From assembly GCF_001545035.1 (NCBI RefSeq), contig NZ_FCOJ02000008.1:112900-176899 (forward strand): DNA of 64,000 nt, in the 5' to 3' direction. Shown here piece after piece: positions 1 to 64,000 of the stretch. This stretch comes from Caballeronia glebae. Its GTDB lineage: Bacteria; Pseudomonadota; Gammaproteobacteria; Burkholderiales; Burkholderiaceae. The notes beneath the pieces are model-generated. The model did no database searches. It worked only from the letters and a program-made list of their open reading frames with translations, and was not told where the DNA came from. The stretch's first letter is position 1, and every line of letters begins with the position of its first letter. A program made the translations under genes and the position numbers.

Positions 1-1149
1 GTGGGGCCGCGCTATTGCCCCTCGATCGAGGACAAGATTCATCGCTTTGCGTCGAAAGATGCTCACCAGATTTTTCTGGAACCGGAAGGGCTGACCACGA
101 ACGAGTTTTATCCGAACGGCATCTCGACGAGCCTTCCGTTTGATGTCCAGCTCGATCTCGTGCGCTCGATGCATGGCTTGGAGCACGCTCATATCCTTCG
201 CCCGGGATACGCGATCGAATACGATTACTTCGATCCGCGTGCGTTGAAGGCGTCGCTTGAAACGAAAGCGATCAATGGCTTGTTTTTCGCCGGACAGATC
301 AACGGAACGACAGGCTACGAAGAGGCCGCCGCGCAAGGTTTGCTCGCGGGCATTAACGCCGGCCTCCAGGTGCAAGGCAAAGACGCGTGGTCGCCGCGCC
401 GCGATCAGGCGTATTTGGGCGTTCTCGTTGATGATCTTGTGACGCGCGGTGTGTCGGAGCCGTATCGAATGTTCACGAGCCGCGCTGAATACCGTCTCTC
501 GCTGCGCGAGGACAACGCAGACATGCGCCTGACGGAGATCGGCCGTGAGTTGGGCGTAATTGATGACGTCCGATGGGACACGTTCAGCCGCAAGCGCGAC
601 GCTGTTTCACGTGAAACACAGCGCCTCCGTTCGACGTGGGTCAATCCCAAGACATTGCCGGCGGAAGAAGCGACCGCATTCCTGGGCAAACCCATCGACC
701 ACGAGTACAGCTTGGCCGATCTCCTGTGCCGTCCGGGTATTTCCTACGACGGAATTTGTGCGTTACGCGACGGCCTATGTGCTCCGGACGCGCCCTTGGC
801 GGACGATCCGGTCCTGGTGAGCCAGATCAAAGAGCAGATTGAGATCGGTGTGAAGTATCAAGGCTACATCGATCGTCAGGCCGATGAGATCGTGCGAAAC
901 GGCGCGCATGAAAACACGCGCTTGCCTGAAGCTCTGGACTACAACGAGGTCCGTGGCCTGTCCTTCGAGGCTCGCCAGAAGCTGATCCAGCACCGACCTG
1001 AAACCATTGGTCAGGCATCGCGTATCTCGGGCATTACGCCGGCCGCGATTTCACTTCTGATGGTGCATCTGAAGCGCGGCGCAGGTCGCCGCGGCCGCAA
1101 CTCAGCCGGCGAGGATTCAGCGACCAGCAATCCGGCGGCGGTTCAATGA
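1..1149 (+). CDS. mnmG: tRNA uridine-5-carboxymethylaminomethyl modification enzyme MnmG (GidA), 5' truncated by window edge
   Basis: MnmG, with MnmE, adds the carboxymethylaminomethyl group at C5 of wobble uridine 34 in several tRNAs, using FAD and a folate donor, in the cytoplasm. The visible 382 residues are the C-terminal part of a protein usually about 630-650 residues long. They begin inside the conserved [11 protein letters not shown] stretch, so the GTG at position 1 is an internal valine codon and not a start. Also present are the conserved segments [33 protein letters not shown] and, near the end, [15 protein letters not shown]. The stop overlaps the rsmG start (ATGA), which is the usual mnmG-rsmG coupling near oriC. 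A parS site lies within the coding sequence at 603-618. Identification is certain; only the missing 5' end limits the entry. Confidence 0.97.
603..618. promoter_or_regulatory. parS: parS centromere site inside mnmG (ParB binding site)
   Basis: The sequence TGTTTCACGTGAAACA is a perfect 16-bp palindrome and matches the universal chromosomal parS consensus for ParB/Spo0J proteins at every position. It lies in the mnmG coding sequence about 1.3 kb upstream of parA and 2.1 kb upstream of parB. ParB would load here and spread to form the partition complex acted on by ParA. The site is seen directly; function is inferred from the consensus and the adjacent parAB genes. Confidence 0.93.
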
Positions 1150-1811
1150 CGGAGCGTAACCAATCTTTGCCGGCAACGCTCGAAGAGGGCGCCGCCGCGC
1201 TCGGACTCGCGCTTTCGTCGTCGCAAAGCCAAAAGCTGCTCGATTACGTCGCGCTGCTCGGTAAATGGAACTCCGTCTACAACCTGACGGCGATCCGCGA
1301 CCCGCAGCAGATGATGATCCAGCACATTCTGGACTCTCTCGCGATCGTTCCCGCGGTTTCCGCGCGTAATCCGGCGACAGCGCTGGACGTGGGTTCCGGC
1401 GGCGGTTTACCCGGCATCGTCCTGGCAATCGCACTCCCGGATTTGCGTGTCACGCTGAACGACATCGTTCACAAGAAAAGCGCTTTTCAGTCGCAGGCGA
1501 AGGTGCAGTTAGGTCTGAACAATCTATCTGTCGTGACGGGGCGTGTTGAGAGTTTACGTCCGGGTATCGAAGTACCGGAAAAATTCGATGTAATCGTGTC
1601 TCGTGCTTTCGCAGAGCTCTCCGATTTCGTTACACTTGCGCGTCATCTGGTTGCGGACAAGGGGCGGATTCTGGCAATGAAAGGCGTAAAGCCCGACGCC
1701 GAAGCCGCACGAGTGCCGGCGGGCGCCACGGTGCTTGGCATCGAGCGTCTGAACGTGCCGATGCTCGACGCCGAGCGGCATCTCGTCGAGATTGCCGTGG
1801 AGCCGTTATGA
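1146..1811 (+). CDS. rsmG: 16S rRNA (guanine(527)-N7)-methyltransferase RsmG (GidB)
   Basis: RsmG methylates N7 of G527 in 16S rRNA with SAM as donor; loss in many bacteria gives low-level streptomycin resistance. The 221-residue protein has the expected Rossmann SAM-binding motif [10 protein letters not shown] at about residues 81-90, preceded by the family segment [16 protein letters not shown] (about 38-53) and an HILDSLA block. Length is slightly over the 207 residues of the E. coli protein. The ATG overlaps the mnmG stop by four bases (ATGA), so translation is probably coupled. A 77-base gap follows before parA, with no clear terminator, so mnmG-rsmG-parA-parB may be one transcript. Confidence 0.97.
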
Positions 1812-1888
1812 CGGTCCGTTGAAGAGTTTTCATCCGCCATTCCAGGCATGCTGATCTTCTGACAGCGAAGAAACGAGGACACAAAACG

Positions 1889-2668
1889 ATGGCAAAAATC
1901 TTCTGCGTCGCAAATCAGAAGGGCGGCGTTGGAAAGACCACGACAGCGGTCAATCTCGCGGCGAGCCTCGCGGGGCTGGGTCAGCGCGTGCTGCTGATCG
2001 ACCTTGATCCGCAGGGCAACGCGACGATGGGTAGCGGCATCGACAAGTCAGCGTGCGAGAACACCGTCTACGAAGTGCTCGTCGATGGCGTGACACTGCG
2101 CGAGGCGCGCACGCGTCCGGAGGCGCTCGGTTACGACGTGCTGCCGGCCAACCGCGAACTCGCGGGGGCAGAGGTCGAACTCGTGGGTGTGGAGAACCGC
2201 GAGCGCATCCTTCGTGCCGCCATCGCCGAAGTAGTCGATGACTATGACTTTGTGCTGATCGATTGCCCGCCGGCGCTTTCGCTGCTGACGCTCAACGCGT
2301 TGTGCGCGGCGCACGGCGTGGTAATTCCGATGCAGTGCGAATACTTCGCGCTGGAAGGGCTCTCGGACCTCGTCAACACGATCAAGCAGGTTCACGCGAA
2401 TCTGAATCGCGACTTGAAAGTCATCGGCCTGCTGCGCGTCATGTTCGATCCTCGGATCACGTTACAACAACAAGTGTCGGATCAATTGAAAGAGCACTTC
2501 GGCAGCAAATTGTTCGATGTGGTGATCCCGCGCAACGTGCGTCTTGCCGAGGCGCCGAGCTACGGGCTGCCGGGCGTCGTGTTCGACAAGTCGTCGCGCG
2601 GTGCCCAGGCATATATCCAGTTCGGCACGGAAATGATCGAGCGTGTGCGCGCGCTCGACGTCAACTAA
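1889..2668 (+). CDS. parA: Chromosome partitioning ATPase ParA (Soj family)
   Basis: ParA is the Walker-type ATPase of the chromosomal ParABS system; its ATP-dependent nonspecific DNA binding and ParB-stimulated hydrolysis move the ParB-parS complex. The 259-residue protein starts MAKIFCVANQKGGVGKTT, giving a deviant Walker A with signature lysine at residues 11-18. It has the DLDPQGNAT box near residue 40 and the DCPPALSLLTLNAL Walker B region. The length and the lack of an N-terminal HTH extension mark it as the short chromosomal Soj type rather than a plasmid P1-type ParA. A GAGGA sequence precedes the ATG. parB follows after 44 bases. Confidence 0.97.
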   Translation: MAKIFCVANQKGGVGKTTTAVNLAASLAGLGQRVLLIDLDPQGNATMGSGIDKSACENTVYEVLVDGVTLREARTRPEALGYDVLPANRELAGAEVELVGVENRERILRAAIAEVVDDYDFVLIDCPPALSLLTLNALCAAHGVVIPMQCEYFALEGLSDLVNTIKQVHANLNRDLKVIGLLRVMFDPRITLQQQVSDQLKEHFGSKLFDVVIPRNVRLAEAPSYGLPGVVFDKSSRGAQAYIQFGTEMIERVRALDVN

Positions 2669-2712
2669 GCAAACCCACTCGATGCGGCAGGAACGCCGAT
2701 GGAGGAACCGAA

Positions 2713-3615
2713 ATGAGCGCTGTAATGAAGAAGAAGGGTTTGGGCCGAGGCCTGGATGCATTGCTCGGCGGCAGCGTCGACATTACGGAAGCCGTGCGCG
2801 GTGAGGGCGCACCCTCGGTGTTGCCGCTCGACAAGTTGCAGGCCGGCAAGTATCAGCCGCGCACGCGCATGGACGAGGGCGCACTTCAGGAACTCGCGGC
2901 GAGCATCCGCGCGCAAGGGCTGATGCAACCGATCCTCGTGCGCTCCGTCGGCGGCGATCGCTATGAAATCATCGCGGGCGAGCGACGTTTCCGCGCCGCG
3001 CGCCTCGCCGGTCTCGACGAAGTTCCGGTACTCGTCAAGAACGTGCCGGATCAGGCCGCGGCCGCGATGGCGCTGATCGAAAATATCCAGCGGGAGGACC
3101 TGAATCCGCTGGAAGAGGCACAGGGCATCCAGCGCCTGCTCGACGAGTTCAGTTTCACGCACGAACAGGCAGCCGAGGCAGTCGGCCGCTCGCGCAGCGC
3201 CGTGTCGAACCTACTGCGTCTTTTGAACCTCGCCACGCCCGTCCAGACGATGCTCCTCGCCGGCGACCTCGACATGGGCCACGCACGCGCGCTGCTCGCC
3301 GTCGACGCGGCTACCCAGATCCAGCTGGCCAATCACGTCGTCAATCGCCGCTTGTCGGTGCGTGAAACGGAGCGTCTCGTCGCGGCGACGACCAAGGAAG
3401 CGCCTGCGACAAAAGCGCGCGCCGCAAACGACGGCGGACGTGATACGCGTCGTCTGGAAGAAGAGCTGTCGGATCTGCTTTCGGCCAACGTGAAGATCAA
3501 GCTGGGCGGAAGAGGGCGCGGCAAAGTCACCATCGATTTCGGCGATCTCGACTCGCTCGAAGGCATTCTGACGAAGCTGCGCGGCAGCATCGAAATGCCG
3601 ACTCCCACGGTCTGA
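2713..3615 (+). CDS. parB: Chromosome partitioning protein ParB (Spo0J family)
   Basis: ParB binds parS, hydrolyses CTP to slide and spread on DNA, and activates ParA. The 300-residue protein begins MSAVMKKKGLGRGLDALLGG, the basic N-terminal motif that contacts ParA. The ParB/Srx CTP-binding core follows, with QPILVR and the GERRFRAARLAGL box near residues 90-100, then ENIQREDLNPLEEAQ and a helix-turn-helix region (EAVGRSRSAVSNLLRLL). The start at 2713 is chosen because GGAGGA lies just upstream; the frame stays open further upstream without homology. The cognate parS site is in mnmG at 603-618. Confidence 0.97.
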   Translation: MSAVMKKKGLGRGLDALLGGSVDITEAVRGEGAPSVLPLDKLQAGKYQPRTRMDEGALQELAASIRAQGLMQPILVRSVGGDRYEIIAGERRFRAARLAGLDEVPVLVKNVPDQAAAAMALIENIQREDLNPLEEAQGIQRLLDEFSFTHEQAAEAVGRSRSAVSNLLRLLNLATPVQTMLLAGDLDMGHARALLAVDAATQIQLANHVVNRRLSVRETERLVAATTKEAPATKARAANDGGRDTRRLEEELSDLLSANVKIKLGGRGRGKVTIDFGDLDSLEGILTKLRGSIEMPTPTV

Positions 3616-3627
3616 TTCACGCGCATC

Positions 3628-4764
3628 TTGTCCGAATTCGACGTTAAACGCACACGCTCCGACTTTCTCGCGCGTATCTGGAGAGCCGTCTCGAAAGAGC
3701 CGGTTCTCGCGATCCTCGTCTTCGCGTTCGTCGTGCTCCAGATCGCCCATCCACGGCCTTGGATGTCGCTGCCCGGTCTCGTCGACTGGCAGACAGTGCT
3801 CACGCTCGCCGGTCTCCTGATCCTGACCAAAGCCATCGAATTGTCAGGATTCCTGATGTGGGCCGCGCATCGGCTAGTGCACCACATTCACGGCGAGCGC
3901 ACCCTGGCGCTGCTGCTCGTGGCGCTCGCCGCGGGTCTCTCGACCGTGCTGACCAACGACGTCGCGCTTTTTGCCGTCGTGCCGCTCGCCTTGTCGTTGC
4001 ACAAACTCGCGCCCTTGCCGATCAAACGACTCGTCATCGTGATCGCGCTCGCGGTCAACGCAGGCTCGATTCTCACGCCGCTCGGCAATCCCCAGAACCT
4101 GTTCCTCTGGCAGACGAGCGGCGTCGGCTTCCCGGCCTTCGTGTGGGCGATGCTGCCGCTGTGCGCCGCGTTGATGGCGCTGCTCGGCATTGTCACGTTC
4201 GCCATGTTCCGTGCCGAGCCGCTCGATTTGTCCGGCGATGCCGACGAGCATCGCGTCGATCGCGTGCTGTGCGGCGTGAGCGTGCTCGCATTCGCGGCGT
4301 TCGTGGCGCTCGCCGATGCGCATCATGCCGGCCCCGCGCTCGCCGTCCTCGCGCTCGTCTTCTTGTTATGGCGCCGTGAGGTCGTCTTCAAGATTGACTG
4401 GCTTTTGCTGCTCATCTTCGTGATGATGTTCATCGTGCTGCGCAGCGCGGCTGCGTTGCCGTCGATTCACGCCGGCATTGCTCATATCGGCGTCGGCACA
4501 CCGATGCGCGCGTATGCGGCGGGCGCCTTGCTGTCGCAGGCGATCAGCAACGTGCCGGCGGCCATCGTGCTTGCGGAATTCTCCAAAGACTGGCGTGCGC
4601 TCGCGTTCGGCGTGAGCGTGGGTGGTTTCGGCATCGCGATCGGCTCGCTGGCGAATCTCATCGCCGTCCGGCTCTCGGGTGAAAAGGGCATGTGGATGCC
4701 ATTTCACATGGTGTCGATCCCATTCTGGATCGTGGCAATGGCAATCGGTTGGGCGCTTATTTGA
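3628..4764 (+). CDS. ArsB/NhaD/SLC13-type anion permease
   Basis: This is a polytopic inner-membrane protein of 378 residues with around ten hydrophobic segments. Two motifs identify the ion-transporter superfamily that includes ArsB, NhaD and SLC13/CitM: STVLTNDVALFAVVPLAL (about residues 110-127) and NAGSILTPLGNPQNLFLW (about 147-164). The substrate cannot be read from sequence; anion/sodium or anion/proton transport is the family role. The only in-frame start that avoids parB is a TTG at 3628, 12 bases after the parB stop, with no good Shine-Dalgarno, so translation probably depends on coupling to parB. Start confidence is low; family confidence is high. Confidence 0.82.
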   Translation: MSEFDVKRTRSDFLARIWRAVSKEPVLAILVFAFVVLQIAHPRPWMSLPGLVDWQTVLTLAGLLILTKAIELSGFLMWAAHRLVHHIHGERTLALLLVALAAGLSTVLTNDVALFAVVPLALSLHKLAPLPIKRLVIVIALAVNAGSILTPLGNPQNLFLWQTSGVGFPAFVWAMLPLCAALMALLGIVTFAMFRAEPLDLSGDADEHRVDRVLCGVSVLAFAAFVALADAHHAGPALAVLALVFLLWRREVVFKIDWLLLLIFVMMFIVLRSAAALPSIHAGIAHIGVGTPMRAYAAGALLSQAISNVPAAIVLAEFSKDWRALAFGVSVGGFGIAIGSLANLIAVRLSGEKGMWMPFHMVSIPFWIVAMAIGWALI

Positions 4765-4798
4765 CGCTCGGCCGGGGCTCCGGCATCGGCTGAAAATC

Positions 4799-4839
4799 TC
4801 CTTGCAATTGCAAGGAAAGTCTCGCTTTTGAGACCGATT
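4799..4839 (+). terminator. Palindrome and weak terminator-like hairpin between the permease gene and the atp promoter
   Basis: Positions 4799-4816 are a perfect 18-base palindrome, TCCTTGCAATTGCAAGGA. Directly after it GTCTC (4819-4823) pairs with GAGAC (4830-4834) across a 6-base loop and is followed by CGATTTTT. The second hairpin has only a 5-bp core, so termination of the parAB-permease transcript here is plausible but not strong. The palindrome could instead be a protein-binding site. Confidence 0.4.
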
Positions 4840-4879
4840 TTTAAGGTTCGTTTCCGTGGTTTTTGACGCGCCTAAACTA

Positions 4880-4908
4880 TTGAATCTGTGACAACAATCG
4901 CTTACAAT
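4880..4908 (+). promoter_or_regulatory. sigma70-type promoter of the atp operon
   Basis: TTGAAT at 4880-4885 and TACAAT at 4903-4908 are separated by exactly 17 bases, a near-consensus housekeeping promoter about 90 bases upstream of atpI. It is the best promoter in the 230-base gap before the operon. Seen in sequence; activity is inferred. Confidence 0.68.
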
Positions 4909-4996
4909 CGCCCGGATTTATCAGCTAGGCCACCTCGAAAGCGCAGCGAAAGCGCAGGGTGATTTTCCCGGACTTTTGGTGGAAGGTGGGAACACG

Positions 4997-5521
4997 GTGC
5001 GAGAGGAAAATCGAGCGCCGGACGCTCACGCAACCGGCGATGAAAACGCCCCCGGAAATCAGCCGCGCCGTTCGTCGAGCGAGTCGTGGGATGCCGAAGC
5101 GCAAGATAACAATATCGTTCCGCTCACGCGGGACCAGGCACAAAAGCTGTTTGGGCCCGAGGTGAGTCGTCCATCGCGTGTCACGCCGTTCAAGGTGGTG
5201 GCAGCGCAAATGGTTTTGTCCCTGGGTGCGACGCTACTGTGGTGGCTGTTCTACAAGCCGCCGGGCGATGCTGCGCTGTCCGCATTTCTGGGGGGAGCAA
5301 TCTGCTGGGTGCCGAGCGCCTTGTTCGCCTCGCGTCTGAAGGCAAAGAGCGGCGCGGAGACGATCATGAGTTGGATGATCGGCGAGGCGCTCAAGATGGG
5401 AGCGACGATCGCCATGTTCGTGGCGGTCGCGTACTGGTACAAGAGCGCGTTGTGGTTGCCGCTGCTCGTCACGTACATCGTCGCTCTGAAGACTTACTGG
5501 GTTGCAATGGCGCTTCGGTGA
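4997..5521 (+). CDS. atpI: ATP synthase accessory protein I (AtpI)
   Basis: AtpI is a small membrane protein encoded at the head of atp operons that assists c-ring assembly or Mg2+ handling; it is not part of the final enzyme. The product is about 174 residues. It has a long hydrophilic, poorly conserved N-terminus (about 70 residues) and then four hydrophobic segments, starting at VVAAQMVLSLGATLLWWLF and ending near the C-terminus. The GTG at 4997 is preferred because GGAAGGTGGG lies 6 bases upstream; the in-frame TTG (4976) and GTG (4979) have no ribosome binding site. Position directly before atpB supports the call. Confidence 0.85.
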   Translation: MREENRAPDAHATGDENAPGNQPRRSSSESWDAEAQDNNIVPLTRDQAQKLFGPEVSRPSRVTPFKVVAAQMVLSLGATLLWWLFYKPPGDAALSAFLGGAICWVPSALFASRLKAKSGAETIMSWMIGEALKMGATIAMFVAVAYWYKSALWLPLLVTYIVALKTYWVAMALR

Positions 5522-5698
5522 CGATTCTTGACGTCACAGGTAAGTGCCCGCAGCGCGGGTTGTAAGTAGCATCACATATGAACAGGTGCGGACCGTGTAC
5601 CGCACCCGGACCTCTCGACCCGGAGCCGCAACGCGAAGCGGTGGCTCGGAGACGACAGGCAGCGAAAGATTTTTGACAATTTGGGTGGCTTTAACGAT

Positions 5699-6909
<1,211 letters not shown>

Positions 6910-7042
6910 GGTTCCTCGGAACTGTGCGTCTGACTTTTAAAGACGCCTGAACGGAACGGGTGAGGCGCTGATCGAGCTCAACAAGCCGATGAGCGCCTTT
7001 TAACCGTTTCACCTCCGATCAAGCAACGTTTAAGGAAACACC

Positions 7043-7513
7043 GTGAATCTCAACGCAACCCTGTTTGCGCAAATGGTCGTGTTTCTGATCCTCGCGTGGT
7101 TCACGATGAAGTTCGTGTGGCCGCCGTTGATCAACGCCCTCGACGAGCGCTCGAAAAAGATTGCCGATGGCCTCGCCGCCGCCGACAAGGGCAAAGCGGA
7201 ACTCGAAGCAGCGCACAAGCGTGTCGACCAGGAACTCGCGCAAGCGCGCAACGACGGCCAGCAACGCATCGCCGACGCCGAGAAGCGCGCCGCCGCAGTC
7301 GCAGAAGAAATCAAGGCCAACGCCCAGGCCGAAGCCGCGCGCATCGTCGCGCAAGCCAAGGCGGACGCCGACCAGCAAGTCGTGAAGGCTCGCGAAACGC
7401 TGCGTGGCGAAGTCGCGGCGCTGGCTGTGAAAGGCGCTGAGCAGATTCTGAAGCGCGAAGTCGATCAGAAGGCTCATGCCGATCTGCTGAATCAACTCAA
7501 AACCGAGCTCTGA
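7043..7513 (+). CDS. atpF: ATP synthase Fo subunit b
   Basis: Subunit b dimerises as the peripheral stalk linking subunit a to the F1 head. The 156-residue protein has one N-terminal membrane helix (about residues 5-25, [14 protein letters not shown]) followed by a long alanine/lysine/glutamate-rich coiled coil, the standard architecture and length. Translation starts at GTG 7043 after TAAGGAAACACC. The stop is 2 bases before the atpH start. Confidence 0.96.
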
Positions 7514-7515
7514 TC

Positions 7516-8058
7516 ATGGCCGAACTTGCAACCATCGCTCGTCCTTACGCAGAAGCGCTGTTCCGCGTAGCCGAAACCGGCGATCTCGCGGGCTGGTCCA
7601 CCTTCGTCGAGGAGTTGGCACAGGTTGCGCGTCTGCCCGAAGTGGAAACGGTCGCTTCGAGCCCGAAGGTGAGCCGCCAGCAAATCGTCGATCTCCTGCT
7701 CGTCGCAGTGAAATCGCCGCTCGCGCAGAGTAATGCTCAGGCGAAGAACTTTGTCGGCATGCTTGTCGAGAATCATCGACTCTCGCTGCTGCCGGAAATC
7801 GCCGTCCAGTTCGACGAATTGAAGAACGCCCGTGAAGGTGCTGCCGATGTTCACATCGTGAGCGCATTCCCCCTCGAAGGCGAACAGTTGAACGACCTCG
7901 TTGCTAGCCTCGAACGCAAGTTCCAGCGCAAGCTGAAAGCGGACGTCGAAGTCGATCAGTCGCTGATCGGCGGCGTTCGCGTGACGGTTGGCGACGAAGT
8001 GCTCGATACCTCGGTCCGCGCGCGCCTCGCCAGCATGCAGACGGCTCTGACCGCCTAA
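7516..8058 (+). CDS. atpH: ATP synthase F1 subunit delta
   Basis: Delta (OSCP) joins the top of the alpha3beta3 head to the b-subunit stalk. The 180-residue protein begins [20 protein letters not shown], the typical delta N-terminal helical domain, and carries the C-terminal motif [21 protein letters not shown] that defines the family. It starts 2 bases after the atpF stop with a poor Shine-Dalgarno, so it is probably translationally coupled to atpF. Confidence 0.96.
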
Positions 8059-8126
8059 ACGTTTATTAGGCGATCAACCCGTGTCTCTAGCTGGCACGCA
8101 ACAGAATTGACTATCAGGAGCGAATA

Positions 8127-9668
<1,542 letters not shown>

Positions 9669-9732
9669 TCGGGATAGAGAAGTAACGCGCGATGTCATCG
9701 GGCATCGCGCGGCTTCGATCAAGGAGTAAGCA

Positions 9733-10617
9733 ATGGCTGGAATGAAGGAAATTCGCGGCAAGATCAAGAGCGTGCAGAACACGCGCAAGATCACGAAAGC
9801 GATGGAAATGGTCGCCGCATCGAAGATGCGCCGTGCCCAGGAACGCATGCGTTCCGCCCGTCCGTATGCCGATAAGGTCCGCGCGATCGCATCGCACATG
9901 AGCAAGGCGAACCCGGAGTATCGCCATCCGTTCATGGTCGAGAACAAGGGCGCGAAGACGGCCGGCCTGATCCTTGTCACGACCGACAAGGGTCTGTGCG
10001 GCGGCATGAACACGAACATCCTGCGTGCGTCGCTCGTCAAGATCAAGGAACTCGATCAGAGCGGTGTCCAGCTCGAGGCTTCGGCGATCGGCGGCAAGGG
10101 GCTCGGCTTCCTGACTCGCCTGAAGGCCAAGGTCGTGTCGCAAGTCACGCAATTGGGCGACACGCCGCATCTGGAAAAGCTGATCGGCGCGATCAAGGTG
10201 CAGCTCGACCTGTATTCGGAAGGCAAGATCAACGCGGTGTACCTCGCGTACACGCGCTTCATCAACACGATGAAGCAGGAAGCGGTGATCGAGCAGTTGC
10301 TGCCGCTGTCGGTGGATGATTTCGACGCGAAGGACGAAGACGGCGTTACTCCGAAGACCTCGTGGGATTACATCTACGAGCCGGACGCGCAAAGCGTGGT
10401 GGACGAGCTTCTCGTTCGCTACGTCGAAGCGCTCGTCTATCAGGCGGTCGCGGAAAACATGGCGTCGGAGCAATCCGCGCGCATGGTCGCGATGAAAGCC
10501 GCGTCGGACAACGCGAAGACCGTGATCAACGAACTGCAGCTCGTGTACAACAAGAGCCGCCAGGCCGCGATTACGAAGGAATTGTCGGAAATCGTCGGCG
10601 GCGCCGCAGCGGTCTGA
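9733..10617 (+). CDS. atpG: ATP synthase F1 subunit gamma
   Basis: Gamma is the central rotor shaft. The 294-residue protein starts [36 protein letters not shown], the near-invariant N-terminal helix, and ends with the C-terminal coiled-coil partner helix ([14 protein letters not shown] region, here [20 protein letters not shown]). The Rossmann-like middle contains [19 protein letters not shown] lies 7 bases before the ATG. Between atpA and atpG there is only a 64-base spacer. Confidence 0.97.
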
Positions 10618-10634
10618 TTTTGCTGACCGCGTGA

Positions 10635-12056
<1,422 letters not shown>

Positions 12057-12134
12057 AGGTCGGGTGTTTTTCCAGAGGACGCCAGCGCGAAGCGTTGGCG
12101 TTCACGAATGACACTGACCCAGGAGTCGACACAA

Positions 12135-12560
12135 ATGGCAACCATCAAGGTAGACGTCGTCAGCGCGGAAGAGCAGATCTTCTCGGGCCAGGCGAAGTTC
12201 GTCGCGCTGCCGGGCGAAGCGGGTGAGCTGGGCATTCTGCCGGGCCACACGCCGCTCATCACGCGCATTCGTCCGGGCGCGGTGCGCATCGAGGCGGAAG
12301 ACGGCTCGGAAGAGTTCGTGTTCGTGGCCGGCGGGATTCTCGAAATCCAGCCGGGCGTCGTGACCGTGCTCGCCGATACCGCCATCCGCGGCGCCGATCT
12401 CGACGAAGCGAAGGCAGAGCAGGCGAAGAAGCGTGCCGAGGAAGTGATTCAGAACAACACCTCGGAGCTTGAGTACGCGACCGCGCAAGCGGAACTCGCA
12501 TACGCAACGGCTCAACTCGCGGCGATCCAGCGTCTGCGCAAGGCGCACGCGAAGCACTAA
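12135..12560 (+). CDS. atpC: ATP synthase F1 subunit epsilon
   Basis: Epsilon is the rotor subunit that couples to the c-ring and can inhibit hydrolysis. The 141-residue protein has the N-terminal beta-sandwich ([34 protein letters not shown]) and the C-terminal two-helix region rich in Ala, Glu and Lys. The frame is open to an ATG at 12108, but ATG 12135 has AGGAG at 12121-12125 and matches the family N-terminus. It is the last atp gene; a strong terminator follows at 12601. Confidence 0.96.
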
Positions 12561-12600
12561 GCGAGCGACGCGCCTCAAGCAGCGTTCAGCAGTTCAAAAG

Positions 12601-12627
12601 AAGCAGCCTTCGGGCTGCTTTTTTTTT
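12601..12627 (+). terminator. Rho-independent terminator of the atp operon
   Basis: AAGCAGCC (12601-12608), a TTCG tetraloop, GGCTGCTT (12613-12620) and seven further T residues make a textbook intrinsic terminator 40 bases after the atpC stop. Confidence 0.95.
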
Positions 12628-12841
12628 ATGCTCCTAATCGGCAAATCGCGCGGGTAAATCTGCATATCGGTTATGTGGCGCTCACGCCATTTTGGGTAAG
12701 CCATTGATTCGAGGCGTGTTTTGGCGACTGCGTGAAACCCGCATTGCGGGGAAACACTCAATGCCCGCACGCGCCTTGCGATGCACAATGGCCTCCAATC
12801 AGCCTTCATCGGGCGGCGATTCACATTGGCGGAGACCATCG

Positions 12842-14572
12842 ATGGCAACAGAACCGACCCAGGCCGGCGCGCAGATCGAACCGCGCGACGGTCTTTCCCA
12901 TGTTCGCGGCGCGACGGACATCCCACTGAGCGACGCGACCGTTTCGCGCCTGCTTCTCGAAACCGCCGGCCGATTCGCCGATCGCCCGGCTGTCGTGTTC
13001 CGCGAGCAGAACATCCGCTGGACGTGGCGCGAGTTCGCGCATCAGATCGACGTACTCGCGAGCGGACTGCTCGCGCTCGGCATTCAGGCGGGCGATCGCG
13101 TCGGCATCTGGTCGCCGAACCGCATCGAATGGCTGCTCACGCAGTTTGCGACCGCGCGCATGGGCGCGACGCTGGTCAACATCAATCCGGCGTACCGGCT
13201 GTCCGAGCTCGAATATGCGTTGAACAAGGTCGGCTGCAAGGCGATCGTCGCGGCCGAGCAGTTCAAGTCGTCGAAATATCTGGAGATGCTGCAAACGCTC
13301 GCGCCCGAACTCGCTCGCGCCGAGCCGAACGCGCTCGACGCCGCGAAGTTGCCCGACCTGCGCGCCGTGATCCGCATGGGCGCGGACAAGACGCCCGGCA
13401 TGCTCAATTTCGACGATGTGATGCGCATCGGCCGCGAACGGCTCGATGCGACGCCGCTCGACGCGCTCGAAGCGAAGCTGAGCGCGGACGAGCCGATCAA
13501 CATCCAGTTCACGAGCGGCACGACCGGCAATCCGAAGGGCGCGACGCTCACGCATCGGAACATCGTCAACAATGCGCGCTACATCGCGATCGCGATGCGC
13601 CTGACCGAGCAGGATTCGCTGTGCATTCCGGTGCCGCTGTATCACTGCTTCGGTATGGTGCTGGCCGTGCTCGCGTGCGTATCGACGGGTTGCACGATGG
13701 TGTTCCCCGGCGAAGCGTTCGATCCCGGCGCGACCCTCGCCGCCGTTCACGAGGAACAATGCACCGCGCTACACGGCGTGCCGACGATGTTCATCGCCGA
13801 ACTCGATCACCCCGACTTCGCGAAGTACGACCTGAGCCGTCTGCGCACGGGCATCATGGCGGGTTCGCCGTGTCCGATCGAGACGATGAAGCGCGTGGTG
13901 TCGAAGATGCACCTGAGCGAGATCACGATCGCGTATGGCATGACGGAAACGAGTCCTGTGTCGTTCCAGAGTTCGACGACCGATCCGCTCGACAAGCGCA
14001 CCACGACCGTCGGACGCATACAGCCGCATCTGGAAGTGAAGATCGTGGACGCGCTGGGGAGCATCGTGCCGGTCGGCGAAACCGGCGAACTCTGCACGCG
14101 CGGCTACTCGGTGATGAAGGGCTACTGGGGCGACGACGCGAAGACGCGCGAGGCGATCATCGACGGCTGGATGCACACCGGCGACCTCGCGACCATCGAC
14201 GCGGAAGGCTATTGCAACATCGTCGGCCGCCTGAAAGACATGCTGATTCGCGGCGGCGAGAACATCTATCCGCGCGAGATCGAGGAATTCCTGTTCCGTC
14301 ATCCGAAGGTGCAATCGGTGCAGGTGTTCGGCGTGCCGGATCAGAAATACGGCGAAGAAGTTTGCGCGTGGATCGTGGTGCGTCCGGGCGAGCAGGCGAG
14401 CGAGGACGAAATCCGCGAGTTTTGTCAGGGGCAGATCGCGCACTACAAGATTCCGCGCTATATCCGCTTCGTCGACGAATTGCCGATGACCGTCACCGGC
14501 AAGGCGCAGAAGTTCGTGATGCGCGCGCGCATGGTCGACGAACTGAAGCTCGCCGAGGCCAAAACCGCCTGA
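12842..14572 (+). CDS. AMP-binding acyl-CoA synthetase
   Basis: This is an adenylate-forming ligase that would activate a carboxylic acid, probably a fatty acid, to its CoA thioester through an acyl-AMP. The 576-residue protein has the A3 phosphate-binding loop [16 protein letters not shown] (from residue 223), the A5 motif YGMTETSP, the A7 segment [12 protein letters not shown], the hinge [21 protein letters not shown], and the C-terminal catalytic lysine in [14 protein letters not shown] 12842 is chosen because GGAG lies just upstream; the frame is open to 12692. It stands alone downstream of the atp terminator. Chain-length preference cannot be read from sequence. Confidence 0.9.
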
Positions 14573-14603
14573 AATTCGGCGCGGCCGATTCCATGAAACG
14601 ACA

Positions 14604-14627
14604 AAGGGAGCGCTGCGGCGCTCCCTT
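14604..14627 (+). terminator. Hairpin downstream of the acyl-CoA synthetase gene
   Basis: AAGGGAGCGC (14604-14613) pairs perfectly with GCGCTCCCTT (14618-14627) across a TGCG loop, 32 bases past the stop. The T tract is poor (TTCTGT), but position and stem strength fit transcript termination or 3'-end protection. Confidence 0.7.
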
Positions 14628-14689
14628 CTGTCATGGGACGAAACGTTCGAGCTTTGCGTTGCGCAAAACGCAAACGTTTGTCCAAGCGA

Positions 14690-14714
14690 AAAAAAAGCGG
14701 GCCTGGAGCCCGCT
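14690..14714 (-). terminator. Minus-strand intrinsic terminator without an obvious gene
   Basis: AGCGGGC (14696-14702) pairs with GCCCGCT (14708-14714). Reading the minus strand, the stem is followed by a run of T residues ending TTCGC, a good intrinsic terminator. No recognised minus-strand gene ends here; the only candidate is the weak open frame at 14774-15085, or an unannotated small RNA. Confidence 0.65.
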
Positions 14715-14773
14715 AAAAACCACACGCTACGGGGTTAGCGCGAGGAGACCAAACGTGGGATGTTTCGAATGCC

Positions 14774-15085
14774 TTACATTCGAATAACGACCCCAACACC
14801 GATGTCCCAAATATGAGAGCTTCGGCCACCAGCCTGCCATCGGATCGCGTTGTTTTCACACGAGGCAACCCGATACATCCGTGTTGAAACCGTTTGAACA
14901 GATTGTGGGCGAATTGATTCCGGATCGCCGTAACAAAGTGTTTCAGGTTGTAACCCGCGTCCCATAAGGCTCAGGGGAAATTTTCTCGCGCGATTCTCCT
15001 GATTTTCACGGATATATTGTCTGTTATTCCGATCATTAATTCGATCGGCCTCGCGCGACACCCAAATACGGATTTTCGGACTCAT
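14774..15085 (-). CDS. Possible small hypothetical protein (103 residues), low confidence
   Basis: A 103-codon open frame on the minus strand begins MSPKIRIWVSREADRINDR and ends GVGVVIRM. I recognise no family. The case for a gene is the minus-strand intrinsic terminator about 60 bases beyond its stop (14690-14714). The case against is the lower GC and unbiased third positions of this 620-base intergenic stretch (14573-15192), which look non-coding. A palindrome TTTTCGCGAAAA lies just upstream at 15100-15111. The transcript may be a small RNA instead. Confidence 0.25.
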   Translation of the reverse strand: MSPKIRIWVSREADRINDRNNRQYIRENQENRARKFPLSLMGRGLQPETLCYGDPESIRPQSVQTVSTRMYRVASCENNAIRWQAGGRSSHIWDIGVGVVIRM

Positions 15086-15192
15086 GCGATTATTCTAGTT
15101 TTTCGCGAAAATCGAACGTGCGGACGCATGAAATCGATGCGCAATTTTTCGCCGCAACCAATATCGCCGTCACAACCGCTATGGAGACACGC

Positions 15193-16140
15193 ATGACCAT
15201 TGACGCAGCCTTGCTCCGCTACTACAGCGCCGTCGAGGAGGCTTTTCCGGCGCTGCCGCCCGACGCGGAAGCGCGAGCGATCCGCGAGCGCTTCAGCAAG
15301 GTCGCTCAAGCTTACGCCAGAGAGCGCGACGAAGCCGTGACGGCCGACGATATCCAGCTCGACCTCGAAGGCCGCACGCTGGCCGCGCGCATCTACAAGC
15401 CGAAACACGCGCGCGGCCCGCTGCCGCTGATCGTGTACTTTCACGGCGGCGGTTGGGTGGTCGGCGATCTCGACACGCACGATGGGCTCGTCGCACGGCT
15501 TGCGCGCGATTCGCAATGCGCTGTGGCAAGCGTCGATTACCGGCTGGCGCCCGAGCATCCGTTTCCCGCGCCGTGCGAAGACGCGTTCGACGCGCTGATC
15601 TGGCTCGCCGAGCATCGTTCGCGGCTCGGTTTCGCGACGGACCGGCTGGCTGTCGGAGGCGACAGCGCAGGCGCGCACCTGGCGCTCGTCGCGGCGCGCG
15701 GCGCCAACGAGCGCGTGGCTGGCATCGTCGGCTTGCAATTGCTGCTCTATCCCGTAATGCGTCGTCAGTTCGAGAGTCCGAGTTGCATCGCCAACGCGAA
15801 CGGTCCGGGTCTCACGAACGACGAAATGAAGTGGTACTGGACCCAGTTCCTGTCGGGCGAAACGCCGCGCGAGCATGACGTGCGCGCTTTTCCGCTCGCC
15901 GAGCCGTTCGAGCGCACGCCGGCGCCCGCGATCGTGGTCGCGGCTGCCTTCGATCCGCTCTACGACGACGCCGTCGAACTCAAACGCTTCCTGGAAGCGA
16001 GCGGCGGCCGCGTCGAGATGATCGACGCGCGCGACATGACGCACGGATTTGGCCGCATGCATGGGCAGTCGGAGGCGGCGCTGGGCTGGCTGCGCGGGAT
16101 CGGCGAGCGCGCGGGCGAGTTGCTGCGCGCCGGGCGCTGA
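15193..16140 (+). CDS. Alpha/beta hydrolase of the HSL family (acyl esterase/lipase)
   Basis: This is a cytoplasmic esterase of the hormone-sensitive lipase family. The oxyanion-hole motif HGGG starts at residue 84 (YFHGGGW), the nucleophile is Ser158 in GDSAG, the acid is the Asp in FDPLYDDA and the base is the His in MTHGF near the C-terminus. Total length is 315 residues, normal for the family. ATG 15193 follows GGAGACACGC; upstream in-frame codons to 15118 are unconserved. It converges on the pheC-like gene, leaving only 3 bases between the two stops. The natural ester is unknown. Confidence 0.87.
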   Translation: MTIDAALLRYYSAVEEAFPALPPDAEARAIRERFSKVAQAYARERDEAVTADDIQLDLEGRTLAARIYKPKHARGPLPLIVYFHGGGWVVGDLDTHDGLVARLARDSQCAVASVDYRLAPEHPFPAPCEDAFDALIWLAEHRSRLGFATDRLAVGGDSAGAHLALVAARGANERVAGIVGLQLLLYPVMRRQFESPSCIANANGPGLTNDEMKWYWTQFLSGETPREHDVRAFPLAEPFERTPAPAIVVAAAFDPLYDDAVELKRFLEASGGRVEMIDARDMTHGFGRMHGQSEAALGWLRGIGERAGELLRAGR

Positions 16141-16143
16141 GCG

Positions 16144-16983
16144 TTACTTCAGCCACTTGTCGTACACGGCCTGGAACTCGCCCGACGAACGGGCGAGATG
16201 CAGCCACTGATCGACGTATTGCTGGAACGGCACGTCGCCGCGCGGCAGCAGATACGCCTTCTCGCCGAACTGGAACGGTTTGTCGGGATGCACCGAGCAC
16301 AAACCGGGGTTGAGCTTCTGCTGGAGCAACGTTTCGGAGGCGTCCGTGACCATGACGTCGGCCTTGCCGTCGAGGATCTGCTTGAAGATCGTCACGTTGT
16401 CCGGATACTCGATCAACTGCGAGTGCGGAAAGAACTGCTTCGCGAATCGCTCGTTGGTGCCGCCCGGATTCACGATCGTGCGCACGTTCGGCTGATCGAT
16501 CTGCGCGACGGTCTGATATTTCTCCACATCGTCGCAACGAACGATAGGAGTCTTGCCGTCTTCCATGTACGGCGCGGTGAAAAATGCGCGCTTCTGCCGT
16601 TCTAGCGTGGTCGAGACGCCGCCCACGGCGATATCGCATTTGCCGATGAAGTCGTTCATCAGGTTCGACCACGACGTTTTCACATACTCGGCCTTCGCAC
16701 CGAGCGACTTCGCGAGACCCTCCGCCAGATCGATGTCGATGCCCTCGAACTGCCCGTCCGCGCGCAGGAAGGAATACGGTTTGTAATCGCCCGTTGTGCA
16801 GACGCGCAACGTGTGACGCGCGAGGATGTCGTCGAGGCGAGAGGGCGCCGCGACGGGCGCGGACGCGGCGGGCTTCGCGCCCGCGACGGCGCCGGCCTGA
16901 ATCGTTTGAGCGTGCGCCGCGCTCACAAGCGCGAGCGACATCACAAGGGCAGCGGCGGCGAAACTGACAGACGTGCGTTGCAT
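16144..16983 (-). CDS. pheC: Periplasmic cyclohexadienyl dehydratase-like protein (PheC type, SBP_bac_3 fold)
   Basis: The 279-residue protein starts with a signal peptide (residues 1-25, ending SAAHA) and is followed by an Ala/Pro linker and a single solute-binding-protein domain. The opening RLDDILARHTLRVCTTGDYKPYSF and the later MVTDASETLLQQ resemble PheC, which converts prephenate or arogenate to phenylpyruvate or phenylalanine in the periplasm. A polar amino-acid ABC binding protein is the alternative; no ABC permease or ATPase gene lies beside it, which favours the enzyme. The start ATG (16983-16981) is preceded by AGGAG; longer frames upstream would disrupt the signal peptide. It is divergent from hemE. 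Confidence 0.72.
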   Translation of the reverse strand: MQRTSVSFAAAALVMSLALVSAAHAQTIQAGAVAGAKPAASAPVAAPSRLDDILARHTLRVCTTGDYKPYSFLRADGQFEGIDIDLAEGLAKSLGAKAEYVKTSWSNLMNDFIGKCDIAVGGVSTTLERQKRAFFTAPYMEDGKTPIVRCDDVEKYQTVAQIDQPNVRTIVNPGGTNERFAKQFFPHSQLIEYPDNVTIFKQILDGKADVMVTDASETLLQQKLNPGLCSVHPDKPFQFGEKAYLLPRGDVPFQQYVDQWLHLARSSGEFQAVYDKWLK

Positions 16984-17165
16984 CGATTCTCCTGGTTCTA
17001 GTTGTGTAAGCACGTCGATCATAACGAGGGCAACGGCCGCCCGAAACCCGGCCAAACGACATAGGCCGCGCGACATCGCACCGCCCGAATTGCCGGGCTC
17101 AGTCGGCGTAAACGTTCGACCGCTCCGGTAGAATGGGCGATTCTCTGCCTTAAGCATCGAGCGAC

Positions 17166-18263
17166 GTGGCACACACTCTTCTGAACGACACCTTCCTGCG
17201 CGCGCTGCTGCGCGAGCCGACCGACTACACGCCGATCTGGCTCATGCGCCAGGCAGGACGCTATCTGCCGGAGTACAACGCGACGCGCGCTCGCGCGGGC
17301 AGTTTTCTCGGCCTCGCGAAGAATCCGGATTACGCGACCGAAGTGACGCTTCAGCCGCTCGAACGCTTTCCGCTCGACGCCGCGATTCTCTTCTCCGACA
17401 TCCTCACGATCCCCGACGCGATGGGCCTCGGCCTTAACTTCGTGCAGGGCGAAGGTCCGCGTTTCGAGCGCACCGTGCGCACCGAGGACGATGTGAAGCG
17501 CCTCGCCGTGCCGGACATCGGCGCGACGCTTTCCTACGTCACCGACGCCGTGAGCCAGATTCGCCGCGCGCTCACCGACGCGCAAGGCCGCCAGAAAGTG
17601 CCGCTGATCGGCTTCTCCGGCAGTCCGTGGACGCTCGCGTGCTACATGGTCGAAGGCGGCGGCTCGGACGACCATCGCACGGTCAAGTCGATGGCTTACT
17701 CGCGGCCGGACCTGATGCATCGCATCCTCGACGTGAACGCGCAAGCCGTGACCGCCTATCTGAACGCGCAGATCGAAGCGGGCGCGCAGGCCGTGATGAT
17801 CTTCGACACCTGGGGCGGCGCACTCGCGGACGGCGCGTATCAGCGCTTCTCGCTCGAATACATCTCGAAGGTGGTCGCCGGTCTGAAACGCGAGCACGAT
17901 GGCGCGCGCGTGCCGGTCATCACATTCACCAAGGGCGGCGGACTGTGGATCGAGGAAATCGCCGCGACCGGCGTCGATGCGGTCGGTCTCGACTGGACCA
18001 TGAATCTGGGCCGGGCGCGCGAGAAGGTCGGCTCATGCGTGGCGCTGCAGGGAAATATCGATCCCAGCGTGCTGTTCGCGCCGCCGGCGTCGATCCGCAC
18101 CGAAGCGCGCGCGGTGCTCGAAAGTTTCGGGAATTTCCCGGGCCACGTTTTCAATCTGGGCCACGGCATCTCGCAATTCACGCCGCCGGAGAGCGTCGCG
18201 GAACTGGTCGACGAGGTGCATCGCCATAGCCGTGCGATGCGTGCGGCGCAGGCCGCTCGGTAA
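17166..18263 (+). CDS. hemE: Uroporphyrinogen decarboxylase HemE
   Basis: HemE decarboxylates the four acetate side chains of uroporphyrinogen III to give coproporphyrinogen III in haem synthesis. The 365-residue protein has the family signature [15 protein letters not shown] near residues 20-34, [16 protein letters not shown], and the second signature [19 protein letters not shown]. Translation starts at GTG 17166. The divergent pheC-like gene begins 182 bases upstream. Confidence 0.97.
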
Positions 18264-18724
18264 CATGCGTTCGAAAGCCCGCTTTACGGACGCGTGCTGC
18301 GGCGCAATATCGGTGCGCCCAGGCACGTAATCAGCGACGGGACGATTCCGTCCGGATCGCCCACGTCAGGCGGCGCTCCCCGATGTCAAGACCGAACTTA
18401 TGCACAATTTGTTCGCTGCGGCGCGCCATCAGACGTATGGCCTCCGGGAACCAATAACATGTCGCTATATGTGCTTTAAGCCAATGATTTTTAAGCATTT
18501 TCGAGAGCTTTGTCCGAAATGTGGGTTAGCGCACATAAGGGATTCGTGACATTGTTTGCGGCGATCACGGACGCACTTCTCAACAAAGTTATCCACAGGC
18601 CTGTGGAAAGCATCGGAAATCCAAAAATAATCGGCGGCTTACAGACGATTCTGATGTTTCACTTTAACTTCCCCCGGCTCAAGTGCGTCCGAGTGCCGAA
18701 CCGTGATACGCGGGGCCGCGCGCG
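18264..18724. other. 461-base intergenic region between hemE and priA with DnaA-box motifs
   Basis: No credible gene is seen; GC is lower than in the flanks. The notable element is at 18589-18609: a consensus DnaA box TTATCCACA (18589-18597) overlaps an inverted partner TTTCCACAG read on the other strand, and together they contain the perfect 16-base palindrome TCCACAGGCCTGTGGA (18592-18607). This may bind DnaA and link priA expression to replication initiation. No clear hemE terminator is visible. Confidence 0.6.
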
Positions 18725-20971
18725 GTGACGAATCTTTTCGTGCGCGTCGCCGTCGATCAGCCGATGGCTGTGCTGTTCGATTACCGCTACACGCTGGCGG
18801 ACGCGCCGGTCGTCGGCATGTTGGTGCAGGTTCCGTTCGGGCGACGCGAAGTCGTCGGGCTGATCTGCGAAATCGCCCATTCAAGCGACGTGCCCGCCGG
18901 CAAGCTGCGCGACGTCACGTCAATTTGCGACAGGTGTGCTCCGCTGTCCGAAGCCTGGATCGCGCTGACGAGCTTCGCCGCCGATTACTATCAGCGCGGT
19001 CTTGGCGAGGTCGCGCTGCCGGCGCTGCCTCAGGTACTGCGTGACGCCTCGCGCTGGGATCGTCTGTTCGCCGTCGAGCCGCATTTCCGGATTCTCCCGG
19101 GTGGCCGCGCGCAGCTTCCCGACGCGCTGCCCGCACGCGCCAGCGCCCTGCGGCGTCTCGCCGATGCCCTCGCGGAACAGCCGTCGCTGGCCTTGTCCGA
19201 TGCCCGCGCGCTGCATCCCAAAGCGAGCGCGACCTTCGACGACTGGCTCGCGCACGGCTGGATCGAAACGGTGACGGCGAACATCGCCGAGCATGATGCG
19301 AACGCGCCAGCGCTCCCGACCGGCGCCGCGCCGCTGCCGCTGCTCACGGACGAGCAACGCGACGCCGTCGATGCCATTTCCGGCGCGCGGGAATTCGCTC
19401 CGTTTCTGCTTCACGGCGTGACGGGCAGCGGCAAGACCGAGGTGTATCTGCACGCGCTCGCCGCGCTGCTCGCCGCCCGGCCGGACGCGCAGGCGCTCGT
19501 TCTGGTTCCCGAAATTAATCTGACGCCGCAATTCGAAGTGGCATTTCGCGCGCGTTTCGCGGCGCTCGCGGACGGTTCGATCGTCACGATGCACAGCGGC
19601 CTCGCCGAAGGCGAGCGCGCGCGCAACTGGCTCGCGGCGCACACGGGCAGCGCGCGGATCGTGCTCGGCACGCGTCTCGCCATCCTCTCGTCGATGCCGA
19701 CGCTTGCGATCATCGTCGTCGATGAAGAGCACGATCCCGCGTACAAGCAACAGGAAGGCTTGCGCTATTCCGCGCGCGATCTGGCGGTTTATCGCGCGAA
19801 GCAACTGGATATTCCGGTCGTGCTCGGGTCGGCAACCCCATCGCTCGAAACCTGGTGGCAGGCGGAACAGGGCCGATACACGCGGCTCACGCTCACGCGC
19901 CGCGCCGTTGCCGACGCGGCGCTGCCGAGCGTCAGGCTCATCGATCTGGAAGAGGAGAGACAGCGTGGCCGCGCATCGGTCGATGGTCTCGCGGGGCCGC
20001 TGATCGCCGCGCTGAAGTTGCGTCTCGAACGCGGCGAGCAAAGTCTCGTGTTTCTGAACCGGCGCGGCTATGCGCCGATTCTGTCCTGCGACGCGTGCGG
20101 CTGGGTCGCGGGCTGTCCGCGTTGCAGCGCCTATGCCGTGCTGCATAAGCCGGAGCGCGCGCTGCGCTGCCATCATTGCGGCTGGGAATCGCGCATTCCG
20201 AAGTCGTGCCCGGAGTGCGGCAACATCGATATCGCGCCGATGGGCCGCGGCACGCAGCGCGTCGAGGAGACGCTCGCGAGCGTGGTGCCGGGCGCGCGCG
20301 TGTTGCGCATCGACGCCGACAGCACACGTCGCAAAGGCAGCGCGCAAGCGCTTTTCTCCGATGTCCACGCGGGCGAAGTCGACATTCTCGTCGGCACGCA
20401 GATGATCGCGAAGGGCCACGATTTCCGGCGCGTGACCCTCATCGGCGTGCTGAACGCCGACACCGCGCTCTTCTCCCACGACTTTCGCGCGAGCGAGCGG
20501 CTCTTCGCGCAACTGACGCAGGTGAGCGGGCGCGCCGGACGCGCGGGCTTGCCCGGCGAAGTGATGATCCAGACGCGCTATGCGCGCCACGCGCTGTATC
20601 AGGCGCTAGGGCGGCAAGACTATGTGGGTTTCGCCAACTCGACGCTCGCCGAACGGCGCGACGCCCGCTTGCCGCCGTTCGTCTATCAGGCGATGTTGCG
20701 CGCCGAGGGCCGCACGCTGGAGGCAGCGCTCAAGTTTCTGGAGGAAGCGGCGGCGGCGTTCGCGCCTTTGCCTGGCGCGGATCGCGTGACTGTGTACGAC
20801 GCGGTGCCGCTCACCATCGTGAAAGTGTTCAATGTTCACCGCGCGCAACTGCTGCTGGAAAGCGCGTCGCGGGGCGCGCTGCAGGCTTCGCTGCACGCGT
20901 GGCAACCGGTGCTGCGCTCGCTCAGGGGCGTGCTGCGGTGGAACGTGGAAGTCGATCCGCTCGACGTCTGA
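18725..20971 (+). CDS. priA: Primosomal protein N' (replication restart helicase PriA)
   Basis: PriA recognises stalled or repaired forks and reloads the replicative helicase. The 748-residue protein has the N-terminal 3'-DNA-end-binding region, a Walker A motif GVTGSGKTEVY with the lysine at residue 237, and a Walker B VDEEHD. It also has eight zinc-binding cysteines: CDACGW, CPRCSAY, CHHCGW and CPECGN. Helicase motifs GTQMIAKGHDF and QVSGRAGRAG follow. The start is GTG 18725 without a strong Shine-Dalgarno. DnaA-box sequences lie about 120 bases upstream. Confidence 0.97.
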   Translation: MTNLFVRVAVDQPMAVLFDYRYTLADAPVVGMLVQVPFGRREVVGLICEIAHSSDVPAGKLRDVTSICDRCAPLSEAWIALTSFAADYYQRGLGEVALPALPQVLRDASRWDRLFAVEPHFRILPGGRAQLPDALPARASALRRLADALAEQPSLALSDARALHPKASATFDDWLAHGWIETVTANIAEHDANAPALPTGAAPLPLLTDEQRDAVDAISGAREFAPFLLHGVTGSGKTEVYLHALAALLAARPDAQALVLVPEINLTPQFEVAFRARFAALADGSIVTMHSGLAEGERARNWLAAHTGSARIVLGTRLAILSSMPTLAIIVVDEEHDPAYKQQEGLRYSARDLAVYRAKQLDIPVVLGSATPSLETWWQAEQGRYTRLTLTRRAVADAALPSVRLIDLEEERQRGRASVDGLAGPLIAALKLRLERGEQSLVFLNRRGYAPILSCDACGWVAGCPRCSAYAVLHKPERALRCHHCGWESRIPKSCPECGNIDIAPMGRGTQRVEETLASVVPGARVLRIDADSTRRKGSAQALFSDVHAGEVDILVGTQMIAKGHDFRRVTLIGVLNADTALFSHDFRASERLFAQLTQVSGRAGRAGLPGEVMIQTRYARHALYQALGRQDYVGFANSTLAERRDARLPPFVYQAMLRAEGRTLEAALKFLEEAAAAFAPLPGADRVTVYDAVPLTIVKVFNVHRAQLLLESASRGALQASLHAWQPVLRSLRGVLRWNVEVDPLDV

Positions 20972-20972
20972 G

Positions 20973-21128
20973 TCAGGCTTCGCTTCGGGGAACGTCGCTG
21001 GCCGCGAGTTCGTCCCGGCCGGAAGCATCATCGGACCGATGCACGTGCGGCGACGCGCCTCGCACGAACAATACGACGCACACCGCGAACATCGTCCAAA
21101 CGCTGGTCACCACCATCCAAGTGCTCAT
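20973..21128 (-). CDS. Probable small membrane protein (51 residues)
   Basis: The frame from the ATG at 21128 encodes 51 residues: MSTWMVVTSVWTMFAVCVVLFV forms one membrane-spanning helix and is followed by a polar, charged tail. A purine-rich GGGGAGAACGGGGAAC sequence precedes the ATG on the minus strand and could serve as ribosome binding site. The stop is 2 bases from the convergent priA stop. Function is unknown. The clear hydrophobic helix and ribosome binding site support it, but short frames are common in high-GC DNA. Confidence 0.5.
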   Translation of the reverse strand: MSTWMVVTSVWTMFAVCVVLFVRGASPHVHRSDDASGRDELAASDVPRSEA

Positions 21129-21332
21129 GTTCCCCGTTCTCCCCGTAACCGCGGTGCATCGACCGCGAAGGCAGCGCCGTCTACGGCGCATAGCGTTTAT
21201 ATCGGCGCTGCCGGGGTGATTACTTAGGGGCAATCCCAAAAATTCCGGATTAGGGAAAATACTAGGCGACAAGCGCCATCCGCCAGTCGGCGGTGCACCG
21301 CTCAAAGCCTTGTGCCACAAGGGTTTCATTGT

Positions 21333-21386
21333 GGTGCAACCCTAGCGAAAATCTCGGTTGCACCTTTTAAATCAGCGGGGTACGAT
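21333..21386 (+). promoter_or_regulatory. putA promoter with overlapping PutA operators (GTTGCA inverted pair)
   Basis: GGTGCAACC (21333-21341) and GGTTGCACC (21356-21364) form a perfect inverted repeat with centres 23 bases apart. Each contains GTTGCA, the motif recognised by the ribbon-helix-helix domain of E. coli PutA. The right copy overlaps a -35 element TTGCAC (21358-21363), 17 bases from a -10 TACGAT (21381-21386). Binding would block RNA polymerase, which fits autorepression by the RHH domain present in this PutA. Confidence 0.72.
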
Positions 21387-21441
21387 TCGCCAACTTTTTA
21401 GGTCTCTGGCCGGGTAGAAACGACCGGCAAACGAAGGAAAT

Positions 21442-24400
21442 ATGGCGAGCACAACCCTAGGCGTGAAAGTCGACGATCTGCTGCGTTCCCGGCTCAAAGA
21501 TGCCGCGACGCGCCTCGAACGCACTCCCCACTGGCTGATCAAGCAGGCGATCTTCGCCTATCTGGAGCGTATCGAGCACGGTCAGCTTCCGCCCGAACTG
21601 TCGGGCGCGAACGGCGCGTCGGAAATGGCCGATGCCCCTTCCGTCGACGGCGACGAAGAGGGCGTCCTGCACCCGTTCCTCGATTTCGCGCAGAACGTGC
21701 AGCCGCAATCGGTGTTGCGCGCTGCGATCACGGCGGCGTATCGCCGGCCGGAGCCTGAGTGCGTGCCGTTCCTGATCGGTCAGGCGCGTCTGCCTTCGAA
21801 TGTGGCCGCGGAGACCGAAAAGCTCGCGACCCGGCTCGTCGAAGCGCTGCGCGCGAAAAGCTCGGGCGGCGGCGTCGAAGGGTTGATCCACGAGTTTTCG
21901 CTGTCGAGTCAGGAAGGCGTCGCGCTGATGTGTCTCGCCGAAGCGCTTCTGCGCATTCCCGACCGCGCCACGCGCGACGCGCTGATTCGCGACAAGATCA
22001 GCAAGGGCGACTGGAAATCGCACATGGGCCAGGCGCCGTCGCTGTTCGTGAACGCGGCGACGTGGGGTCTGATGATCACCGGCAAGCTCGTGACGACGAA
22101 CAGCGAAGCGGGCCTTTCGTCGGCGCTGACGCGTCTGATCGGCCGAGGCGGCGAGCCGCTGATCCGCAAGGGCGTCGATATGGCGATGCGCCTGATGGGC
22201 GAGCAGTTCGTCACCGGCGAGACGATTTCCGAGGCGCTGGCGAACAGCCGCAAATACGAGGCGCGCGGTTTCCGCTACTCGTACGACATGCTCGGCGAAG
22301 CTGCGACGACGGAAGAAGACGCGCTGCGCTATTACGCGTCGTACGAGCAGGCGATCCACGCGATCGGCAAGGCGGCGGGCGGGCGCGGCATCTACGAAGG
22401 CCCCGGCATTTCGATCAAGCTCTCCGCGCTGCATCCGCGTTATTCGCGCGCGCAGCAGGAACGCACGATGAACGAGTTGCTGCCGCGCGTGCGCTCGCTC
22501 GCGCAACTGGCGCGCCGTTATGACATCGGCCTGAACATCGACGCCGAGGAAGCCGATCGTCTCGAAATCTCGCTCGATCTGCTCGAAGCGCTGTGCTTCG
22601 ATCCGGAACTCGCGGGCTGGAACGGCATCGGCTTCGTGGTGCAGGGTTATCAGAAGCGCTGCCCGTTCGTGATCGACTATCTGATCGATCTCGCGCGCCG
22701 CAGCCGTCATCGTTTGATGATTCGCCTCGTGAAGGGCGCGTATTGGGACACGGAAATCAAGCGCGCGCAAGTCGACGGGCTCGAAGGTTATCCGGTCTAT
22801 ACGCGCAAGATTTATACGGACATTTCGTATCTGGCGTGCGCGAAGAAGCTGCTCGGCGCGCCGGACGCGGTCTATCCGCAATTCGCGACGCACAACGCGT
22901 TCACGCTTTCCGCGATCTATCACCTCGCGGGGCAGAACTACTATCCCGGCCAATACGAGTTCCAGTGCCTGCACGGCATGGGCGAGCCGCTCTATGAAGA
23001 AGTCACCGGCCGCGACAAGCTCAACCGTCCGTGCCGCGTCTACGCGCCGGTCGGCACGCATGAAACGCTGCTCGCGTATCTCGTGCGCCGTCTGCTGGAG
23101 AATGGCGCGAACACGTCGTTCGTGAACCGCATCGCCGATGAATCGATTCCGGTGAAGGAACTCGTGCGCGATCCGATCGACGAAGCGCAAGCGATCACGC
23201 CGCTCGGCGCGCCGCACGCGAAGATTCCGCTGCCGCGTCAGTTGTACGGCAACGAGCGCTTCAACTCGATGGGCCTCGATCTGTCGAACGAACATCGGCT
23301 GGCGTCGCTGTCGTCGGCGTTGCTGGCGAGCGCGCATCATCCGTGGCGCGCCGAGCCGATGCTCGAAGGCGGCACGATCATCGAGAACGGCAAGCCGGCG
23401 CGCGATGTGCGCAATCCGTCGGATCTGCGCGATCTCGTCGGCACGGTCGTGGAAGCGTCGCCGGAGCAGGTGAGCGCGGCGATCGCCAACGCGGTCGCCG
23501 CCGCGCCGATCTGGCAGGCGACGCCCGTCGAAGACCGCGCCGATTGCCTCGCGCGCGCCGCCGATCTGCTCGAAGCGCAGATGAACACGCTGATGGGCCT
23601 CGTCGTGCGCGAAGCGGGCAAGTCGCTGCCGAACGCGATCGCGGAAATTCGCGAGGCCATCGATTTCCTGCGCTACTACGCGTCGCAGATTCGCGCGGAA
23701 TTCTCGAACGACACGCATCGCCCGCTCGGTCCGGTGGTGTGCATCAGCCCGTGGAATTTCCCGCTCGCGATCTTCATGGGCCAAGTTGCCGCCGCGCTCG
23801 CCGCGGGCAATCCGGCGCTCGCGAAGCCCGCGGAGCAAACGCCGCTGATCGCCGCGCAAGCCGTGCGCATTCTGCGCGAAGCGGGCGTGCCGGCGGGCGC
23901 GGTGCAACTGCTGCCGGGCAATGGCGAAACGGTCGGCGCGGCGCTCGTTGCCGATCCGCGCACGCGCGCCGTCATGTTCACCGGTTCGACGGAAGTCGCG
24001 CGCCTCATCAACAAGACGCTTTCCGAGCGACTCGATCCGGACGGCCGTCCGATTCCCTTGATCGCGGAAACCGGCGGCCAGAACGCGATGATCGTCGATT
24101 CCTCGGCGCTCGCGGAGCAAGTCGTCGCGGACGTGCTGCAGTCGTCGTTCGATTCGGCCGGACAGCGCTGCTCGGCGCTGCGCGTGCTGTGCCTGCAAGA
24201 CGACATCGCCGATCGCACGCTCGAAATGCTGACCGGCGCGATGAATCAGCTCGCGCTCGGCAATCCGGACCGCCTGTCGGTGGACGTCGGCCCCGTGATC
24301 GACGCCGACGCGAAGCGCGGTATCGACGCGCACGTCGCCGGCATGCGCGACAAGGGCCGCAACGTCACGCAACTGCCGCTGCCCGACAACTGCGCGCAGG

Positions 24401-25374
24401 GCACCTTCGTGCCGCCGACGCTCATCGAGCTCGACAGCATCGACGAACTCAAGCGCGAAGTGTTCGGACCGGTGCTGCATGTGGTGCGATACCGCCGTTC
24501 GAACCTTGATAAACTCCTCGACCAAATTCGCTCGACGGGTTACGGCCTCACGCTCGGCATCCATACACGTATCGACGAAACCATCGCGCATGTGATTTCG
24601 CGGGCGCATGTCGGCAACATCTATGTGAACCGCAATGTGATCGGCGCCGTGGTCGGTGTGCAGCCGTTCGGCGGCGAAGGGTTGTCGGGCACGGGTCCGA
24701 AGGCGGGCGGCGCGCTGTATTTGCAGCGTCTCTTGGCCAAGCGCCCGACCGGTTTGCCGAAGTCGCTCGCGAGCACGCTCGTCGTCGATCAGGTTGCGTC
24801 GAAGGACACGCCCACTGCCGCGCTCACCGCATTGCGCGACTGGACCATCGGCGAACGCGATCCGCAGACGGCCGCGCGCTGCGACGGTTATCTGCAGCAC
24901 GTGATGGCGGGCGCGACGACGGTGCTGAGCGGCCCGACCGGCGAGCGCAACACCTACACGCTCGGCGCGCGCGGCACGGTGCTGTGCGTGGCGGCGACAG
25001 CGAGCGGCGCGCGCGCGCAACTGGCCGCCGTGCTGGCGACGGGCAACAAGGCGTTGTTCTCCGGTTCGGCGGGCGAGGAACTCGCGGCATCGCTGCCTGC
25101 GTCGCTCAAACCGTATGCGATGGTCAGAAAAGCGGCGGAAGATTTCGACGCCGTTTTGTTCGAAGGCGACAGCGATGAACTGCTGTCGCTCGTGAAGGAA
25201 GTCGCGAAGCGCCCGGGGCCGATCGTATCGGTGCAGGGCGTGGCTGCGGGAGCGTTTGCCGACGCTGGCCACGACGGCGAAGACTACGCGCTCGAACGTC
25301 TGCTGACGGAACGCTCGGTGAGCGTGAACACGGCGGCGGCCGGCGGCAATGCGAATTTGATGACGATCGGTTGA
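21442..25374 (+). CDS. putA: Trifunctional PutA: proline dehydrogenase, P5C dehydrogenase and transcriptional repressor
   Basis: PutA oxidises proline to glutamate in two channelled steps, FAD-dependent then NAD-dependent, at the inner face of the membrane, and represses its own gene when proline is scarce. The 1310 residues hold, in order: an N-terminal ribbon-helix-helix (about 1-47, TTLGVKVDDLLRSRLKDAA), the proline dehydrogenase barrel (about 220-560, with LVKGAYWDTEIKRAQ), and the P5C dehydrogenase domain. This last domain has the catalytic Cys910 in DSAGQRCSA and ETGGQNAMIVD, and a C-terminal domain of about 180 residues follows. GAAGGAAAT precedes the ATG. The upstream GTTGCA operators match the RHH domain. 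Complete and typical in length. Confidence 0.97.
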   Translation: MASTTLGVKVDDLLRSRLKDAATRLERTPHWLIKQAIFAYLERIEHGQLPPELSGANGASEMADAPSVDGDEEGVLHPFLDFAQNVQPQSVLRAAITAAYRRPEPECVPFLIGQARLPSNVAAETEKLATRLVEALRAKSSGGGVEGLIHEFSLSSQEGVALMCLAEALLRIPDRATRDALIRDKISKGDWKSHMGQAPSLFVNAATWGLMITGKLVTTNSEAGLSSALTRLIGRGGEPLIRKGVDMAMRLMGEQFVTGETISEALANSRKYEARGFRYSYDMLGEAATTEEDALRYYASYEQAIHAIGKAAGGRGIYEGPGISIKLSALHPRYSRAQQERTMNELLPRVRSLAQLARRYDIGLNIDAEEADRLEISLDLLEALCFDPELAGWNGIGFVVQGYQKRCPFVIDYLIDLARRSRHRLMIRLVKGAYWDTEIKRAQVDGLEGYPVYTRKIYTDISYLACAKKLLGAPDAVYPQFATHNAFTLSAIYHLAGQNYYPGQYEFQCLHGMGEPLYEEVTGRDKLNRPCRVYAPVGTHETLLAYLVRRLLENGANTSFVNRIADESIPVKELVRDPIDEAQAITPLGAPHAKIPLPRQLYGNERFNSMGLDLSNEHRLASLSSALLASAHHPWRAEPMLEGGTIIENGKPARDVRNPSDLRDLVGTVVEASPEQVSAAIANAVAAAPIWQATPVEDRADCLARAADLLEAQMNTLMGLVVREAGKSLPNAIAEIREAIDFLRYYASQIRAEFSNDTHRPLGPVVCISPWNFPLAIFMGQVAAALAAGNPALAKPAEQTPLIAAQAVRILREAGVPAGAVQLLPGNGETVGAALVADPRTRAVMFTGSTEVARLINKTLSERLDPDGRPIPLIAETGGQNAMIVDSSALAEQVVADVLQSSFDSAGQRCSALRVLCLQDDIADRTLEMLTGAMNQLALGNPDRLSVDVGPVIDADAKRGIDAHVAGMRDKGRNVTQLPLPDNCAQGTFVPPTLIELDSIDELKREVFGPVLHVVRYRRSNLDKLLDQIRSTGYGLTLGIHTRIDETIAHVISRAHVGNIYVNRNVIGAVVGVQPFGGEGLSGTGPKAGGALYLQRLLAKRPTGLPKSLASTLVVDQVASKDTPTAALTALRDWTIGERDPQTAARCDGYLQHVMAGATTVLSGPTGERNTYTLGARGTVLCVAATASGARAQLAAVLATGNKALFSGSAGEELAASLPASLKPYAMVRKAAEDFDAVLFEGDSDELLSLVKEVAKRPGPIVSVQGVAAGAFADAGHDGEDYALERLLTERSVSVNTAAAGGNANLMTIG

Positions 25375-25474
25375 GACATCCCTCGAACGCTCGATTCAAA
25401 CGAATTCAAACAATCGGCAGCAGGCACGGCGATCCCGGCACAAGCTGCCATCCACACTGGAACCAGGAGAAGCT

Positions 25475-26620
25475 ATGAAGCACACGATGACCAAGCTGGC
25501 GGCAGCCATGACGCTCGCCGGCCTGTTCGCGGGGACGGCGGTCGCACAACAGGCAGACGACGTGAAGGTCGGCTACGCCGGCCCGCTGACCGGCGCGCAG
25601 GCGCACTACGGCAAGGACATGCAGAACGGCATCACGCTCGCTGTCGAAGACTTCAACGCCACGAAGCCGGTGATCGGCGGCAAGCCGGTGCGCATCGTGC
25701 TGGAATCGGCGGACGATCAGGCTGACCCGCGCACGGGCACGACGGTGGCGCAGCGCCTCGTCGACGACGGCATCAAGGGCATGCTCGGCCACTTCAATTC
25801 GGGCACGACGATCCCGGCATCGCGCATCTACGCGAACGCGGGCATTCCCCAGATCGCGATGGCGACGGCGCCCGAATACACGACGCAAGGCTTCAAGACG
25901 GCCTTCCGCATGATGACCTCGGACACGCAGCAAGGCTCGGTCGCGGGCGAGTTCGCGGTGAAGAATCTGAAGGTCAAGAAGATCGCGATCGTCGATGACC
26001 GCACGGCTTACGGCCAGGGTCTCGCCGACCAGTTCGAGAAGGCGGCGAAGGCGGCGGGCGCCACGATCGTCGACCGTGAATTCACGAACGACAAGGCCGT
26101 CGACTTCAAGGCGATTCTCACGAAGATCAAGTCGACCAATCCGGACCTCGTGTACTACGGCGGCGCCGATTCGCAAGCCGGCCCGATGGTCAAGCAGATG
26201 AAGACGCTCGGCTTCCGCGCGCCGCTGATGGCGGGCGAAATGGTGAAGACCGACACGTTCCTGAAGATCGCAGGCGACGCGTCCGACGGCACGGTGGCAT
26301 CGCTCGCCGGCCTGCCGATGGACGAAATGCCGGGCGGCGCGGATTACTCGGCGAAGTACAAGAAGCGCTTCAGCGAAGACGTGCAGACGTACTCGCCGTA
26401 CGCCTACGACGGCGCGATGGCCATGTTCAACGCGATGAAGGCGGCGAACTCGACGGACCCGGCGAAGTACCTGCCGTTGCTCGCGAAGACCGACATGCAG
26501 GGCGTGACGGCGAAGCACCTGTCGTACGACTCGAAGGGCGATCTGAAGAACGGCGGGATCACGCTGTATAAGGTCGTCGGCGGGAAGTGGACGACGCTGC
26601 AAAGCGTGGGCGGCAAGTAA
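25475..26620 (+). CDS. Branched-chain amino-acid type ABC transporter substrate-binding protein (LivK family)
   Basis: This periplasmic binding protein of 381 residues has a cleavable signal peptide (about residues 1-25, ending GTAVAQQ). It opens with VKVGYAGPLTGAQAHYGKDMQNGITLAVEDFNA, the LivJ/LivK-type N-terminus; the ligand is probably a hydrophobic amino acid or amide. CAGGAG precedes the ATG. No permease or ATPase genes adjoin it, so it must serve a transporter encoded elsewhere. It follows putA by 100 bases, and amino-acid scavenging may be a shared theme. A bidirectional terminator follows. Confidence 0.9.
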   Translation: MKHTMTKLAAAMTLAGLFAGTAVAQQADDVKVGYAGPLTGAQAHYGKDMQNGITLAVEDFNATKPVIGGKPVRIVLESADDQADPRTGTTVAQRLVDDGIKGMLGHFNSGTTIPASRIYANAGIPQIAMATAPEYTTQGFKTAFRMMTSDTQQGSVAGEFAVKNLKVKKIAIVDDRTAYGQGLADQFEKAAKAAGATIVDREFTNDKAVDFKAILTKIKSTNPDLVYYGGADSQAGPMVKQMKTLGFRAPLMAGEMVKTDTFLKIAGDASDGTVASLAGLPMDEMPGGADYSAKYKKRFSEDVQTYSPYAYDGAMAMFNAMKAANSTDPAKYLPLLAKTDMQGVTAKHLSYDSKGDLKNGGITLYKVVGGKWTTLQSVGGK

Positions 26621-26643
26621 GCGCTCTCAGCCAAGCTGCCAAG

Positions 26644-26684
26644 CTGAAAAAAAGCCTCGTGATTCAGGTCACGAGGCTTTTTTG
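26644..26684. terminator. Bidirectional intrinsic terminator between livK-like gene and cytochrome b561 gene
   Basis: AAAGCCTCGTGA (26651-26662) pairs perfectly with TCACGAGGCTTT (26669-26680). A residues precede it and T residues follow, so it can stop transcripts from both sides. The cytochrome b561 stop codon lies inside the right arm (26669-26671). Confidence 0.93.
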
Positions 26685-27202
26685 TTTTGTGCGTCGCGTT
26701 TCTCGCCCGTCACCATCGCGCGGACGAGATTCTCCCGCGTCCACACGCTCATCAGCACGGCCGCGGCCACATGCACGCAAACGCAAACCTCGACCGCGAT
26801 GGCTAGCCACGCGTGAATCTCCTGAGGCCAGTCCTCGCCCCAGAACGCGTCGAGCCGCATGATCCAGCCGGACACCGCGAGCGCGAGAATCAGAAACCAC
26901 AGGACGAGCGCCATCAAAGCGCCGAGCGGATTGTGCGACACGTGATGGATCGGCTTGCCCTTGGTCAGCGATCTCAGATAGTCGAAGAGATGCGAGCGCG
27001 TCGGCCACCACGCCGAAAACCGCGCGTGACGCGAGCCGACGAAGCCCCAGACGATGCGCGCGAGAACCAGCCCCGCCGCGATATAACCCAGCAGCCGATG
27101 CGTGGAATCCGTCGGCCCGAACAGATTCCACAAGACGATGCCCGCGACGGCCCAATGCGTGAAACGGACCCAGATATCCCAGACTTTCACGGGCGTCGCC
27201 AT
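26669..27202 (-). CDS. Cytochrome b561 / b-type cytochrome domain protein
   Basis: A 177-residue integral membrane protein with four hydrophobic helices and paired histidines suited to two b-haems. His16 is in VRFTHWAVAG, further His lie in DSTHRLLGY and HHVSHNPLGALM, and others lie in EIHAWLAIAVEVCVCVHVAAA. These are the features of the Ni/Fe-hydrogenase/formate-dehydrogenase-type cytochrome b561 group that passes electrons to or from quinone. It begins 13 bases after the stop of the PepSY gene, so the two are probably co-transcribed. The partner redox protein is unknown. Confidence 0.88.
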   Translation of the reverse strand: MATPVKVWDIWVRFTHWAVAGIVLWNLFGPTDSTHRLLGYIAAGLVLARIVWGFVGSRHARFSAWWPTRSHLFDYLRSLTKGKPIHHVSHNPLGALMALVLWFLILALAVSGWIMRLDAFWGEDWPQEIHAWLAIAVEVCVCVHVAAAVLMSVWTRENLVRAMVTGEKRDAQNKKAS

Positions 27203-27215
27203 CCAATAACGACGC

Positions 27216-27479
27216 TTATTCGACTTCCGACTTCACGACTGCCAGCGTTTTCGTGTCGTAATAAATCTCGACCTTCTTGCCGTTCTTGTCGTGGCCGTAG
27301 ATTTCGTAGCAGTTGCCGTCGACCTTGAACTTGCGAATCTTGTAGCCCTGCGCTTCAAGCTGCGCCTTGGCATCCGACTCCTTCATCCATTCGCTCTTCG
27401 GATGCGCCGCGCAGTCGGCCTTCGCGAACGCCGCGCCCGAAAAACCCAACGCCAATGACAACGCCAGAACCTTAAGCAT
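27216..27479 (-). CDS. Small periplasmic PepSY-domain protein
   Basis: The 87-residue product has a signal peptide of about 19 residues (ending GAAFA) and one PepSY-type domain, seen in SDAKAQLEAQGYKIRKFKVDGNCYEIYG and KKVEIYYDTKTLAVV. Two cysteines remain in the mature protein. PepSY domains occur beside b-type cytochromes and reductases; role is unclear (modulation of a redox partner or protease inhibition). It is the first gene of a two-gene minus-strand operon with the cytochrome b561 gene. Confidence 0.8.
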   Translation of the reverse strand: MLKVLALSLALGFSGAAFAKADCAAHPKSEWMKESDAKAQLEAQGYKIRKFKVDGNCYEIYGHDKNGKKVEIYYDTKTLAVVKSEVE

Positions 27480-27557
27480 CGCTAACTCCCGGTGGTTTCG
27501 AACTGGCTACTCTACTGCCACCGGAAGTGCGTCGCAAGCAGATTGAAAGTTTGTCCT

Positions 27558-29249
27558 TTAGCGCTGGCCTTGCTGGCGAATTTGTTCGAGTGTCGCGCCC
27601 GGCGTGCTCTGATCCTGCGGAATGCGAATTTCGATCACCGCGGGCAGGCCGGAATTGCGCGCCCGCTCGAACGCAGGCATGAACTGCTCCGTCGTTTCGA
27701 CCAGCTCGCCGTGTGCGCCGAACGCGCGCGCGTACGCGACGAAGTCCGGATTCGTGAGCTCCGTTCCATGCACGCGGTTCGGATAGTGCTTTTCCTGATG
27801 CATGCGGATCGTGCCGTACTGCGCGTTGTTCACGACGATGAAAATCACCGGCAGCCGATATTGCATCGCCGTGGCGATTTCGTGGCTCGACATCATGAAG
27901 CAGCCGTCGCCCGCGAACGCGATCACCGTCCGGTCCGGATACAGCGACTTCGCGGCGATCGCGGCGGGCACGCCGTAGCCCATCGCACCGCTCGTCGGCG
28001 CGCACTGCGACCGGAAATGCCGATACGAATAGTGCCGATGCAGCCACGTCGCGTAATTGCCCGCGCCGTTGGTCAGAATCGAGTCGGCGGGAATGTTCCC
28101 AGCGAGCTGACGCATGATTTCGCCGAGCTGGACATCGCCGAGCATCGGGCGCGGCTTGCGCCATTCGAGATACGCGGCGTGCGCGGTTTCCGCCTCGCCC
28201 TTCCACGCGATGTCGGACGGCGGCTGCAGCGCGGCGAGCATCGACGCGATCTCCGGCATGCCCGAGACGATGGGTAAATCCGCACTGTAGACGCGCCCGA
28301 GTTCCTCCGCGCCCTGATGCACGTGGATGAGCGTCTGCTTCGTCTTCGGGATATCGAGCAGCGTGTAGCCGCCCGTCGTCGATTCGCCCATGCGCGGGCC
28401 GAGCACGAAGAGCACGTCGGCATCGCGCACGCGCGCGGCGAGCGCCGGATTGATGCCGAGGCCGACATCGCCCGCGTAATTCGGATGCTCGTTGGAGAGC
28501 GTGTCCTGATAGCGGAACGCGCAGCCCACCGGCAGTTTCCATTGCTCGGCGAAGCGCGCGAAGTCCTGCGTCGCCTCCGTGGTCCAGCCGCTGCCGCCCG
28601 CGATCACGAACGGCTTCTTCGCGTGCGCCAGCAATTCGCGCAGGCGTTCGATCTGCGCCGCCGAGGGCGACGCCGCCACGCGCTGATAACGCGGCGCGGG
28701 CGCTACGGCGTCGATGGTTTCGGTGAGCATGTCCTCCGGCAGCGCGAGCACGACCGGACCCGGACGGCCCGACATCGCGGTGTGAAACGCGTGGCTCATA
28801 TATTCAGGCACGCGGCGCGGATCGTCGATCTGCGCGACCCACTTCGCCATCTGCCCGAACATGCGCCGATAGTCGATTTCCTGAAACGCCTCGCGATCCA
28901 TGTGATCCCGCGCGCATTGGCCGATGAGCAGGATCATCGGCGTCGAATCCTGAAACGCGGTGTGCACGCCGATCGACGCGTGCGTGGCGCCCGGACCGCG
29001 CGTCACGATCGCCACGCCCGGCTTGCCCGTCAGCTTGCCGACCGCCTCGGCCATGTTCGCCGCGCCCGCTTCGTGGCGGCACACGATCGTCTGAATTTGC
29101 GAGGTTTCGTCGCGCAGCGAATCGAGCACGGCCAGAAAGCTTTCGCCGGGCACGCAGAACACGCGCTCGACGCCGTGGTCGACGAGCGCATCGACGACGA
29201 GTCGCGCGCCGGTTGTTTGATCCTGTGAGGAAGGGACAGCGGACGTCAT
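27558..29249 (-). CDS. Thiamine diphosphate-dependent enzyme, acetolactate synthase-like
   Basis: The 563 residues hold the three domains of the POX/ALS family. The N-terminal PYR domain has the catalytic glutamate Glu60 (CRHEAGAANMAE), followed by a central domain and a C-terminal PP domain with the ThDP/Mg motif GDG at 447-449 continuing to VVNN. It is too divergent from IlvB to be called the biosynthetic enzyme, and no ilvN-like regulatory subunit gene adjoins it. Oxalyl-CoA, benzoylformate or sulfoacetaldehyde-type activities are alternatives. AAAGGAGATC precedes the ATG. It is divergent from flhF. Confidence 0.88.
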   Translation of the reverse strand: MTSAVPSSQDQTTGARLVVDALVDHGVERVFCVPGESFLAVLDSLRDETSQIQTIVCRHEAGAANMAEAVGKLTGKPGVAIVTRGPGATHASIGVHTAFQDSTPMILLIGQCARDHMDREAFQEIDYRRMFGQMAKWVAQIDDPRRVPEYMSHAFHTAMSGRPGPVVLALPEDMLTETIDAVAPAPRYQRVAASPSAAQIERLRELLAHAKKPFVIAGGSGWTTEATQDFARFAEQWKLPVGCAFRYQDTLSNEHPNYAGDVGLGINPALAARVRDADVLFVLGPRMGESTTGGYTLLDIPKTKQTLIHVHQGAEELGRVYSADLPIVSGMPEIASMLAALQPPSDIAWKGEAETAHAAYLEWRKPRPMLGDVQLGEIMRQLAGNIPADSILTNGAGNYATWLHRHYSYRHFRSQCAPTSGAMGYGVPAAIAAKSLYPDRTVIAFAGDGCFMMSSHEIATAMQYRLPVIFIVVNNAQYGTIRMHQEKHYPNRVHGTELTNPDFVAYARAFGAHGELVETTEQFMPAFERARNSGLPAVIEIRIPQDQSTPGATLEQIRQQGQR

Positions 29250-29557
29250 GCGAAGAGATCTCCTTTGATTGTCCGGCGCGGCCGGAATGCGCCCAGGCCG
29301 TGGGCGAATCGCCCTAAAGCTTACGCCGTCGCGCCCACGCGCGGAAACGGGCGAAGCGGAATCTTTTTCCGGCGACCGCGCGCGCTCGCGACGCGCCGCC
29401 CATTTCCATCAGCCGAAATACCCCTTTTTCTCACCCCTTATCCAGCGATGGACGAGGGCTCAAGTTCGCAATAATGGCTTCACTGAAAAGCGGGCACGGC
29501 AAAGAGTCAAGCGGCCCGCTGGCTATAGATCGCAGTTTCACCTCATCGGGGGCAGGT

Positions 29558-31327
29558 TTGAACATTCGTAAATTCATCGGCGCGAACAGCCGAGACGCAC
29601 TGCGCCAGGTTCGTGAAGCGCTCGGCCCCGATGCCGTGGTGTTGTCCAATCGCACGCTCGACGACGGCTCCGTCGAGATCGTCGGCGTCGCGGACAGCGA
29701 CATCGCGTCGATCTCGCCCGCCGCGAAGGAACAGGCAGTGCGCTCGGCCGGCACGTCGCGCGCCGCGCTGGCGGCCGCCGCCGCCGCGATGCCGGTGAAG
29801 CAGTCGGCCGCGAATCCTTACGCGAGCGGCGACGTGTTTTCGTCGGTCTTCGGCGCGAACACCGACGCCGACGATGAAGCCGGGTTCACGCACGAACACG
29901 AAGCCGCATTCGGCGACGAAGCGCCGCGCACGATGGGCGATTCGAATCCGTGGCTGATCGAGCATGCTAAGCGCATCGCGCAACAGGCGTCGATGCCGTC
30001 GAACCGTCCGCTGACGGCGTCGGCCGCGATCGCACGCGGAATGGGCGTGCCGGTTGCCGTGGCCGCGCAGGAGCCGCGCGTCGAAAAGACCGCCGAATCG
30101 GCCAAATACGCGATGCGTCAGCAAACGAAGCGCGCGGAAGCAACGGTCGAGCAGAAGGTCGAAACGCCCGACTGGGCGCGCGAAGCCGCGCAAGTCGCCG
30201 CGCGCCGCGCCGCGCAGAAGATCAACACGAGCGCGCCGCACGCCGAGGCGCCGGCCGCGAACGCCGCGCCGGCAAGCGCTTTCGAAGGCTTGCCCGCGAA
30301 CGCGGCGGCTGTCGTCACCGAGGCGATCCGCGCGCGCATGGAGCAGGTCGTCAACGAAACGGTGATGAGCGAGCTCTCGTCGATGCGCTCGATGATGGAA
30401 GAGCAGTTCTCCGGCCTTCTGTGGGGCGAGCGCCAGCGTCGCAATCCGACGGGCGGCTTGCTGACGAAGCGTCTTTTCTCCGCCGGTTTCTCCGCGCAAC
30501 TCGTCCGCATGATGGTCGACAACATGCCGGAGATGGAGAACGTCGAAGGCGCGCTCGAATGGGTGCAGCAGGTACTCGAATCGAATATTCCGGTGATGGA
30601 CAGCGAAGACGCGCTGATGGAGCGCGGCGGCGTGTTCGCACTGATGGGCCCGACGGGCGTCGGCAAGACGACCACGACGGCGAAGCTCGCGGCGCGCTGC
30701 GTGATGCGCTTCGGCGCCAGCAAGGTCGCGCTGCTCACGACAGACAGCTACCGGATCGGCGCGCACGAGCAACTGCGCATCTTCGGCAAGATTCTCGGCG
30801 TGTCGGTTCACGCGGTGAAGGACGCCGCCGACCTGCAACTCGCGCTCTCGGAGCTGCGCAACAAACATATCGTGCTGATCGACACGATCGGCATGAGCCA
30901 GCGCGATCGCATGGTCTCGGACCAGATCGCGATGCTGTGCGGCGCGGGCCATCCGGTGCAGCGCATTCTGCTGCTCAACGCGACGAGCCACGGCGACACG
31001 CTCAACGAAGTCGTGCAGGCCTACAAGAGCGCGGCGGATCAGCCGCCGCTCGCGGGCTGCATCCTGACCAAGCTCGACGAAGCGACGAATCTCGGCGGCG
31101 TGCTCGATACGGTGATCCGCTACAAGCTGCCCGTGCATTACGTGTCGACCGGCCAGAAAGTGCCGGAGAACCTGTACGTCGCGACCAAGCGTTTTCTCAT
31201 CAAGAGCGCGTTCTGCATTCCGCGCGACAACTCGCCGTTCGTGCCGCAAGACGAAGAAGTGCCCGCGCTGCTGTCCGCATTGTCCGCGCGCGCCACGACC
31301 GAACTGCATGGGGTGCATTTTGGATAA
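29558..31327 (+). CDS. flhF: Flagellar biosynthesis GTPase FlhF (SRP-type)
   Basis: FlhF is an SRP-family GTPase that sets flagellar position and number. The conserved N-terminus NIRKFIGANSRDALRQVREALG begins at a TTG (29558), which I take as start; an in-frame ATG at 29474 would add 28 unconserved residues. A long variable region rich in Ala leads to the N and G domains: MGPTGVGKTTTT (lysine at 370), TTDSYRIGAHEQL, DTIGMSQRD and CILTKLDEA. About 589 residues. The flhG start overlaps its stop. The 308 bases upstream (29250-29557) show no confident promoter. Confidence 0.93.
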   Translation: MNIRKFIGANSRDALRQVREALGPDAVVLSNRTLDDGSVEIVGVADSDIASISPAAKEQAVRSAGTSRAALAAAAAAMPVKQSAANPYASGDVFSSVFGANTDADDEAGFTHEHEAAFGDEAPRTMGDSNPWLIEHAKRIAQQASMPSNRPLTASAAIARGMGVPVAVAAQEPRVEKTAESAKYAMRQQTKRAEATVEQKVETPDWAREAAQVAARRAAQKINTSAPHAEAPAANAAPASAFEGLPANAAAVVTEAIRARMEQVVNETVMSELSSMRSMMEEQFSGLLWGERQRRNPTGGLLTKRLFSAGFSAQLVRMMVDNMPEMENVEGALEWVQQVLESNIPVMDSEDALMERGGVFALMGPTGVGKTTTTAKLAARCVMRFGASKVALLTTDSYRIGAHEQLRIFGKILGVSVHAVKDAADLQLALSELRNKHIVLIDTIGMSQRDRMVSDQIAMLCGAGHPVQRILLLNATSHGDTLNEVVQAYKSAADQPPLAGCILTKLDEATNLGGVLDTVIRYKLPVHYVSTGQKVPENLYVATKRFLIKSAFCIPRDNSPFVPQDEEVPALLSALSARATTELHGVHFG

Positions 31328-32237
31328 GTTCGTGCTCGACCAGGCGGAAGGTCTGCGACGGCTGCTCACGCGCGCCGGTTCGCGCGTGGTGGCGATCGTG
31401 GGCGGTCCGGCGGGCATCGGATGCACGTCGGCGGTGGCGAATCTCGGCGCGGCGCTGTCCGTGCACGGCAAGGATGTGCTCGTGATCGACGAGCATCGGA
31501 ACGCGGGATCGGTCAGCCGGCTCGTCGGCATCGAAGACGCGGGCGCGCTCGCCTCGGTGATCTCGGGCCGCCGCATGCTCACCGATGTCGTCGAGCGCAC
31601 GCCGTTCGGCTTCTCGCTGATCGCCGCGCCGCGCGACGAACGCATCGTTCACGATGCCGCGCAATGCCGCGCGTTGCTCGACGGCCCGGCGGACATCGTG
31701 CTGATCGATGCACAGCTCGATCGCCACGGTGCGCTGTCGTCCCTCGCGGCGCAGGCGCATGACTTTCTGATTGTGACGCGGGTGGCCGCGTCGGCGATCA
31801 CCGAGGCGTATGCGTGCATGAAGCGTCTGCATTACACCCATGCGATCGGCCAGTTCCGCGTACTTGTCAATCACGTGCAGAACCCGGCCGACGCGGCGGT
31901 CGCGTTCGACAACCTGTCGGGCGTCGCGAGCCGGTATCTGGCCGTGTCGCTCGTGCAGGCGGGTTATGTGTCCGAGGATGCGCGCGTCGCTCGGGCGAAG
32001 GAGCTTTCACGCTGCGCAGTCGAAGCGTTCCCGGCCACGGCCGCGGCGCGCGACTACCGCGCGATTGCGGCGGAACTCCTGCACTGGCCGATGCGCCCCG
32101 CGCCATACATGCGCGCGGCGGATGGCCAGGCAGACGCGCGAAATCCGGTTAGCGACTCTGTACAGGGCGCGCGGGAGGCGTCGCATCGTGCGGCTGCGCT
32201 TCACGACTTTGCATTCAGCAGCACGGCGTCGATGTGA
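31320..32237 (+). CDS. flhG: MinD-like flagellar number regulator FlhG (FleN/YlxH type) with degenerate P-loop
   Basis: FlhG is the ATPase partner of FlhF that limits flagellar number. The N-terminus MDKFVLDQAEGLRRLL matches the DQA(E/x)GLR helix that activates the FlhF GTPase. The Walker A region, however, reads GGPAGIGCTS (residues 28-37), where canonical MinD/FlhG proteins have KGGVGKT; both the signature lysine and the P-loop lysine are absent. ATP binding is therefore doubtful. Start TTG 31320 is inferred (GGGGT upstream); ATG 31308 is an alternative. It overlaps the flhF stop by 8 bases. Length 305 residues. Confidence 0.85.
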   Translation: MDKFVLDQAEGLRRLLTRAGSRVVAIVGGPAGIGCTSAVANLGAALSVHGKDVLVIDEHRNAGSVSRLVGIEDAGALASVISGRRMLTDVVERTPFGFSLIAAPRDERIVHDAAQCRALLDGPADIVLIDAQLDRHGALSSLAAQAHDFLIVTRVAASAITEAYACMKRLHYTHAIGQFRVLVNHVQNPADAAVAFDNLSGVASRYLAVSLVQAGYVSEDARVARAKELSRCAVEAFPATAAARDYRAIAAELLHWPMRPAPYMRAADGQADARNPVSDSVQGAREASHRAAALHDFAFSSTASM

Positions 32238-32255
32238 TCAAGATAGGTGACCAAG

Positions 32256-32987
32256 ATGTATAACGCCCAAGGCAAACTCTCGCAGTCGGACGTGCTGACG
32301 AAATACGCACCGCTCGTTCGCCGGCTGGGGCTTCAACTCGTCGCCAAGATGCCGGCGAGCGTCGATCTCGACGATCTCATCCAGGCCGGCATGATCGGTC
32401 TCCTCGACGCGGCAAGCCGCTACAAGGAAGATCAAGGCGCGCAATTCGAAACCTACGCGAGCCAGCGCATTCGCGGCGCGATGCTCGACGAGCTGCGCGC
32501 GAACGACTGGTTGCCGCGCAGTATGCGCAAGACTTCGCGCGAGGTGGAATCGGCGGTGCACAAGGTCGAGCAGAACCTCGGCCGTTCCGCGAGCGAGATG
32601 GAGATCGCCGAGCACATGAAGATGCCGCTTGACGAATATCAGTCGATGCTCCAGGACTTGCACGGCAGCCAGTTGATCTATTACGAAGACTTCGACCGCT
32701 CCGCCGACGACGAACCGTTCCTCGACCGCTATTGCGTCGATCGCTCGGACCCGCTTTCGGCGCTGCTCGACGACAGTCTGCGTGGCGCGCTGATCGAAGC
32801 CATCGACAAGCTGCCCGAGCGCGAGAAGCTCCTGATGAGCCTCTACTACGAACGCGGCCTGAACCTGCGCGAAATCGGCGCGGTGATGGAAGTGAGCGAG
32901 TCGCGCGTATGCCAGTTGCACAGCCAGGCGGTCGCGCGTCTGCGCACGAAACTGCGCGAGCAGGAGTGGACGGGCGTCGCGGCCTGA
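32256..32987 (+). CDS. fliA: RNA polymerase sigma-28 factor FliA
   Basis: FliA directs late flagellar and chemotaxis transcription and is held in check by FlgM, also encoded in this window (62570-62890). The 243-residue protein has region 2 (YAPLVRRLGLQLVAKMPASVDLDDLIQAGMIGLLDA, FETYASQRIRGAMLDELR), region 3 and region 4 (LPEREKLLMSLYYERGLNLREIGAVMEVSESRVCQLHSQA). ATG 32256 has AGGTGA at 32245-32250; a GTG at 32247 is possible. It follows flhG by 18 bases, completing flhF-flhG-fliA. Confidence 0.96.
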   Translation: MYNAQGKLSQSDVLTKYAPLVRRLGLQLVAKMPASVDLDDLIQAGMIGLLDAASRYKEDQGAQFETYASQRIRGAMLDELRANDWLPRSMRKTSREVESAVHKVEQNLGRSASEMEIAEHMKMPLDEYQSMLQDLHGSQLIYYEDFDRSADDEPFLDRYCVDRSDPLSALLDDSLRGALIEAIDKLPEREKLLMSLYYERGLNLREIGAVMEVSESRVCQLHSQAVARLRTKLREQEWTGVAA

Positions 32988-33005
32988 TCGACGAAGCGGG
33001 GCCGC

Positions 33006-34100
33006 TCAGTTCGTTTCGAAGTCCCGCGTCTCGGCGAAGACGGTTTTCCCTTCGCCGAGACTTTTTGCCCGATACATCGCGCGGTCGGCGGCGCGCAACA
33101 CGGCGGTCATGCCGGATTGATGCGCGGACACTGCGCTGGAAAGCAGGCACGCGCCGATGCTCGCCGATACCGACACCGGCCGATCCTGCACCGACGTGAT
33201 TGCGTCGAGCACAGAATGGATGTTGTCGGCCACCGACAGCACCTCCGCCCGGTCGCGCACCTGATGCGCGAGCACGACGAACTCGTCGCCGCCCAGACGC
33301 GCGATGGTGTCCGACTTGCGCATGCGCTTTGCGAGCGATTGCGCGAAGGCTTGCAGAAGCAGGTCGCCGACGGCATGGCCGTAGGTATCGTTCACTTCCT
33401 TGAAGCCGTCGAGATCGATCAGAAGGAGCGCGCTGGCGTGATCGCCATTGGCTTCGGGCGCGGTCATCGCGTGATCGACGATCTTTTCGAGCGCGTACCG
33501 GTTCGACAGACCCGTGAGCGGATCGGTCGATGCCTGACGCGCCAGATCGCGATTCGCGTTGCCGAGCCGATCGACGAGCACGCTCAAATACACCGATGCG
33601 CCCAGCACGCTCAGCCCCAGCCCGATCGCGGCGGGCAGGTTCGCGCGCCACCACGGCTGCCAGATCGCCATCGCCATGACGATGATGAGCGCCGTCGCGC
33701 ACGACACGGCGAGCGTACGCTTGCCGTAGCGGCATCCCGAACCGATCAGAAACCAGAACATCACCCAGATGAGCGGCAGCGCGATTGCGCCGCCCGCGGC
33801 GAGCGCGAGCCCGAGCAGCGTCTGATCGGCGATGGTGGTGACGGTGAGACGCTTCTCCGAAGGCGCGCTCATGCGGCTCACGATCAGAAGCGTGATTCCA
33901 CCGTAAGCAACGTAGAGCGCGACGAGGCGCGTGACCAGCAGTGCATCGTGCGAAGGGCGCAGCCACGCGAAAATGCCGTAAGCCAGAAGAACCGCCGCTC
34001 CCATCCAGACCCGCAGCGTGGCCTGCTCGCGTTCGGGATTCCGGTGCTCGGACCATGCGAAGGCATAAGCCCGGCGTGCCGGTTGATGCGCCTGCTCCAT
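33006..34100 (-). CDS. Membrane-bound diguanylate cyclase (GGDEF)
   Basis: It would make cyclic di-GMP from two GTP. The 364-residue protein has about six hydrophobic segments (residues 30-178) and a C-terminal GGDEF domain. The active-site motif GGDEF is intact at 270-274, with an RxxD inhibitory site (RKSD, 261-264) exactly five residues upstream, so product inhibition is expected. The membrane part carries GSGCRYGKRTL, which resembles the sensor region of RpfC-type proteins; that is a weak inference. It converges with fliA with only 18 bases between, and c-di-GMP control of motility is a natural link. Confidence 0.92.
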   Translation of the reverse strand: MEQAHQPARRAYAFAWSEHRNPEREQATLRVWMGAAVLLAYGIFAWLRPSHDALLVTRLVALYVAYGGITLLIVSRMSAPSEKRLTVTTIADQTLLGLALAAGGAIALPLIWVMFWFLIGSGCRYGKRTLAVSCATALIIVMAMAIWQPWWRANLPAAIGLGLSVLGASVYLSVLVDRLGNANRDLARQASTDPLTGLSNRYALEKIVDHAMTAPEANGDHASALLLIDLDGFKEVNDTYGHAVGDLLLQAFAQSLAKRMRKSDTIARLGGDEFVVLAHQVRDRAEVLSVADNIHSVLDAITSVQDRPVSVSASIGACLLSSAVSAHQSGMTAVLRAADRAMYRAKSLGEGKTVFAETRDFETN

Positions 34101-34301
34101 ACTGAACCCCTGGATGGTGATTTCTTTCTTTTATCTTGCTGTTATGTACTGCGGCCCCGTCGCGCGGCATCGGTTGAATGGCGTTGTATCGAGTTGCGTC
34201 GAGTTGCACCGAGCGAGCGATCCGCTATTTTGCAACGTTTTGCGAAGACGCTGTGTTTCGTGTATGAACGGCTTTCGAACTACTTTTGCTGATTCACGGC
34301 G

Positions 34302-35324
34302 ATGCGCGACGAATCCATTTCTTTGACTGCCGAATGGCTGCCGATTTGCAATAGCGAAGACGTGCCGGAAGGCGGCGTGCGTGGGTTCATCGTCGCCGAC
34401 GAGCGCATTGTCGTGTGGCGCGACAGCATCGGCGCGGCGCATGTTTGGCGCGATTACTGTCCGCACCGGGGCGCGCAGTTGTCGCTCGGGCACGTGATGC
34501 GCGATCAGATCGTGTGTCCGTATCACGGCTGGCGTTACGACATCGAAGGACAGTGTTTGCGGATTCCGTCGAATCCGTCGTTGCGTCCTTCGAAGCGCGC
34601 GTGCGCGACGACTTTCGTGTGTGAGGAGAAATACGGTGTCGTATGGATGTGCTTCGGTGAGCCCGCCTATGCGCTCGATTTCTTTCCCGAAGCCGCGATT
34701 GCCGGTGGCCGGCGAATCAACCTCACGCCGCAGACGGTGAAGTCATCGGCGCCGCGCATCGTTGAGAATTTTCTGGATATGGCGCATTTCTCGTTCGTGC
34801 ATGCGGGCATTTTGGGCGAAGAGACGCATACGGAAGTGCCGGATTATGAAGTGGTCGCGAGCGCTGAAGGTCTGGAAGCGCGGCAATGCCGATACTGGCA
34901 GCCCGCTGGAATGCCGGGGCAAGGCGGCGGCGCGATGATCGATTATGTGTATCGCGTGAAGCGGCCGTTGATCGCGAGTCTCACGAAGATGGCGTCGGGC
35001 GGGCAGGGCGCGCTGCATATCATGCTGGCGGCGTCGCCGGTTACGCAGACGGAGACGCGCGCGTGGCTCGTTTCCATTCACGAGGACGATTCCACGCATT
35101 CCGATCAGGCGCTTTACGACTTCAATATGGAGATCCTGATGCACGACACGCCAATCGTGGAGTCGCAATGGCCCCGGCGTCTGCCGCTCGATCTCGATGC
35201 GGAGTTGCATCAGAAGTGCGATCGGATGGCGGTGGCTTATAGACGGTGGCTGGCGGGGATGGGGTTTGGGTGGGGGACGGTGAGGGGCGAAGCGGCTGAG
35301 TCGGATATTGTTGGGGAGGGCTGA
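34302..35324 (+). CDS. Rieske non-haem iron oxygenase, alpha subunit type
   Basis: The 340-residue protein is an aromatic-ring-hydroxylating or O-demethylating oxygenase of the vanillate demethylase/PobA-like group. The Rieske [2Fe-2S] ligands are Cys53, His55, Cys72 and His75 (CPHRG, CPYHGW). The mononuclear iron site is in NFLDMAHFSFVH, with His162 and His167. The reductase partner is not encoded nearby. The substrate is unknown. The Shine-Dalgarno is weak. Its 3' end lies 41 bases from the restriction cassette, and this stretch (35325-35365) is the likely left border of the accessory island. Confidence 0.9.
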   Translation: MRDESISLTAEWLPICNSEDVPEGGVRGFIVADERIVVWRDSIGAAHVWRDYCPHRGAQLSLGHVMRDQIVCPYHGWRYDIEGQCLRIPSNPSLRPSKRACATTFVCEEKYGVVWMCFGEPAYALDFFPEAAIAGGRRINLTPQTVKSSAPRIVENFLDMAHFSFVHAGILGEETHTEVPDYEVVASAEGLEARQCRYWQPAGMPGQGGGAMIDYVYRVKRPLIASLTKMASGGQGALHIMLAASPVTQTETRAWLVSIHEDDSTHSDQALYDFNMEILMHDTPIVESQWPRRLPLDLDAELHQKCDRMAVAYRRWLAGMGFGWGTVRGEAAESDIVGEG

Positions 35325-35365
35325 GTCGTCGAAGCGGGCGATCAAGGCGCCTTGATAACTGGATG

Positions 35366-36082
35366 TCACTCGCTCCAGCTCTGGTGTCCCAACGGCAGAG
35401 CGTTCAACTCAGCGCGCGACTCGCGCCATTGTGGCCAGTACTGGTCGATCAGTGCGACAAAGCGACCGCTGTGTGTCGGCTCTAGCAGGTGCAGCATCTC
35501 GTGCAAAACGACATACTCAACAAGATCCTTGGGCTTCTTCACCAATTCGGTGTTGAGACGGATGTTGCCTGCGCGGTGATTGCAGCTGCCCCACTTGGTC
35601 TTCATGCGTTGCAAGAAGTAGCTCGAAACGTGCACACCGAGCTTCGGCTCCCATTTGGCGATCAATTGCGGCACCAGTGCATGCATCAAGGACTTGTGCC
35701 AGGCGTGCATCACCTCGGCGCGTTTGGCTAGGTCGTGGCCCGGACGCACCGAGAGCGTGATGCGCTTGTGGTCCAGCTTGACGAAGGGCTTCACGTCCAC
35801 CTCCACCACGGTCATCAGGTGGCGGCGGCCCCATAGCTCGTGAGTCTCACGCTCACGGAACTGGCGCGGTGTCTCGCGAGCCTGGGCTTTCAGCGTTTTT
35901 TGCTGCTGGCGAATCCACGCGAGCTTGGAGATCGCATAGGCCCGCGCCACTTCCGTGCGGGTACTCAGCGGCGCCACCAAGGTCACGCGCCCCTCGGGAG
36001 GGTGCACGGTGAGGTGCACGTTCTTTACGTCTTTGCGGATCAGATCGATCCGTAGCGGACCCAAGGTAATCTCTTCGCTCAT
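35366..36082 (-). CDS. YgjP/WLM-family zinc metallopeptidase (SprT-like) in the restriction cassette
   Basis: The 238-residue protein has the gluzincin motif HEMLH (His194, Glu195, His198) with a likely third ligand His204 in EPTHS, preceded by the conserved KTKWGSC (about 161-167). This places it in the DUF45/YgjP family of predicted zinc-dependent peptidases, related to WLM/SprT proteases. Its ATG shares one base with the hsdR stop (TGATG), so it is translated as part of the hsd operon. Homologues are often found next to hsdR; the role is not established, and regulated turnover of HsdR or DNA-protein crosslink cleavage are speculations. Confidence 0.85.
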   Translation of the reverse strand: MSEEITLGPLRIDLIRKDVKNVHLTVHPPEGRVTLVAPLSTRTEVARAYAISKLAWIRQQQKTLKAQARETPRQFRERETHELWGRRHLMTVVEVDVKPFVKLDHKRITLSVRPGHDLAKRAEVMHAWHKSLMHALVPQLIAKWEPKLGVHVSSYFLQRMKTKWGSCNHRAGNIRLNTELVKKPKDLVEYVVLHEMLHLLEPTHSGRFVALIDQYWPQWRESRAELNALPLGHQSWSE

Positions 36083-39000
36083 CAATATCCTGGCTGGTTC
36101 TTGATAATCTCGAAGATGGCCATGGTGGCGGCCTTGTTCCTCTTCATGATCGGGTAGATGGCGTTCAGCACCTGGGCCTCCCGCGTGGAGTCGCCTTTCC
36201 AGCCTGCCGGCGCTTTTTCACGAATAGTCTTGTCAAGCATCAGTGCCAAAGCCAGATACTCGTCGCCATAGGTTGGCGTAGGTTCCGCAGCGGTGTTTTC
36301 CGGCACAGCGGCGGCCAGCACGCTGGGTAAGTTGTTGTAGAGAACGCCCGCCTCCTTGTTGCCATGCAGCGCGGTCGGCAGCTTCTTGCTGTCTTGCTCT
36401 TGATTGCTCAATTTCTTGGCCAGAGCCTCGGCGTCCTTCAAAAACTGCTCGTAGCTATCGGTGTCGTCACGTTTCTGCTGAATCAGGTCTTCCAGCAACG
36501 TGGACATCTGCTCGTAGTACTTCGGGTCGGTCAACTGATCTCGGATGATGGTCTTGCGAACGTTGTTGATGATGCCTTCCGCAATCGCGTTACGTGACAG
36601 CTTGCCCTTTTCGTTGAGTTTTCTGGCAATTGCATCGTGGATGCCCGTCTCGATGATCAGTTCGGTCAAGGACAGCGAACTCAAGTCGCCCAGCAAATCT
36701 GCCGGATCGGCCTGGATGTATGTGTCAATGAGGTGACGCATGTCAGCTTCGAAGGGCTTCGTGTCCAATTCTTCGCCAGAGTGATTCTTGATCGCAGCGC
36801 GCACCTCGCTGTAGAAAGCCGTTTCCTTCTCGAAGATCTCGATTTGCGGCGCGCTGTAGCCTGCTTCATCCAAGTTCTGTGCCAGATCTGCATAGGCACG
36901 CACGTAGGCTGCCACTGCCTTGTAGAAGGCAATGCGCAGCGGTTCAGTGTCGTCCAAGGCAGCGGCGTCTGCCGCATTGCCGCAGAAGTAATGAATGTGC
37001 TGCTCGATACCTTGCGGTTGCTTGACCGGCGCACAAAGGTAGATCAGCCCTTCGCGTGCCGCATCGAGCTTGGCCTTGCCCTCGTCGCGCCAGTCCTTGA
37101 CGATCGGGTTGCCGTCGTCGCCACAGGACTCTGTGTCCAGCTCATCCGAGGTGTAGACCGCAATCGCGTCCTGCACCTTGCTGAACAGCTCCTTGTAGTC
37201 GACTATGTAACCGTAATCCTTGTCCTCGCCGTCCAGCCGGTTCGTGCGGCAGATAGCCTGGAACAGGTTATGTTCTCGCAGCTCGTTGTCCAGATAGATG
37301 TAGGTGCAGCTGGGCGCGTCGAAGCCGGTCAGCAGCTTGCTCACTACGATCAGCAATTTCAGGTTGGCCGGCTCCTCGATAAACCGGCGCTTCATCTCTG
37401 TCTCGTACTGCGTGGTGGTCTGTTTCGCCTTAAGCACGTGCCGGGTGTACGTGTCGAATTTGTAGCGTTCGTCACTGTCCTTGGGCTCTTGCGAGATGGC
37501 GTTGTGCTTCGGCTCAAACGACGTGATGATGCCGCAGTGCTTGCCAAAGTTCGTGTTCTGAAACAGCCGGTAGTAGTGGCAGGCGTCGTAGATCGAGGCC
37601 GCCACCAGGATGGCCGTGCCGCGATCGTTGTTTAGCCTGGGCCGAACGCCAAAATCGTGAATGATGTCCGCCAGGATGCGCTGCTTGCGCTCGCCCGAGC
37701 TCATTAGCTCTTCGAGCGTGGCCCACCGTTTGCGCAGCATCGACTTCTGGTAGTTGTTGAGGCCCTTGGCGGCCTTCTCGAACCACTCGTCCACCGCTTT
37801 GGGTGAGGTCAGGCGCTGCGGCACCGCACGGGCCTCGTACTTCAGGTCCAGCACTACCTTGTCGGCCACCGCCTCGTTGAACTTGTAGGTGTGGATGAAG
37901 CTGCCAAACACCTCGCGGGTCGTCTGCCTGTCGCGGCGCAATAGCGGCGTTCCGGTGAAGCCAATGAAGATCGCAGTGGCGAGCCAGCGCTTCATCTGCT
38001 TGTTCATGTCGCCACCCTGTGTGCGGTGGCATTCGTCCACGAACACATAAAAGCGGCCCGCTACCTCGGGGGGCTCGCCCTTCAGGTTGGTTGCATCGAT
38101 CTTGTGAATCAGCGCGCACATTAGCCGCGGCGATGCGGAGCCAAGCTTTTCCACCAGATCTTTGCGCGACTGGATGCGGGGCGACGGCGCCTCCGCGCCG
38201 ATGACGCCGGCGTTCCTCATGACGCCCTCGATCTGCTTGTCCAGTTCATCGCGGTCCGTCACCACCAAAATGCGTGCATCCGGGTCGTGTTCCAGCAACC
38301 ACTTGGCGATCAACACCATCAGGATGCTCTTGCCGCTGCCCTGGGTGTGCCAGATCACGCCGCCTTCCTGCTTCTTGATGCGCACCTGCGCCGCCTTCAC
38401 ACCTTCGAATTGATGCAATCGTGGGACCTTTTTCTGACCCGCGTCGAAGATCACGAAGTTGCGAAGCAGGTCCAGCAGCCGAGCTGGGTCCAGCATTTGA
38501 CAGAGCGGCCCGTCGAGCAACTCACCTTCGGATGGTTCGGTACTTTCACCGCTTAATTGGTGATGCTTCCATTCGACGAAGAACTTCTCCGGTGTGCCCG
38601 TGGTGCCATAGCGCAGACCCTGCGAATCACTGCCAGCCAGCACCAACTGCACCGTGCTGAAGAAGCCCAGATTGAAGATATCTTCCTGGTTGGTGATGAG
38701 CTGGCGGATACCGTTGGCCATGTCCACCGAGCTACGTTTAAGTTCCACTACCGCCAGCGCTATCCCATTCACGTAAAGCACAATGTCGGGGCGCCGCTCG
38801 TGCCCACCTTTCAGGGTGACCTCCTCGGCCAGTGCGAAGTGGTTGTTCTCCGGTGTGGCCCAGTCGATCAGGTGAACCGTCTCATGCGGCACGCCTGCCG
38901 CCACTTGCACCGGCACGCCGTAGCGCAAAAGCTGGTAGGTCCGCAAGTTGGCTTGATAGAGCGTGATGCCGGTGGCGTCCGCCGCAGCCATCAGCATCTG

Positions 39001-39204
39001 GATCGCTTGCGAGATATGAAGGTCCGAATAGCCGCGCGCCTTCAAATTATCGCGTAGGTACGCTGATTCGATGCATCGATTTTCCGCCCGCTTGCTCCAA
39101 TTGCCCAAGTTGGCGTAGCCCAGGCCACCAACCGGCACTGACGCGCAGATCCGCTTGACGATGCGGTTTTGAGTGATCCGTTCGGGACGAAGCGGCTGGA
39201 TCAT
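36082..39204 (-). CDS. hsdR: Type I restriction enzyme, R subunit (HsdR)
   Basis: HsdR supplies ATP-driven translocation and cleavage in Type I systems. The 1040-residue protein has an N-terminal PD-(D/E)XK nuclease with Pro139-Asp140, Glu154 and Lys156 (RPDIVLYVNG, VVELKRS). Two RecA-like motor domains follow, with Walker A TQGSGKS (287-293), the DEAD-box variant DECH (390-393) and FTGTPLL. The C-terminal region is helical. All catalytic residues are intact. The start overlaps the stop of the upstream DUF262 gene (ATGA), and the stop overlaps the next start, so the cassette is one operon. Confidence 0.95.
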   Translation of the reverse strand: MIQPLRPERITQNRIVKRICASVPVGGLGYANLGNWSKRAENRCIESAYLRDNLKARGYSDLHISQAIQMLMAAADATGITLYQANLRTYQLLRYGVPVQVAAGVPHETVHLIDWATPENNHFALAEEVTLKGGHERRPDIVLYVNGIALAVVELKRSSVDMANGIRQLITNQEDIFNLGFFSTVQLVLAGSDSQGLRYGTTGTPEKFFVEWKHHQLSGESTEPSEGELLDGPLCQMLDPARLLDLLRNFVIFDAGQKKVPRLHQFEGVKAAQVRIKKQEGGVIWHTQGSGKSILMVLIAKWLLEHDPDARILVVTDRDELDKQIEGVMRNAGVIGAEAPSPRIQSRKDLVEKLGSASPRLMCALIHKIDATNLKGEPPEVAGRFYVFVDECHRTQGGDMNKQMKRWLATAIFIGFTGTPLLRRDRQTTREVFGSFIHTYKFNEAVADKVVLDLKYEARAVPQRLTSPKAVDEWFEKAAKGLNNYQKSMLRKRWATLEELMSSGERKQRILADIIHDFGVRPRLNNDRGTAILVAASIYDACHYYRLFQNTNFGKHCGIITSFEPKHNAISQEPKDSDERYKFDTYTRHVLKAKQTTTQYETEMKRRFIEEPANLKLLIVVSKLLTGFDAPSCTYIYLDNELREHNLFQAICRTNRLDGEDKDYGYIVDYKELFSKVQDAIAVYTSDELDTESCGDDGNPIVKDWRDEGKAKLDAAREGLIYLCAPVKQPQGIEQHIHYFCGNAADAAALDDTEPLRIAFYKAVAAYVRAYADLAQNLDEAGYSAPQIEIFEKETAFYSEVRAAIKNHSGEELDTKPFEADMRHLIDTYIQADPADLLGDLSSLSLTELIIETGIHDAIARKLNEKGKLSRNAIAEGIINNVRKTIIRDQLTDPKYYEQMSTLLEDLIQQKRDDTDSYEQFLKDAEALAKKLSNQEQDSKKLPTALHGNKEAGVLYNNLPSVLAAAVPENTAAEPTPTYGDEYLALALMLDKTIREKAPAGWKGDSTREAQVLNAIYPIMKRNKAATMAIFEIIKNQPGY

Positions 39205-41072
39205 ATGGCCGCCTCGCGCAATCGCTTAGGTGACCATACGTGTTCCATCAAGGCTGCCACCAGATCGCGCCTCGCCTGCTGTTCTTTCTTGGTGAATTGG
39301 TCAAAAGCTTTGAACGGTAGATGGTGGACAGCAGCGAACTGCTGAAACTGCGGCTGATGCAGGTACGCGCTGGCGTCGAGGCTGGCCGCATAGAAATTCT
39401 GCTTGGCGTAATGTGCGCGCTTGCCGGCGAACGGCTTGGCCTGCAGGCTGCGGTTCACGTCGGCAGGCAGCAACAGCAGCGAGGCGACGTGGTCGCGCCA
39501 CTCCTGGAACTCCTGCTCGTCTGCAAAGTGCCCCTTTACTGCCTCGAAGTCGTCGGCCCAGATGTGCTCGATGTCGAACGGGTTCTTGACCTCGCGGTTG
39601 ACCAACTTGTCGAACGACTCAGTGCGTCCCGCACCGGCCTCGGTCGCGGCGGTCAGGCGCGCCAACAGGTGGACGATGTAGCGGCGGCTGAACTGGTTCA
39701 GGCCCAATCCGTCGATGCCCGTGCGGCCTCGGGCTGAGCTGCCCGCAAAGGTTACGTCGTCCTCGGCCAGCTTGTGGGTCAGGACCTCAACAAGTTCGGT
39801 CAAAGGCTTGCGACGGATGTCGCGGCACAGCAGCCACATGGCATACGACACGCTCGAATATCCGACTCGAATGTAATTCACCACGCGACGCATCAGCCAG
39901 ATGTCCAGATAGGTGGCCGTCACGGCCAGCTTGCGGCGCATGGCGTCATCGTCGTCTGTCTCCACCAGCGGTGCTAGCAGCACCGTGCCCTGCCAGGTGA
40001 AATCGTTGTGGGCGTTGTAATAGATCGCCTCGAGCCCCGGTGTGTAGTGTCGACTGGCGTCGAGGATGCGCCGGTAGGCCTTGGCAAAAAACGGGAAGCT
40101 CTCGGTCATCAGCTTCTGGTTGGCCTGTGCGTTGCCCAAGCCGAGTTGCACGCTGTGATCGCGTACCCAGCGGTGAAAGACCGAACCGATCAGCTCCCAG
40201 TCCTTGTCTACGGCGCCGGCCTTGCGTTCGCGCATGGTCTCGGCGAACTGCGCACGCAGCCAGGCCTTGATGCAGTTGGCGTCGCGCTCGGGCTCGTGGC
40301 CGCTGCCCCAGGAGATCAGCTCCAGCACCTGCTGCTTCCAGGTCTGGTTGGCCTGTACGCGGGCCTGAGGCTCGTCGATGGGAGCCAGCAGGTAAGCCTT
40401 GAGCATGTCCACGGGGCTCAACGGCTTGCCCCGGTCGTTCATGGTTTCGAAGATTGCGTAGGCGTAGTTGTCGTTATCGGTGGCGATTTCGATCAACCCC
40501 ACGCGCGTCAGCAGCCAGTAGATGAAGTGCGGCAGCGCGTCGCCGAGATCGACCAACAAGTCGTTGGCCTCGATGTCGCCGTAACGGGCGTACATCGTCT
40601 GAATGGACTCGTCTTTGCCTTCCGGGTTGTAGTCCTTGCCCTGGAACAACGCCTGGATGACGGGTAAGCGCTCGGGGATGTCGAGGTTGAACTTGGGCTG
40701 GCCGAGGTTGTCACTGAAAATCAGCGGCGCCATGGTCTTGGACACCGGCAAATCCTGGGCTTCCGCGGCACGGTACAGGCAGATCAGCAGCAGCGTCAAC
40801 GAGGTCACCCGCTGCTGGCCATCGATTAGGTAGTTCTTGCCATTACGCTTGCTGACGATGATGGAGCCGAGGAAATACTCGCCATAGCCGCTGACCGCAG
40901 GGGTCTCGTCGCCCAGCTTGTATTGACTGAAGAACTTGGCCTGCAGGTCCGACAGCAGTTCGTCGATATTCTCCTTTTCCCACTTGTACTCGCGCTGGTA
41001 CTCGTCGATGGAGAACGACTGGCTTTGCAATAACTGTTGCACGCTGCGGTAATGCGGTGTGATGGCGCTCAT
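39201..41072 (-). CDS. GmrSD-like DUF262/DUF1524 nuclease embedded in the Type I operon
   Basis: The 623-residue protein begins with the DUF262 core: EYQREYKW (about 24-31) and DGQQR (84-88), the ParB/sulfiredoxin-fold NTP-hydrolysing motif of GmrS. Its C-terminal part has a DUF1524-type HNH-like segment DIEHIWADD around His503 (GmrD-like). GmrSD-type enzymes are modification-dependent (Type IV) nucleases acting on phage DNA with hydroxymethyl- or glucosyl-cytosine. The histidine motif here lacks the usual following proline, so activity is not assured. GAGGA precedes the ATG; it begins 9 bases after hsdS and overlaps hsdR. Confidence 0.88.
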   Translation of the reverse strand: MSAITPHYRSVQQLLQSQSFSIDEYQREYKWEKENIDELLSDLQAKFFSQYKLGDETPAVSGYGEYFLGSIIVSKRNGKNYLIDGQQRVTSLTLLLICLYRAAEAQDLPVSKTMAPLIFSDNLGQPKFNLDIPERLPVIQALFQGKDYNPEGKDESIQTMYARYGDIEANDLLVDLGDALPHFIYWLLTRVGLIEIATDNDNYAYAIFETMNDRGKPLSPVDMLKAYLLAPIDEPQARVQANQTWKQQVLELISWGSGHEPERDANCIKAWLRAQFAETMRERKAGAVDKDWELIGSVFHRWVRDHSVQLGLGNAQANQKLMTESFPFFAKAYRRILDASRHYTPGLEAIYYNAHNDFTWQGTVLLAPLVETDDDDAMRRKLAVTATYLDIWLMRRVVNYIRVGYSSVSYAMWLLCRDIRRKPLTELVEVLTHKLAEDDVTFAGSSARGRTGIDGLGLNQFSRRYIVHLLARLTAATEAGAGRTESFDKLVNREVKNPFDIEHIWADDFEAVKGHFADEQEFQEWRDHVASLLLLPADVNRSLQAKPFAGKRAHYAKQNFYAASLDASAYLHQPQFQQFAAVHHLPFKAFDQFTKKEQQARRDLVAALMEHVWSPKRLREAAI

Positions 41073-41081
41073 GGCGTGTCC

Positions 41082-42326
41082 TCACGCGTCTTGGCTTTGT
41101 GTCTCGGGCTTCTTTGGGGCTGTCTCGTGGGCGATACCTACGAGGCGCGTTCTGCCGGTCAGCAGCTCTTGCATCATCCCTTGCTTGATGGCGCGGGTTT
41201 TGGCAAGGCGGGATTCGAGGGTGGAGAGGTCCGCGTCCATGTCTGTGAGGATGGCTGCGATGGCTGCCTGCTCTGCTGGGTCGGACGGCAGTGCAACGAT
41301 TGCATTGGCCACGTCCGTTGAATTCACGGAATCAAAAGTCGAGCCTTTCGACATTCGAGACCATCTTGGTTCCAGGTTGATAAGCGCGTGATATAGAAAG
41401 TCGTTCGGGAATCGAATCGCGCACACCCCCCGGCCTAAGCAGCAGTCAAAAGTTGCACGCGAAATCTCACCGACCGGGGCTCGTACTGACATCAACACGT
41501 CTCCCTTGCGCCCTCGCTTGGTAACCTGAGTAGTGAAAATTCGCTTAATCGTCCGACGCTTCCTCACGTCGGCGTTGCCTTGAATCAGTGGCAGGCCCTC
41601 TCGGCGAACGTTGTAATTTACAGAACTCGGAGATTGCCCCATTTCTATTTGGGCGATTTCTTCCAAGCATGCCTCCACCCACTCTCCACTGAAGCCCGGT
41701 AGGCGGGTACGGCCGGCCAGGAGTTGCTGCATCGCGGCCTGTTTGATGTCGCGTTTTTTGGCGATCAGCCGCTCCAGCCCGGCTATCAGGTCATCGACGT
41801 CGGACAGGGCGTTGGCGATGCGTTCCTGTTCAACTTCCTTCTTGGGCCAAGCCAACTGCAGATCAGCGAATCTAGATACGCCCAAGTGTGCAACCGAGGT
41901 TGTCTGCAACGCAATCTTCGCGAAGCTCCCCGTTTTCTGGCAATTTCTAAAGACGTAGGAAGCGAACTGTGCCGAAACTCCAGGCTTTGCCCGGAATCGC
42001 AACAATGCGTTCTGAATCGCGCAGGGCTCTGGATACTCTTCCGCATAAATTGAACACCGGCCAACCAACTCAAGACTTTGCCCTTCGTTCAATAACACAT
42101 CGCCTTTTCGAATCCGAAACGTTTCGAACTGTTCATCCGTCATCGGCATTTCGAGAACGTCGTCAACAACGATTCGACCATCGAAGACATTCTTCGTGCG
42201 CAGATACGGGCGCATGTGTCCAGGCGCCGTTGCAGCCAGAGCTTTGCCGGCAATGACTTCGCCCAACTCCCGAACCGCCCGGACCTCCCAGCCGTCGGGA
42301 CAATGCGACTCTGACTTCATTCCCAT
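41082..42326 (-). CDS. hsdS: Type I restriction enzyme, specificity subunit (HsdS)
   Basis: HsdS recognises the bipartite DNA target for both modification and cleavage. The 414 residues show two target-recognition domains separated and closed by two matching conserved helices: LSDVDDLIAGLERLIAKK...IKQAAMQQLLAGRTRLPG in the middle, and LTDMDADLSTLESRLAKT...IKQGMMQELLTGRTRLVG at the end. The recognition domains have clearly lower GC than the host, as expected for exchanged specificity modules. The ATG at 42326 or the internal one at 42320, which overlaps the hsdM stop (ATGA), may be used. Confidence 0.95.
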   Translation of the reverse strand: MGMKSESHCPDGWEVRAVRELGEVIAGKALAATAPGHMRPYLRTKNVFDGRIVVDDVLEMPMTDEQFETFRIRKGDVLLNEGQSLELVGRCSIYAEEYPEPCAIQNALLRFRAKPGVSAQFASYVFRNCQKTGSFAKIALQTTSVAHLGVSRFADLQLAWPKKEVEQERIANALSDVDDLIAGLERLIAKKRDIKQAAMQQLLAGRTRLPGFSGEWVEACLEEIAQIEMGQSPSSVNYNVRREGLPLIQGNADVRKRRTIKRIFTTQVTKRGRKGDVLMSVRAPVGEISRATFDCCLGRGVCAIRFPNDFLYHALINLEPRWSRMSKGSTFDSVNSTDVANAIVALPSDPAEQAAIAAILTDMDADLSTLESRLAKTRAIKQGMMQELLTGRTRLVGIAHETAPKKPETQSQDA

Positions 42327-44744
42327 ACCACCCCCATTCGCGTCAAGTGGCCATCCACCTTGGTTGACAAGGACGCCACCGCGTCCATTTGGGCTGGCAG
42401 TGGCACGGCATAGCGCTCCGCCAGCTCGCGAATCCGCCGAGTCACCGTCTGACTGACGCGGTCAAGTTCAGCTTGCAAATCGTCGGCGAGGCGGGCGAGC
42501 CACTTGTCATTCACGACCAGCCTCTGGATGTCAATAGCGATAAGCTTGTCGTACTGGTCATGAGCCAACTGGTCCAGCTCGGCATCCAGCTCCTTGACTG
42601 CTTTCTTTAAGGTCGCTTCATCGCCGGTGAGCTTTAGCCAGTCTTTCAGCACCTTCAGTTCTGCGGCGCCGTCCGGGTCATCACCGACCTCCTTGATGCG
42701 ATCCTTCACAGCAGCCACATTGATCTTCTCGAAGCTGCCAAACACGGCGTCTTCACCGCTGTGTTCTTCTTCCAGCGCAGTGATCGCGCTGCCCACCGAA
42801 TCCAGCTCGGCCTGCTTGGCATCCAGCGCCGCCTGCTCCGCGGCGAAGTAGTGCGCCACAATGAGAGGCTTGGGAACCAGCTCGCAGGCCCAGCCCTTAT
42901 CTTTCTTCTTGCCCTTCTTGTCCGTCTCGATGATGCGCGCCGGCTTGGCCACCCAGCCGTCCAGGGCAATCGTGTAGGCATCGTCCTGCATCGCTTCCGC
43001 CCAGTAGTCCATCAGGTGCTGATAAACGCTGTAGGCGTCGATTAGCGGCGCGGACTTGACACTGACCAGCAGGTCTTCCGACAGCAGTTCAAGGAATGCC
43101 TTGGGATGGTCGCCGATCTTGAAGCCCTTCATGCGCGGCTCATTGCGAGCTTGCCAGTCGGCAAAGCGCTGGGTCACGGTGGCCTGGAAGGCGCTGAACT
43201 CGGCATGCCCGAGAATCGCGGACTTGACCTCAGCCACAGGCTGCTGGAGTTGGCTGTAGCCCTCTCGCAGCGGCGCAAACAATGTGGTCCGTAGCGCGGG
43301 CATTACCTGCCAGTAGGCGGCCAGAACGCTGGTGGCGCCAACGATGTCGCGGTCCGGAATGCCCCCATTCAGATGGGCGCTGAGGTCCTGGATGTCTTCG
43401 GCTTCCGTGTTGTCGATGTAGCGCGGCAGATTGAGGTTGTAGCCGTTCTTCTCGCTGGCGATCTCGCTGACCGACACCATGCGGGCGTAGCCGGGCACGT
43501 CGTCCAGCTTGTGGAAGCTGTCGACAATGCGGTGCAGGTCCTGTTCGCGCAGGCGGTTCTTGTTGCCGTCCTTGATGAAGCCCTTGCTGGCGTCGATCAT
43601 CATCACGCCCTTGCGCGCGTCGGCGTTCTGCCTGTCCAGCACCAGGATGCAGGCAGGGATGCCAGTGCCGTAGAACAGGTTGGCCGGCAGGCCGATGATG
43701 CCCTTGAGGATGCCGCTGCTCACCAGTTGCTTGCGGATGACGGCTTCCGCATTACCGCGAAACAGCACCCCATGCGGCAGGATGCAGGCCGCCTTCCCGC
43801 TGGCCTTCATACTGCGGATGATGTGCAGCAGGTAGGCGTAGTCGCCCTGTTTGGCGGGCGGCGCGCCCCAAGTGAAACGCTTGTAGGGATCGTCGGTGGG
43901 GGTGAGGCCCGTGCTCCAGGCCTTGTCGGAAAACGGCGGGTTGGCCACCACATAGTCGTAGGTGCGCAGTTGCTCACCATCCTTGAACTTCGGATTGGCC
44001 AGAGTGTTGCCGCTGAGAATGTTGGCCGTGGGGAAGTTGTGCAGGATCATGTTCATCCGCGCCAAGCCGGCGGTGGTCACGTCCTTCTCTTGGCCTTCCA
44101 GCGTGATGTGCTTGCCGGCCTCGGCGGCCACCTTCAGCAGCAGCGAGCCCGAGCCACAGGTGGGGTCGTAGGCGGTGGTGCTGGCCTTGGTGTTGGCGGG
44201 CGAGATGCCGATGACCTTGGCGATGACCCGGCTGACTTCGGACGGCGTGTAGAACTGGCCCTTGCTTTTGCCACTCTCGGTAGCGAAGTGGCGCATCAGA
44301 TACTCGTACGCATCCCCCAGGATGTCGTCGTGCTCGGCACGGTTTTGCGAGAAGTCCAGCTCGGGTTTCTGGAAGATGCTCACCAGGTTCGTGAGGCGCT
44401 CCACCATCTCGGCGCCGGTGCCTAGCTTCTCGGGATCGTTGAAATTGGGAAAGTCGCTGCGCGCAAGCCGGCTGTTGGCATCGATCAGCGGCTGGATAAT
44501 CTGGGTGTTGATCCTGTCGCCGATGTCGCTCTTGCCCGAGCGCGATCATGTCTTTGAAGCTGGCGCCCTTGGGGATGATAACCGGCGGCGCAAAGTCGTC
44601 GCTATCGGCGTACTTGTCGCTGATGTACTTGATAAACAGCATGAACAGGACGTAGTCCTTGTACTGGCTGGCATCCATGCCGCCGCGCAGTTCGTCGCAA
44701 GAGGCCCAAAGAGAGGAATATAGGTCTGATTTCTTGATGGCCAT
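42317..44744 (-). pseudogene. hsdM: Type I DNA methyltransferase subunit HsdM, frameshifted
   Basis: HsdM is the N6-adenine methyltransferase subunit. The frame from ATG 44744 gives 69 good N-terminal residues (MAIKKSDLYSSLWASCDELR... to FKDMIAL). HsdM homology then moves to another frame near 44537 and continues GKSDIGDRINTQIIQPL to the end. That second frame has motif I DPTCGSGSLLLK and the catalytic NPPF. Homologues read ...ALKGKSD here, so two bases appear to be missing. Total span is 3n+1. The intact downstream frame has an ATG at 44407 but would lack about 112 N-terminal residues. A sequencing error is possible; if real, modification would be lost or depend on re-initiation. Confidence 0.88.
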
Positions 44745-45309
44745 GGCGTTCGTTTTCGAGCATTAATCCGGTTCCGCGTCAGCGCAAATTTTACCCTGCA
44801 GGGGGCGGACAAAAGAACGATACGGCTACGCAGTTTGAAAGGGAATTTCTGCCGCTATCGATTCTGTGTAAGAGACTTCGCGATCTCCTTCCGCCAATTT
44901 TCTCTGACCGCAGATCCGAGGCCGGTTTGCGCAGTTGCCGTTTCGGCTCAGTTGCACTTCGTTCATCGTCTTTTGCCCACGTGCTTTTATCGTTTATTGT
45001 GAGACTTGACCGGCTTATGAAACATGACATGCCGTCGCATATCCGCATCAGCAGACACGTTCCAAACTTCGAATTTTGAGATTTCGGCGAGACGGCCGTA
45101 CGACAGGCCGAGTTATCCCTCGTTGCTTCAAGGACGCACTCGGCAAGCTGGGATTGCGACAGCATCGCCGGTGACGATTGCCTTTCGACTGAAATTAGCG
45201 CGCTCTGCCACGATGGCGCTGATGATCAGGACAGCAAGGCTTGATTTTCTATACGCAGCGGACGAAGAGACCGAGAAATTGCGCGAACCCTAACTAGGTA
45301 CGGCGATAT
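44745..45309. other. 565-base non-coding or remnant region between hsdM and tRNA-Arg
   Basis: GC is visibly lower than in the core genome. Two open frames of about 90-124 codons exist (plus strand 45024-45293, minus strand 44791-45165), but neither resembles a known family and both have unbiased codon use; I regard them as chance. I see no integrase gene and no copy of the tRNA 3' end that would act as an attachment site. A -10-like TAAAAT on the minus strand lies near 44794-44799, a possible hsd promoter without a clear -35. Confidence 0.45.
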
Positions 45310-45385
45310 TGGTGCGCCCGGCTGGGATCGAACCAGCAACCCCTGCCTTCGGAGGGCAGTACTCTATCCATTGAGCTACGGGCGC
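45310..45385 (-). tRNA. tRNA-Arg, anticodon CCG
   Basis: Read on the minus strand, GCGCCCG forms a 7-bp acceptor stem with CGGGCGC, followed by discriminator A and an encoded CCA (45312-45310). The D arm GTAGCTCAATGGATAGAG, the anticodon arm CTGCC-CTCCGAA-GGCAG and the T arm GGTTCGATCC are all present. The anticodon loop CTCCGAA gives anticodon CCG, reading CGG arginine codons. Length is 76 with CCA. Its 3' end faces the restriction cassette, a common arrangement for islands inserted at tRNA genes. Confidence 0.96.
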
Positions 45386-45573
45386 ATCGGAGATAAGGCT
45401 TGCGGAAGAAAGACACACGCCGAAAGACGGCTGCAAGCCCCATGCGAATCCGAGAGGATACCTGTTTTCCGTGACGTCGTCCATCGCGCGGGCCTGAGCG
45501 CCCTTCGCAGAGCGAGTCACAAAGCATCACACGATTCGGGTAAACGCCCGCTCTACCGCGCCGGCTACCTCGC

Positions 45574-45601
45574 GCCGACAGTTAAGCGTTCCGTCTATAA
45601 T
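45574..45601 (+). promoter_or_regulatory. Likely sigma70 promoter of the diheme cytochrome c gene
   Basis: A perfect -10 hexamer TATAAT (45596-45601) lies 16 bases after GCCGAC (45574-45579), about 100 bases upstream of the cytochrome ATG. The -35 is a partial match. The remaining bases between the tRNA and this gene (45386-45699) hold no gene I can support. Confidence 0.5.
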
Positions 45602-45699
45602 CGACCGTGCCTTTCCCCAAGGCGCGCCTTAGCGCACTGCCGTAGCTGTCACGCTGTCACTGAACCGACTCACACCAAAAAACGGGAGACGAGACAAGC

Positions 45700-46599
45700 A
45701 TGAGCGAAGCACCCCACGGAGCCCCGATCAAGACACCCGGCCAACTCATCGCCGCGGTCATTGCGGGATTCGGCATCCCGGTCGCCATCATCATTCTGCT
45801 CGCGGTGTACGTGAACAATTCCACGCGCACCGGCGCGGGCACGGATATCGAGCAGTCGGTCAAGGAGCGCATCGCGCCCGCCGCGCAGGTCGATATCCGC
45901 GACGCCAACGCGCCGCGCGTCTACAAGTCAGGCGAGGAAGTCTTCAAGGCCGTCTGCTCCGCCTGTCACGCGACAGGCACCGCGGGCGCGCCCAAGTTCG
46001 GCGATGCCGGCGCATGGGCCGCACGCATCGGCGAAGGTTACGACACGCTGCTGCACAACGCGCTCAACGGCAAGGGCGCGATGCCCGCGCGCGGCGGCAC
46101 GAGCCCCGACGACTACAGCGACTTCGAAATCGCGCGCGCGGTCGTCTATATGGCGAACGGCAGCGGCGGCAAGCTCGCGGAACCGGCGCAACCCGCATCG
46201 GGCGCGGCGGCGAGCGCGGGCGCATCGGGTGCGGCGGCGGCTCCCGCAGGCGCGAGTTCCAACGAAAACGCCCAGGCGGCGGCGGCCGTCGCGGCGCTCG
46301 CATCCGTGCCGCAGGCTGCATCGGCGGCGCCGGCTGCAGGCGCGCAAAGCGCCGACGCCGCCCAGGCCGGCAAGGCGCTCTACGAACAGGTCTGCCAGGC
46401 GTGTCACGCGGCGGGCGTGCTCGGCGCGCCGAAGTTCGGCGACAAGGCCGCGTGGGCGCCGCGCCTGAAAGAGCCGATGGACACCGTCTACAACTACGCG
46501 CTGAAGGGCAAGGGCGCGATGCCGCCGAAGGGTGGATCGAACGCGTCGGATGCGGATGTGAAAGCCGCCGTCGATTACATGGCGAACGCGGCGAAGTAA
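45700..46599 (+). CDS. Membrane-anchored diheme cytochrome c (c5 type, tandem domains)
   Basis: This periplasmic electron carrier of 299 residues is tethered by one membrane helix (about 15-37). Two class I cytochrome c domains follow. The first haem site is CSACH (86-90) with a downstream GAMPARGG segment; the second is CQACH (232-236) with GAMPPKGG. The methionine in each KGAMP is the probable sixth ligand. An Ala-rich linker of about 55 residues joins them (about 162-218). The near-identical domain plan points to internal duplication. GGGAGACGAG precedes the ATG. It may feed a terminal oxidase. Confidence 0.92.
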   Translation: MSEAPHGAPIKTPGQLIAAVIAGFGIPVAIIILLAVYVNNSTRTGAGTDIEQSVKERIAPAAQVDIRDANAPRVYKSGEEVFKAVCSACHATGTAGAPKFGDAGAWAARIGEGYDTLLHNALNGKGAMPARGGTSPDDYSDFEIARAVVYMANGSGGKLAEPAQPASGAAASAGASGAAAAPAGASSNENAQAAAAVAALASVPQAASAAPAAGAQSADAAQAGKALYEQVCQACHAAGVLGAPKFGDKAAWAPRLKEPMDTVYNYALKGKGAMPPKGGSNASDADVKAAVDYMANAAK

Positions 46600-46620
46600 C
46601 GCTTCTTTCGGCCGCAAAGA

Positions 46621-46653
46621 AAAAAACCCTGCGATGCCTTCGCAGGGTTTTTT
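46621..46653. terminator. Bidirectional terminator between cytochrome c and rep
   Basis: CCCTGCGA (46627-46634) pairs with TCGCAGGG (46640-46647), flanked by six A residues on the left and six T residues on the right. It can terminate both the cytochrome c transcript and the converging rep transcript. Confidence 0.93.
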
Positions 46654-46675
46654 CATTTGAAGCGTGCAGAAAGAA

Positions 46676-48763
46676 TCAGGTTTTCTGCAACATCGCCTTG
46701 AGCATCGCCATGCGATCTTTCGGCGACAAGGGCGCTTCTTCGGCCGTCGGCGGCGGCGCATCGTCGAGCAGCATCTCGGGAATGAACCGCGACGGCTCGC
46801 ACACCACCGTCTCCCGCGCGCGTTTTCTCTTCTTGCACCAGTTCAGATGCAGACTGCGCTGCGCCCGCGTGATCGCCACGTACATCAGGCGGCGCTCTTC
46901 CTCGATGCGCGAATCGTCGACCGGCGCGTCATCGTCCGAGCTGCCGCGATGCGGCATGATGCCTTCCTCGACGCCCACCAGAAACACGTGCGGATACTCC
47001 AGTCCCTTCGACGCATGCACGGTCGACAGGCGCACCGCGTCCGGATCTTCCTCCCTGCCTTCGAGCATCGACATCAGCGCGACGGTCTGGATCAGGCCGA
47101 GCAGATTCTTGCCTTCATCGGCGAAACCGTCGGCGGTGTCGAAGCCGGTCTGCTCCGCGCCGGGCGCGGCGTCCGGCTTCGTGCCCTTGCGCTTGAGCCA
47201 TTCGAGAAATTCGAGCACGTTCTGCCATTTCGACTGCGCCTGACGCTCGTCGTACGCATCGTAGAGATACGACTCGTAGTGGATGGCTTCCATCATGTCG
47301 TCGAGGACTTCGGTCGCGGGATCGCGCGCGGCGCGGTCCGACAATCGGCGAATCCATTCGCAGAACGTGCGCAGCGGCTCGACCTGCCGAGCCGAGAGCC
47401 GCGCCTCGATGCCGCCCATGAACACCGCCTCGAACAGCGACACCTTCGCTGCGCCCGCGAACGCGCCGAGCGCTTCGAGCGTCGTGTTGCCGACACCGCG
47501 CCGCGGCGTCGTGATCGCGCGGATGAACGCGGGATCGTCGTCGGGATTGGCAATGAGCCGCAGATACGCGATCAGATCCTTGATCTCGGCGCGATCGAAG
47601 AACGACTGTCCGCCCGACAGCACATAAGGAATGCGCTCGCGCCGCAACACCTGCTCGAAAATGCGCGCCTGAAAATTGCCGCGATAGAGAATCGCGTAAT
47701 CGCGAAACTGCGCGCGGCGCTCGAACTTGTGCGCCGAGAGCCGGAACACGACGGATTCCGCTTCGTGCTCCTCGTCGTTGCAGCCGGTGACGCTGATCGT
47801 GTCGCCCATGCCGTGCTCGGACCAGAGCTTCTTCTCGAACAGTTTCGGATTGTTCGCGATGACGTTGTTCGCCGCCGTCAGAATCCGCACCGTCGAGCGA
47901 TAGTTCTGCTCCAGCTTGACGACGTGCAGCTTCGGGAAATCCTTGCCGAGTTGCGCCAGATTTTCGATGGTCGCGCCGCGCCAGCCGTAAATCGCCTGAT
48001 CGTCGTCGCCGACCGCCGTGAACGCCGCGCGCGGGCCGGCCAGCAGCTTCACCAGTTCATACTGGCACGTGTTCGTGTCCTGATATTCGTCGATCAGCAG
48101 ATAGCGCAGGCGGTTCTGCCACTTGTCGCGCACCTGCTCGTTCTGAGCGAAAAGCTGCGCGGGACGCAGAATCAGATCGTCGAAATCGAGCGCCTGATAC
48201 GCGTGCAGCGTCGCCGCATAACTGCGATAGACGATCGCCGCCTGATGTTCGTCCTCGTTGCTCGCGAGCACGGACGCCTGATCGGGCGAGACCATCGAGT
48301 TTTTCCACAGCGAGATGATCGACTGGATCTTGCGGATCAGGCCTTTGTCCGTCGTGCCGAGTTGTTCCTGAACCATGCCGAAGCAATCGTCGGAATCCAT
48401 GATCGAGAACTGTGGCTTGAGTCCGACGTGCTCCGCCTCTTGCCGCATGATCTGCACGCCGAGCGAGTGGAACGTGCAGATCGTCAACTGATTGACGGGA
48501 ATCCTGCGGCCTTCCTTGCCCGGCGTCGTGAGCGTCTTGCCTTCGAGCAGCTTGCCCGTGCGCTCGCGCATTTCGAGCGCGGCCTTGTTGGTGAAGGTGA
48601 GCGCGGCGATGTGCTTCGGCTCGAAGCCGCGCCCTTCGATCAGGTGCGCGATCTTCTGCGTGATCACGCGTGTCTTGCCGCTGCCCGCGCCGGCGAGCAC
48701 GAGACAGGGACCATCGAGATAGCGCACGGCTTCGCTTTGCGCGGCGTTCAGACCTGCGGACAT
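46676..48763 (-). CDS. rep: ATP-dependent DNA helicase Rep (UvrD/Rep superfamily 1)
   Basis: Rep is a 3'-5' helicase that clears proteins ahead of the replisome and helps fork restart. The 695-residue protein starts MSAGLNAAQSEAVRYLDGPCLVLAGAGSGKTRVI, with the Q motif and Walker A near residues 23-32, and has TFTNKAALEMRER (Ia), LIDEYQDTN (II), GDDDQAIYGWRGA (III), LEQNYRST (IV), STVHASKGLEY (V) and VAITRAQ (VI). The HIAALTFTNKAA and GPCLVLAGAGSGKTRVIT wording is closer to E. coli Rep than to UvrD, and length also fits Rep. Confidence 0.93.
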   Translation of the reverse strand: MSAGLNAAQSEAVRYLDGPCLVLAGAGSGKTRVITQKIAHLIEGRGFEPKHIAALTFTNKAALEMRERTGKLLEGKTLTTPGKEGRRIPVNQLTICTFHSLGVQIMRQEAEHVGLKPQFSIMDSDDCFGMVQEQLGTTDKGLIRKIQSIISLWKNSMVSPDQASVLASNEDEHQAAIVYRSYAATLHAYQALDFDDLILRPAQLFAQNEQVRDKWQNRLRYLLIDEYQDTNTCQYELVKLLAGPRAAFTAVGDDDQAIYGWRGATIENLAQLGKDFPKLHVVKLEQNYRSTVRILTAANNVIANNPKLFEKKLWSEHGMGDTISVTGCNDEEHEAESVVFRLSAHKFERRAQFRDYAILYRGNFQARIFEQVLRRERIPYVLSGGQSFFDRAEIKDLIAYLRLIANPDDDPAFIRAITTPRRGVGNTTLEALGAFAGAAKVSLFEAVFMGGIEARLSARQVEPLRTFCEWIRRLSDRAARDPATEVLDDMMEAIHYESYLYDAYDERQAQSKWQNVLEFLEWLKRKGTKPDAAPGAEQTGFDTADGFADEGKNLLGLIQTVALMSMLEGREEDPDAVRLSTVHASKGLEYPHVFLVGVEEGIMPHRGSSDDDAPVDDSRIEEERRLMYVAITRAQRSLHLNWCKKRKRARETVVCEPSRFIPEMLLDDAPPPTAEEAPLSPKDRMAMLKAMLQKT

Positions 48764-48907
48764 CGTTCTGGATTCTGGAGTTTGGGTGCGCTTAGCTGCT
48801 GCCTGTGCGCGGAGAAGAGCGCGATGTTAACACGATCGCGGCGGCGCGGTTCCGGCCCCTGTTCGTGCCACAATATCCGGTCAACTCCACGACAGGACGA
48901 TGCCCGC

Positions 48908-49948
48908 ATGAGTTCAGCACTGAAAGTCGGCGTTATGGGCTATGGCCTCGCCGGCGCGACGTTTCACGCGCCCGTCATCGAGCACTGCGGCCGCGCCGAA
49001 GTGACGGCCATCGCGACGAGCCAGGCCGAGCGCGCGCAGGCCGATTATCCGGGCGCGCAGATCGTCGCGGACTTCGACGCGCTGCTCGCCGTCGAAGAAC
49101 TCGAATGCGTCGTCGTCGCGACGCCGAACGATACGCACTTCGATCTCGCGCATCGCGCGCTGTCGGCGGGCAAGCATGTGGTCGTCGACAAACCGGTGAC
49201 GCTCTCCGCGCGCGACGCACGCACGCTCGCCGATCTCGCCAAGCAGAAAGGACTCGTGTTCGCGCCGTTCCACAACCGTCGCTGGGACGGCGATTTCATG
49301 ACGGTGCGCGCGCTCATCGAAAGCGGGCGGCTCGGGCGCGTCACGCATTACGAATCGCATTTCGACCGTTTCCGCCCGAAAGTGCCGCAGCGCTGGCGCG
49401 AGGAAGCGGAACGCGGCGGCGGTTTGCTGTTCGATCTGGGGCCGCATCTCATCGATCAGGCGCTGACGCTGTTCGGCGCGCCGCAGACGGTGACGGCGTT
49501 CGTGAAGGCGCATCGCGATCACGCGCACGCGCCGGATTACGTTCATCTCGTGCTCGGCTACGACGACAAGGAAGTGATCCTGCACGCGAGCGCGCTCGCG
49601 GCGCTGGAGCCGCCGCGTTTCGCCATTCACGGCACGCGCGGCAGCTATGTGAAGAGCGGGCTCGACACGCAGGAAGACCAGTTGCGTGCCGGCATGCGGC
49701 CAGGCAATCCGGAGTTCGCGAAGAATCCGCCGGGCGCGTTGCGCGAAGTCGATGGCGATCTCGATCTGCGTCACGAATTCGCCACGAAAGATGGCGCGTA
49801 TGTCGAGTTTTACCGGGCGCTGGCGGCGGCCATTCAGGATGGCAAGCCGTTTCCGGTTTCGCCGCAGGACGCGGTCGATACGATGACGATCATCGAACTG
49901 GCCATTCAGAGCGAGAAAGAAGGGCGGCGCGTGCCGATGCCCCGCTGA
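48908..49948 (+). CDS. Gfo/Idh/MocA-family NAD(P)-dependent oxidoreductase, YdgJ-like
   Basis: The 346-residue protein has the N-terminal Rossmann motif VGVMGYGLAGATFHAP, the family motif DKPVTLSARDA (lysine of the E-K-P-type signature), and the segment FHNRRWDGDFMTV followed by YESHFDRFRP. This wording and the exact length closely resemble E. coli YdgJ, whose physiological substrate is not known to me. The start at ATG 48908 fits the Rossmann fold; the frame stays open for over 2 kb upstream, but only as antisense to rep. It is divergent from rep. Confidence 0.9.
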   Translation: MSSALKVGVMGYGLAGATFHAPVIEHCGRAEVTAIATSQAERAQADYPGAQIVADFDALLAVEELECVVVATPNDTHFDLAHRALSAGKHVVVDKPVTLSARDARTLADLAKQKGLVFAPFHNRRWDGDFMTVRALIESGRLGRVTHYESHFDRFRPKVPQRWREEAERGGGLLFDLGPHLIDQALTLFGAPQTVTAFVKAHRDHAHAPDYVHLVLGYDDKEVILHASALAALEPPRFAIHGTRGSYVKSGLDTQEDQLRAGMRPGNPEFAKNPPGALREVDGDLDLRHEFATKDGAYVEFYRALAAAIQDGKPFPVSPQDAVDTMTIIELAIQSEKEGRRVPMPR

Positions 49949-49974
49949 TTCGCGGCACGTATCGCGCAGAAATC

Positions 49975-50829
49975 ATGAAATGCAATATCAGACATTCCGG
50001 CCAGTTGGGCGACATCGTTTATGCGCTCCCGGCTATGCAGGCGCTGGCCCGCCGCAACGGCGCCGCGCGCGTGTCGCTGTACGTGCCGAGCGACAACGTG
50101 GCGAGCTACGGACCGGAGATGAAGCACGCCGGCGGCGGGCAGATGGTGAGCCGGGCGTTGTTCGACTTCATCGCGCCGCTGCTGCTCGCGCAATCGTATG
50201 TCGACGCGGTGCATTTCGTGCCGTCCGGCGAAATTCCGGCTGATGCGATCGATTTCGATGTCATTCGCGGCGGCGGAATCCACGTGCTCGCGGGCAATCT
50301 GAAGGACCACTACTACAAGGCGTTTGCCGTGCTCGCCGATTCGCCGTGCCGCTGGCTGGAACCGAGCGCGGCGGTGGCGGCCGCTCCGCCGGATTTCGAT
50401 ATCCTGATCGGCCGGTCGATGCGCTATCTCAATCAGGCGATCGACTACGGCGTGCTGGCGCCGCTCGGTTTGCGCCTCGGGTTCGTCGGACTGGAGAGCG
50501 AATTTGATGAATTTCGCGCGCGCTTTCCGAATCTTCCGATGGATCACGTGCCGGTCGCCAATGCGCTCGATGTCTGCGACCGGATCGCTTCGGCGTCGCT
50601 CTATATCGGTAATCAGTCGTTCTTTTTCGCGATCGCCGAAGCCTTGCAGACGAACCGCCTGCTCGAAGTATTCGAGCCCATACCCAACGTGGTTCCCTCC
50701 GGCGGGCGCTGTGGGCAGTTTTTGACGACCTACGGCCTGCGCGCGCTGGTCGGCACATTCTTTTGCCGCGTGGTTCCGGCCCGCGACGGCACCGGCGATC
50801 TGAACAGCGAGTACGTCAAATGCGTGTGA
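49975..50829 (+). CDS. Glycosyltransferase family 9-like protein (heptosyltransferase fold), function unknown
   Basis: The 284-residue protein opens MKCNIRHSGQLGDIVYALPAMQALARR, similar to the N-terminal (R)xGxxGDxVxxxPxxxxL motif of ADP-heptose:LPS heptosyltransferases. Its C-terminal part has YIGNQSFFFAIAEALQTNRLLEVFEP, aligned in position with the donor-binding segment of GT9 enzymes but without the usual GxDSG. It may therefore be a divergent or inactive family member. It starts 26 bases after the oxidoreductase stop, with a weak ribosome binding site, and could be co-transcribed with it. Confidence 0.6.
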   Translation: MKCNIRHSGQLGDIVYALPAMQALARRNGAARVSLYVPSDNVASYGPEMKHAGGGQMVSRALFDFIAPLLLAQSYVDAVHFVPSGEIPADAIDFDVIRGGGIHVLAGNLKDHYYKAFAVLADSPCRWLEPSAAVAAAPPDFDILIGRSMRYLNQAIDYGVLAPLGLRLGFVGLESEFDEFRARFPNLPMDHVPVANALDVCDRIASASLYIGNQSFFFAIAEALQTNRLLEVFEPIPNVVPSGGRCGQFLTTYGLRALVGTFFCRVVPARDGTGDLNSEYVKCV

Positions 50830-50884
50830 CCGCGACGTAAATCCGAAGGTAGCCGGAAGCGCAATCGGTTGCATCCCAATCCGT

Positions 50885-50913
50885 TTGACAACCCCAATTC
50901 GGTCGCGTAAATT
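50885..50913 (+). promoter_or_regulatory. sigma70 promoter of the glycine riboswitch-gcv operon
   Basis: A consensus -35 TTGACA (50885-50890) and a -10 TAAATT (50908-50913) are separated by 17 bases. Transcription would begin about 7-10 bases downstream, immediately before the first riboswitch stem at 50924. Confidence 0.8.
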
Positions 50914-50923
50914 CTGCCGCACG

Positions 50924-51163
50924 CGTCGGGAGAGCGCGTGGTCGTCGCGCATGCAGCGCGGGCCGCGCCGCCGAAGGGGCATACCCGCAAACTCTCAGGC
51001 AAAAGGACCGACGGCGTCGAGGAACGAAGTTTCCTCGCACTCTGGAGAGCGGCAGCGGTTTCATCGAAAAACGATGAAGCCAGTTGCCCACCGAAGGGGC
51101 GCGCGATGAACCGCTGCACGACCGTGCACGGTTCGCGCAATCTCTCAGGTACCGAGGACAGAG
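50924..51163 (+). ncRNA. Tandem glycine riboswitch
   Basis: Two glycine aptamers lie head to tail. Aptamer 1: stem P1 CGTCGG (50924-50929) pairs with CCGACG (51008-51013), enclosing GGGAGAGC, CCGAAGGGGC (50971-50980), AACTCTCAGGC and AAAAGGAC. Aptamer 2: CTCTG (51040-51044) pairs with CAGAG (51159-51163), enclosing GGAGAGC, a second CCGAAGGGGC (51091-51100) and TCTCTCAGGTACCGAGGAC. This is the class that binds glycine and turns on glycine cleavage genes. A terminator hairpin follows as expression platform. Confidence 0.95.
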
Positions 51164-51222
51164 GGGTCACGCATCGCATCCGCTCAGCGGCATGAGCCTT
51201 GCGCGCTGCTTCAGGCAGCACG

Positions 51223-51267
51223 AAAGGCGCATCCGGCGAGCGAAATGTGCGCTGCGTGGCCTTTTTT
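51223..51267 (+). terminator. Riboswitch-controlled intrinsic terminator upstream of gcvT
   Basis: AAAGGC (51223-51228) pairs with GCCTTT (51259-51264), extended by GCA/TGC, and the stem ends in a run of six T residues (51262-51267). A smaller hairpin GCTGC-TTCAG-GCAGC sits just before it (51205-51219). Position between the glycine aptamers and gcvT suggests that glycine binding prevents termination. Confidence 0.72.
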
Positions 51268-51288
51268 GTTTCGCGAACCGAGGCCCCG

Positions 51289-52419
51289 ATGACTTCTCTT
51301 CAACATACGCCCCTGCACGCCGCTCACCTCGCGCTCAACGCGCGCATGGTCGATTTCGGCGGCTGGGACATGCCCGTGAACTACGGTTCGCAGATCGACG
51401 AGCACCGCGCGGTGCGCACCGACGCCGGCATGTTCGACGTGTCGCACATGCGCGTCGTCGATTTCGAAGGCGAGGCCGTCCGCGAATTCTTCAAGTACGC
51501 GATCGCCAATAACGTCGACAAGCTCACGACGCCGGGCAAGGCGCTCTACTCGTGCCTGCTCAACGGCGACGGCGGCGTGATCGACGATCTGATCGTGTAC
51601 TACTTCTCCGAAACGCGTTTTCGCGTCGTCGTGAACGCGGGCACGGCGGAGAAGGACATCGCCTGGTTCGGTCAGTTGAATGCCGAGGGCGAATTCAACC
51701 TTTCTATCTCGCCGCGCCGCGATCTCGCGATCATCGCCGTGCAAGGCCCGAACGCGCGCGAAAAGACGTGGCAAGTGCTGCCGGATACGCGCGCGCAAAC
51801 TCAAGACATCAAGCCGTTCAACGCGGTGGTTTTCCCGTCGACGCAGAATTCGCAGTACGGCGAGTTGATGCTCGCGCGCACCGGTTACACCGGCGAGGAC
51901 GGTTTCGAGATCGTCGTTCCGGCGACGCACGTCGAAGCGCTGTGGAACGCGCTGGCCGCCGCTGGCGTGAAGCCCGCCGGCCTCGGCGCGCGCGACACGC
52001 TGCGTCTCGAAGCGGGCATGAATCTGTACGGCCAGGACATGGACGATACGGTTTCGCCGCTCGACGCCGGCCTCGCCTGGACGGTCGATCTGAAAACGGA
52101 ACGCGATTTCGTCGGCCGCAGCGCGCTCGAAGCGCACGGCTCGAAGGCGAACTTCGTCGGGCTCGTGCTCATCAAGGAAAACGGCAAGGCTGGCGGCGTG
52201 CTGCGCGCGCATCAGAAAGTCGTCACGGAACACGGCGACGGCGAGATCACGAGCGGCACGTTTTCCCCGTCGATGCAGGAGTCGATCGCGTTCGCCCGCG
52301 TGCCCACGGCGGTCGCCGTCGGCGACGCGGTGCAGGTCGTCATCCGCGACAAGCAACTTCCGGCGCGCGTGGTAAAACTTCCATTCGTGCGCAACGGCCA
52401 GGTTTTGGTCGCTCTCTAA
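51289..52419 (+). CDS. gcvT: Glycine cleavage system T protein (aminomethyltransferase)
   Basis: GcvT moves the methylene group from aminomethyl-lipoyl GcvH to tetrahydrofolate, releasing ammonia. The 376-residue protein begins [32 protein letters not shown], includes GMFDVSHM, and has the folate-binding [12 protein letters not shown] and [18 protein letters not shown] 51289 matches the family start; upstream in-frame codons belong to the riboswitch leader. It is the first gene of gcvT-gcvH-gcvP, with 62 bases to gcvH. Confidence 0.97.
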
Positions 52420-52481
52420 CGCCGTCGCGCCCGTTTCCTCCGATCAAGAACCTCACGAAAAAACCACGCAAGGAGCATCCA

Positions 52482-52862
52482 ATGAGCATCCCGGCCGATC
52501 TGAAATACACCGAATCGCACGAATGGGTCCGCACCGAATCCGATGGCACGCTGACCATCGGGATTACCGATCACGCGCAGGAAGCGCTCGGCGACATCGT
52601 CTTCGTCGAGCTGCCCGCTGCGGGCAAGACCGTTGCGGCGGGCGACGCGATCGCCGTGATCGAATCGGTGAAGGCCGCATCCGATATTTACGCGCCGGTT
52701 TCGGGCGAGATCGTCGCCGCGAACGACGCGCTGACTTCGGCGCCCGATCAGGTCAACGGCGCGCCCTACGAAAGCTGGCTCTTCAAGATCAAGCCGGCCG
52801 GCGACGCCAGTCTCGACAAGCTGCTCGACGCCGAAGGCTACGGCAAGTCGATCGGCGAATAA
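52482..52862 (+). CDS. gcvH: Glycine cleavage system H protein (lipoyl carrier)
   Basis: GcvH carries the aminomethyl group on lipoate between the P, T and L proteins. The 126-residue protein has the lipoylation site Lys64 in [17 protein letters not shown] and the N-terminal [23 protein letters not shown] before the ATG is a strong ribosome binding site, fitting the high amount of H protein needed. It is separated from gcvP by 55 bases. Confidence 0.98.
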
Positions 52863-52917
52863 CTCATCTCAATGACGATGGCGGCTCCTTCAAGCGAGCC
52901 GCATCGCAGGAATTCAC

Positions 52918-55848
52918 ATGAAGCTCGAACACCCGGATCACCTGATGAACCGCACCTCCCTGTCACTCGCCGCGCTCGAATGCCACGACGCATTCGCCGA
53001 GCGGCACATCGGTCCCGATGAAGCCGACCAGCGCGCGATGCTCGACGCGCTCGGTTTCGCGTCGCGCGCGGCCTTCATCGACGCGGTGATTCCTGAATCG
53101 ATCCGCCGCAAGGAAACGCTGCCGCTCGGCGCGTTCACGCAGCCGAAGAGCGAGGCGGAAGCGCTCGCGTCGCTGCGCCGGCTGGCGGACGAGAATCTGG
53201 TGTTTCGAACTTACATCGGCCAGGGTTACTACGGCACGCACACGCCGGCCGTGATCCTGCGCAACGTGCTCGAAAATCCGGCGTGGTACACGGCGTACAC
53301 GCCGTATCAGCCGGAAATTTCGCAAGGGCGTCTGGAAGCGCTGCTCAATTTCCAGCAGATGGTGATGGACCTCACGGGCCTCGCGATGGCGAACGCCTCG
53401 CTGCTCGACGAAGCCACCGCCGCCGCCGAAGCGATGACGCTCCTGCAACGCATCGGCAAGCCGAAGTCGAACGTGTTCTATGTCGCCGAGGACGTGCTGC
53501 CGCAGACCATCGAAGTGGTGAAGACGCGCGCGAAGCCGGCGGGCATCGAAGTGAAGGTCGGTCCGGCCGCCGATGCCGCGGGCGCGAACGCGTTCGGCGT
53601 GCTGCTGCAATATCCGGGCGCGAACGGCGACGTGCGCGACTATCGCGCGCTGGCCGAAGCGATTCACGCGGCGGGCGGCCATGTCGTCGCGGCGGCGGAT
53701 CTGCTCGCGCTGACGCTCATCACGCCGCCGGGCGAATGGGGCGCGGATGTCGCGATCGGCAATACGCAGCGTTTCGGCGTGCCGGTCGGCTTCGGCGGCC
53801 CGCACGCGGCGTACATGGCTGTGCGCGACGAATTCAAGCGCCAGATGCCGGGCCGTCTCGTCGGCGTGACCGTCGATGCGCAAGGCAATTCCGCGCTGCG
53901 TCTCGCGCTGCAAACGCGCGAGCAGCACATCCGTCGCGAGAAGGCGACGTCGAATGTCTGCACGGCGCAGGCGCTGCTCGCGATCATGGCGAGCATGTAC
54001 GCGGTCTATCACGGCCCGCGCGGACTCAAGACGATTGCGTTGCGCGTGAATCGCGTGGCGTCGGTGCTTGCGGCGGGTTTGCGCAAATTGGGCTACACGC
54101 TCGCCAACGAAACGTTCTTCGACACGGTCACGATCGACAGCGGCGCGAGCACGACCGCGCTGCATCAGGCGGCCTACGCGGCGCATGTCAATCTGCGCCG
54201 TGTGAGCGCCACGCAAGTAGGCGTTTCGCTCGATGAAACCACCACGCGCGACGACTTGCTCAAGCTCTTCGCGCTGTTCGCCGAAGTGGCGGGCAAGACC
54301 GAAACCTTCGACATCGACGCGCTCGACCAGGCCGCATCGGATTCGCTGCCGCAAGAACTGCGTCGCACGAGCGATTACCTGACACATCCGGTTTTCAATC
54401 GCCATCACTCGGAGCATGAAATGCTGCGCTATTTGCGCAGTCTCGCCGACAAGGATCTCGCGCTCGACCGCACGATGATCCCGCTCGGCTCATGCACGAT
54501 GAAGCTCAATGCGACGTCCGAAATGCTGCCGGTCACGTGGCCCGAGTTCGCGCAGATTCACCCGTTCGCGCCCGCCGAGCAGACGGTCGGCTATCGCACG
54601 ATGATCGATCAGCTCGAACAGATGCTCGTCGCGTGTACGGGTTACGCGGCCGTGTCGCTGCAACCGAACGCCGGTTCGCAAGGCGAGTACGCCGGCTTGC
54701 TGATCATTCACGCGTATCACGAGTCGCGCGGCGAAGGGCATCGCAATGTGTGTCTGATTCCGGCGTCCGCGCACGGCACGAATCCGGCGTCGGCGCAGAT
54801 GGCGGGCATGCAGGTCGTGGTCGTCGCGTGCGATGCGAACGGCAACGTCGATATCGAAGATCTGAAGGCGAAGGCCGGCAAGCATTCGGCGAATCTCGCG
54901 GCCATCATGATCACGTATCCGTCGACGCACGGCGTGTTCGAGCGCAATGTCCGCGAAATCTGCGACATCGTGCATTCGCACGGCGGCCAGGTGTATGTCG
55001 ACGGCGCGAACATGAACGCGATGGTCGGTCTCTGCGCGCCGGGCCAGTTCGGCGGCGACGTATCGCACCTGAATCTGCACAAGACGTTCTGCATTCCGCA
55101 CGGCGGCGGCGGACCGGGCGTCGGTCCGGTCGCGGTCGGCGCGCATCTGGCGAAGTTCCTGCCGAATCAGACGTCCACGGGTTACGAGCGCGATGAAGCC
55201 GGCATCGGCGCGGTGTCGTCGGCGCCTTACGGCTCGGCGGCGATCCTGCCGATCTCGTGGATGTACATCGCGATGATGGGCGCGAGCGGCCTCACCGCCG
55301 CCACGGAGACCGCGATTCTCGCGGCGAACTACGTCGCGAAGCGTCTCGCGCCGCACTATCCCGTGCTGTACAGCGGCGCGGGCGGACTGGTCGCGCACGA
55401 GTGCATTCTCGACGTGCGGCCGATCAAGGAATCGAGCGGTATCTCCGTGGAAGACGTCGCCAAGCGCCTGATCGACTACGGCTTTCACGCGCCGACGATG
55501 AGCTTCCCGGTTCCCGGCACGCTGATGGTCGAGCCGACGGAATCGGAATCGAAGGAAGAACTCGACCGCTTCATCGACGCGATGATCGCGATCCGCGAGG
55601 AAATTCGCGCGGTGGAAGAAGGCCGCGCCGATCGCGAGGACAACGTGCTGAAGCACGCGCCGCATACGGCGTCGGTCGTCGCGTCGGATGCATGGGCGCA
55701 TGCGTACACGCGCGAAGCGGCGGCGTATCCGTTGAAGTCGCTCATTGCGCGCAAGTACTGGTCGCCGGTCGGCCGCGCGGACAACGCTTATGGCGACCGC
55801 AACCTGGTGTGCTCGTGCGTGCCGATCTCGGAATACGCCGACGAGTAA
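52918..55848 (+). CDS. gcvP: Glycine dehydrogenase (decarboxylating), glycine cleavage P protein
   Basis: GcvP decarboxylates glycine with PLP and passes the aminomethyl group to GcvH. At 976 residues it is the fused single-chain form in which N- and C-terminal halves are related. The PLP lysine is Lys722 in [18 protein letters not shown]. The N-terminal [17 protein letters not shown] and [16 protein letters not shown] segments are diagnostic. CAGGAATTCAC precedes ATG 52918; an internal ATG nine codons later is an alternative. A terminator-like hairpin lies shortly after the stop. Confidence 0.98.
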
Positions 55849-55875
55849 GCCTTCGCGCAAGTTCCTGAGCGAGCG

Positions 55876-55911
55876 CCGCCCGGAAAGCGTCAAGCTTCGT
55901 CGGGCGGTTTT
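55876..55911 (+). terminator. Terminator-like hairpin after gcvP
   Basis: CCGCCCG (55876-55882) pairs with CGGGCGG (55901-55907) across an 18-base loop that can fold further, followed by TTTT. It would end the gcvTHP transcript 28 bases after the gcvP stop, so the next two genes may need their own promoter or read-through. Confidence 0.75.
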
Positions 55912-55974
55912 GCGGCGCGTTCGAGAACGGCTAACATCTCACCCCGGACCAAAAAGCCAAAATAGGGAGTTCAC

Positions 55975-57078
55975 ATGGCGCTCAAGGTGCGAGAGGTGAG
56001 AAGGGCGAAGCGCGCGTGCGCCGCGCTGGCGATGCTCGGGGCGATGTCGATCGCAGCATCGTCCGCGCACGCCGCGATGAATTTCTGCGCCGCGCCCGCG
56101 ATGCAGACGAGCGAGCGCACCAATGCCGATCCCGGCGTGAAGGCGCTCGTGAAGATGGTGCAATCGCACGTGAGCGATCAGCCGAAGGCGCGCGCGCGGC
56201 TGCACACCGAAGGCACGCTGCCGCACGAAGGCATTTACGACGAAAGCGTCGAAGCGGAGAAGGATCTCGGCCTGATGCGCGACGCCGCGCTCGCGTGGCG
56301 CGCGACCGGCGACGAGCGCTATCTGCGTCTCGTCGATCGCTTCCTGCTCGCGTGGACGACCACGTACCAGCCGAGCTTCAATCCGATCGACGAAACGAAT
56401 TTCGAATCGCTGATTCTCGCGTATGACCTCACGGCGAGCGCGCTGCCGGTCAAGACGCGCAACGCGGCGAACGCGTTCATCACGAAAATGGTGAGCGGTT
56501 ATGTCGCCGACATGGACAAGCAGCCGCGGCCGCTCACCGGCAACTATCGCAACAACTGGCAGAGCCATCGCGTGAAGCTGGTGGCGATGGGCGCGTTCAC
56601 CATCGACGACCGCAAGTTGATCAACGCGGCGCAGCGGCTGTTCGTCGAGCATATCGGCGACAACATCGCGCCGGACGGATCGACGGTCGATTTCGCCGAG
56701 CGCGATGCGCTGCGCTACGTCACCTACGATCTGCAACCGCTCGTGACGGCGGCGCTCGCCGCGCGACGGCACAACCGCAACTGGCTGCCGGAGCGCGCGC
56801 AGTCGGGCGCGACGCTGGCGGTTGCGCTCAACTGGCTCACGCCGTATGCGCTCGGCACGAAGACGCACGATGAATTCGTGAAGTCGTCGGTGGCGTTCGA
56901 CGCCAAGCGGCGCGAAGCCGGCTTGCCGGGTTTCTCGGGTCGATGGGACCCGAAGAACGCGGCGGAACTCTTTCATCTGGCGGCGCGGCTGGACGGCCGC
57001 TACGCGCCGGTCGCGCTGCGGCTCGCACCGACGCCGCCCGCGTGGCTCGCGGTGTGTCTGCCGCTATCGGCGCGCTAA
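55975..57078 (+). CDS. Secreted alginate lyase-family protein (PL5-like, alpha/alpha barrel)
   Basis: The 367-residue protein has a signal peptide (about residues 1-33, ending SSAHA) and a mostly helical body matching the alginate lyase (PF05426) type. The [20 protein letters not shown] segment (about 189-208) resembles the Asn/His/Arg active-site region, and [15 protein letters not shown] follows. It would act on a uronic-acid polysaccharide in the periplasm, or in exopolysaccharide turnover, without an alginate biosynthesis cluster nearby. AGGGAG precedes the ATG. It sits between gcvP and sdaA on the same strand, an unexpected neighbour for either. Confidence 0.77.
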
Positions 57079-57100
57079 TTTTCCAAAGGCGGGAACCATC

Positions 57101-58489
57101 ATGGCAGTCAGCGTATTCGACCTCTTCAAGATCGGCATCGGACCTTCGAGCTCGCACACCGTTGGACCGATGCGCGCCGCGTTGATGTTCGCGCAAGGGC
57201 TTGAGCGCGACGGCCTGCTGGAATCGACGGCATCGGTGAAATGCGAGTTGTACGGCTCGCTCGGCGCGACGGGCAAGGGACACGGCACCGACCGCGGCGT
57301 GATGCTCGGTCTGATGGGCGACGCGCCCGACACCGTCGATGCTTCGAGCATCGTGCCGCGTCTGGAACAAGTGCGCGCGGCGAAAACGCTCGCGCTGCTC
57401 GGCGTGCGCGAGATTCCGTTCACGATCAAGGAGAACATCGCGTTCTATCGGCAGGCGTTGCCGGAGCATCCGAACGGCATGAAGCTGCACGCGTTCGATG
57501 CGAGCGGCGCGCTGCTGCGCGAGGCGACGTATCTGTCGGTTGGCGGCGGGTTCGTCGTGACGGCGGGCGCGGCGAATACGGCGGTGCTGACCGCGCACGA
57601 GCACTTGCCGTATCCGTTTCATACCGGCGACGAACTCATGAAGATGTGCGCCGACTCGGGCAAATCGATCGCGCAACTGATGTGGGAAAACGAGCGCGTC
57701 TGGCGCAGCGGCGACGAGATTCGCGCTGGACTTTTGCGCATCTGGGACGTGATGCAGGATTGCGTCGCGCGCGGATGCGGCATCGGCAATCCGGCGGCCG
57801 AAGGGCATCTGCCGGGGCCGTTTCAGGTGAAGCGGCGCGCGCCGCAGCTCTACAAGGCGCTGACGGGCAAGCCCGAGCAGGCGCTGCGCGATCCGTTGTC
57901 GATGATCGACTGGATCAACCTCTACGCGATCGCCGTGAACGAGGAGAACGCGATCGGCGGGCGCGTGGTCACGGCGCCGACCAACGGCGCGGCGGGCATC
58001 ATTCCGGCGGTGCTGCACTACTACGATCGGTTCGTGCCGGGCTCCAACGCTCAAGGCGTGGTGGATTTTCTGCTGACGGCGGCGGCGATCGGCATTCTGT
58101 ACAAGATGAATGCATCGATTTCCGGCGCGGAAGTGGGATGTCAGGGCGAAGTCGGCGTCGCGTGTTCGATGGCGGCGGGCGCGCTGGCCGCGGTGCTCGG
58201 CGGGACGCCGGCGCAGGTCGAGAATGCCGCGGAGATCGGCATGGAACATAACCTTGGGCTGACGTGCGATCCGGTGGGCGGCATGGTGCAGATTCCGTGC
58301 ATCGAACGCAACGCGATGGGTTCGGTGAAAGCCGTCAACGCTGCGCGCATGGCGATGCGCGGCGATGGATCACACTACGTTTCGCTCGATTCGGTCATCA
58401 AGACCATGCGCGAGACGGGCGCGGATATGAAGACGAAATATAAGGAAACGTCGCGCGGTGGGTTGGCGGTGAATATCGTGGAGTGTTGA
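57101..58489 (+). CDS. sdaA: L-serine ammonia-lyase (L-serine dehydratase), single-chain iron-sulfur type
   Basis: It deaminates L-serine to pyruvate with an oxygen-sensitive 4Fe-4S cluster. The 462-residue protein starts [24 protein letters not shown], with the substrate-binding SSSHT at 16-20, and has [19 protein letters not shown] and the C-terminal cluster region [23 protein letters not shown]-terminal beta and C-terminal alpha domains are fused, as in E. coli SdaA. It lies 22 bases after the alginate-lyase-like gene. With the gcv genes it completes glycine to serine to pyruvate. Confidence 0.97.
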
Positions 58490-58495
58490 GGGATC

Positions 58496-58518
58496 GATGC
58501 TTTCTGGCGGAAAGCATC
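58496..58518. terminator. Hairpin between convergent sdaA and flhA
   Basis: GATGCTTTC (58496-58504) pairs perfectly with GAAAGCATC (58510-58518) across TGGCG, in the 27-base gap between the two stops; the flhA stop overlaps its right arm. No T tract is present. It also marks the right edge of the proposed inversion. Confidence 0.5.
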
Positions 58519-60622
58519 AAGCCCCGATCAGATTCACCACCTTCACATTCCGCGTATCCGGCACTTCGGCATACGAAATCACCTTCAATTGCGGCAGACT
58601 CCGCCGCAGGAACCTCGCCAGCATCGCGCGCAGCGAATGCTGCACGAGCAACACCGGCGGCAAGCCCAGATTCTGCTGACGCATGATCGCGTTCTGCGTC
58701 GAATTCATGAGCGTCTGCGCGAGTCCCGGCTCAAGCCCCGGGTTCGGACCCGTCGACAAAGCCTGCGACAGCACGCGCTCCAGCGTCGGATCGAGGCCCA
58801 TCACCTGCAGATCATCAGCGCCCGGATACCACTGCTGCGTGATCGCGCGGCCCAGCGCGAGACGTACCGCAGCCGTGAGATCGTGCGGATCGGACACGCG
58901 CGGCGCGTGCTCCTGCAGCGCGTCGAGAATCGTGCGCATGTCGCGGATCGGCACGCTTTCGTCGAGCAGATTCTGCAGCACCTTTTGCAGCGTCGTGAGC
59001 GACAGCACCTTCGGTACGAGATCGTCGGTGAGCGAAGGCGTGTCCTTGCCGATACGCTCCAGCAGCGCCTGCACCTCCTGGCGACCGAGCAGTTCGGCGG
59101 CGTGCGTCACGACGAGGTGATTCAAATGCGTCGCGACCACGGTGCTGGCATCGACGACCGTGTAGCCGTAGACCTGAGCCTGCTCGCGCAGATTCGTGTC
59201 GATCCACACGGCCGGCAGACCGAACGCCGGATCGTGCGTCTGCGTGCCGGGCAGCGCGGCCGACACCTGTCCCGGATTGATCGCGAGCCACTGACCGGGA
59301 AACGCTTCGCCCACGCCCACTTCCACGCCCTTCAACGCAATCCGATACCCATTCGGCCGCAGTTCGAGATTGTCGCGAATGTGAATGACCGGCGGCAAAA
59401 AGCCGATTTCCTGCGCGAACTTCTTGCGAATGCCCTTGATCCGCTTGAGCAACTCACCGTCGCTGTTGCGATCGACGAGCGGAATCAGGCGATAACCCAC
59501 TTCGAGTCCGAGCGGATCGATGAGCGCCACATCCTCCCAGCTCGCCTCGGCATTTTCCGCCGATGCGGCCGCCGCGCTCGCCGCGAGCGGCGTGACATCG
59601 GTGACGGCGCTCTTTTTCTTCGCTTCGGCGCGCTTGTTCATCGAGCGCGCGGCGTAAATGAGGCCGCCGCCGAGCAGCATGAACGCGAAGTGCGGCATGC
59701 CCGGAATCAACCCCATCACGCCGATGATCACGCCCGTGATCATCAGCACGCGCGGGTTCTGGAACAACTGGCCGGTCAACTGCGTGCCGATGTCTTCCTC
59801 GGTCGCGACGCGCGACACGATCACGCCCGCCGCCGTCGAAATGATGAGCGACGGAATCTGCGCGACGAGGCCATCGCCGATGGTCAGCAGCGTGTAGTTG
59901 GTCGCCGCGTGCGCGAAGTCCATGTCGTGCTGGAGCATGCCGACGATCAGCCCGCCCACCACGTTGATCACCATGATCAGCAGGCCCGCGATCGCATCGC
60001 CGCGCACGAACTTGGACGCGCCATCCATCGAGCCGTAGAACTCGGCTTCCTGCGCCACGCTCTGGCGGCGCTTCTTCGCGGTTTCCTCGTTGATGAGGCC
60101 GGCGTTCAGGTCGGCGTCGATGGCCATCTGCTTGCCGGGCATTGCATCGAGCGTGAAGCGCGCGCCGACTTCCGCGATACGTCCCGCGCCCTTCGTGATC
60201 ACCATGAAGTTGATGATCATCAGGATCACGAACACGACGATACCGACCGCGAAGTTTCCGCCGACGAGAAAGTGCCCGAACGATTCGATCACCTGACCCG
60301 CCGCATCCGGACCGGTGTGGCCTTCGAGCAGCACGATACGCGTGGACGCAACGTTCAGCGAAAGGCGCAGCAGCGTCGAGAACAGCAGCACGCTCGGAAA
60401 GGCCGCGAAGTCGAGCGGCTTTTGCGTGTACATGCTGACGAGCAGCACCATCACCGCGAGCGCGATGTTGAAGGTGAACAGCAAGTCGAGCAGGAAGGCA
60501 GGCAAGGGCAGAATCATCATGCCCAGGATCATGCAGATCAGGATCGGACCGGCGAGGGCGCGCAAGTTCTGCGTGCCTAGCGCGTCGGGCCGTTTGGCGA
60601 AAAATCCAGCGCGCGCGTTCAT
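58517..60622 (-). CDS. flhA: Flagellar export apparatus protein FlhA
   Basis: FlhA is the major membrane gate component of the flagellar type III export apparatus. The 701-residue protein has eight N-terminal membrane helices, the conserved cytoplasmic FHIPEP-type loop region (GAGRIAEVGARFTLDAMPGKQMAIDADLNAG), and a C-terminal chaperone/substrate-docking domain. Its ATG overlaps the flhB stop (ATGA), so flhB-flhA are coupled. In most relatives flhF follows on the same strand; here sdaA converges on it instead. Confidence 0.97.
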   Translation of the reverse strand: MNARAGFFAKRPDALGTQNLRALAGPILICMILGMMILPLPAFLLDLLFTFNIALAVMVLLVSMYTQKPLDFAAFPSVLLFSTLLRLSLNVASTRIVLLEGHTGPDAAGQVIESFGHFLVGGNFAVGIVVFVILMIINFMVITKGAGRIAEVGARFTLDAMPGKQMAIDADLNAGLINEETAKKRRQSVAQEAEFYGSMDGASKFVRGDAIAGLLIMVINVVGGLIVGMLQHDMDFAHAATNYTLLTIGDGLVAQIPSLIISTAAGVIVSRVATEEDIGTQLTGQLFQNPRVLMITGVIIGVMGLIPGMPHFAFMLLGGGLIYAARSMNKRAEAKKKSAVTDVTPLAASAAAASAENAEASWEDVALIDPLGLEVGYRLIPLVDRNSDGELLKRIKGIRKKFAQEIGFLPPVIHIRDNLELRPNGYRIALKGVEVGVGEAFPGQWLAINPGQVSAALPGTQTHDPAFGLPAVWIDTNLREQAQVYGYTVVDASTVVATHLNHLVVTHAAELLGRQEVQALLERIGKDTPSLTDDLVPKVLSLTTLQKVLQNLLDESVPIRDMRTILDALQEHAPRVSDPHDLTAAVRLALGRAITQQWYPGADDLQVMGLDPTLERVLSQALSTGPNPGLEPGLAQTLMNSTQNAIMRQQNLGLPPVLLVQHSLRAMLARFLRRSLPQLKVISYAEVPDTRNVKVVNLIGA

Positions 60623-61827
60623 GCGGCGGCTCCATTGTCAGTGTTGTCGTCAGCAAGGGCCTCGGCGGCTTCCTTGTCGGCGTCGGCGTCGGATACACCG
60701 CCTTTGTCCAGTTCCTTCGGCACGTCGAGATCGGACGGTTCGTCCGGCGCGTCGCCGCCATCTTCCTTGTAACGCTTGAGCTGATAAACCCACGCCAGCA
60801 CTTGTGCGACCGCGCCGTAGAGCGCGCCCGGAATCTCGCGGTTGATCTCGACGTTGTGATACAGCGCACGCGCGAGCGGCGGCGCTTCGAGCAGCGGCAC
60901 GTTGTGCTCGCGGCCCAGTTCGCGGATGCGCCCCGCGACCAGATTCACGCCCTTCGCGACCACCTTCGGCGCGCGCATCTCGCCGTCCGTGTACTTCAGC
61001 GCGACGGCGAAATGCGTCGGGTTGGTGACGATCACATCGGCGGTCGGAATCGCCTGCATCATCCGGCGGCGGGCGGCCGCGCGTTGCTGCTGGCGGATCT
61101 TGCCCTTGATGTGCGGATCGCCTTCGCTTTCCTTGTGCTCGCGCTTCACTTCTTCCTTGCTCATGCGCAGCTTCTTCGCGTGCGAGAAAAGCTGATACGG
61201 CACGTCGACGGCCGCGACGAGAAACAATCCGCCGATCGCCATGCCGCAGCACACGAAGATCAGATGCATCGCATCGGCGAGCGCCAGATCGAGCGGCTTC
61301 GTCAACAGGCCGAGCACTTCGGCCTTGCGGCTCCAGATTGCCGAGCCCGCCATGCCGCCGACGACGATCGTCTTCAGCATCGACATGCCGAGCTGAACCG
61401 GCCCTTGCACCGAGAAGATCTTGCCGAGTCCGCTGATCGGATTCAGACGCCCGAAATTCGGCGCGAGCGGTTTGGTCGTGATGAGCCAGCCGCCGAGCGC
61501 CATCGGCGCGGCGAGCGCGGCGAAACCGGTCAGCAGCAGCACGGGCAGCACGGCGAACAGACCTTCCTTGCTGGCGTTCGCCGCGCCGATCATCATCTGG
61601 TGCGTGTCGAGCACGCTCGCGTGATCGAAGGTGAACGCGCCGCGCAGAATCGACTGCAAATGCTGGCTGATCGGCCCCGACAGACCCCACACGCCGAAAA
61701 ATCCCGCCGCGAGCAGCGCGAACGACGCGAGTTCGCGCGAACGCGCAACCTGGCCTTCCTCCCGCGCCTTTTCCAGGCGCTTGGGAGTCGCTGATTCGGT
61801 TTTTTCGAGATCGCTTTCTTCTGCCAC
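60619..61827 (-). CDS. flhB: Flagellar export specificity-switch protein FlhB
   Basis: FlhB sets the switch from rod/hook to filament export by autocleavage. The 402-residue protein has an N-terminal ESDLEKTESATPKRLEKAREEGQV, four membrane helices and the autocleavage motif NPTH (in DVIVTNPTHFAVALKY). An acidic, Asp/Glu/Ala-rich tail of about 45 residues follows. Start is GTG 61827 after AAGG. The 209 bases between it and flgN hold the flgN terminator. Confidence 0.97.
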   Translation of the reverse strand: MAEESDLEKTESATPKRLEKAREEGQVARSRELASFALLAAGFFGVWGLSGPISQHLQSILRGAFTFDHASVLDTHQMMIGAANASKEGLFAVLPVLLLTGFAALAAPMALGGWLITTKPLAPNFGRLNPISGLGKIFSVQGPVQLGMSMLKTIVVGGMAGSAIWSRKAEVLGLLTKPLDLALADAMHLIFVCCGMAIGGLFLVAAVDVPYQLFSHAKKLRMSKEEVKREHKESEGDPHIKGKIRQQQRAAARRRMMQAIPTADVIVTNPTHFAVALKYTDGEMRAPKVVAKGVNLVAGRIRELGREHNVPLLEAPPLARALYHNVEINREIPGALYGAVAQVLAWVYQLKRYKEDGGDAPDEPSDLDVPKELDKGGVSDADADKEAAEALADDNTDNGAAA

Positions 61828-61975
61828 CGGGCCTTACTCCGTTGCTTCCATCGTTGCCAGTTGCGAGCGGCGCGAAGCCGCTTTTTGATGAAAGCGATTA
61901 TTGCGGAAGGCGTCGAGCGGCCATCGGCGGATAAAGCCGGGGAAAAGGGGGCTATTCGGTAGATGAAAGTGCGGG

Positions 61976-62013
61976 AAACAAAAGCGGCGCGCGCCTCGCG
62001 GGAGGCGCGCGCC
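61976..62013 (-). terminator. Minus-strand terminator after flgN
   Basis: GGCGCGCGCCTC (61986-61997) pairs with GAGGCGCGCGCC (62002-62013); read on the minus strand, the 12-bp GC stem is followed by GCTTTTGTTT. It lies about 24 bases after the flgN stop and separates the flgM-flgN transcript from flhB. Confidence 0.82.
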
Positions 62014-62036
62014 GTTCGAGAGGCGAAAACGGGCGA

Positions 62037-62471
62037 TCAGGCGCCGGGCAGACGGCCGTCCGGACCATAGAAGCCGCTCTTCGACGGAGCGACTTGCAGC
62101 GCGGCGAGCGCACGGCGGTTGTATTCCATGCGGGTGCGGATCAGCACGCCGTTGTTGCTGTTGCACTGTTTCGCGCGACGGGCGGCGGCGGTGAGCAGCG
62201 CCCATTGCGCGGCGATCGCGCCGTCGTCCGCGGCGGCCGCTTCCATGCCGACGAAGCCGCTCGGAAAACCGAGCGCGTTCAACTGTTCGTCGCGGGTTTT
62301 TTCGAGAATGGAGATGCGCTCGGTGAGCGCGGTCTTGTTCTCGATGATCGCGGGCAGCGCCGGAAGCGGCTGCGCGGCGATCAGCGCTTTTTCCTCATCG
62401 ACGAGGAGGGATTCGAAGGCCTGAACAGCGGCGACTTCTTCGGTGACAGTGGCAAGCAGGGCGTCTCTCAT
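62037..62471 (-). CDS. flgN: Flagellar export chaperone FlgN
   Basis: FlgN escorts the hook-filament junction proteins FlgK and FlgL to the export gate. The 144-residue helical protein has the FlgN-type C-terminal motif NNGVLIRTRMEYNRRALAALQ and a middle NKTALTERISILEKTRDEQL coiled region. ATG 62471 is preferred; an in-frame TTG at 62483 would add four residues. It follows flgM by about 100 bases, the standard flgM-flgN order. Confidence 0.9.
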   Translation of the reverse strand: MRDALLATVTEEVAAVQAFESLLVDEEKALIAAQPLPALPAIIENKTALTERISILEKTRDEQLNALGFPSGFVGMEAAAADDGAIAAQWALLTAAARRAKQCNSNNGVLIRTRMEYNRRALAALQVAPSKSGFYGPDGRLPGA

Positions 62472-62569
62472 TGCATCGCTCAAATAGCGGTTTCACAAAA
62501 GCCGCCGGTGCCACGAACGCCGCTCGCCGCGACGCGCCTGGTTCTCACAGGCGCGGCCGGTCACTGCGT

Positions 62570-62890
62570 TCAGCCGCCGGTCGGCGGGGTTCTCGTTTGC
62601 AGCAGATCGCGGGCGGTGCTCAGAATGCCGTCGGCGATCTTGCTCGTGTCCATCTTCAGGCTGCCGTCGCGGATCGCGGCCTTGATCGACTCGACTTTCG
62701 CCGTATCGATGTCCGAGCTGCTCGACGCGCGCAAGTCGCTCGAAACCGACGACAAGCTCACCGTCGAATTCTTCGCCGGGCTCGCGCCCGTTTGCGCTTG
62801 CTGCACGGCGCCCTTCGCGTCGTTCGACGCGCGCTGCAGGTTGTCTTGAAGGCCTGCCAGAGTGGTGTTGCTATTCGATTCGATTTTCAC
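62570..62890 (-). CDS. flgM: Anti-sigma-28 factor FlgM
   Basis: FlgM binds FliA until the hook is complete and it is exported. The 106-residue, Ser/Ala-rich protein is predicted mostly unstructured, with the conserved C-terminal FliA-binding region (SDIDTAKVESIKAAIRDGSLKMDTSKIADGIL) intact. Start is GTG 62890. A sigma28-like promoter lies just upstream, so FliA would raise production of its own inhibitor. fliA is at 32256-32987 in this window. Confidence 0.95.
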   Translation of the reverse strand: MKIESNSNTTLAGLQDNLQRASNDAKGAVQQAQTGASPAKNSTVSLSSVSSDLRASSSSDIDTAKVESIKAAIRDGSLKMDTSKIADGILSTARDLLQTRTPPTGG

Positions 62891-62919
62891 GATGTCTATT
62901 CCCGAACGTGTTGAGTCCT

Positions 62920-62947
62920 TTAACGGCGAGGGGTCTTGAAAACTTTA
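62920..62947 (-). promoter_or_regulatory. sigma28 (FliA)-type promoter of flgM
   Basis: On the minus strand TAAAGTTT (62947-62940) is followed after 12 bases by GCCGTTAA (62927-62920). The flagellar sigma28 consensus is TAAAGTTT-N11-GCCGATAA, so there is one mismatch and a spacer one base longer. It lies about 30 bases upstream of the flgM start. Confidence 0.75.
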
Positions 62948-63068
62948 CCCTGCCGCGGATCGCCAACTGCCGTTCGCTCTGCTCATCGCGCCCTCAGCCT
63001 TATCTGGCGGGCCTCGAACGCATTTGCAACAAAATGAAACAAGTGTGGGGGACCGAACAAATCCCGTT

Positions 63069-64000
63069 TTACAGCGACACTTCCACCGTCTGACTGTCCT
63101 TCACGATGCCGGTGATGATCTGGCCGCCGGCGGTTTTTACACGTACTTGCTGGCCGGGCGTCGCGTTGTTCATCGCGGTGCCGTCGGCGGAAATCGAAAA
63201 TCCCGAGCCGCCGGCGACCACGTGCACAGTCTGTCCGATCGACACCGAGGCCGCGGCCCGCAGCATGTCGGTGCGCAGCGGCAGACCGGCGGGCACGCGC
63301 GAGAGCGCAACCGCGCCGACGGCCTGAGCCGGATCGGTGACGATGGCTTGCGGCATCGCGGTGAGATCGCCGTCGCGCGCGACCAGATCGGCGTTGCTCA
63401 GCACTTCGCCCGGGGCGATCGCGCGCGCGGCGGAATAGTAAGTGGCGTTGATCGACACGCGCGCCTGCACGTAGAGCGTCCACGGCCGCTCGCCGACGCA
63501 GCGCACGCCGACCGTCAGGCGGCCCCAGAGACGCGCGCCCGTCGGCATGAACGGATCGAGCGCGGAGCAGGCGGCGAGACCGCGCGGAAAGACCGGCGTG
63601 ACGGTGATCTCGACCTTGCCCGGCAAGCCGGCGGCCTGCTGCTGAAGAAAGTTGAGCGTAGCCACGCGGATCGATTCGCCGTCCTGCATCGTGGCGGGCG
63701 CGCCGGGCGCGGGCGGCAAGGTGGCGGCAGCCGCCGACGGATTGAAGCTCACGCGCCGCATCGGCGAAGCGGCGGCGGCGACCGGCGTCGCAAGTCCGGC
63801 CGCGACGGGTTTCGCATTCGTGTTGCGGGCGGCGCCATCGTCGCGGGTCACGACGACTGGCACGACATCGCGCGAAGCCGACGCGACCGGCGCTCTCCGA
63901 AGCGCAGGAGCCAAAACGGCAGCCGGAGCCGCGACCGCGCGCGCGGGCTTCGTCTCGGCTGGCCCGGGAATGACGATCATGCCGCTCGCGTCGTTCATGG
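63069..64000 (-). CDS. flgA: Flagellar P-ring assembly chaperone FlgA, 5' end beyond window
   Basis: FlgA is the periplasmic chaperone for P-ring protein FlgI. The visible frame has an Ala/Pro-rich N-terminal stretch (about 90 residues), then the FlgA core (FPRGLAACSALDPFMPTGARLWGRLTVGVRC), a SAF-type domain (ARAIAPGEVLSNADLVARDGDL) and the C-terminal GQTVHVVAGGSGFSISADGTAMNNATPGQQVRVKTAGGQIITGIV. No signal peptide follows the last ATG at 63998, two bases from the edge, so the true start and signal sequence lie outside. flgM follows after a gap containing its own promoter. Confidence 0.92.
   Translation of the reverse strand, partial: MNDASGMIVIPGPAETKPARAVAAPAAVLAPALRRAPVASASRDVVPVVVTRDDGAARNTNAKPVAAGLATPVAAAASPMRRVSFNPSAAAATLPPAPGAPATMQDGESIRVATLNFLQQQAAGLPGKVEITVTPVFPRGLAACSALDPFMPTGARLWGRLTVGVRCVGERPWTLYVQARVSINATYYSAARAIAPGEVLSNADLVARDGDLTAMPQAIVTDPAQAVGAVALSRVPAGLPLRTDMLRAAASVSIGQTVHVVAGGSGFSISADGTAMNNATPGQQVRVKTAGGQIITGIVKDSQTVEVSL

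Follow-up and report, generated by a model that had tools for sequence, protein, structure and literature searches.

Within the 64-kb window, by which we mean the whole stretch of 64,000 nucleotides that was analyzed, five genes lie on the minus strand in the order hsdM, hsdS, a GmrSD-like gene, hsdR and ygjP, the last of which encodes a YgjP/SprT-like zinc peptidase. hsdM and hsdS (41082..42326, 414 amino acids) overlap by 10 bases, hsdS is separated by a 9-base gap from the GmrSD-like gene (39201..41072, 623 amino acids), and the latter overlaps hsdR (36082..39204, 1040 amino acids in a single open frame) by 4 bases (ATGA). These positions confirm that the genes are arranged as one operon with overlaps or single-digit gaps, as the original prediction had stated. 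The one-base overlap proposed for hsdR and ygjP depends on the start codon: it holds (TGATG) if ygjP starts with the ATG at 36082 (35366..36082) and grows to 4 bases if the TTG at 36085 is used.

The operon constitutes a 10-kb island (35297..45309), which begins at the 3' end of a tRNA-Arg (CCG) gene (45310..45385, minus strand). At seven of the eleven congener loci examined the site is empty, with 30 to 158 bases occupying the place of the island. At the island's opposite end, the 64-kb window contains no repeat of the tRNA 3' end of useful length. The G+C content amounts to 57–60% in the operon and mostly 62–67% in its near flanks; because the window is also low in its first 15 kb (mostly 59–63%), G+C content was dropped as a sign of import.

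Domain searches support the assignment of the restriction genes. The Type I motor-nuclease subunit HsdR contains the N-terminal nuclease and translocase domains (Pfam HSDR_N, SWI2_SNF2 and T1R_D3-like), scores 481 bits against TIGR00348 (cut-off 284.55) and matches the solved structure of EcoR124I HsdR (2w00) with an E value of 5e-40. The specificity subunit HsdS is recognized by PADLOC (Specificity_I, 2.6e-95) and carries two Pfam Methylase_S stretches.

Frame shift in hsdM

The predicted hsdM gene was recognized by its Pfam matches (N6_Mtase and HsdM_N), but it is not a single open frame. The N-terminal part with HsdM_N (44539..44744, from the ATG at 44744 up to the break) and the larger downstream part with the N6_Mtase domain (42317..44407, counted from the first listed ATG) are read in two different frames of the minus strand. 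Comparison with the loci L005, L006 and L072 revealed a net loss of 2 bases at about position 44538 (shift located within 44530..44545); intact hsdM of the relatives is a single open frame of 812 codons in L005 and 820 codons in L006. A programmed frameshift or phase variation was rejected, as no simple repeat was visible by eye at the break and L005, L006 and L072 do not have the shift. The change may be a real mutation or may stem from an assembly or sequencing error. Such a loss is not unique to this strain: of the 58 loci that have an HsdM match, L013, L018 and L083 also carry an hsdM split over frames, with the breaks at different positions. A search of the genome for a second methylase of this kind found none, the hsdM of the window being the only N6_Mtase match. 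As the sequence reads, the frame-shifted hsdM may silence the restriction-modification part of this strain; if the shift is real, this part would be off and just the GmrSD part and the peptidase would be left intact.

The GmrSD-like protein and the peptidase

The earlier reading of the central gene as a DUF262/DUF1524 protein agrees with Pfam (GmrSD_N, 1.6e-34; GmrSD_C, 2.5e-8), and its best PADLOC match is HEC-06 (4e-36). All three DUF262 motifs (QR, DGQQR and FxxxN) are present in the window protein and in the 20 near aligned rows. The DUF1524 His-Me finger retains the EH and the later Asn (N540); the Asn which precedes the L-rich stretch (20yv, 9jfl) is a Ser in all 21 near rows. A structure model of this protein (pLDDT 54.5) was discarded.

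The product of ygjP had been described as a WLM metallopeptidase, a family absent from its Pfam matches, which are YgjP-like (182 bits, cut-off 26) and SprT-like (33.5 bits, cut-off 25.6) instead. Neither PADLOC nor NCBIfam returned a match. The zinc motif HExxH is located at residues 195–199 and is followed by a further His at 205 (numbering from the TTG); H195, E196, H199 and H205 are invariant in all 37 aligned peptidase rows. A search of solved structures by sequence gave no convincing relative (best E 0.0029). In the fold comparison, the catalytic half of the structure model (pLDDT 89.2) was matched with SPRTN/Wss1-type proteases and with the minigluzincins abylysin, jannalysin and selecase at 13–20% identity, which makes a common fold a candidate relationship, and the N-terminal half (residues 1–118) is barely covered; absences from the list of fold matches were not counted as evidence. 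The structures 6mdx and 6mdw, whose title names DPC repair, are of SPRTN, and YgjP is not known to have a DNA-dependent activity.

Conservation of the operon plan

ygjP lies directly behind hsdR in all 80 near relatives examined. In a phylum-wide sample ygjP follows hsdR at 31 of the 92 decidable loci, and within each HsdR branch it is either always present or always absent, which takes 3 changes on the tree versus 39 in shuffles. The distances within HsdR and within the peptidase are strongly correlated (Mantel r 0.983). The joining of ygjP to hsdR (or its parting from it) occurred on more than one occasion, and the same peptidase clade also has unlinked members. The pair is also carried by Methylocystis parvus OBBP on pMpar-1 (L259), where hsdR is annotated at full length, and by Synechocystis PCC 6803 on pSYSG, where the end of hsdR lies in another frame in the record used.

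The gap between hsdS and hsdR presents a different picture. Both genes are visible at 64 of the 80 loci; 30 of the 105 slot proteins were scanned by Pfam and all of them by phmmer with the window GmrSD-like protein. DUF262 cargo was found at 8 of the 80 loci, and other slots contain no gene at all or carry one of the Schlafen-like, DUF1016, CBASS-like, TIR, Fic or RhuM kind. The order hsdM-hsdS-DUF262-hsdR-YgjP, whose absence elsewhere was to count against the original prediction, does recur: L005, L006 and L051 show it with a close GmrSD relative, and in L027 the DUF262 gene is a distant one, but just at these of the 80, and we rejected the exact five-gene order as a conserved unit. The GmrSD-like gene is exchangeable cargo, and the hsdR-ygjP pair is not exchanged. 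Judged from sequence comparison, ygjP is the constant part of the operon plan and the slot cargo its variable part.

Proposed role of the peptidase

With regard to these data we propose that the operon follows the plan hsdM-hsdS-[variable cargo]-hsdR-ygjP, that cleavage of HsdR or HsdR-DNA complexes by the peptidase likely serves as a safety device and that the GmrSD cargo is a predicted cutter of phage DNA with modified bases; we assign to this reading a probability of roughly one half (0.48). The original prediction that the peptidase controls HsdR by proteolysis gains strong comparative support from the coupling described above: since ygjP follows hsdR at all 80 loci, the peptidase likely keeps HsdR in check, with HsdR itself, or DNA-bound HsdR complexes, as the presumed substrate. 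The trigger would be HsdR bound in a complex to unmodified DNA of the cell itself, as might arise in a new host or after repair, and the model for such a reaction is restriction alleviation, in which host ClpXP degrades EcoKI HsdR in that self-DNA situation. A peptidase of its own on board would let the system settle in many hosts. Somewhat more tentatively, the YgjP/SprT-like peptidase could be regarded as the constant fourth part of large Type I branches in many phyla, linked to hsdR on more than one occasion, and as their own restriction-alleviation or complex-clearing protease, which destroys HsdR on self DNA and replaces the reliance on host ClpXP. The GmrSD-like protein would act against phages that evade HsdR through their modified DNA. 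Its patchy occurrence makes it probable that it functions independently of the peptidase.

Other explanations have to be weighed against this proposal. If ygjP were a passenger, i.e. a neutral neighbor carried along with hsdR through operon inheritance, correlated trees would arise from co-inheritance alone and unlinked members of the clade would cause no surprise; yet no row without ygjP occurs among the 57 rows of the four ygjP-bearing HsdR branches, the active site is intact in every one of the 37 aligned rows and the joining (or parting) happened repeatedly, which renders this explanation very unlikely. The constant presence in HsdR branches and the overlap with hsdR would also fit an obligate partner that trims HsdR (or HsdM/HsdS) once during maturation or assembly and is required for restriction without being a brake. 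Minigluzincins such as selecase have a narrow substrate choice, in line with such a function, whereas the next-ranked fold matches of the peptidase are DNA-protein-crosslink proteases, and we consider a maturation factor distinctly unlikely.

The slot with its many kinds of defense genes raises a further alternative, namely that the peptidase is itself a defense effector or sensor which upon infection cleaves a phage protein (for example an anti-restriction protein) or a host protein, with HsdR just as genetic partner or activator. A peptidase serves as a switch in another defense system, where CapP cleaves CapH, as mentioned in PMC12255303. A phage-facing effector should, however, be swapped like the cargo, whereas the peptidase tracks HsdR (r 0.98, all-or-none by branch), so that this explanation appears rather unlikely. 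Finally, the original prediction had treated GmrSD, peptidase and Type I genes as one composite system. The four loci with the five-gene order and Deinococcus pRadio3, whose slot also contains DUF262 plus further genes, agree with such a unit, but the slot scans described above found DUF262 cargo at one tenth of the 80 loci, and four more distant GmrSD relatives (25–42% identity), which came from a set of 369 genomes of the class, lack a YgjP match in the surrounding stretches of 11–13 kb, L268 and L271 lying in Type I surroundings and L269 and L270 without a Type I match. A tie between the GmrSD protein and the peptidase was rejected on account of these relatives, and the composite system is highly improbable.

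An HsdR-directed peptidase would bear on the treatment of self DNA by Type I enzymes. Host ClpXP restrains Type IA and IB enzymes on self DNA; EcoR124I (Type IC) is restrained there without ClpXP, by a proteolysis-free route. According to PMC3874165 it is 'still unresolved' how these enzymes distinguish invading unmodified DNA from a host that is itself unmodified. If a whole branch does carry its own HsdR peptidase, the question of self versus invader would become testable by removal of a single gene, and one of the best-known defense families would regularly include a gene that defense libraries miss. In this branch, moreover, other defense genes land between hsdS and hsdR, which helps the discovery of new ones.

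Comparison with known systems

A GmrSD gene within a Type I operon is already known, so that the predicted complementary cover is reasonable but not new. RloF of Campylobacter jejuni is a DUF262 protein in the hsdS-hsdR gap, and Type I domains are the most frequent defense neighbors of GmrSD (Machnicka et al., PMC4619093); in the available part of this GmrSD family survey no mention of a peptidase was found. In VPI-2 of Vibrio cholerae the GmrSD-family genes tgvAB lie between Type I genes and are reported to protect against Tevenvirinae even with the HsdR nuclease mutated (PMC11411939). TgvAB consists of two proteins, TgvA (DUF262) and TgvB (DUF262-DUF1524), whereas the slot of the window holds one fused protein, and the excerpt of PMC11411939 contained no mention of a peptidase. 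In the same paper HEC-06 is named as a protein of GmrSD type that resides within Hma clusters, in contrast to the Type I cluster that hosts the window protein.

For the peptidase, a functional precedent is EcoKI, whose HsdR undergoes ClpXP-dependent proteolysis in restriction alleviation (PMC4231737, PMC3874165) and thereby spares unmodified self DNA, the job proposed here for the window peptidase. ClpXP is an ATP-dependent host protease, whereas the window peptidase is a small, operon-encoded zinc enzyme, and no gene of this kind is present at the EcoKI locus. Within the open-access literature (subscription papers and preprints being outside the scope), a YgjP-type peptidase with a Type I system is described in PMC12255303 alone, which reports the RRDM island of enteropathogenic E. 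coli (2025) with the order RptR-hsdM-hsdS-DarTG2-hsdR-M48; its accessible text names the M48 gene, and no functional test of M48 was found there. The RRDM island, which is led by RptR, follows the same hsdM-hsdS-[cargo]-hsdR-peptidase plan as the window operon, with DarTG2 instead of the GmrSD-like gene as cargo. Its peptidase (WP_001122107.1) is encoded right after hsdR in L237, is YgjP-like by Pfam (208.5 bits) and is 35% identical to the window peptidase.

Operon structure and insertion site

The five genes of the operon (hsdM, hsdS, the GmrSD-like gene, hsdR and the gene of a YgjP-like zinc peptidase) run from 44744 to 35366 on the minus strand. The tight junctions claimed in the original prediction were borne out, with overlaps of 10 bases between hsdM and hsdS, 4 bases between the GmrSD-like gene and hsdR and 1 base between hsdR and ygjP, and a gap of 9 bases between hsdS and the GmrSD-like gene. 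The predicted coordinates and gene names likewise held, whereas the division of hsdM between two frames had been missed. The names of the first four genes are backed by Pfam and PADLOC; of their NCBIfam matches, that of hsdR exceeds the cut-off and those of hsdM and hsdS fall short of it, while the GmrSD-like protein matches nothing there. The peptidase matches the YgjP-like family of Pfam with 182 bits and also SprT-like, and gave no match in PADLOC or NCBIfam. Within its own genome (7.84 Mb, 194 contigs) YgjP-like sequence was located in three places, this gene among them, and GmrSD_N in one.

Comparison of hsdM with the near relatives L005, L006 and L072 unveiled a net loss of 2 bases near 44538; the same region is a single open frame of 812 codons in L005 and 820 codons in L006. 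Since the frame is otherwise open on both sides of the break, the shift is either a recent mutation or an assembly error. A search of the 7.84 Mb on 194 contigs gave no second N6_Mtase match. Three near relatives (L013, L018, L083) likewise carry a frame-split hsdM, at places other than in the window. Furthermore, the last 57–60 codons of hsdM are duplicated downstream of this gene at L010:5417-5833, after an extra open frame, and at L017:3898-4269, inside or after one. Cargo may therefore also enter between hsdM and hsdS, together with a duplicated hsdM end.

The island starts where a tRNA-Arg gene (45310-45385) ends. The tRNA/cytochrome side was matched in all 31 genomes of the genus, own genome counted, and 12 loci were kept for comparison, that of the window and 11 others. 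Seven of these 11 (L241, L242, L244, L245, L249, L250, L251) show an empty site, in which the 3' end of the tRNA and the end of the Rieske gene region (window 35279-35296) lie 30–158 bases apart. The corresponding distance is about 875 bases in L246 and about 1347 in L247, and L243 and L248 gave no Rieske match within the locus. The operon thus represents an insert, about 10 kb long, which these congeners do not carry. Within the window the far side of the island shows no repeat of the tRNA end, the interval from hsdM to the tRNA contains none of the listed open frames above 153 codons, either entirely or for the most part, and base composition decided neither way. Some congeners repeat about 46–49 bases of the tRNA-Arg 3' end several kb off the main copy, e.g. 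at G257:C21:130445-130493 and G252:C97:113543-113591, about 3.5 kb and 16 kb away, respectively. By these second copies, which resemble the outer boundary of an integrated island, the tRNA-Arg gene appears to be a hot spot within the genus.

Variable cargo between hsdS and hsdR

A search of genome contigs with HsdR gave 193 relatives, the best 80 of which were used (L005-L084). Both hsdS and hsdR were recognised in 64 of these loci, with a spacing of at most 100 bases in 17, 100–300 bases in one and 568–5371 bases in 46. In and around this slot 105 proteins other than HsdS, each 140 aa or longer, were collected, part of them encoded on the opposite strand or lying where no slot was clear; 30 of the 105 were scanned against Pfam. 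The matches comprise Schlafen AlbA_2 with a Fic-like C-terminus, DUF1016/YhcG nuclease, AAA_21, AAA_13 next to DUF1643, Fic, RhuM, GmrSD, TIR (in L031), PD-(D/E)XK families and NucS_C. One locus (L013:4576-6493) carries SMODS and AGS_C plus SLATT_4, a CBASS-like pair, between hsdS and hsdR. KwaB-like and AbiH matches stayed below the cut-offs, one protein matched a transposase and 10 of the 30 had no Pfam match.

GmrSD-type cargo is present in at least 8 of the 80 loci (L005, L006, L015, L027, L048, L051, L064, L071). The predicted order hsdM-hsdS-DUF262-hsdR-YgjP recurs in L005, L006 and L051 of the 80 loci, where the DUF262 gene is closely related to the GmrSD gene of the window, and in L027, where a distant DUF262 gene occupies the same position; in L071 the GmrSD gene lies ahead of hsdR and no hsdS was recognised by the profile used. 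In E. coli the same plan holds DarTG (L237), two DUF262 genes (L238) or DUF262 with an ATPase and an unknown gene (L236).

The window's GmrSD-like protein (39201-41072) retains the DUF262 motifs QR, DGQQR and FxxxN as well as EH and N540 of the DUF1524 part; the Asn preceding an L-rich stretch in two solved DUF262 proteins is Ser here and in all 20 near rows. It may plausibly be an active modification-dependent nuclease. The best 120 of 4779 matches to this protein, query aside, are 79–94% identical. Beyond these, 368 other genomes of the class yielded more distant relatives in 4 cases: L268 lies in a Type I locus where YgjP gave no match, L271 is accompanied by HsdS and HsdM matches, and L269 and L270 gave no Type I match in the stretch examined.

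Association of ygjP with hsdR

In all 80 loci a co-oriented YgjP open frame lies downstream of hsdR, within 30 bases by aligned start in 79 (about 200 in L075), and overlaps hsdR in most. The loci with a named phylum belong to Pseudomonadota (52), Verrucomicrobiota (6), Acidobacteriota (6), Planctomycetota (4), Chlorobiota (4), Thermodesulfobacteriota (3), Myxococcota (2) and Fibrobacterota (1). Because near relatives share ancestry, a peptidase-independent sample was taken, consisting of 249 genomes across the phylum, in which the HsdR family TIGR00348 was sought. The sample thus represents one HsdR subfamily, and not the EcoKI- and EcoAI-type HsdRs. This family matched in 143 genomes, above the cut-off in 84, and by coordinates 31 of 120 above-cut-off HsdR rows among the matches listed, window counted, have a YgjP match downstream. 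Re-annotation of 100 rows with local profiles (all except the window, G052:C167, G085:C235 and the 17 lowest of the list) placed ygjP directly downstream in 31; it was absent with at least 900 bases available in 61, the stretch was too short in 8, and in none of the 100 did ygjP follow on the opposite strand. K-12 carries no ygjP at its EcoKI locus.

An HsdR FastTree was built from 117 rows (91 of the wider sample, 25 of the 80 and the window; one decidable row below 800 aa was omitted). The ygjP label requires 3 changes on it, compared with an average of 39.4 in shuffles (0 of 500 as low), a count which is independent of the root and does not separate gain from loss, in a tree where some long branches meet. 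Four HsdR branches carry ygjP in every row and all others in none. In E. coli, 250 of 253 records matching the hsdR-M48 stretch of L237 have 80% or more of this stretch at a single location, mostly at 99% identity or above.

For 55 linked pairs, i.e. with ygjP adjoining hsdR, the correlation of HsdR with YgjP distances is 0.983 (reached by 0 of 2000 permutations, the highest of which gave 0.388), and for the 34 pairs of the window's branch it is 0.976. A YgjP tree of 83 rows places the window in a supported set of 36, 34 of them linked; the other full-length YgjP of its genome (L001) belongs to a separate supported set of 12 unlinked rows. Exceptions are L089 and L097, which belong to the window's YgjP clade and have no HsdR within the bases examined. 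For a careful tree of 61 rows, 17 linked rows were left out along with L113, L220, L232, L234 and L235, which are unlinked or undecidable, with the aim of a smaller tree free of the longest branches. On this tree the linked label changes 6 times and a single linked group is rejected (p-AU 0.00035); consequently, ygjP either joined hsdR more than once or left it several times.

The pair also occurs on plasmids, where 47 records match and 8 were examined. Full HsdR lies directly upstream of ygjP in three (Rhodococcus pDF01, Aliarcobacter pCNAC48, Methylocystis pMpar-1). In two, Deinococcus pRadio3 and Synechocystis pSYSG, HsdR pieces omitted from the gene table extend across the record start, the last piece in pSYSG being in a different frame. 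The peptidase gene is left behind an hsdR remnant in pEC4103 (L260), and L256 and L258 have no HsdR upstream of ygjP. In pSYSG of Synechocystis PCC 6803 (L253, L261) hsdS is followed by nucleotidyltransferase, zeta toxin family, DUF4433 and macro-domain genes, then hsdR and ygjP; the DUF4433 and macro-domain genes are presumably DarTG-like. Deinococcus radiophilus pRadio3 (L257, L262) reads methyltransferase-hsdS-DUF262-RelE/HigA-Fic-hsdR-ygjP, i.e. a toxin-antitoxin pair and Fic in addition to the DUF262 cargo. Like pEC4103, an E. coli plasmid (L239) holds a decayed copy, with IS elements interrupting hsdR and no peptidase gene in the stretch. A full-length relative of the peptidase (33% identity) was encountered in a phage record from human faeces (PV036457.1:4222-4923).

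Likely role of the peptidase and relation to known systems

The peptidase tracks HsdR and not the cargo, and its fold seems near that of proteases which clear proteins from DNA. Less probable roles are those of a maturation protease, a phage-facing effector or a passenger. With ygjP fixed behind hsdR, mostly overlapping it, following HsdR rather than the changing cargo and seemingly near DNA-clearing proteases in fold, the best-fitting reading is that HsdR, or its complexes with DNA, would be kept in check by a protease built into the system, namely the YgjP-like peptidase.

According to the text available from PMC4231737, ClpXP degrades EcoKI HsdR once translocating complexes arise on unmodified DNA of the host itself, and EcoR124I shows a form of restriction alleviation that neither involves ClpXP nor depletes HsdR; proteolysis is therefore not the sole route to alleviation. 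How invading unmodified DNA is distinguished from that of an unmodified host is called still unresolved in a passage of PMC3874165.

A GmrSD gene within a Type I operon is already known. Extra genes between hsdS and hsdR have likewise been described, in the portions available of the respective reports, for RloF and TgvAB (PMC4619093, PMC11411939) and for DarTG2 (PMC12255303). A branch-wide rule tying HsdR to the peptidase was not found in the open-access literature searched on this peptidase. The gene itself is in print in one island, the E. coli RRDM (RptR-hsdM-hsdS-DarTG2-hsdR-M48), and the legend of Fig. 8 in the same source names M48 among the conserved neighbours of RptR homologues (PMC12255303, as far as its text was available).
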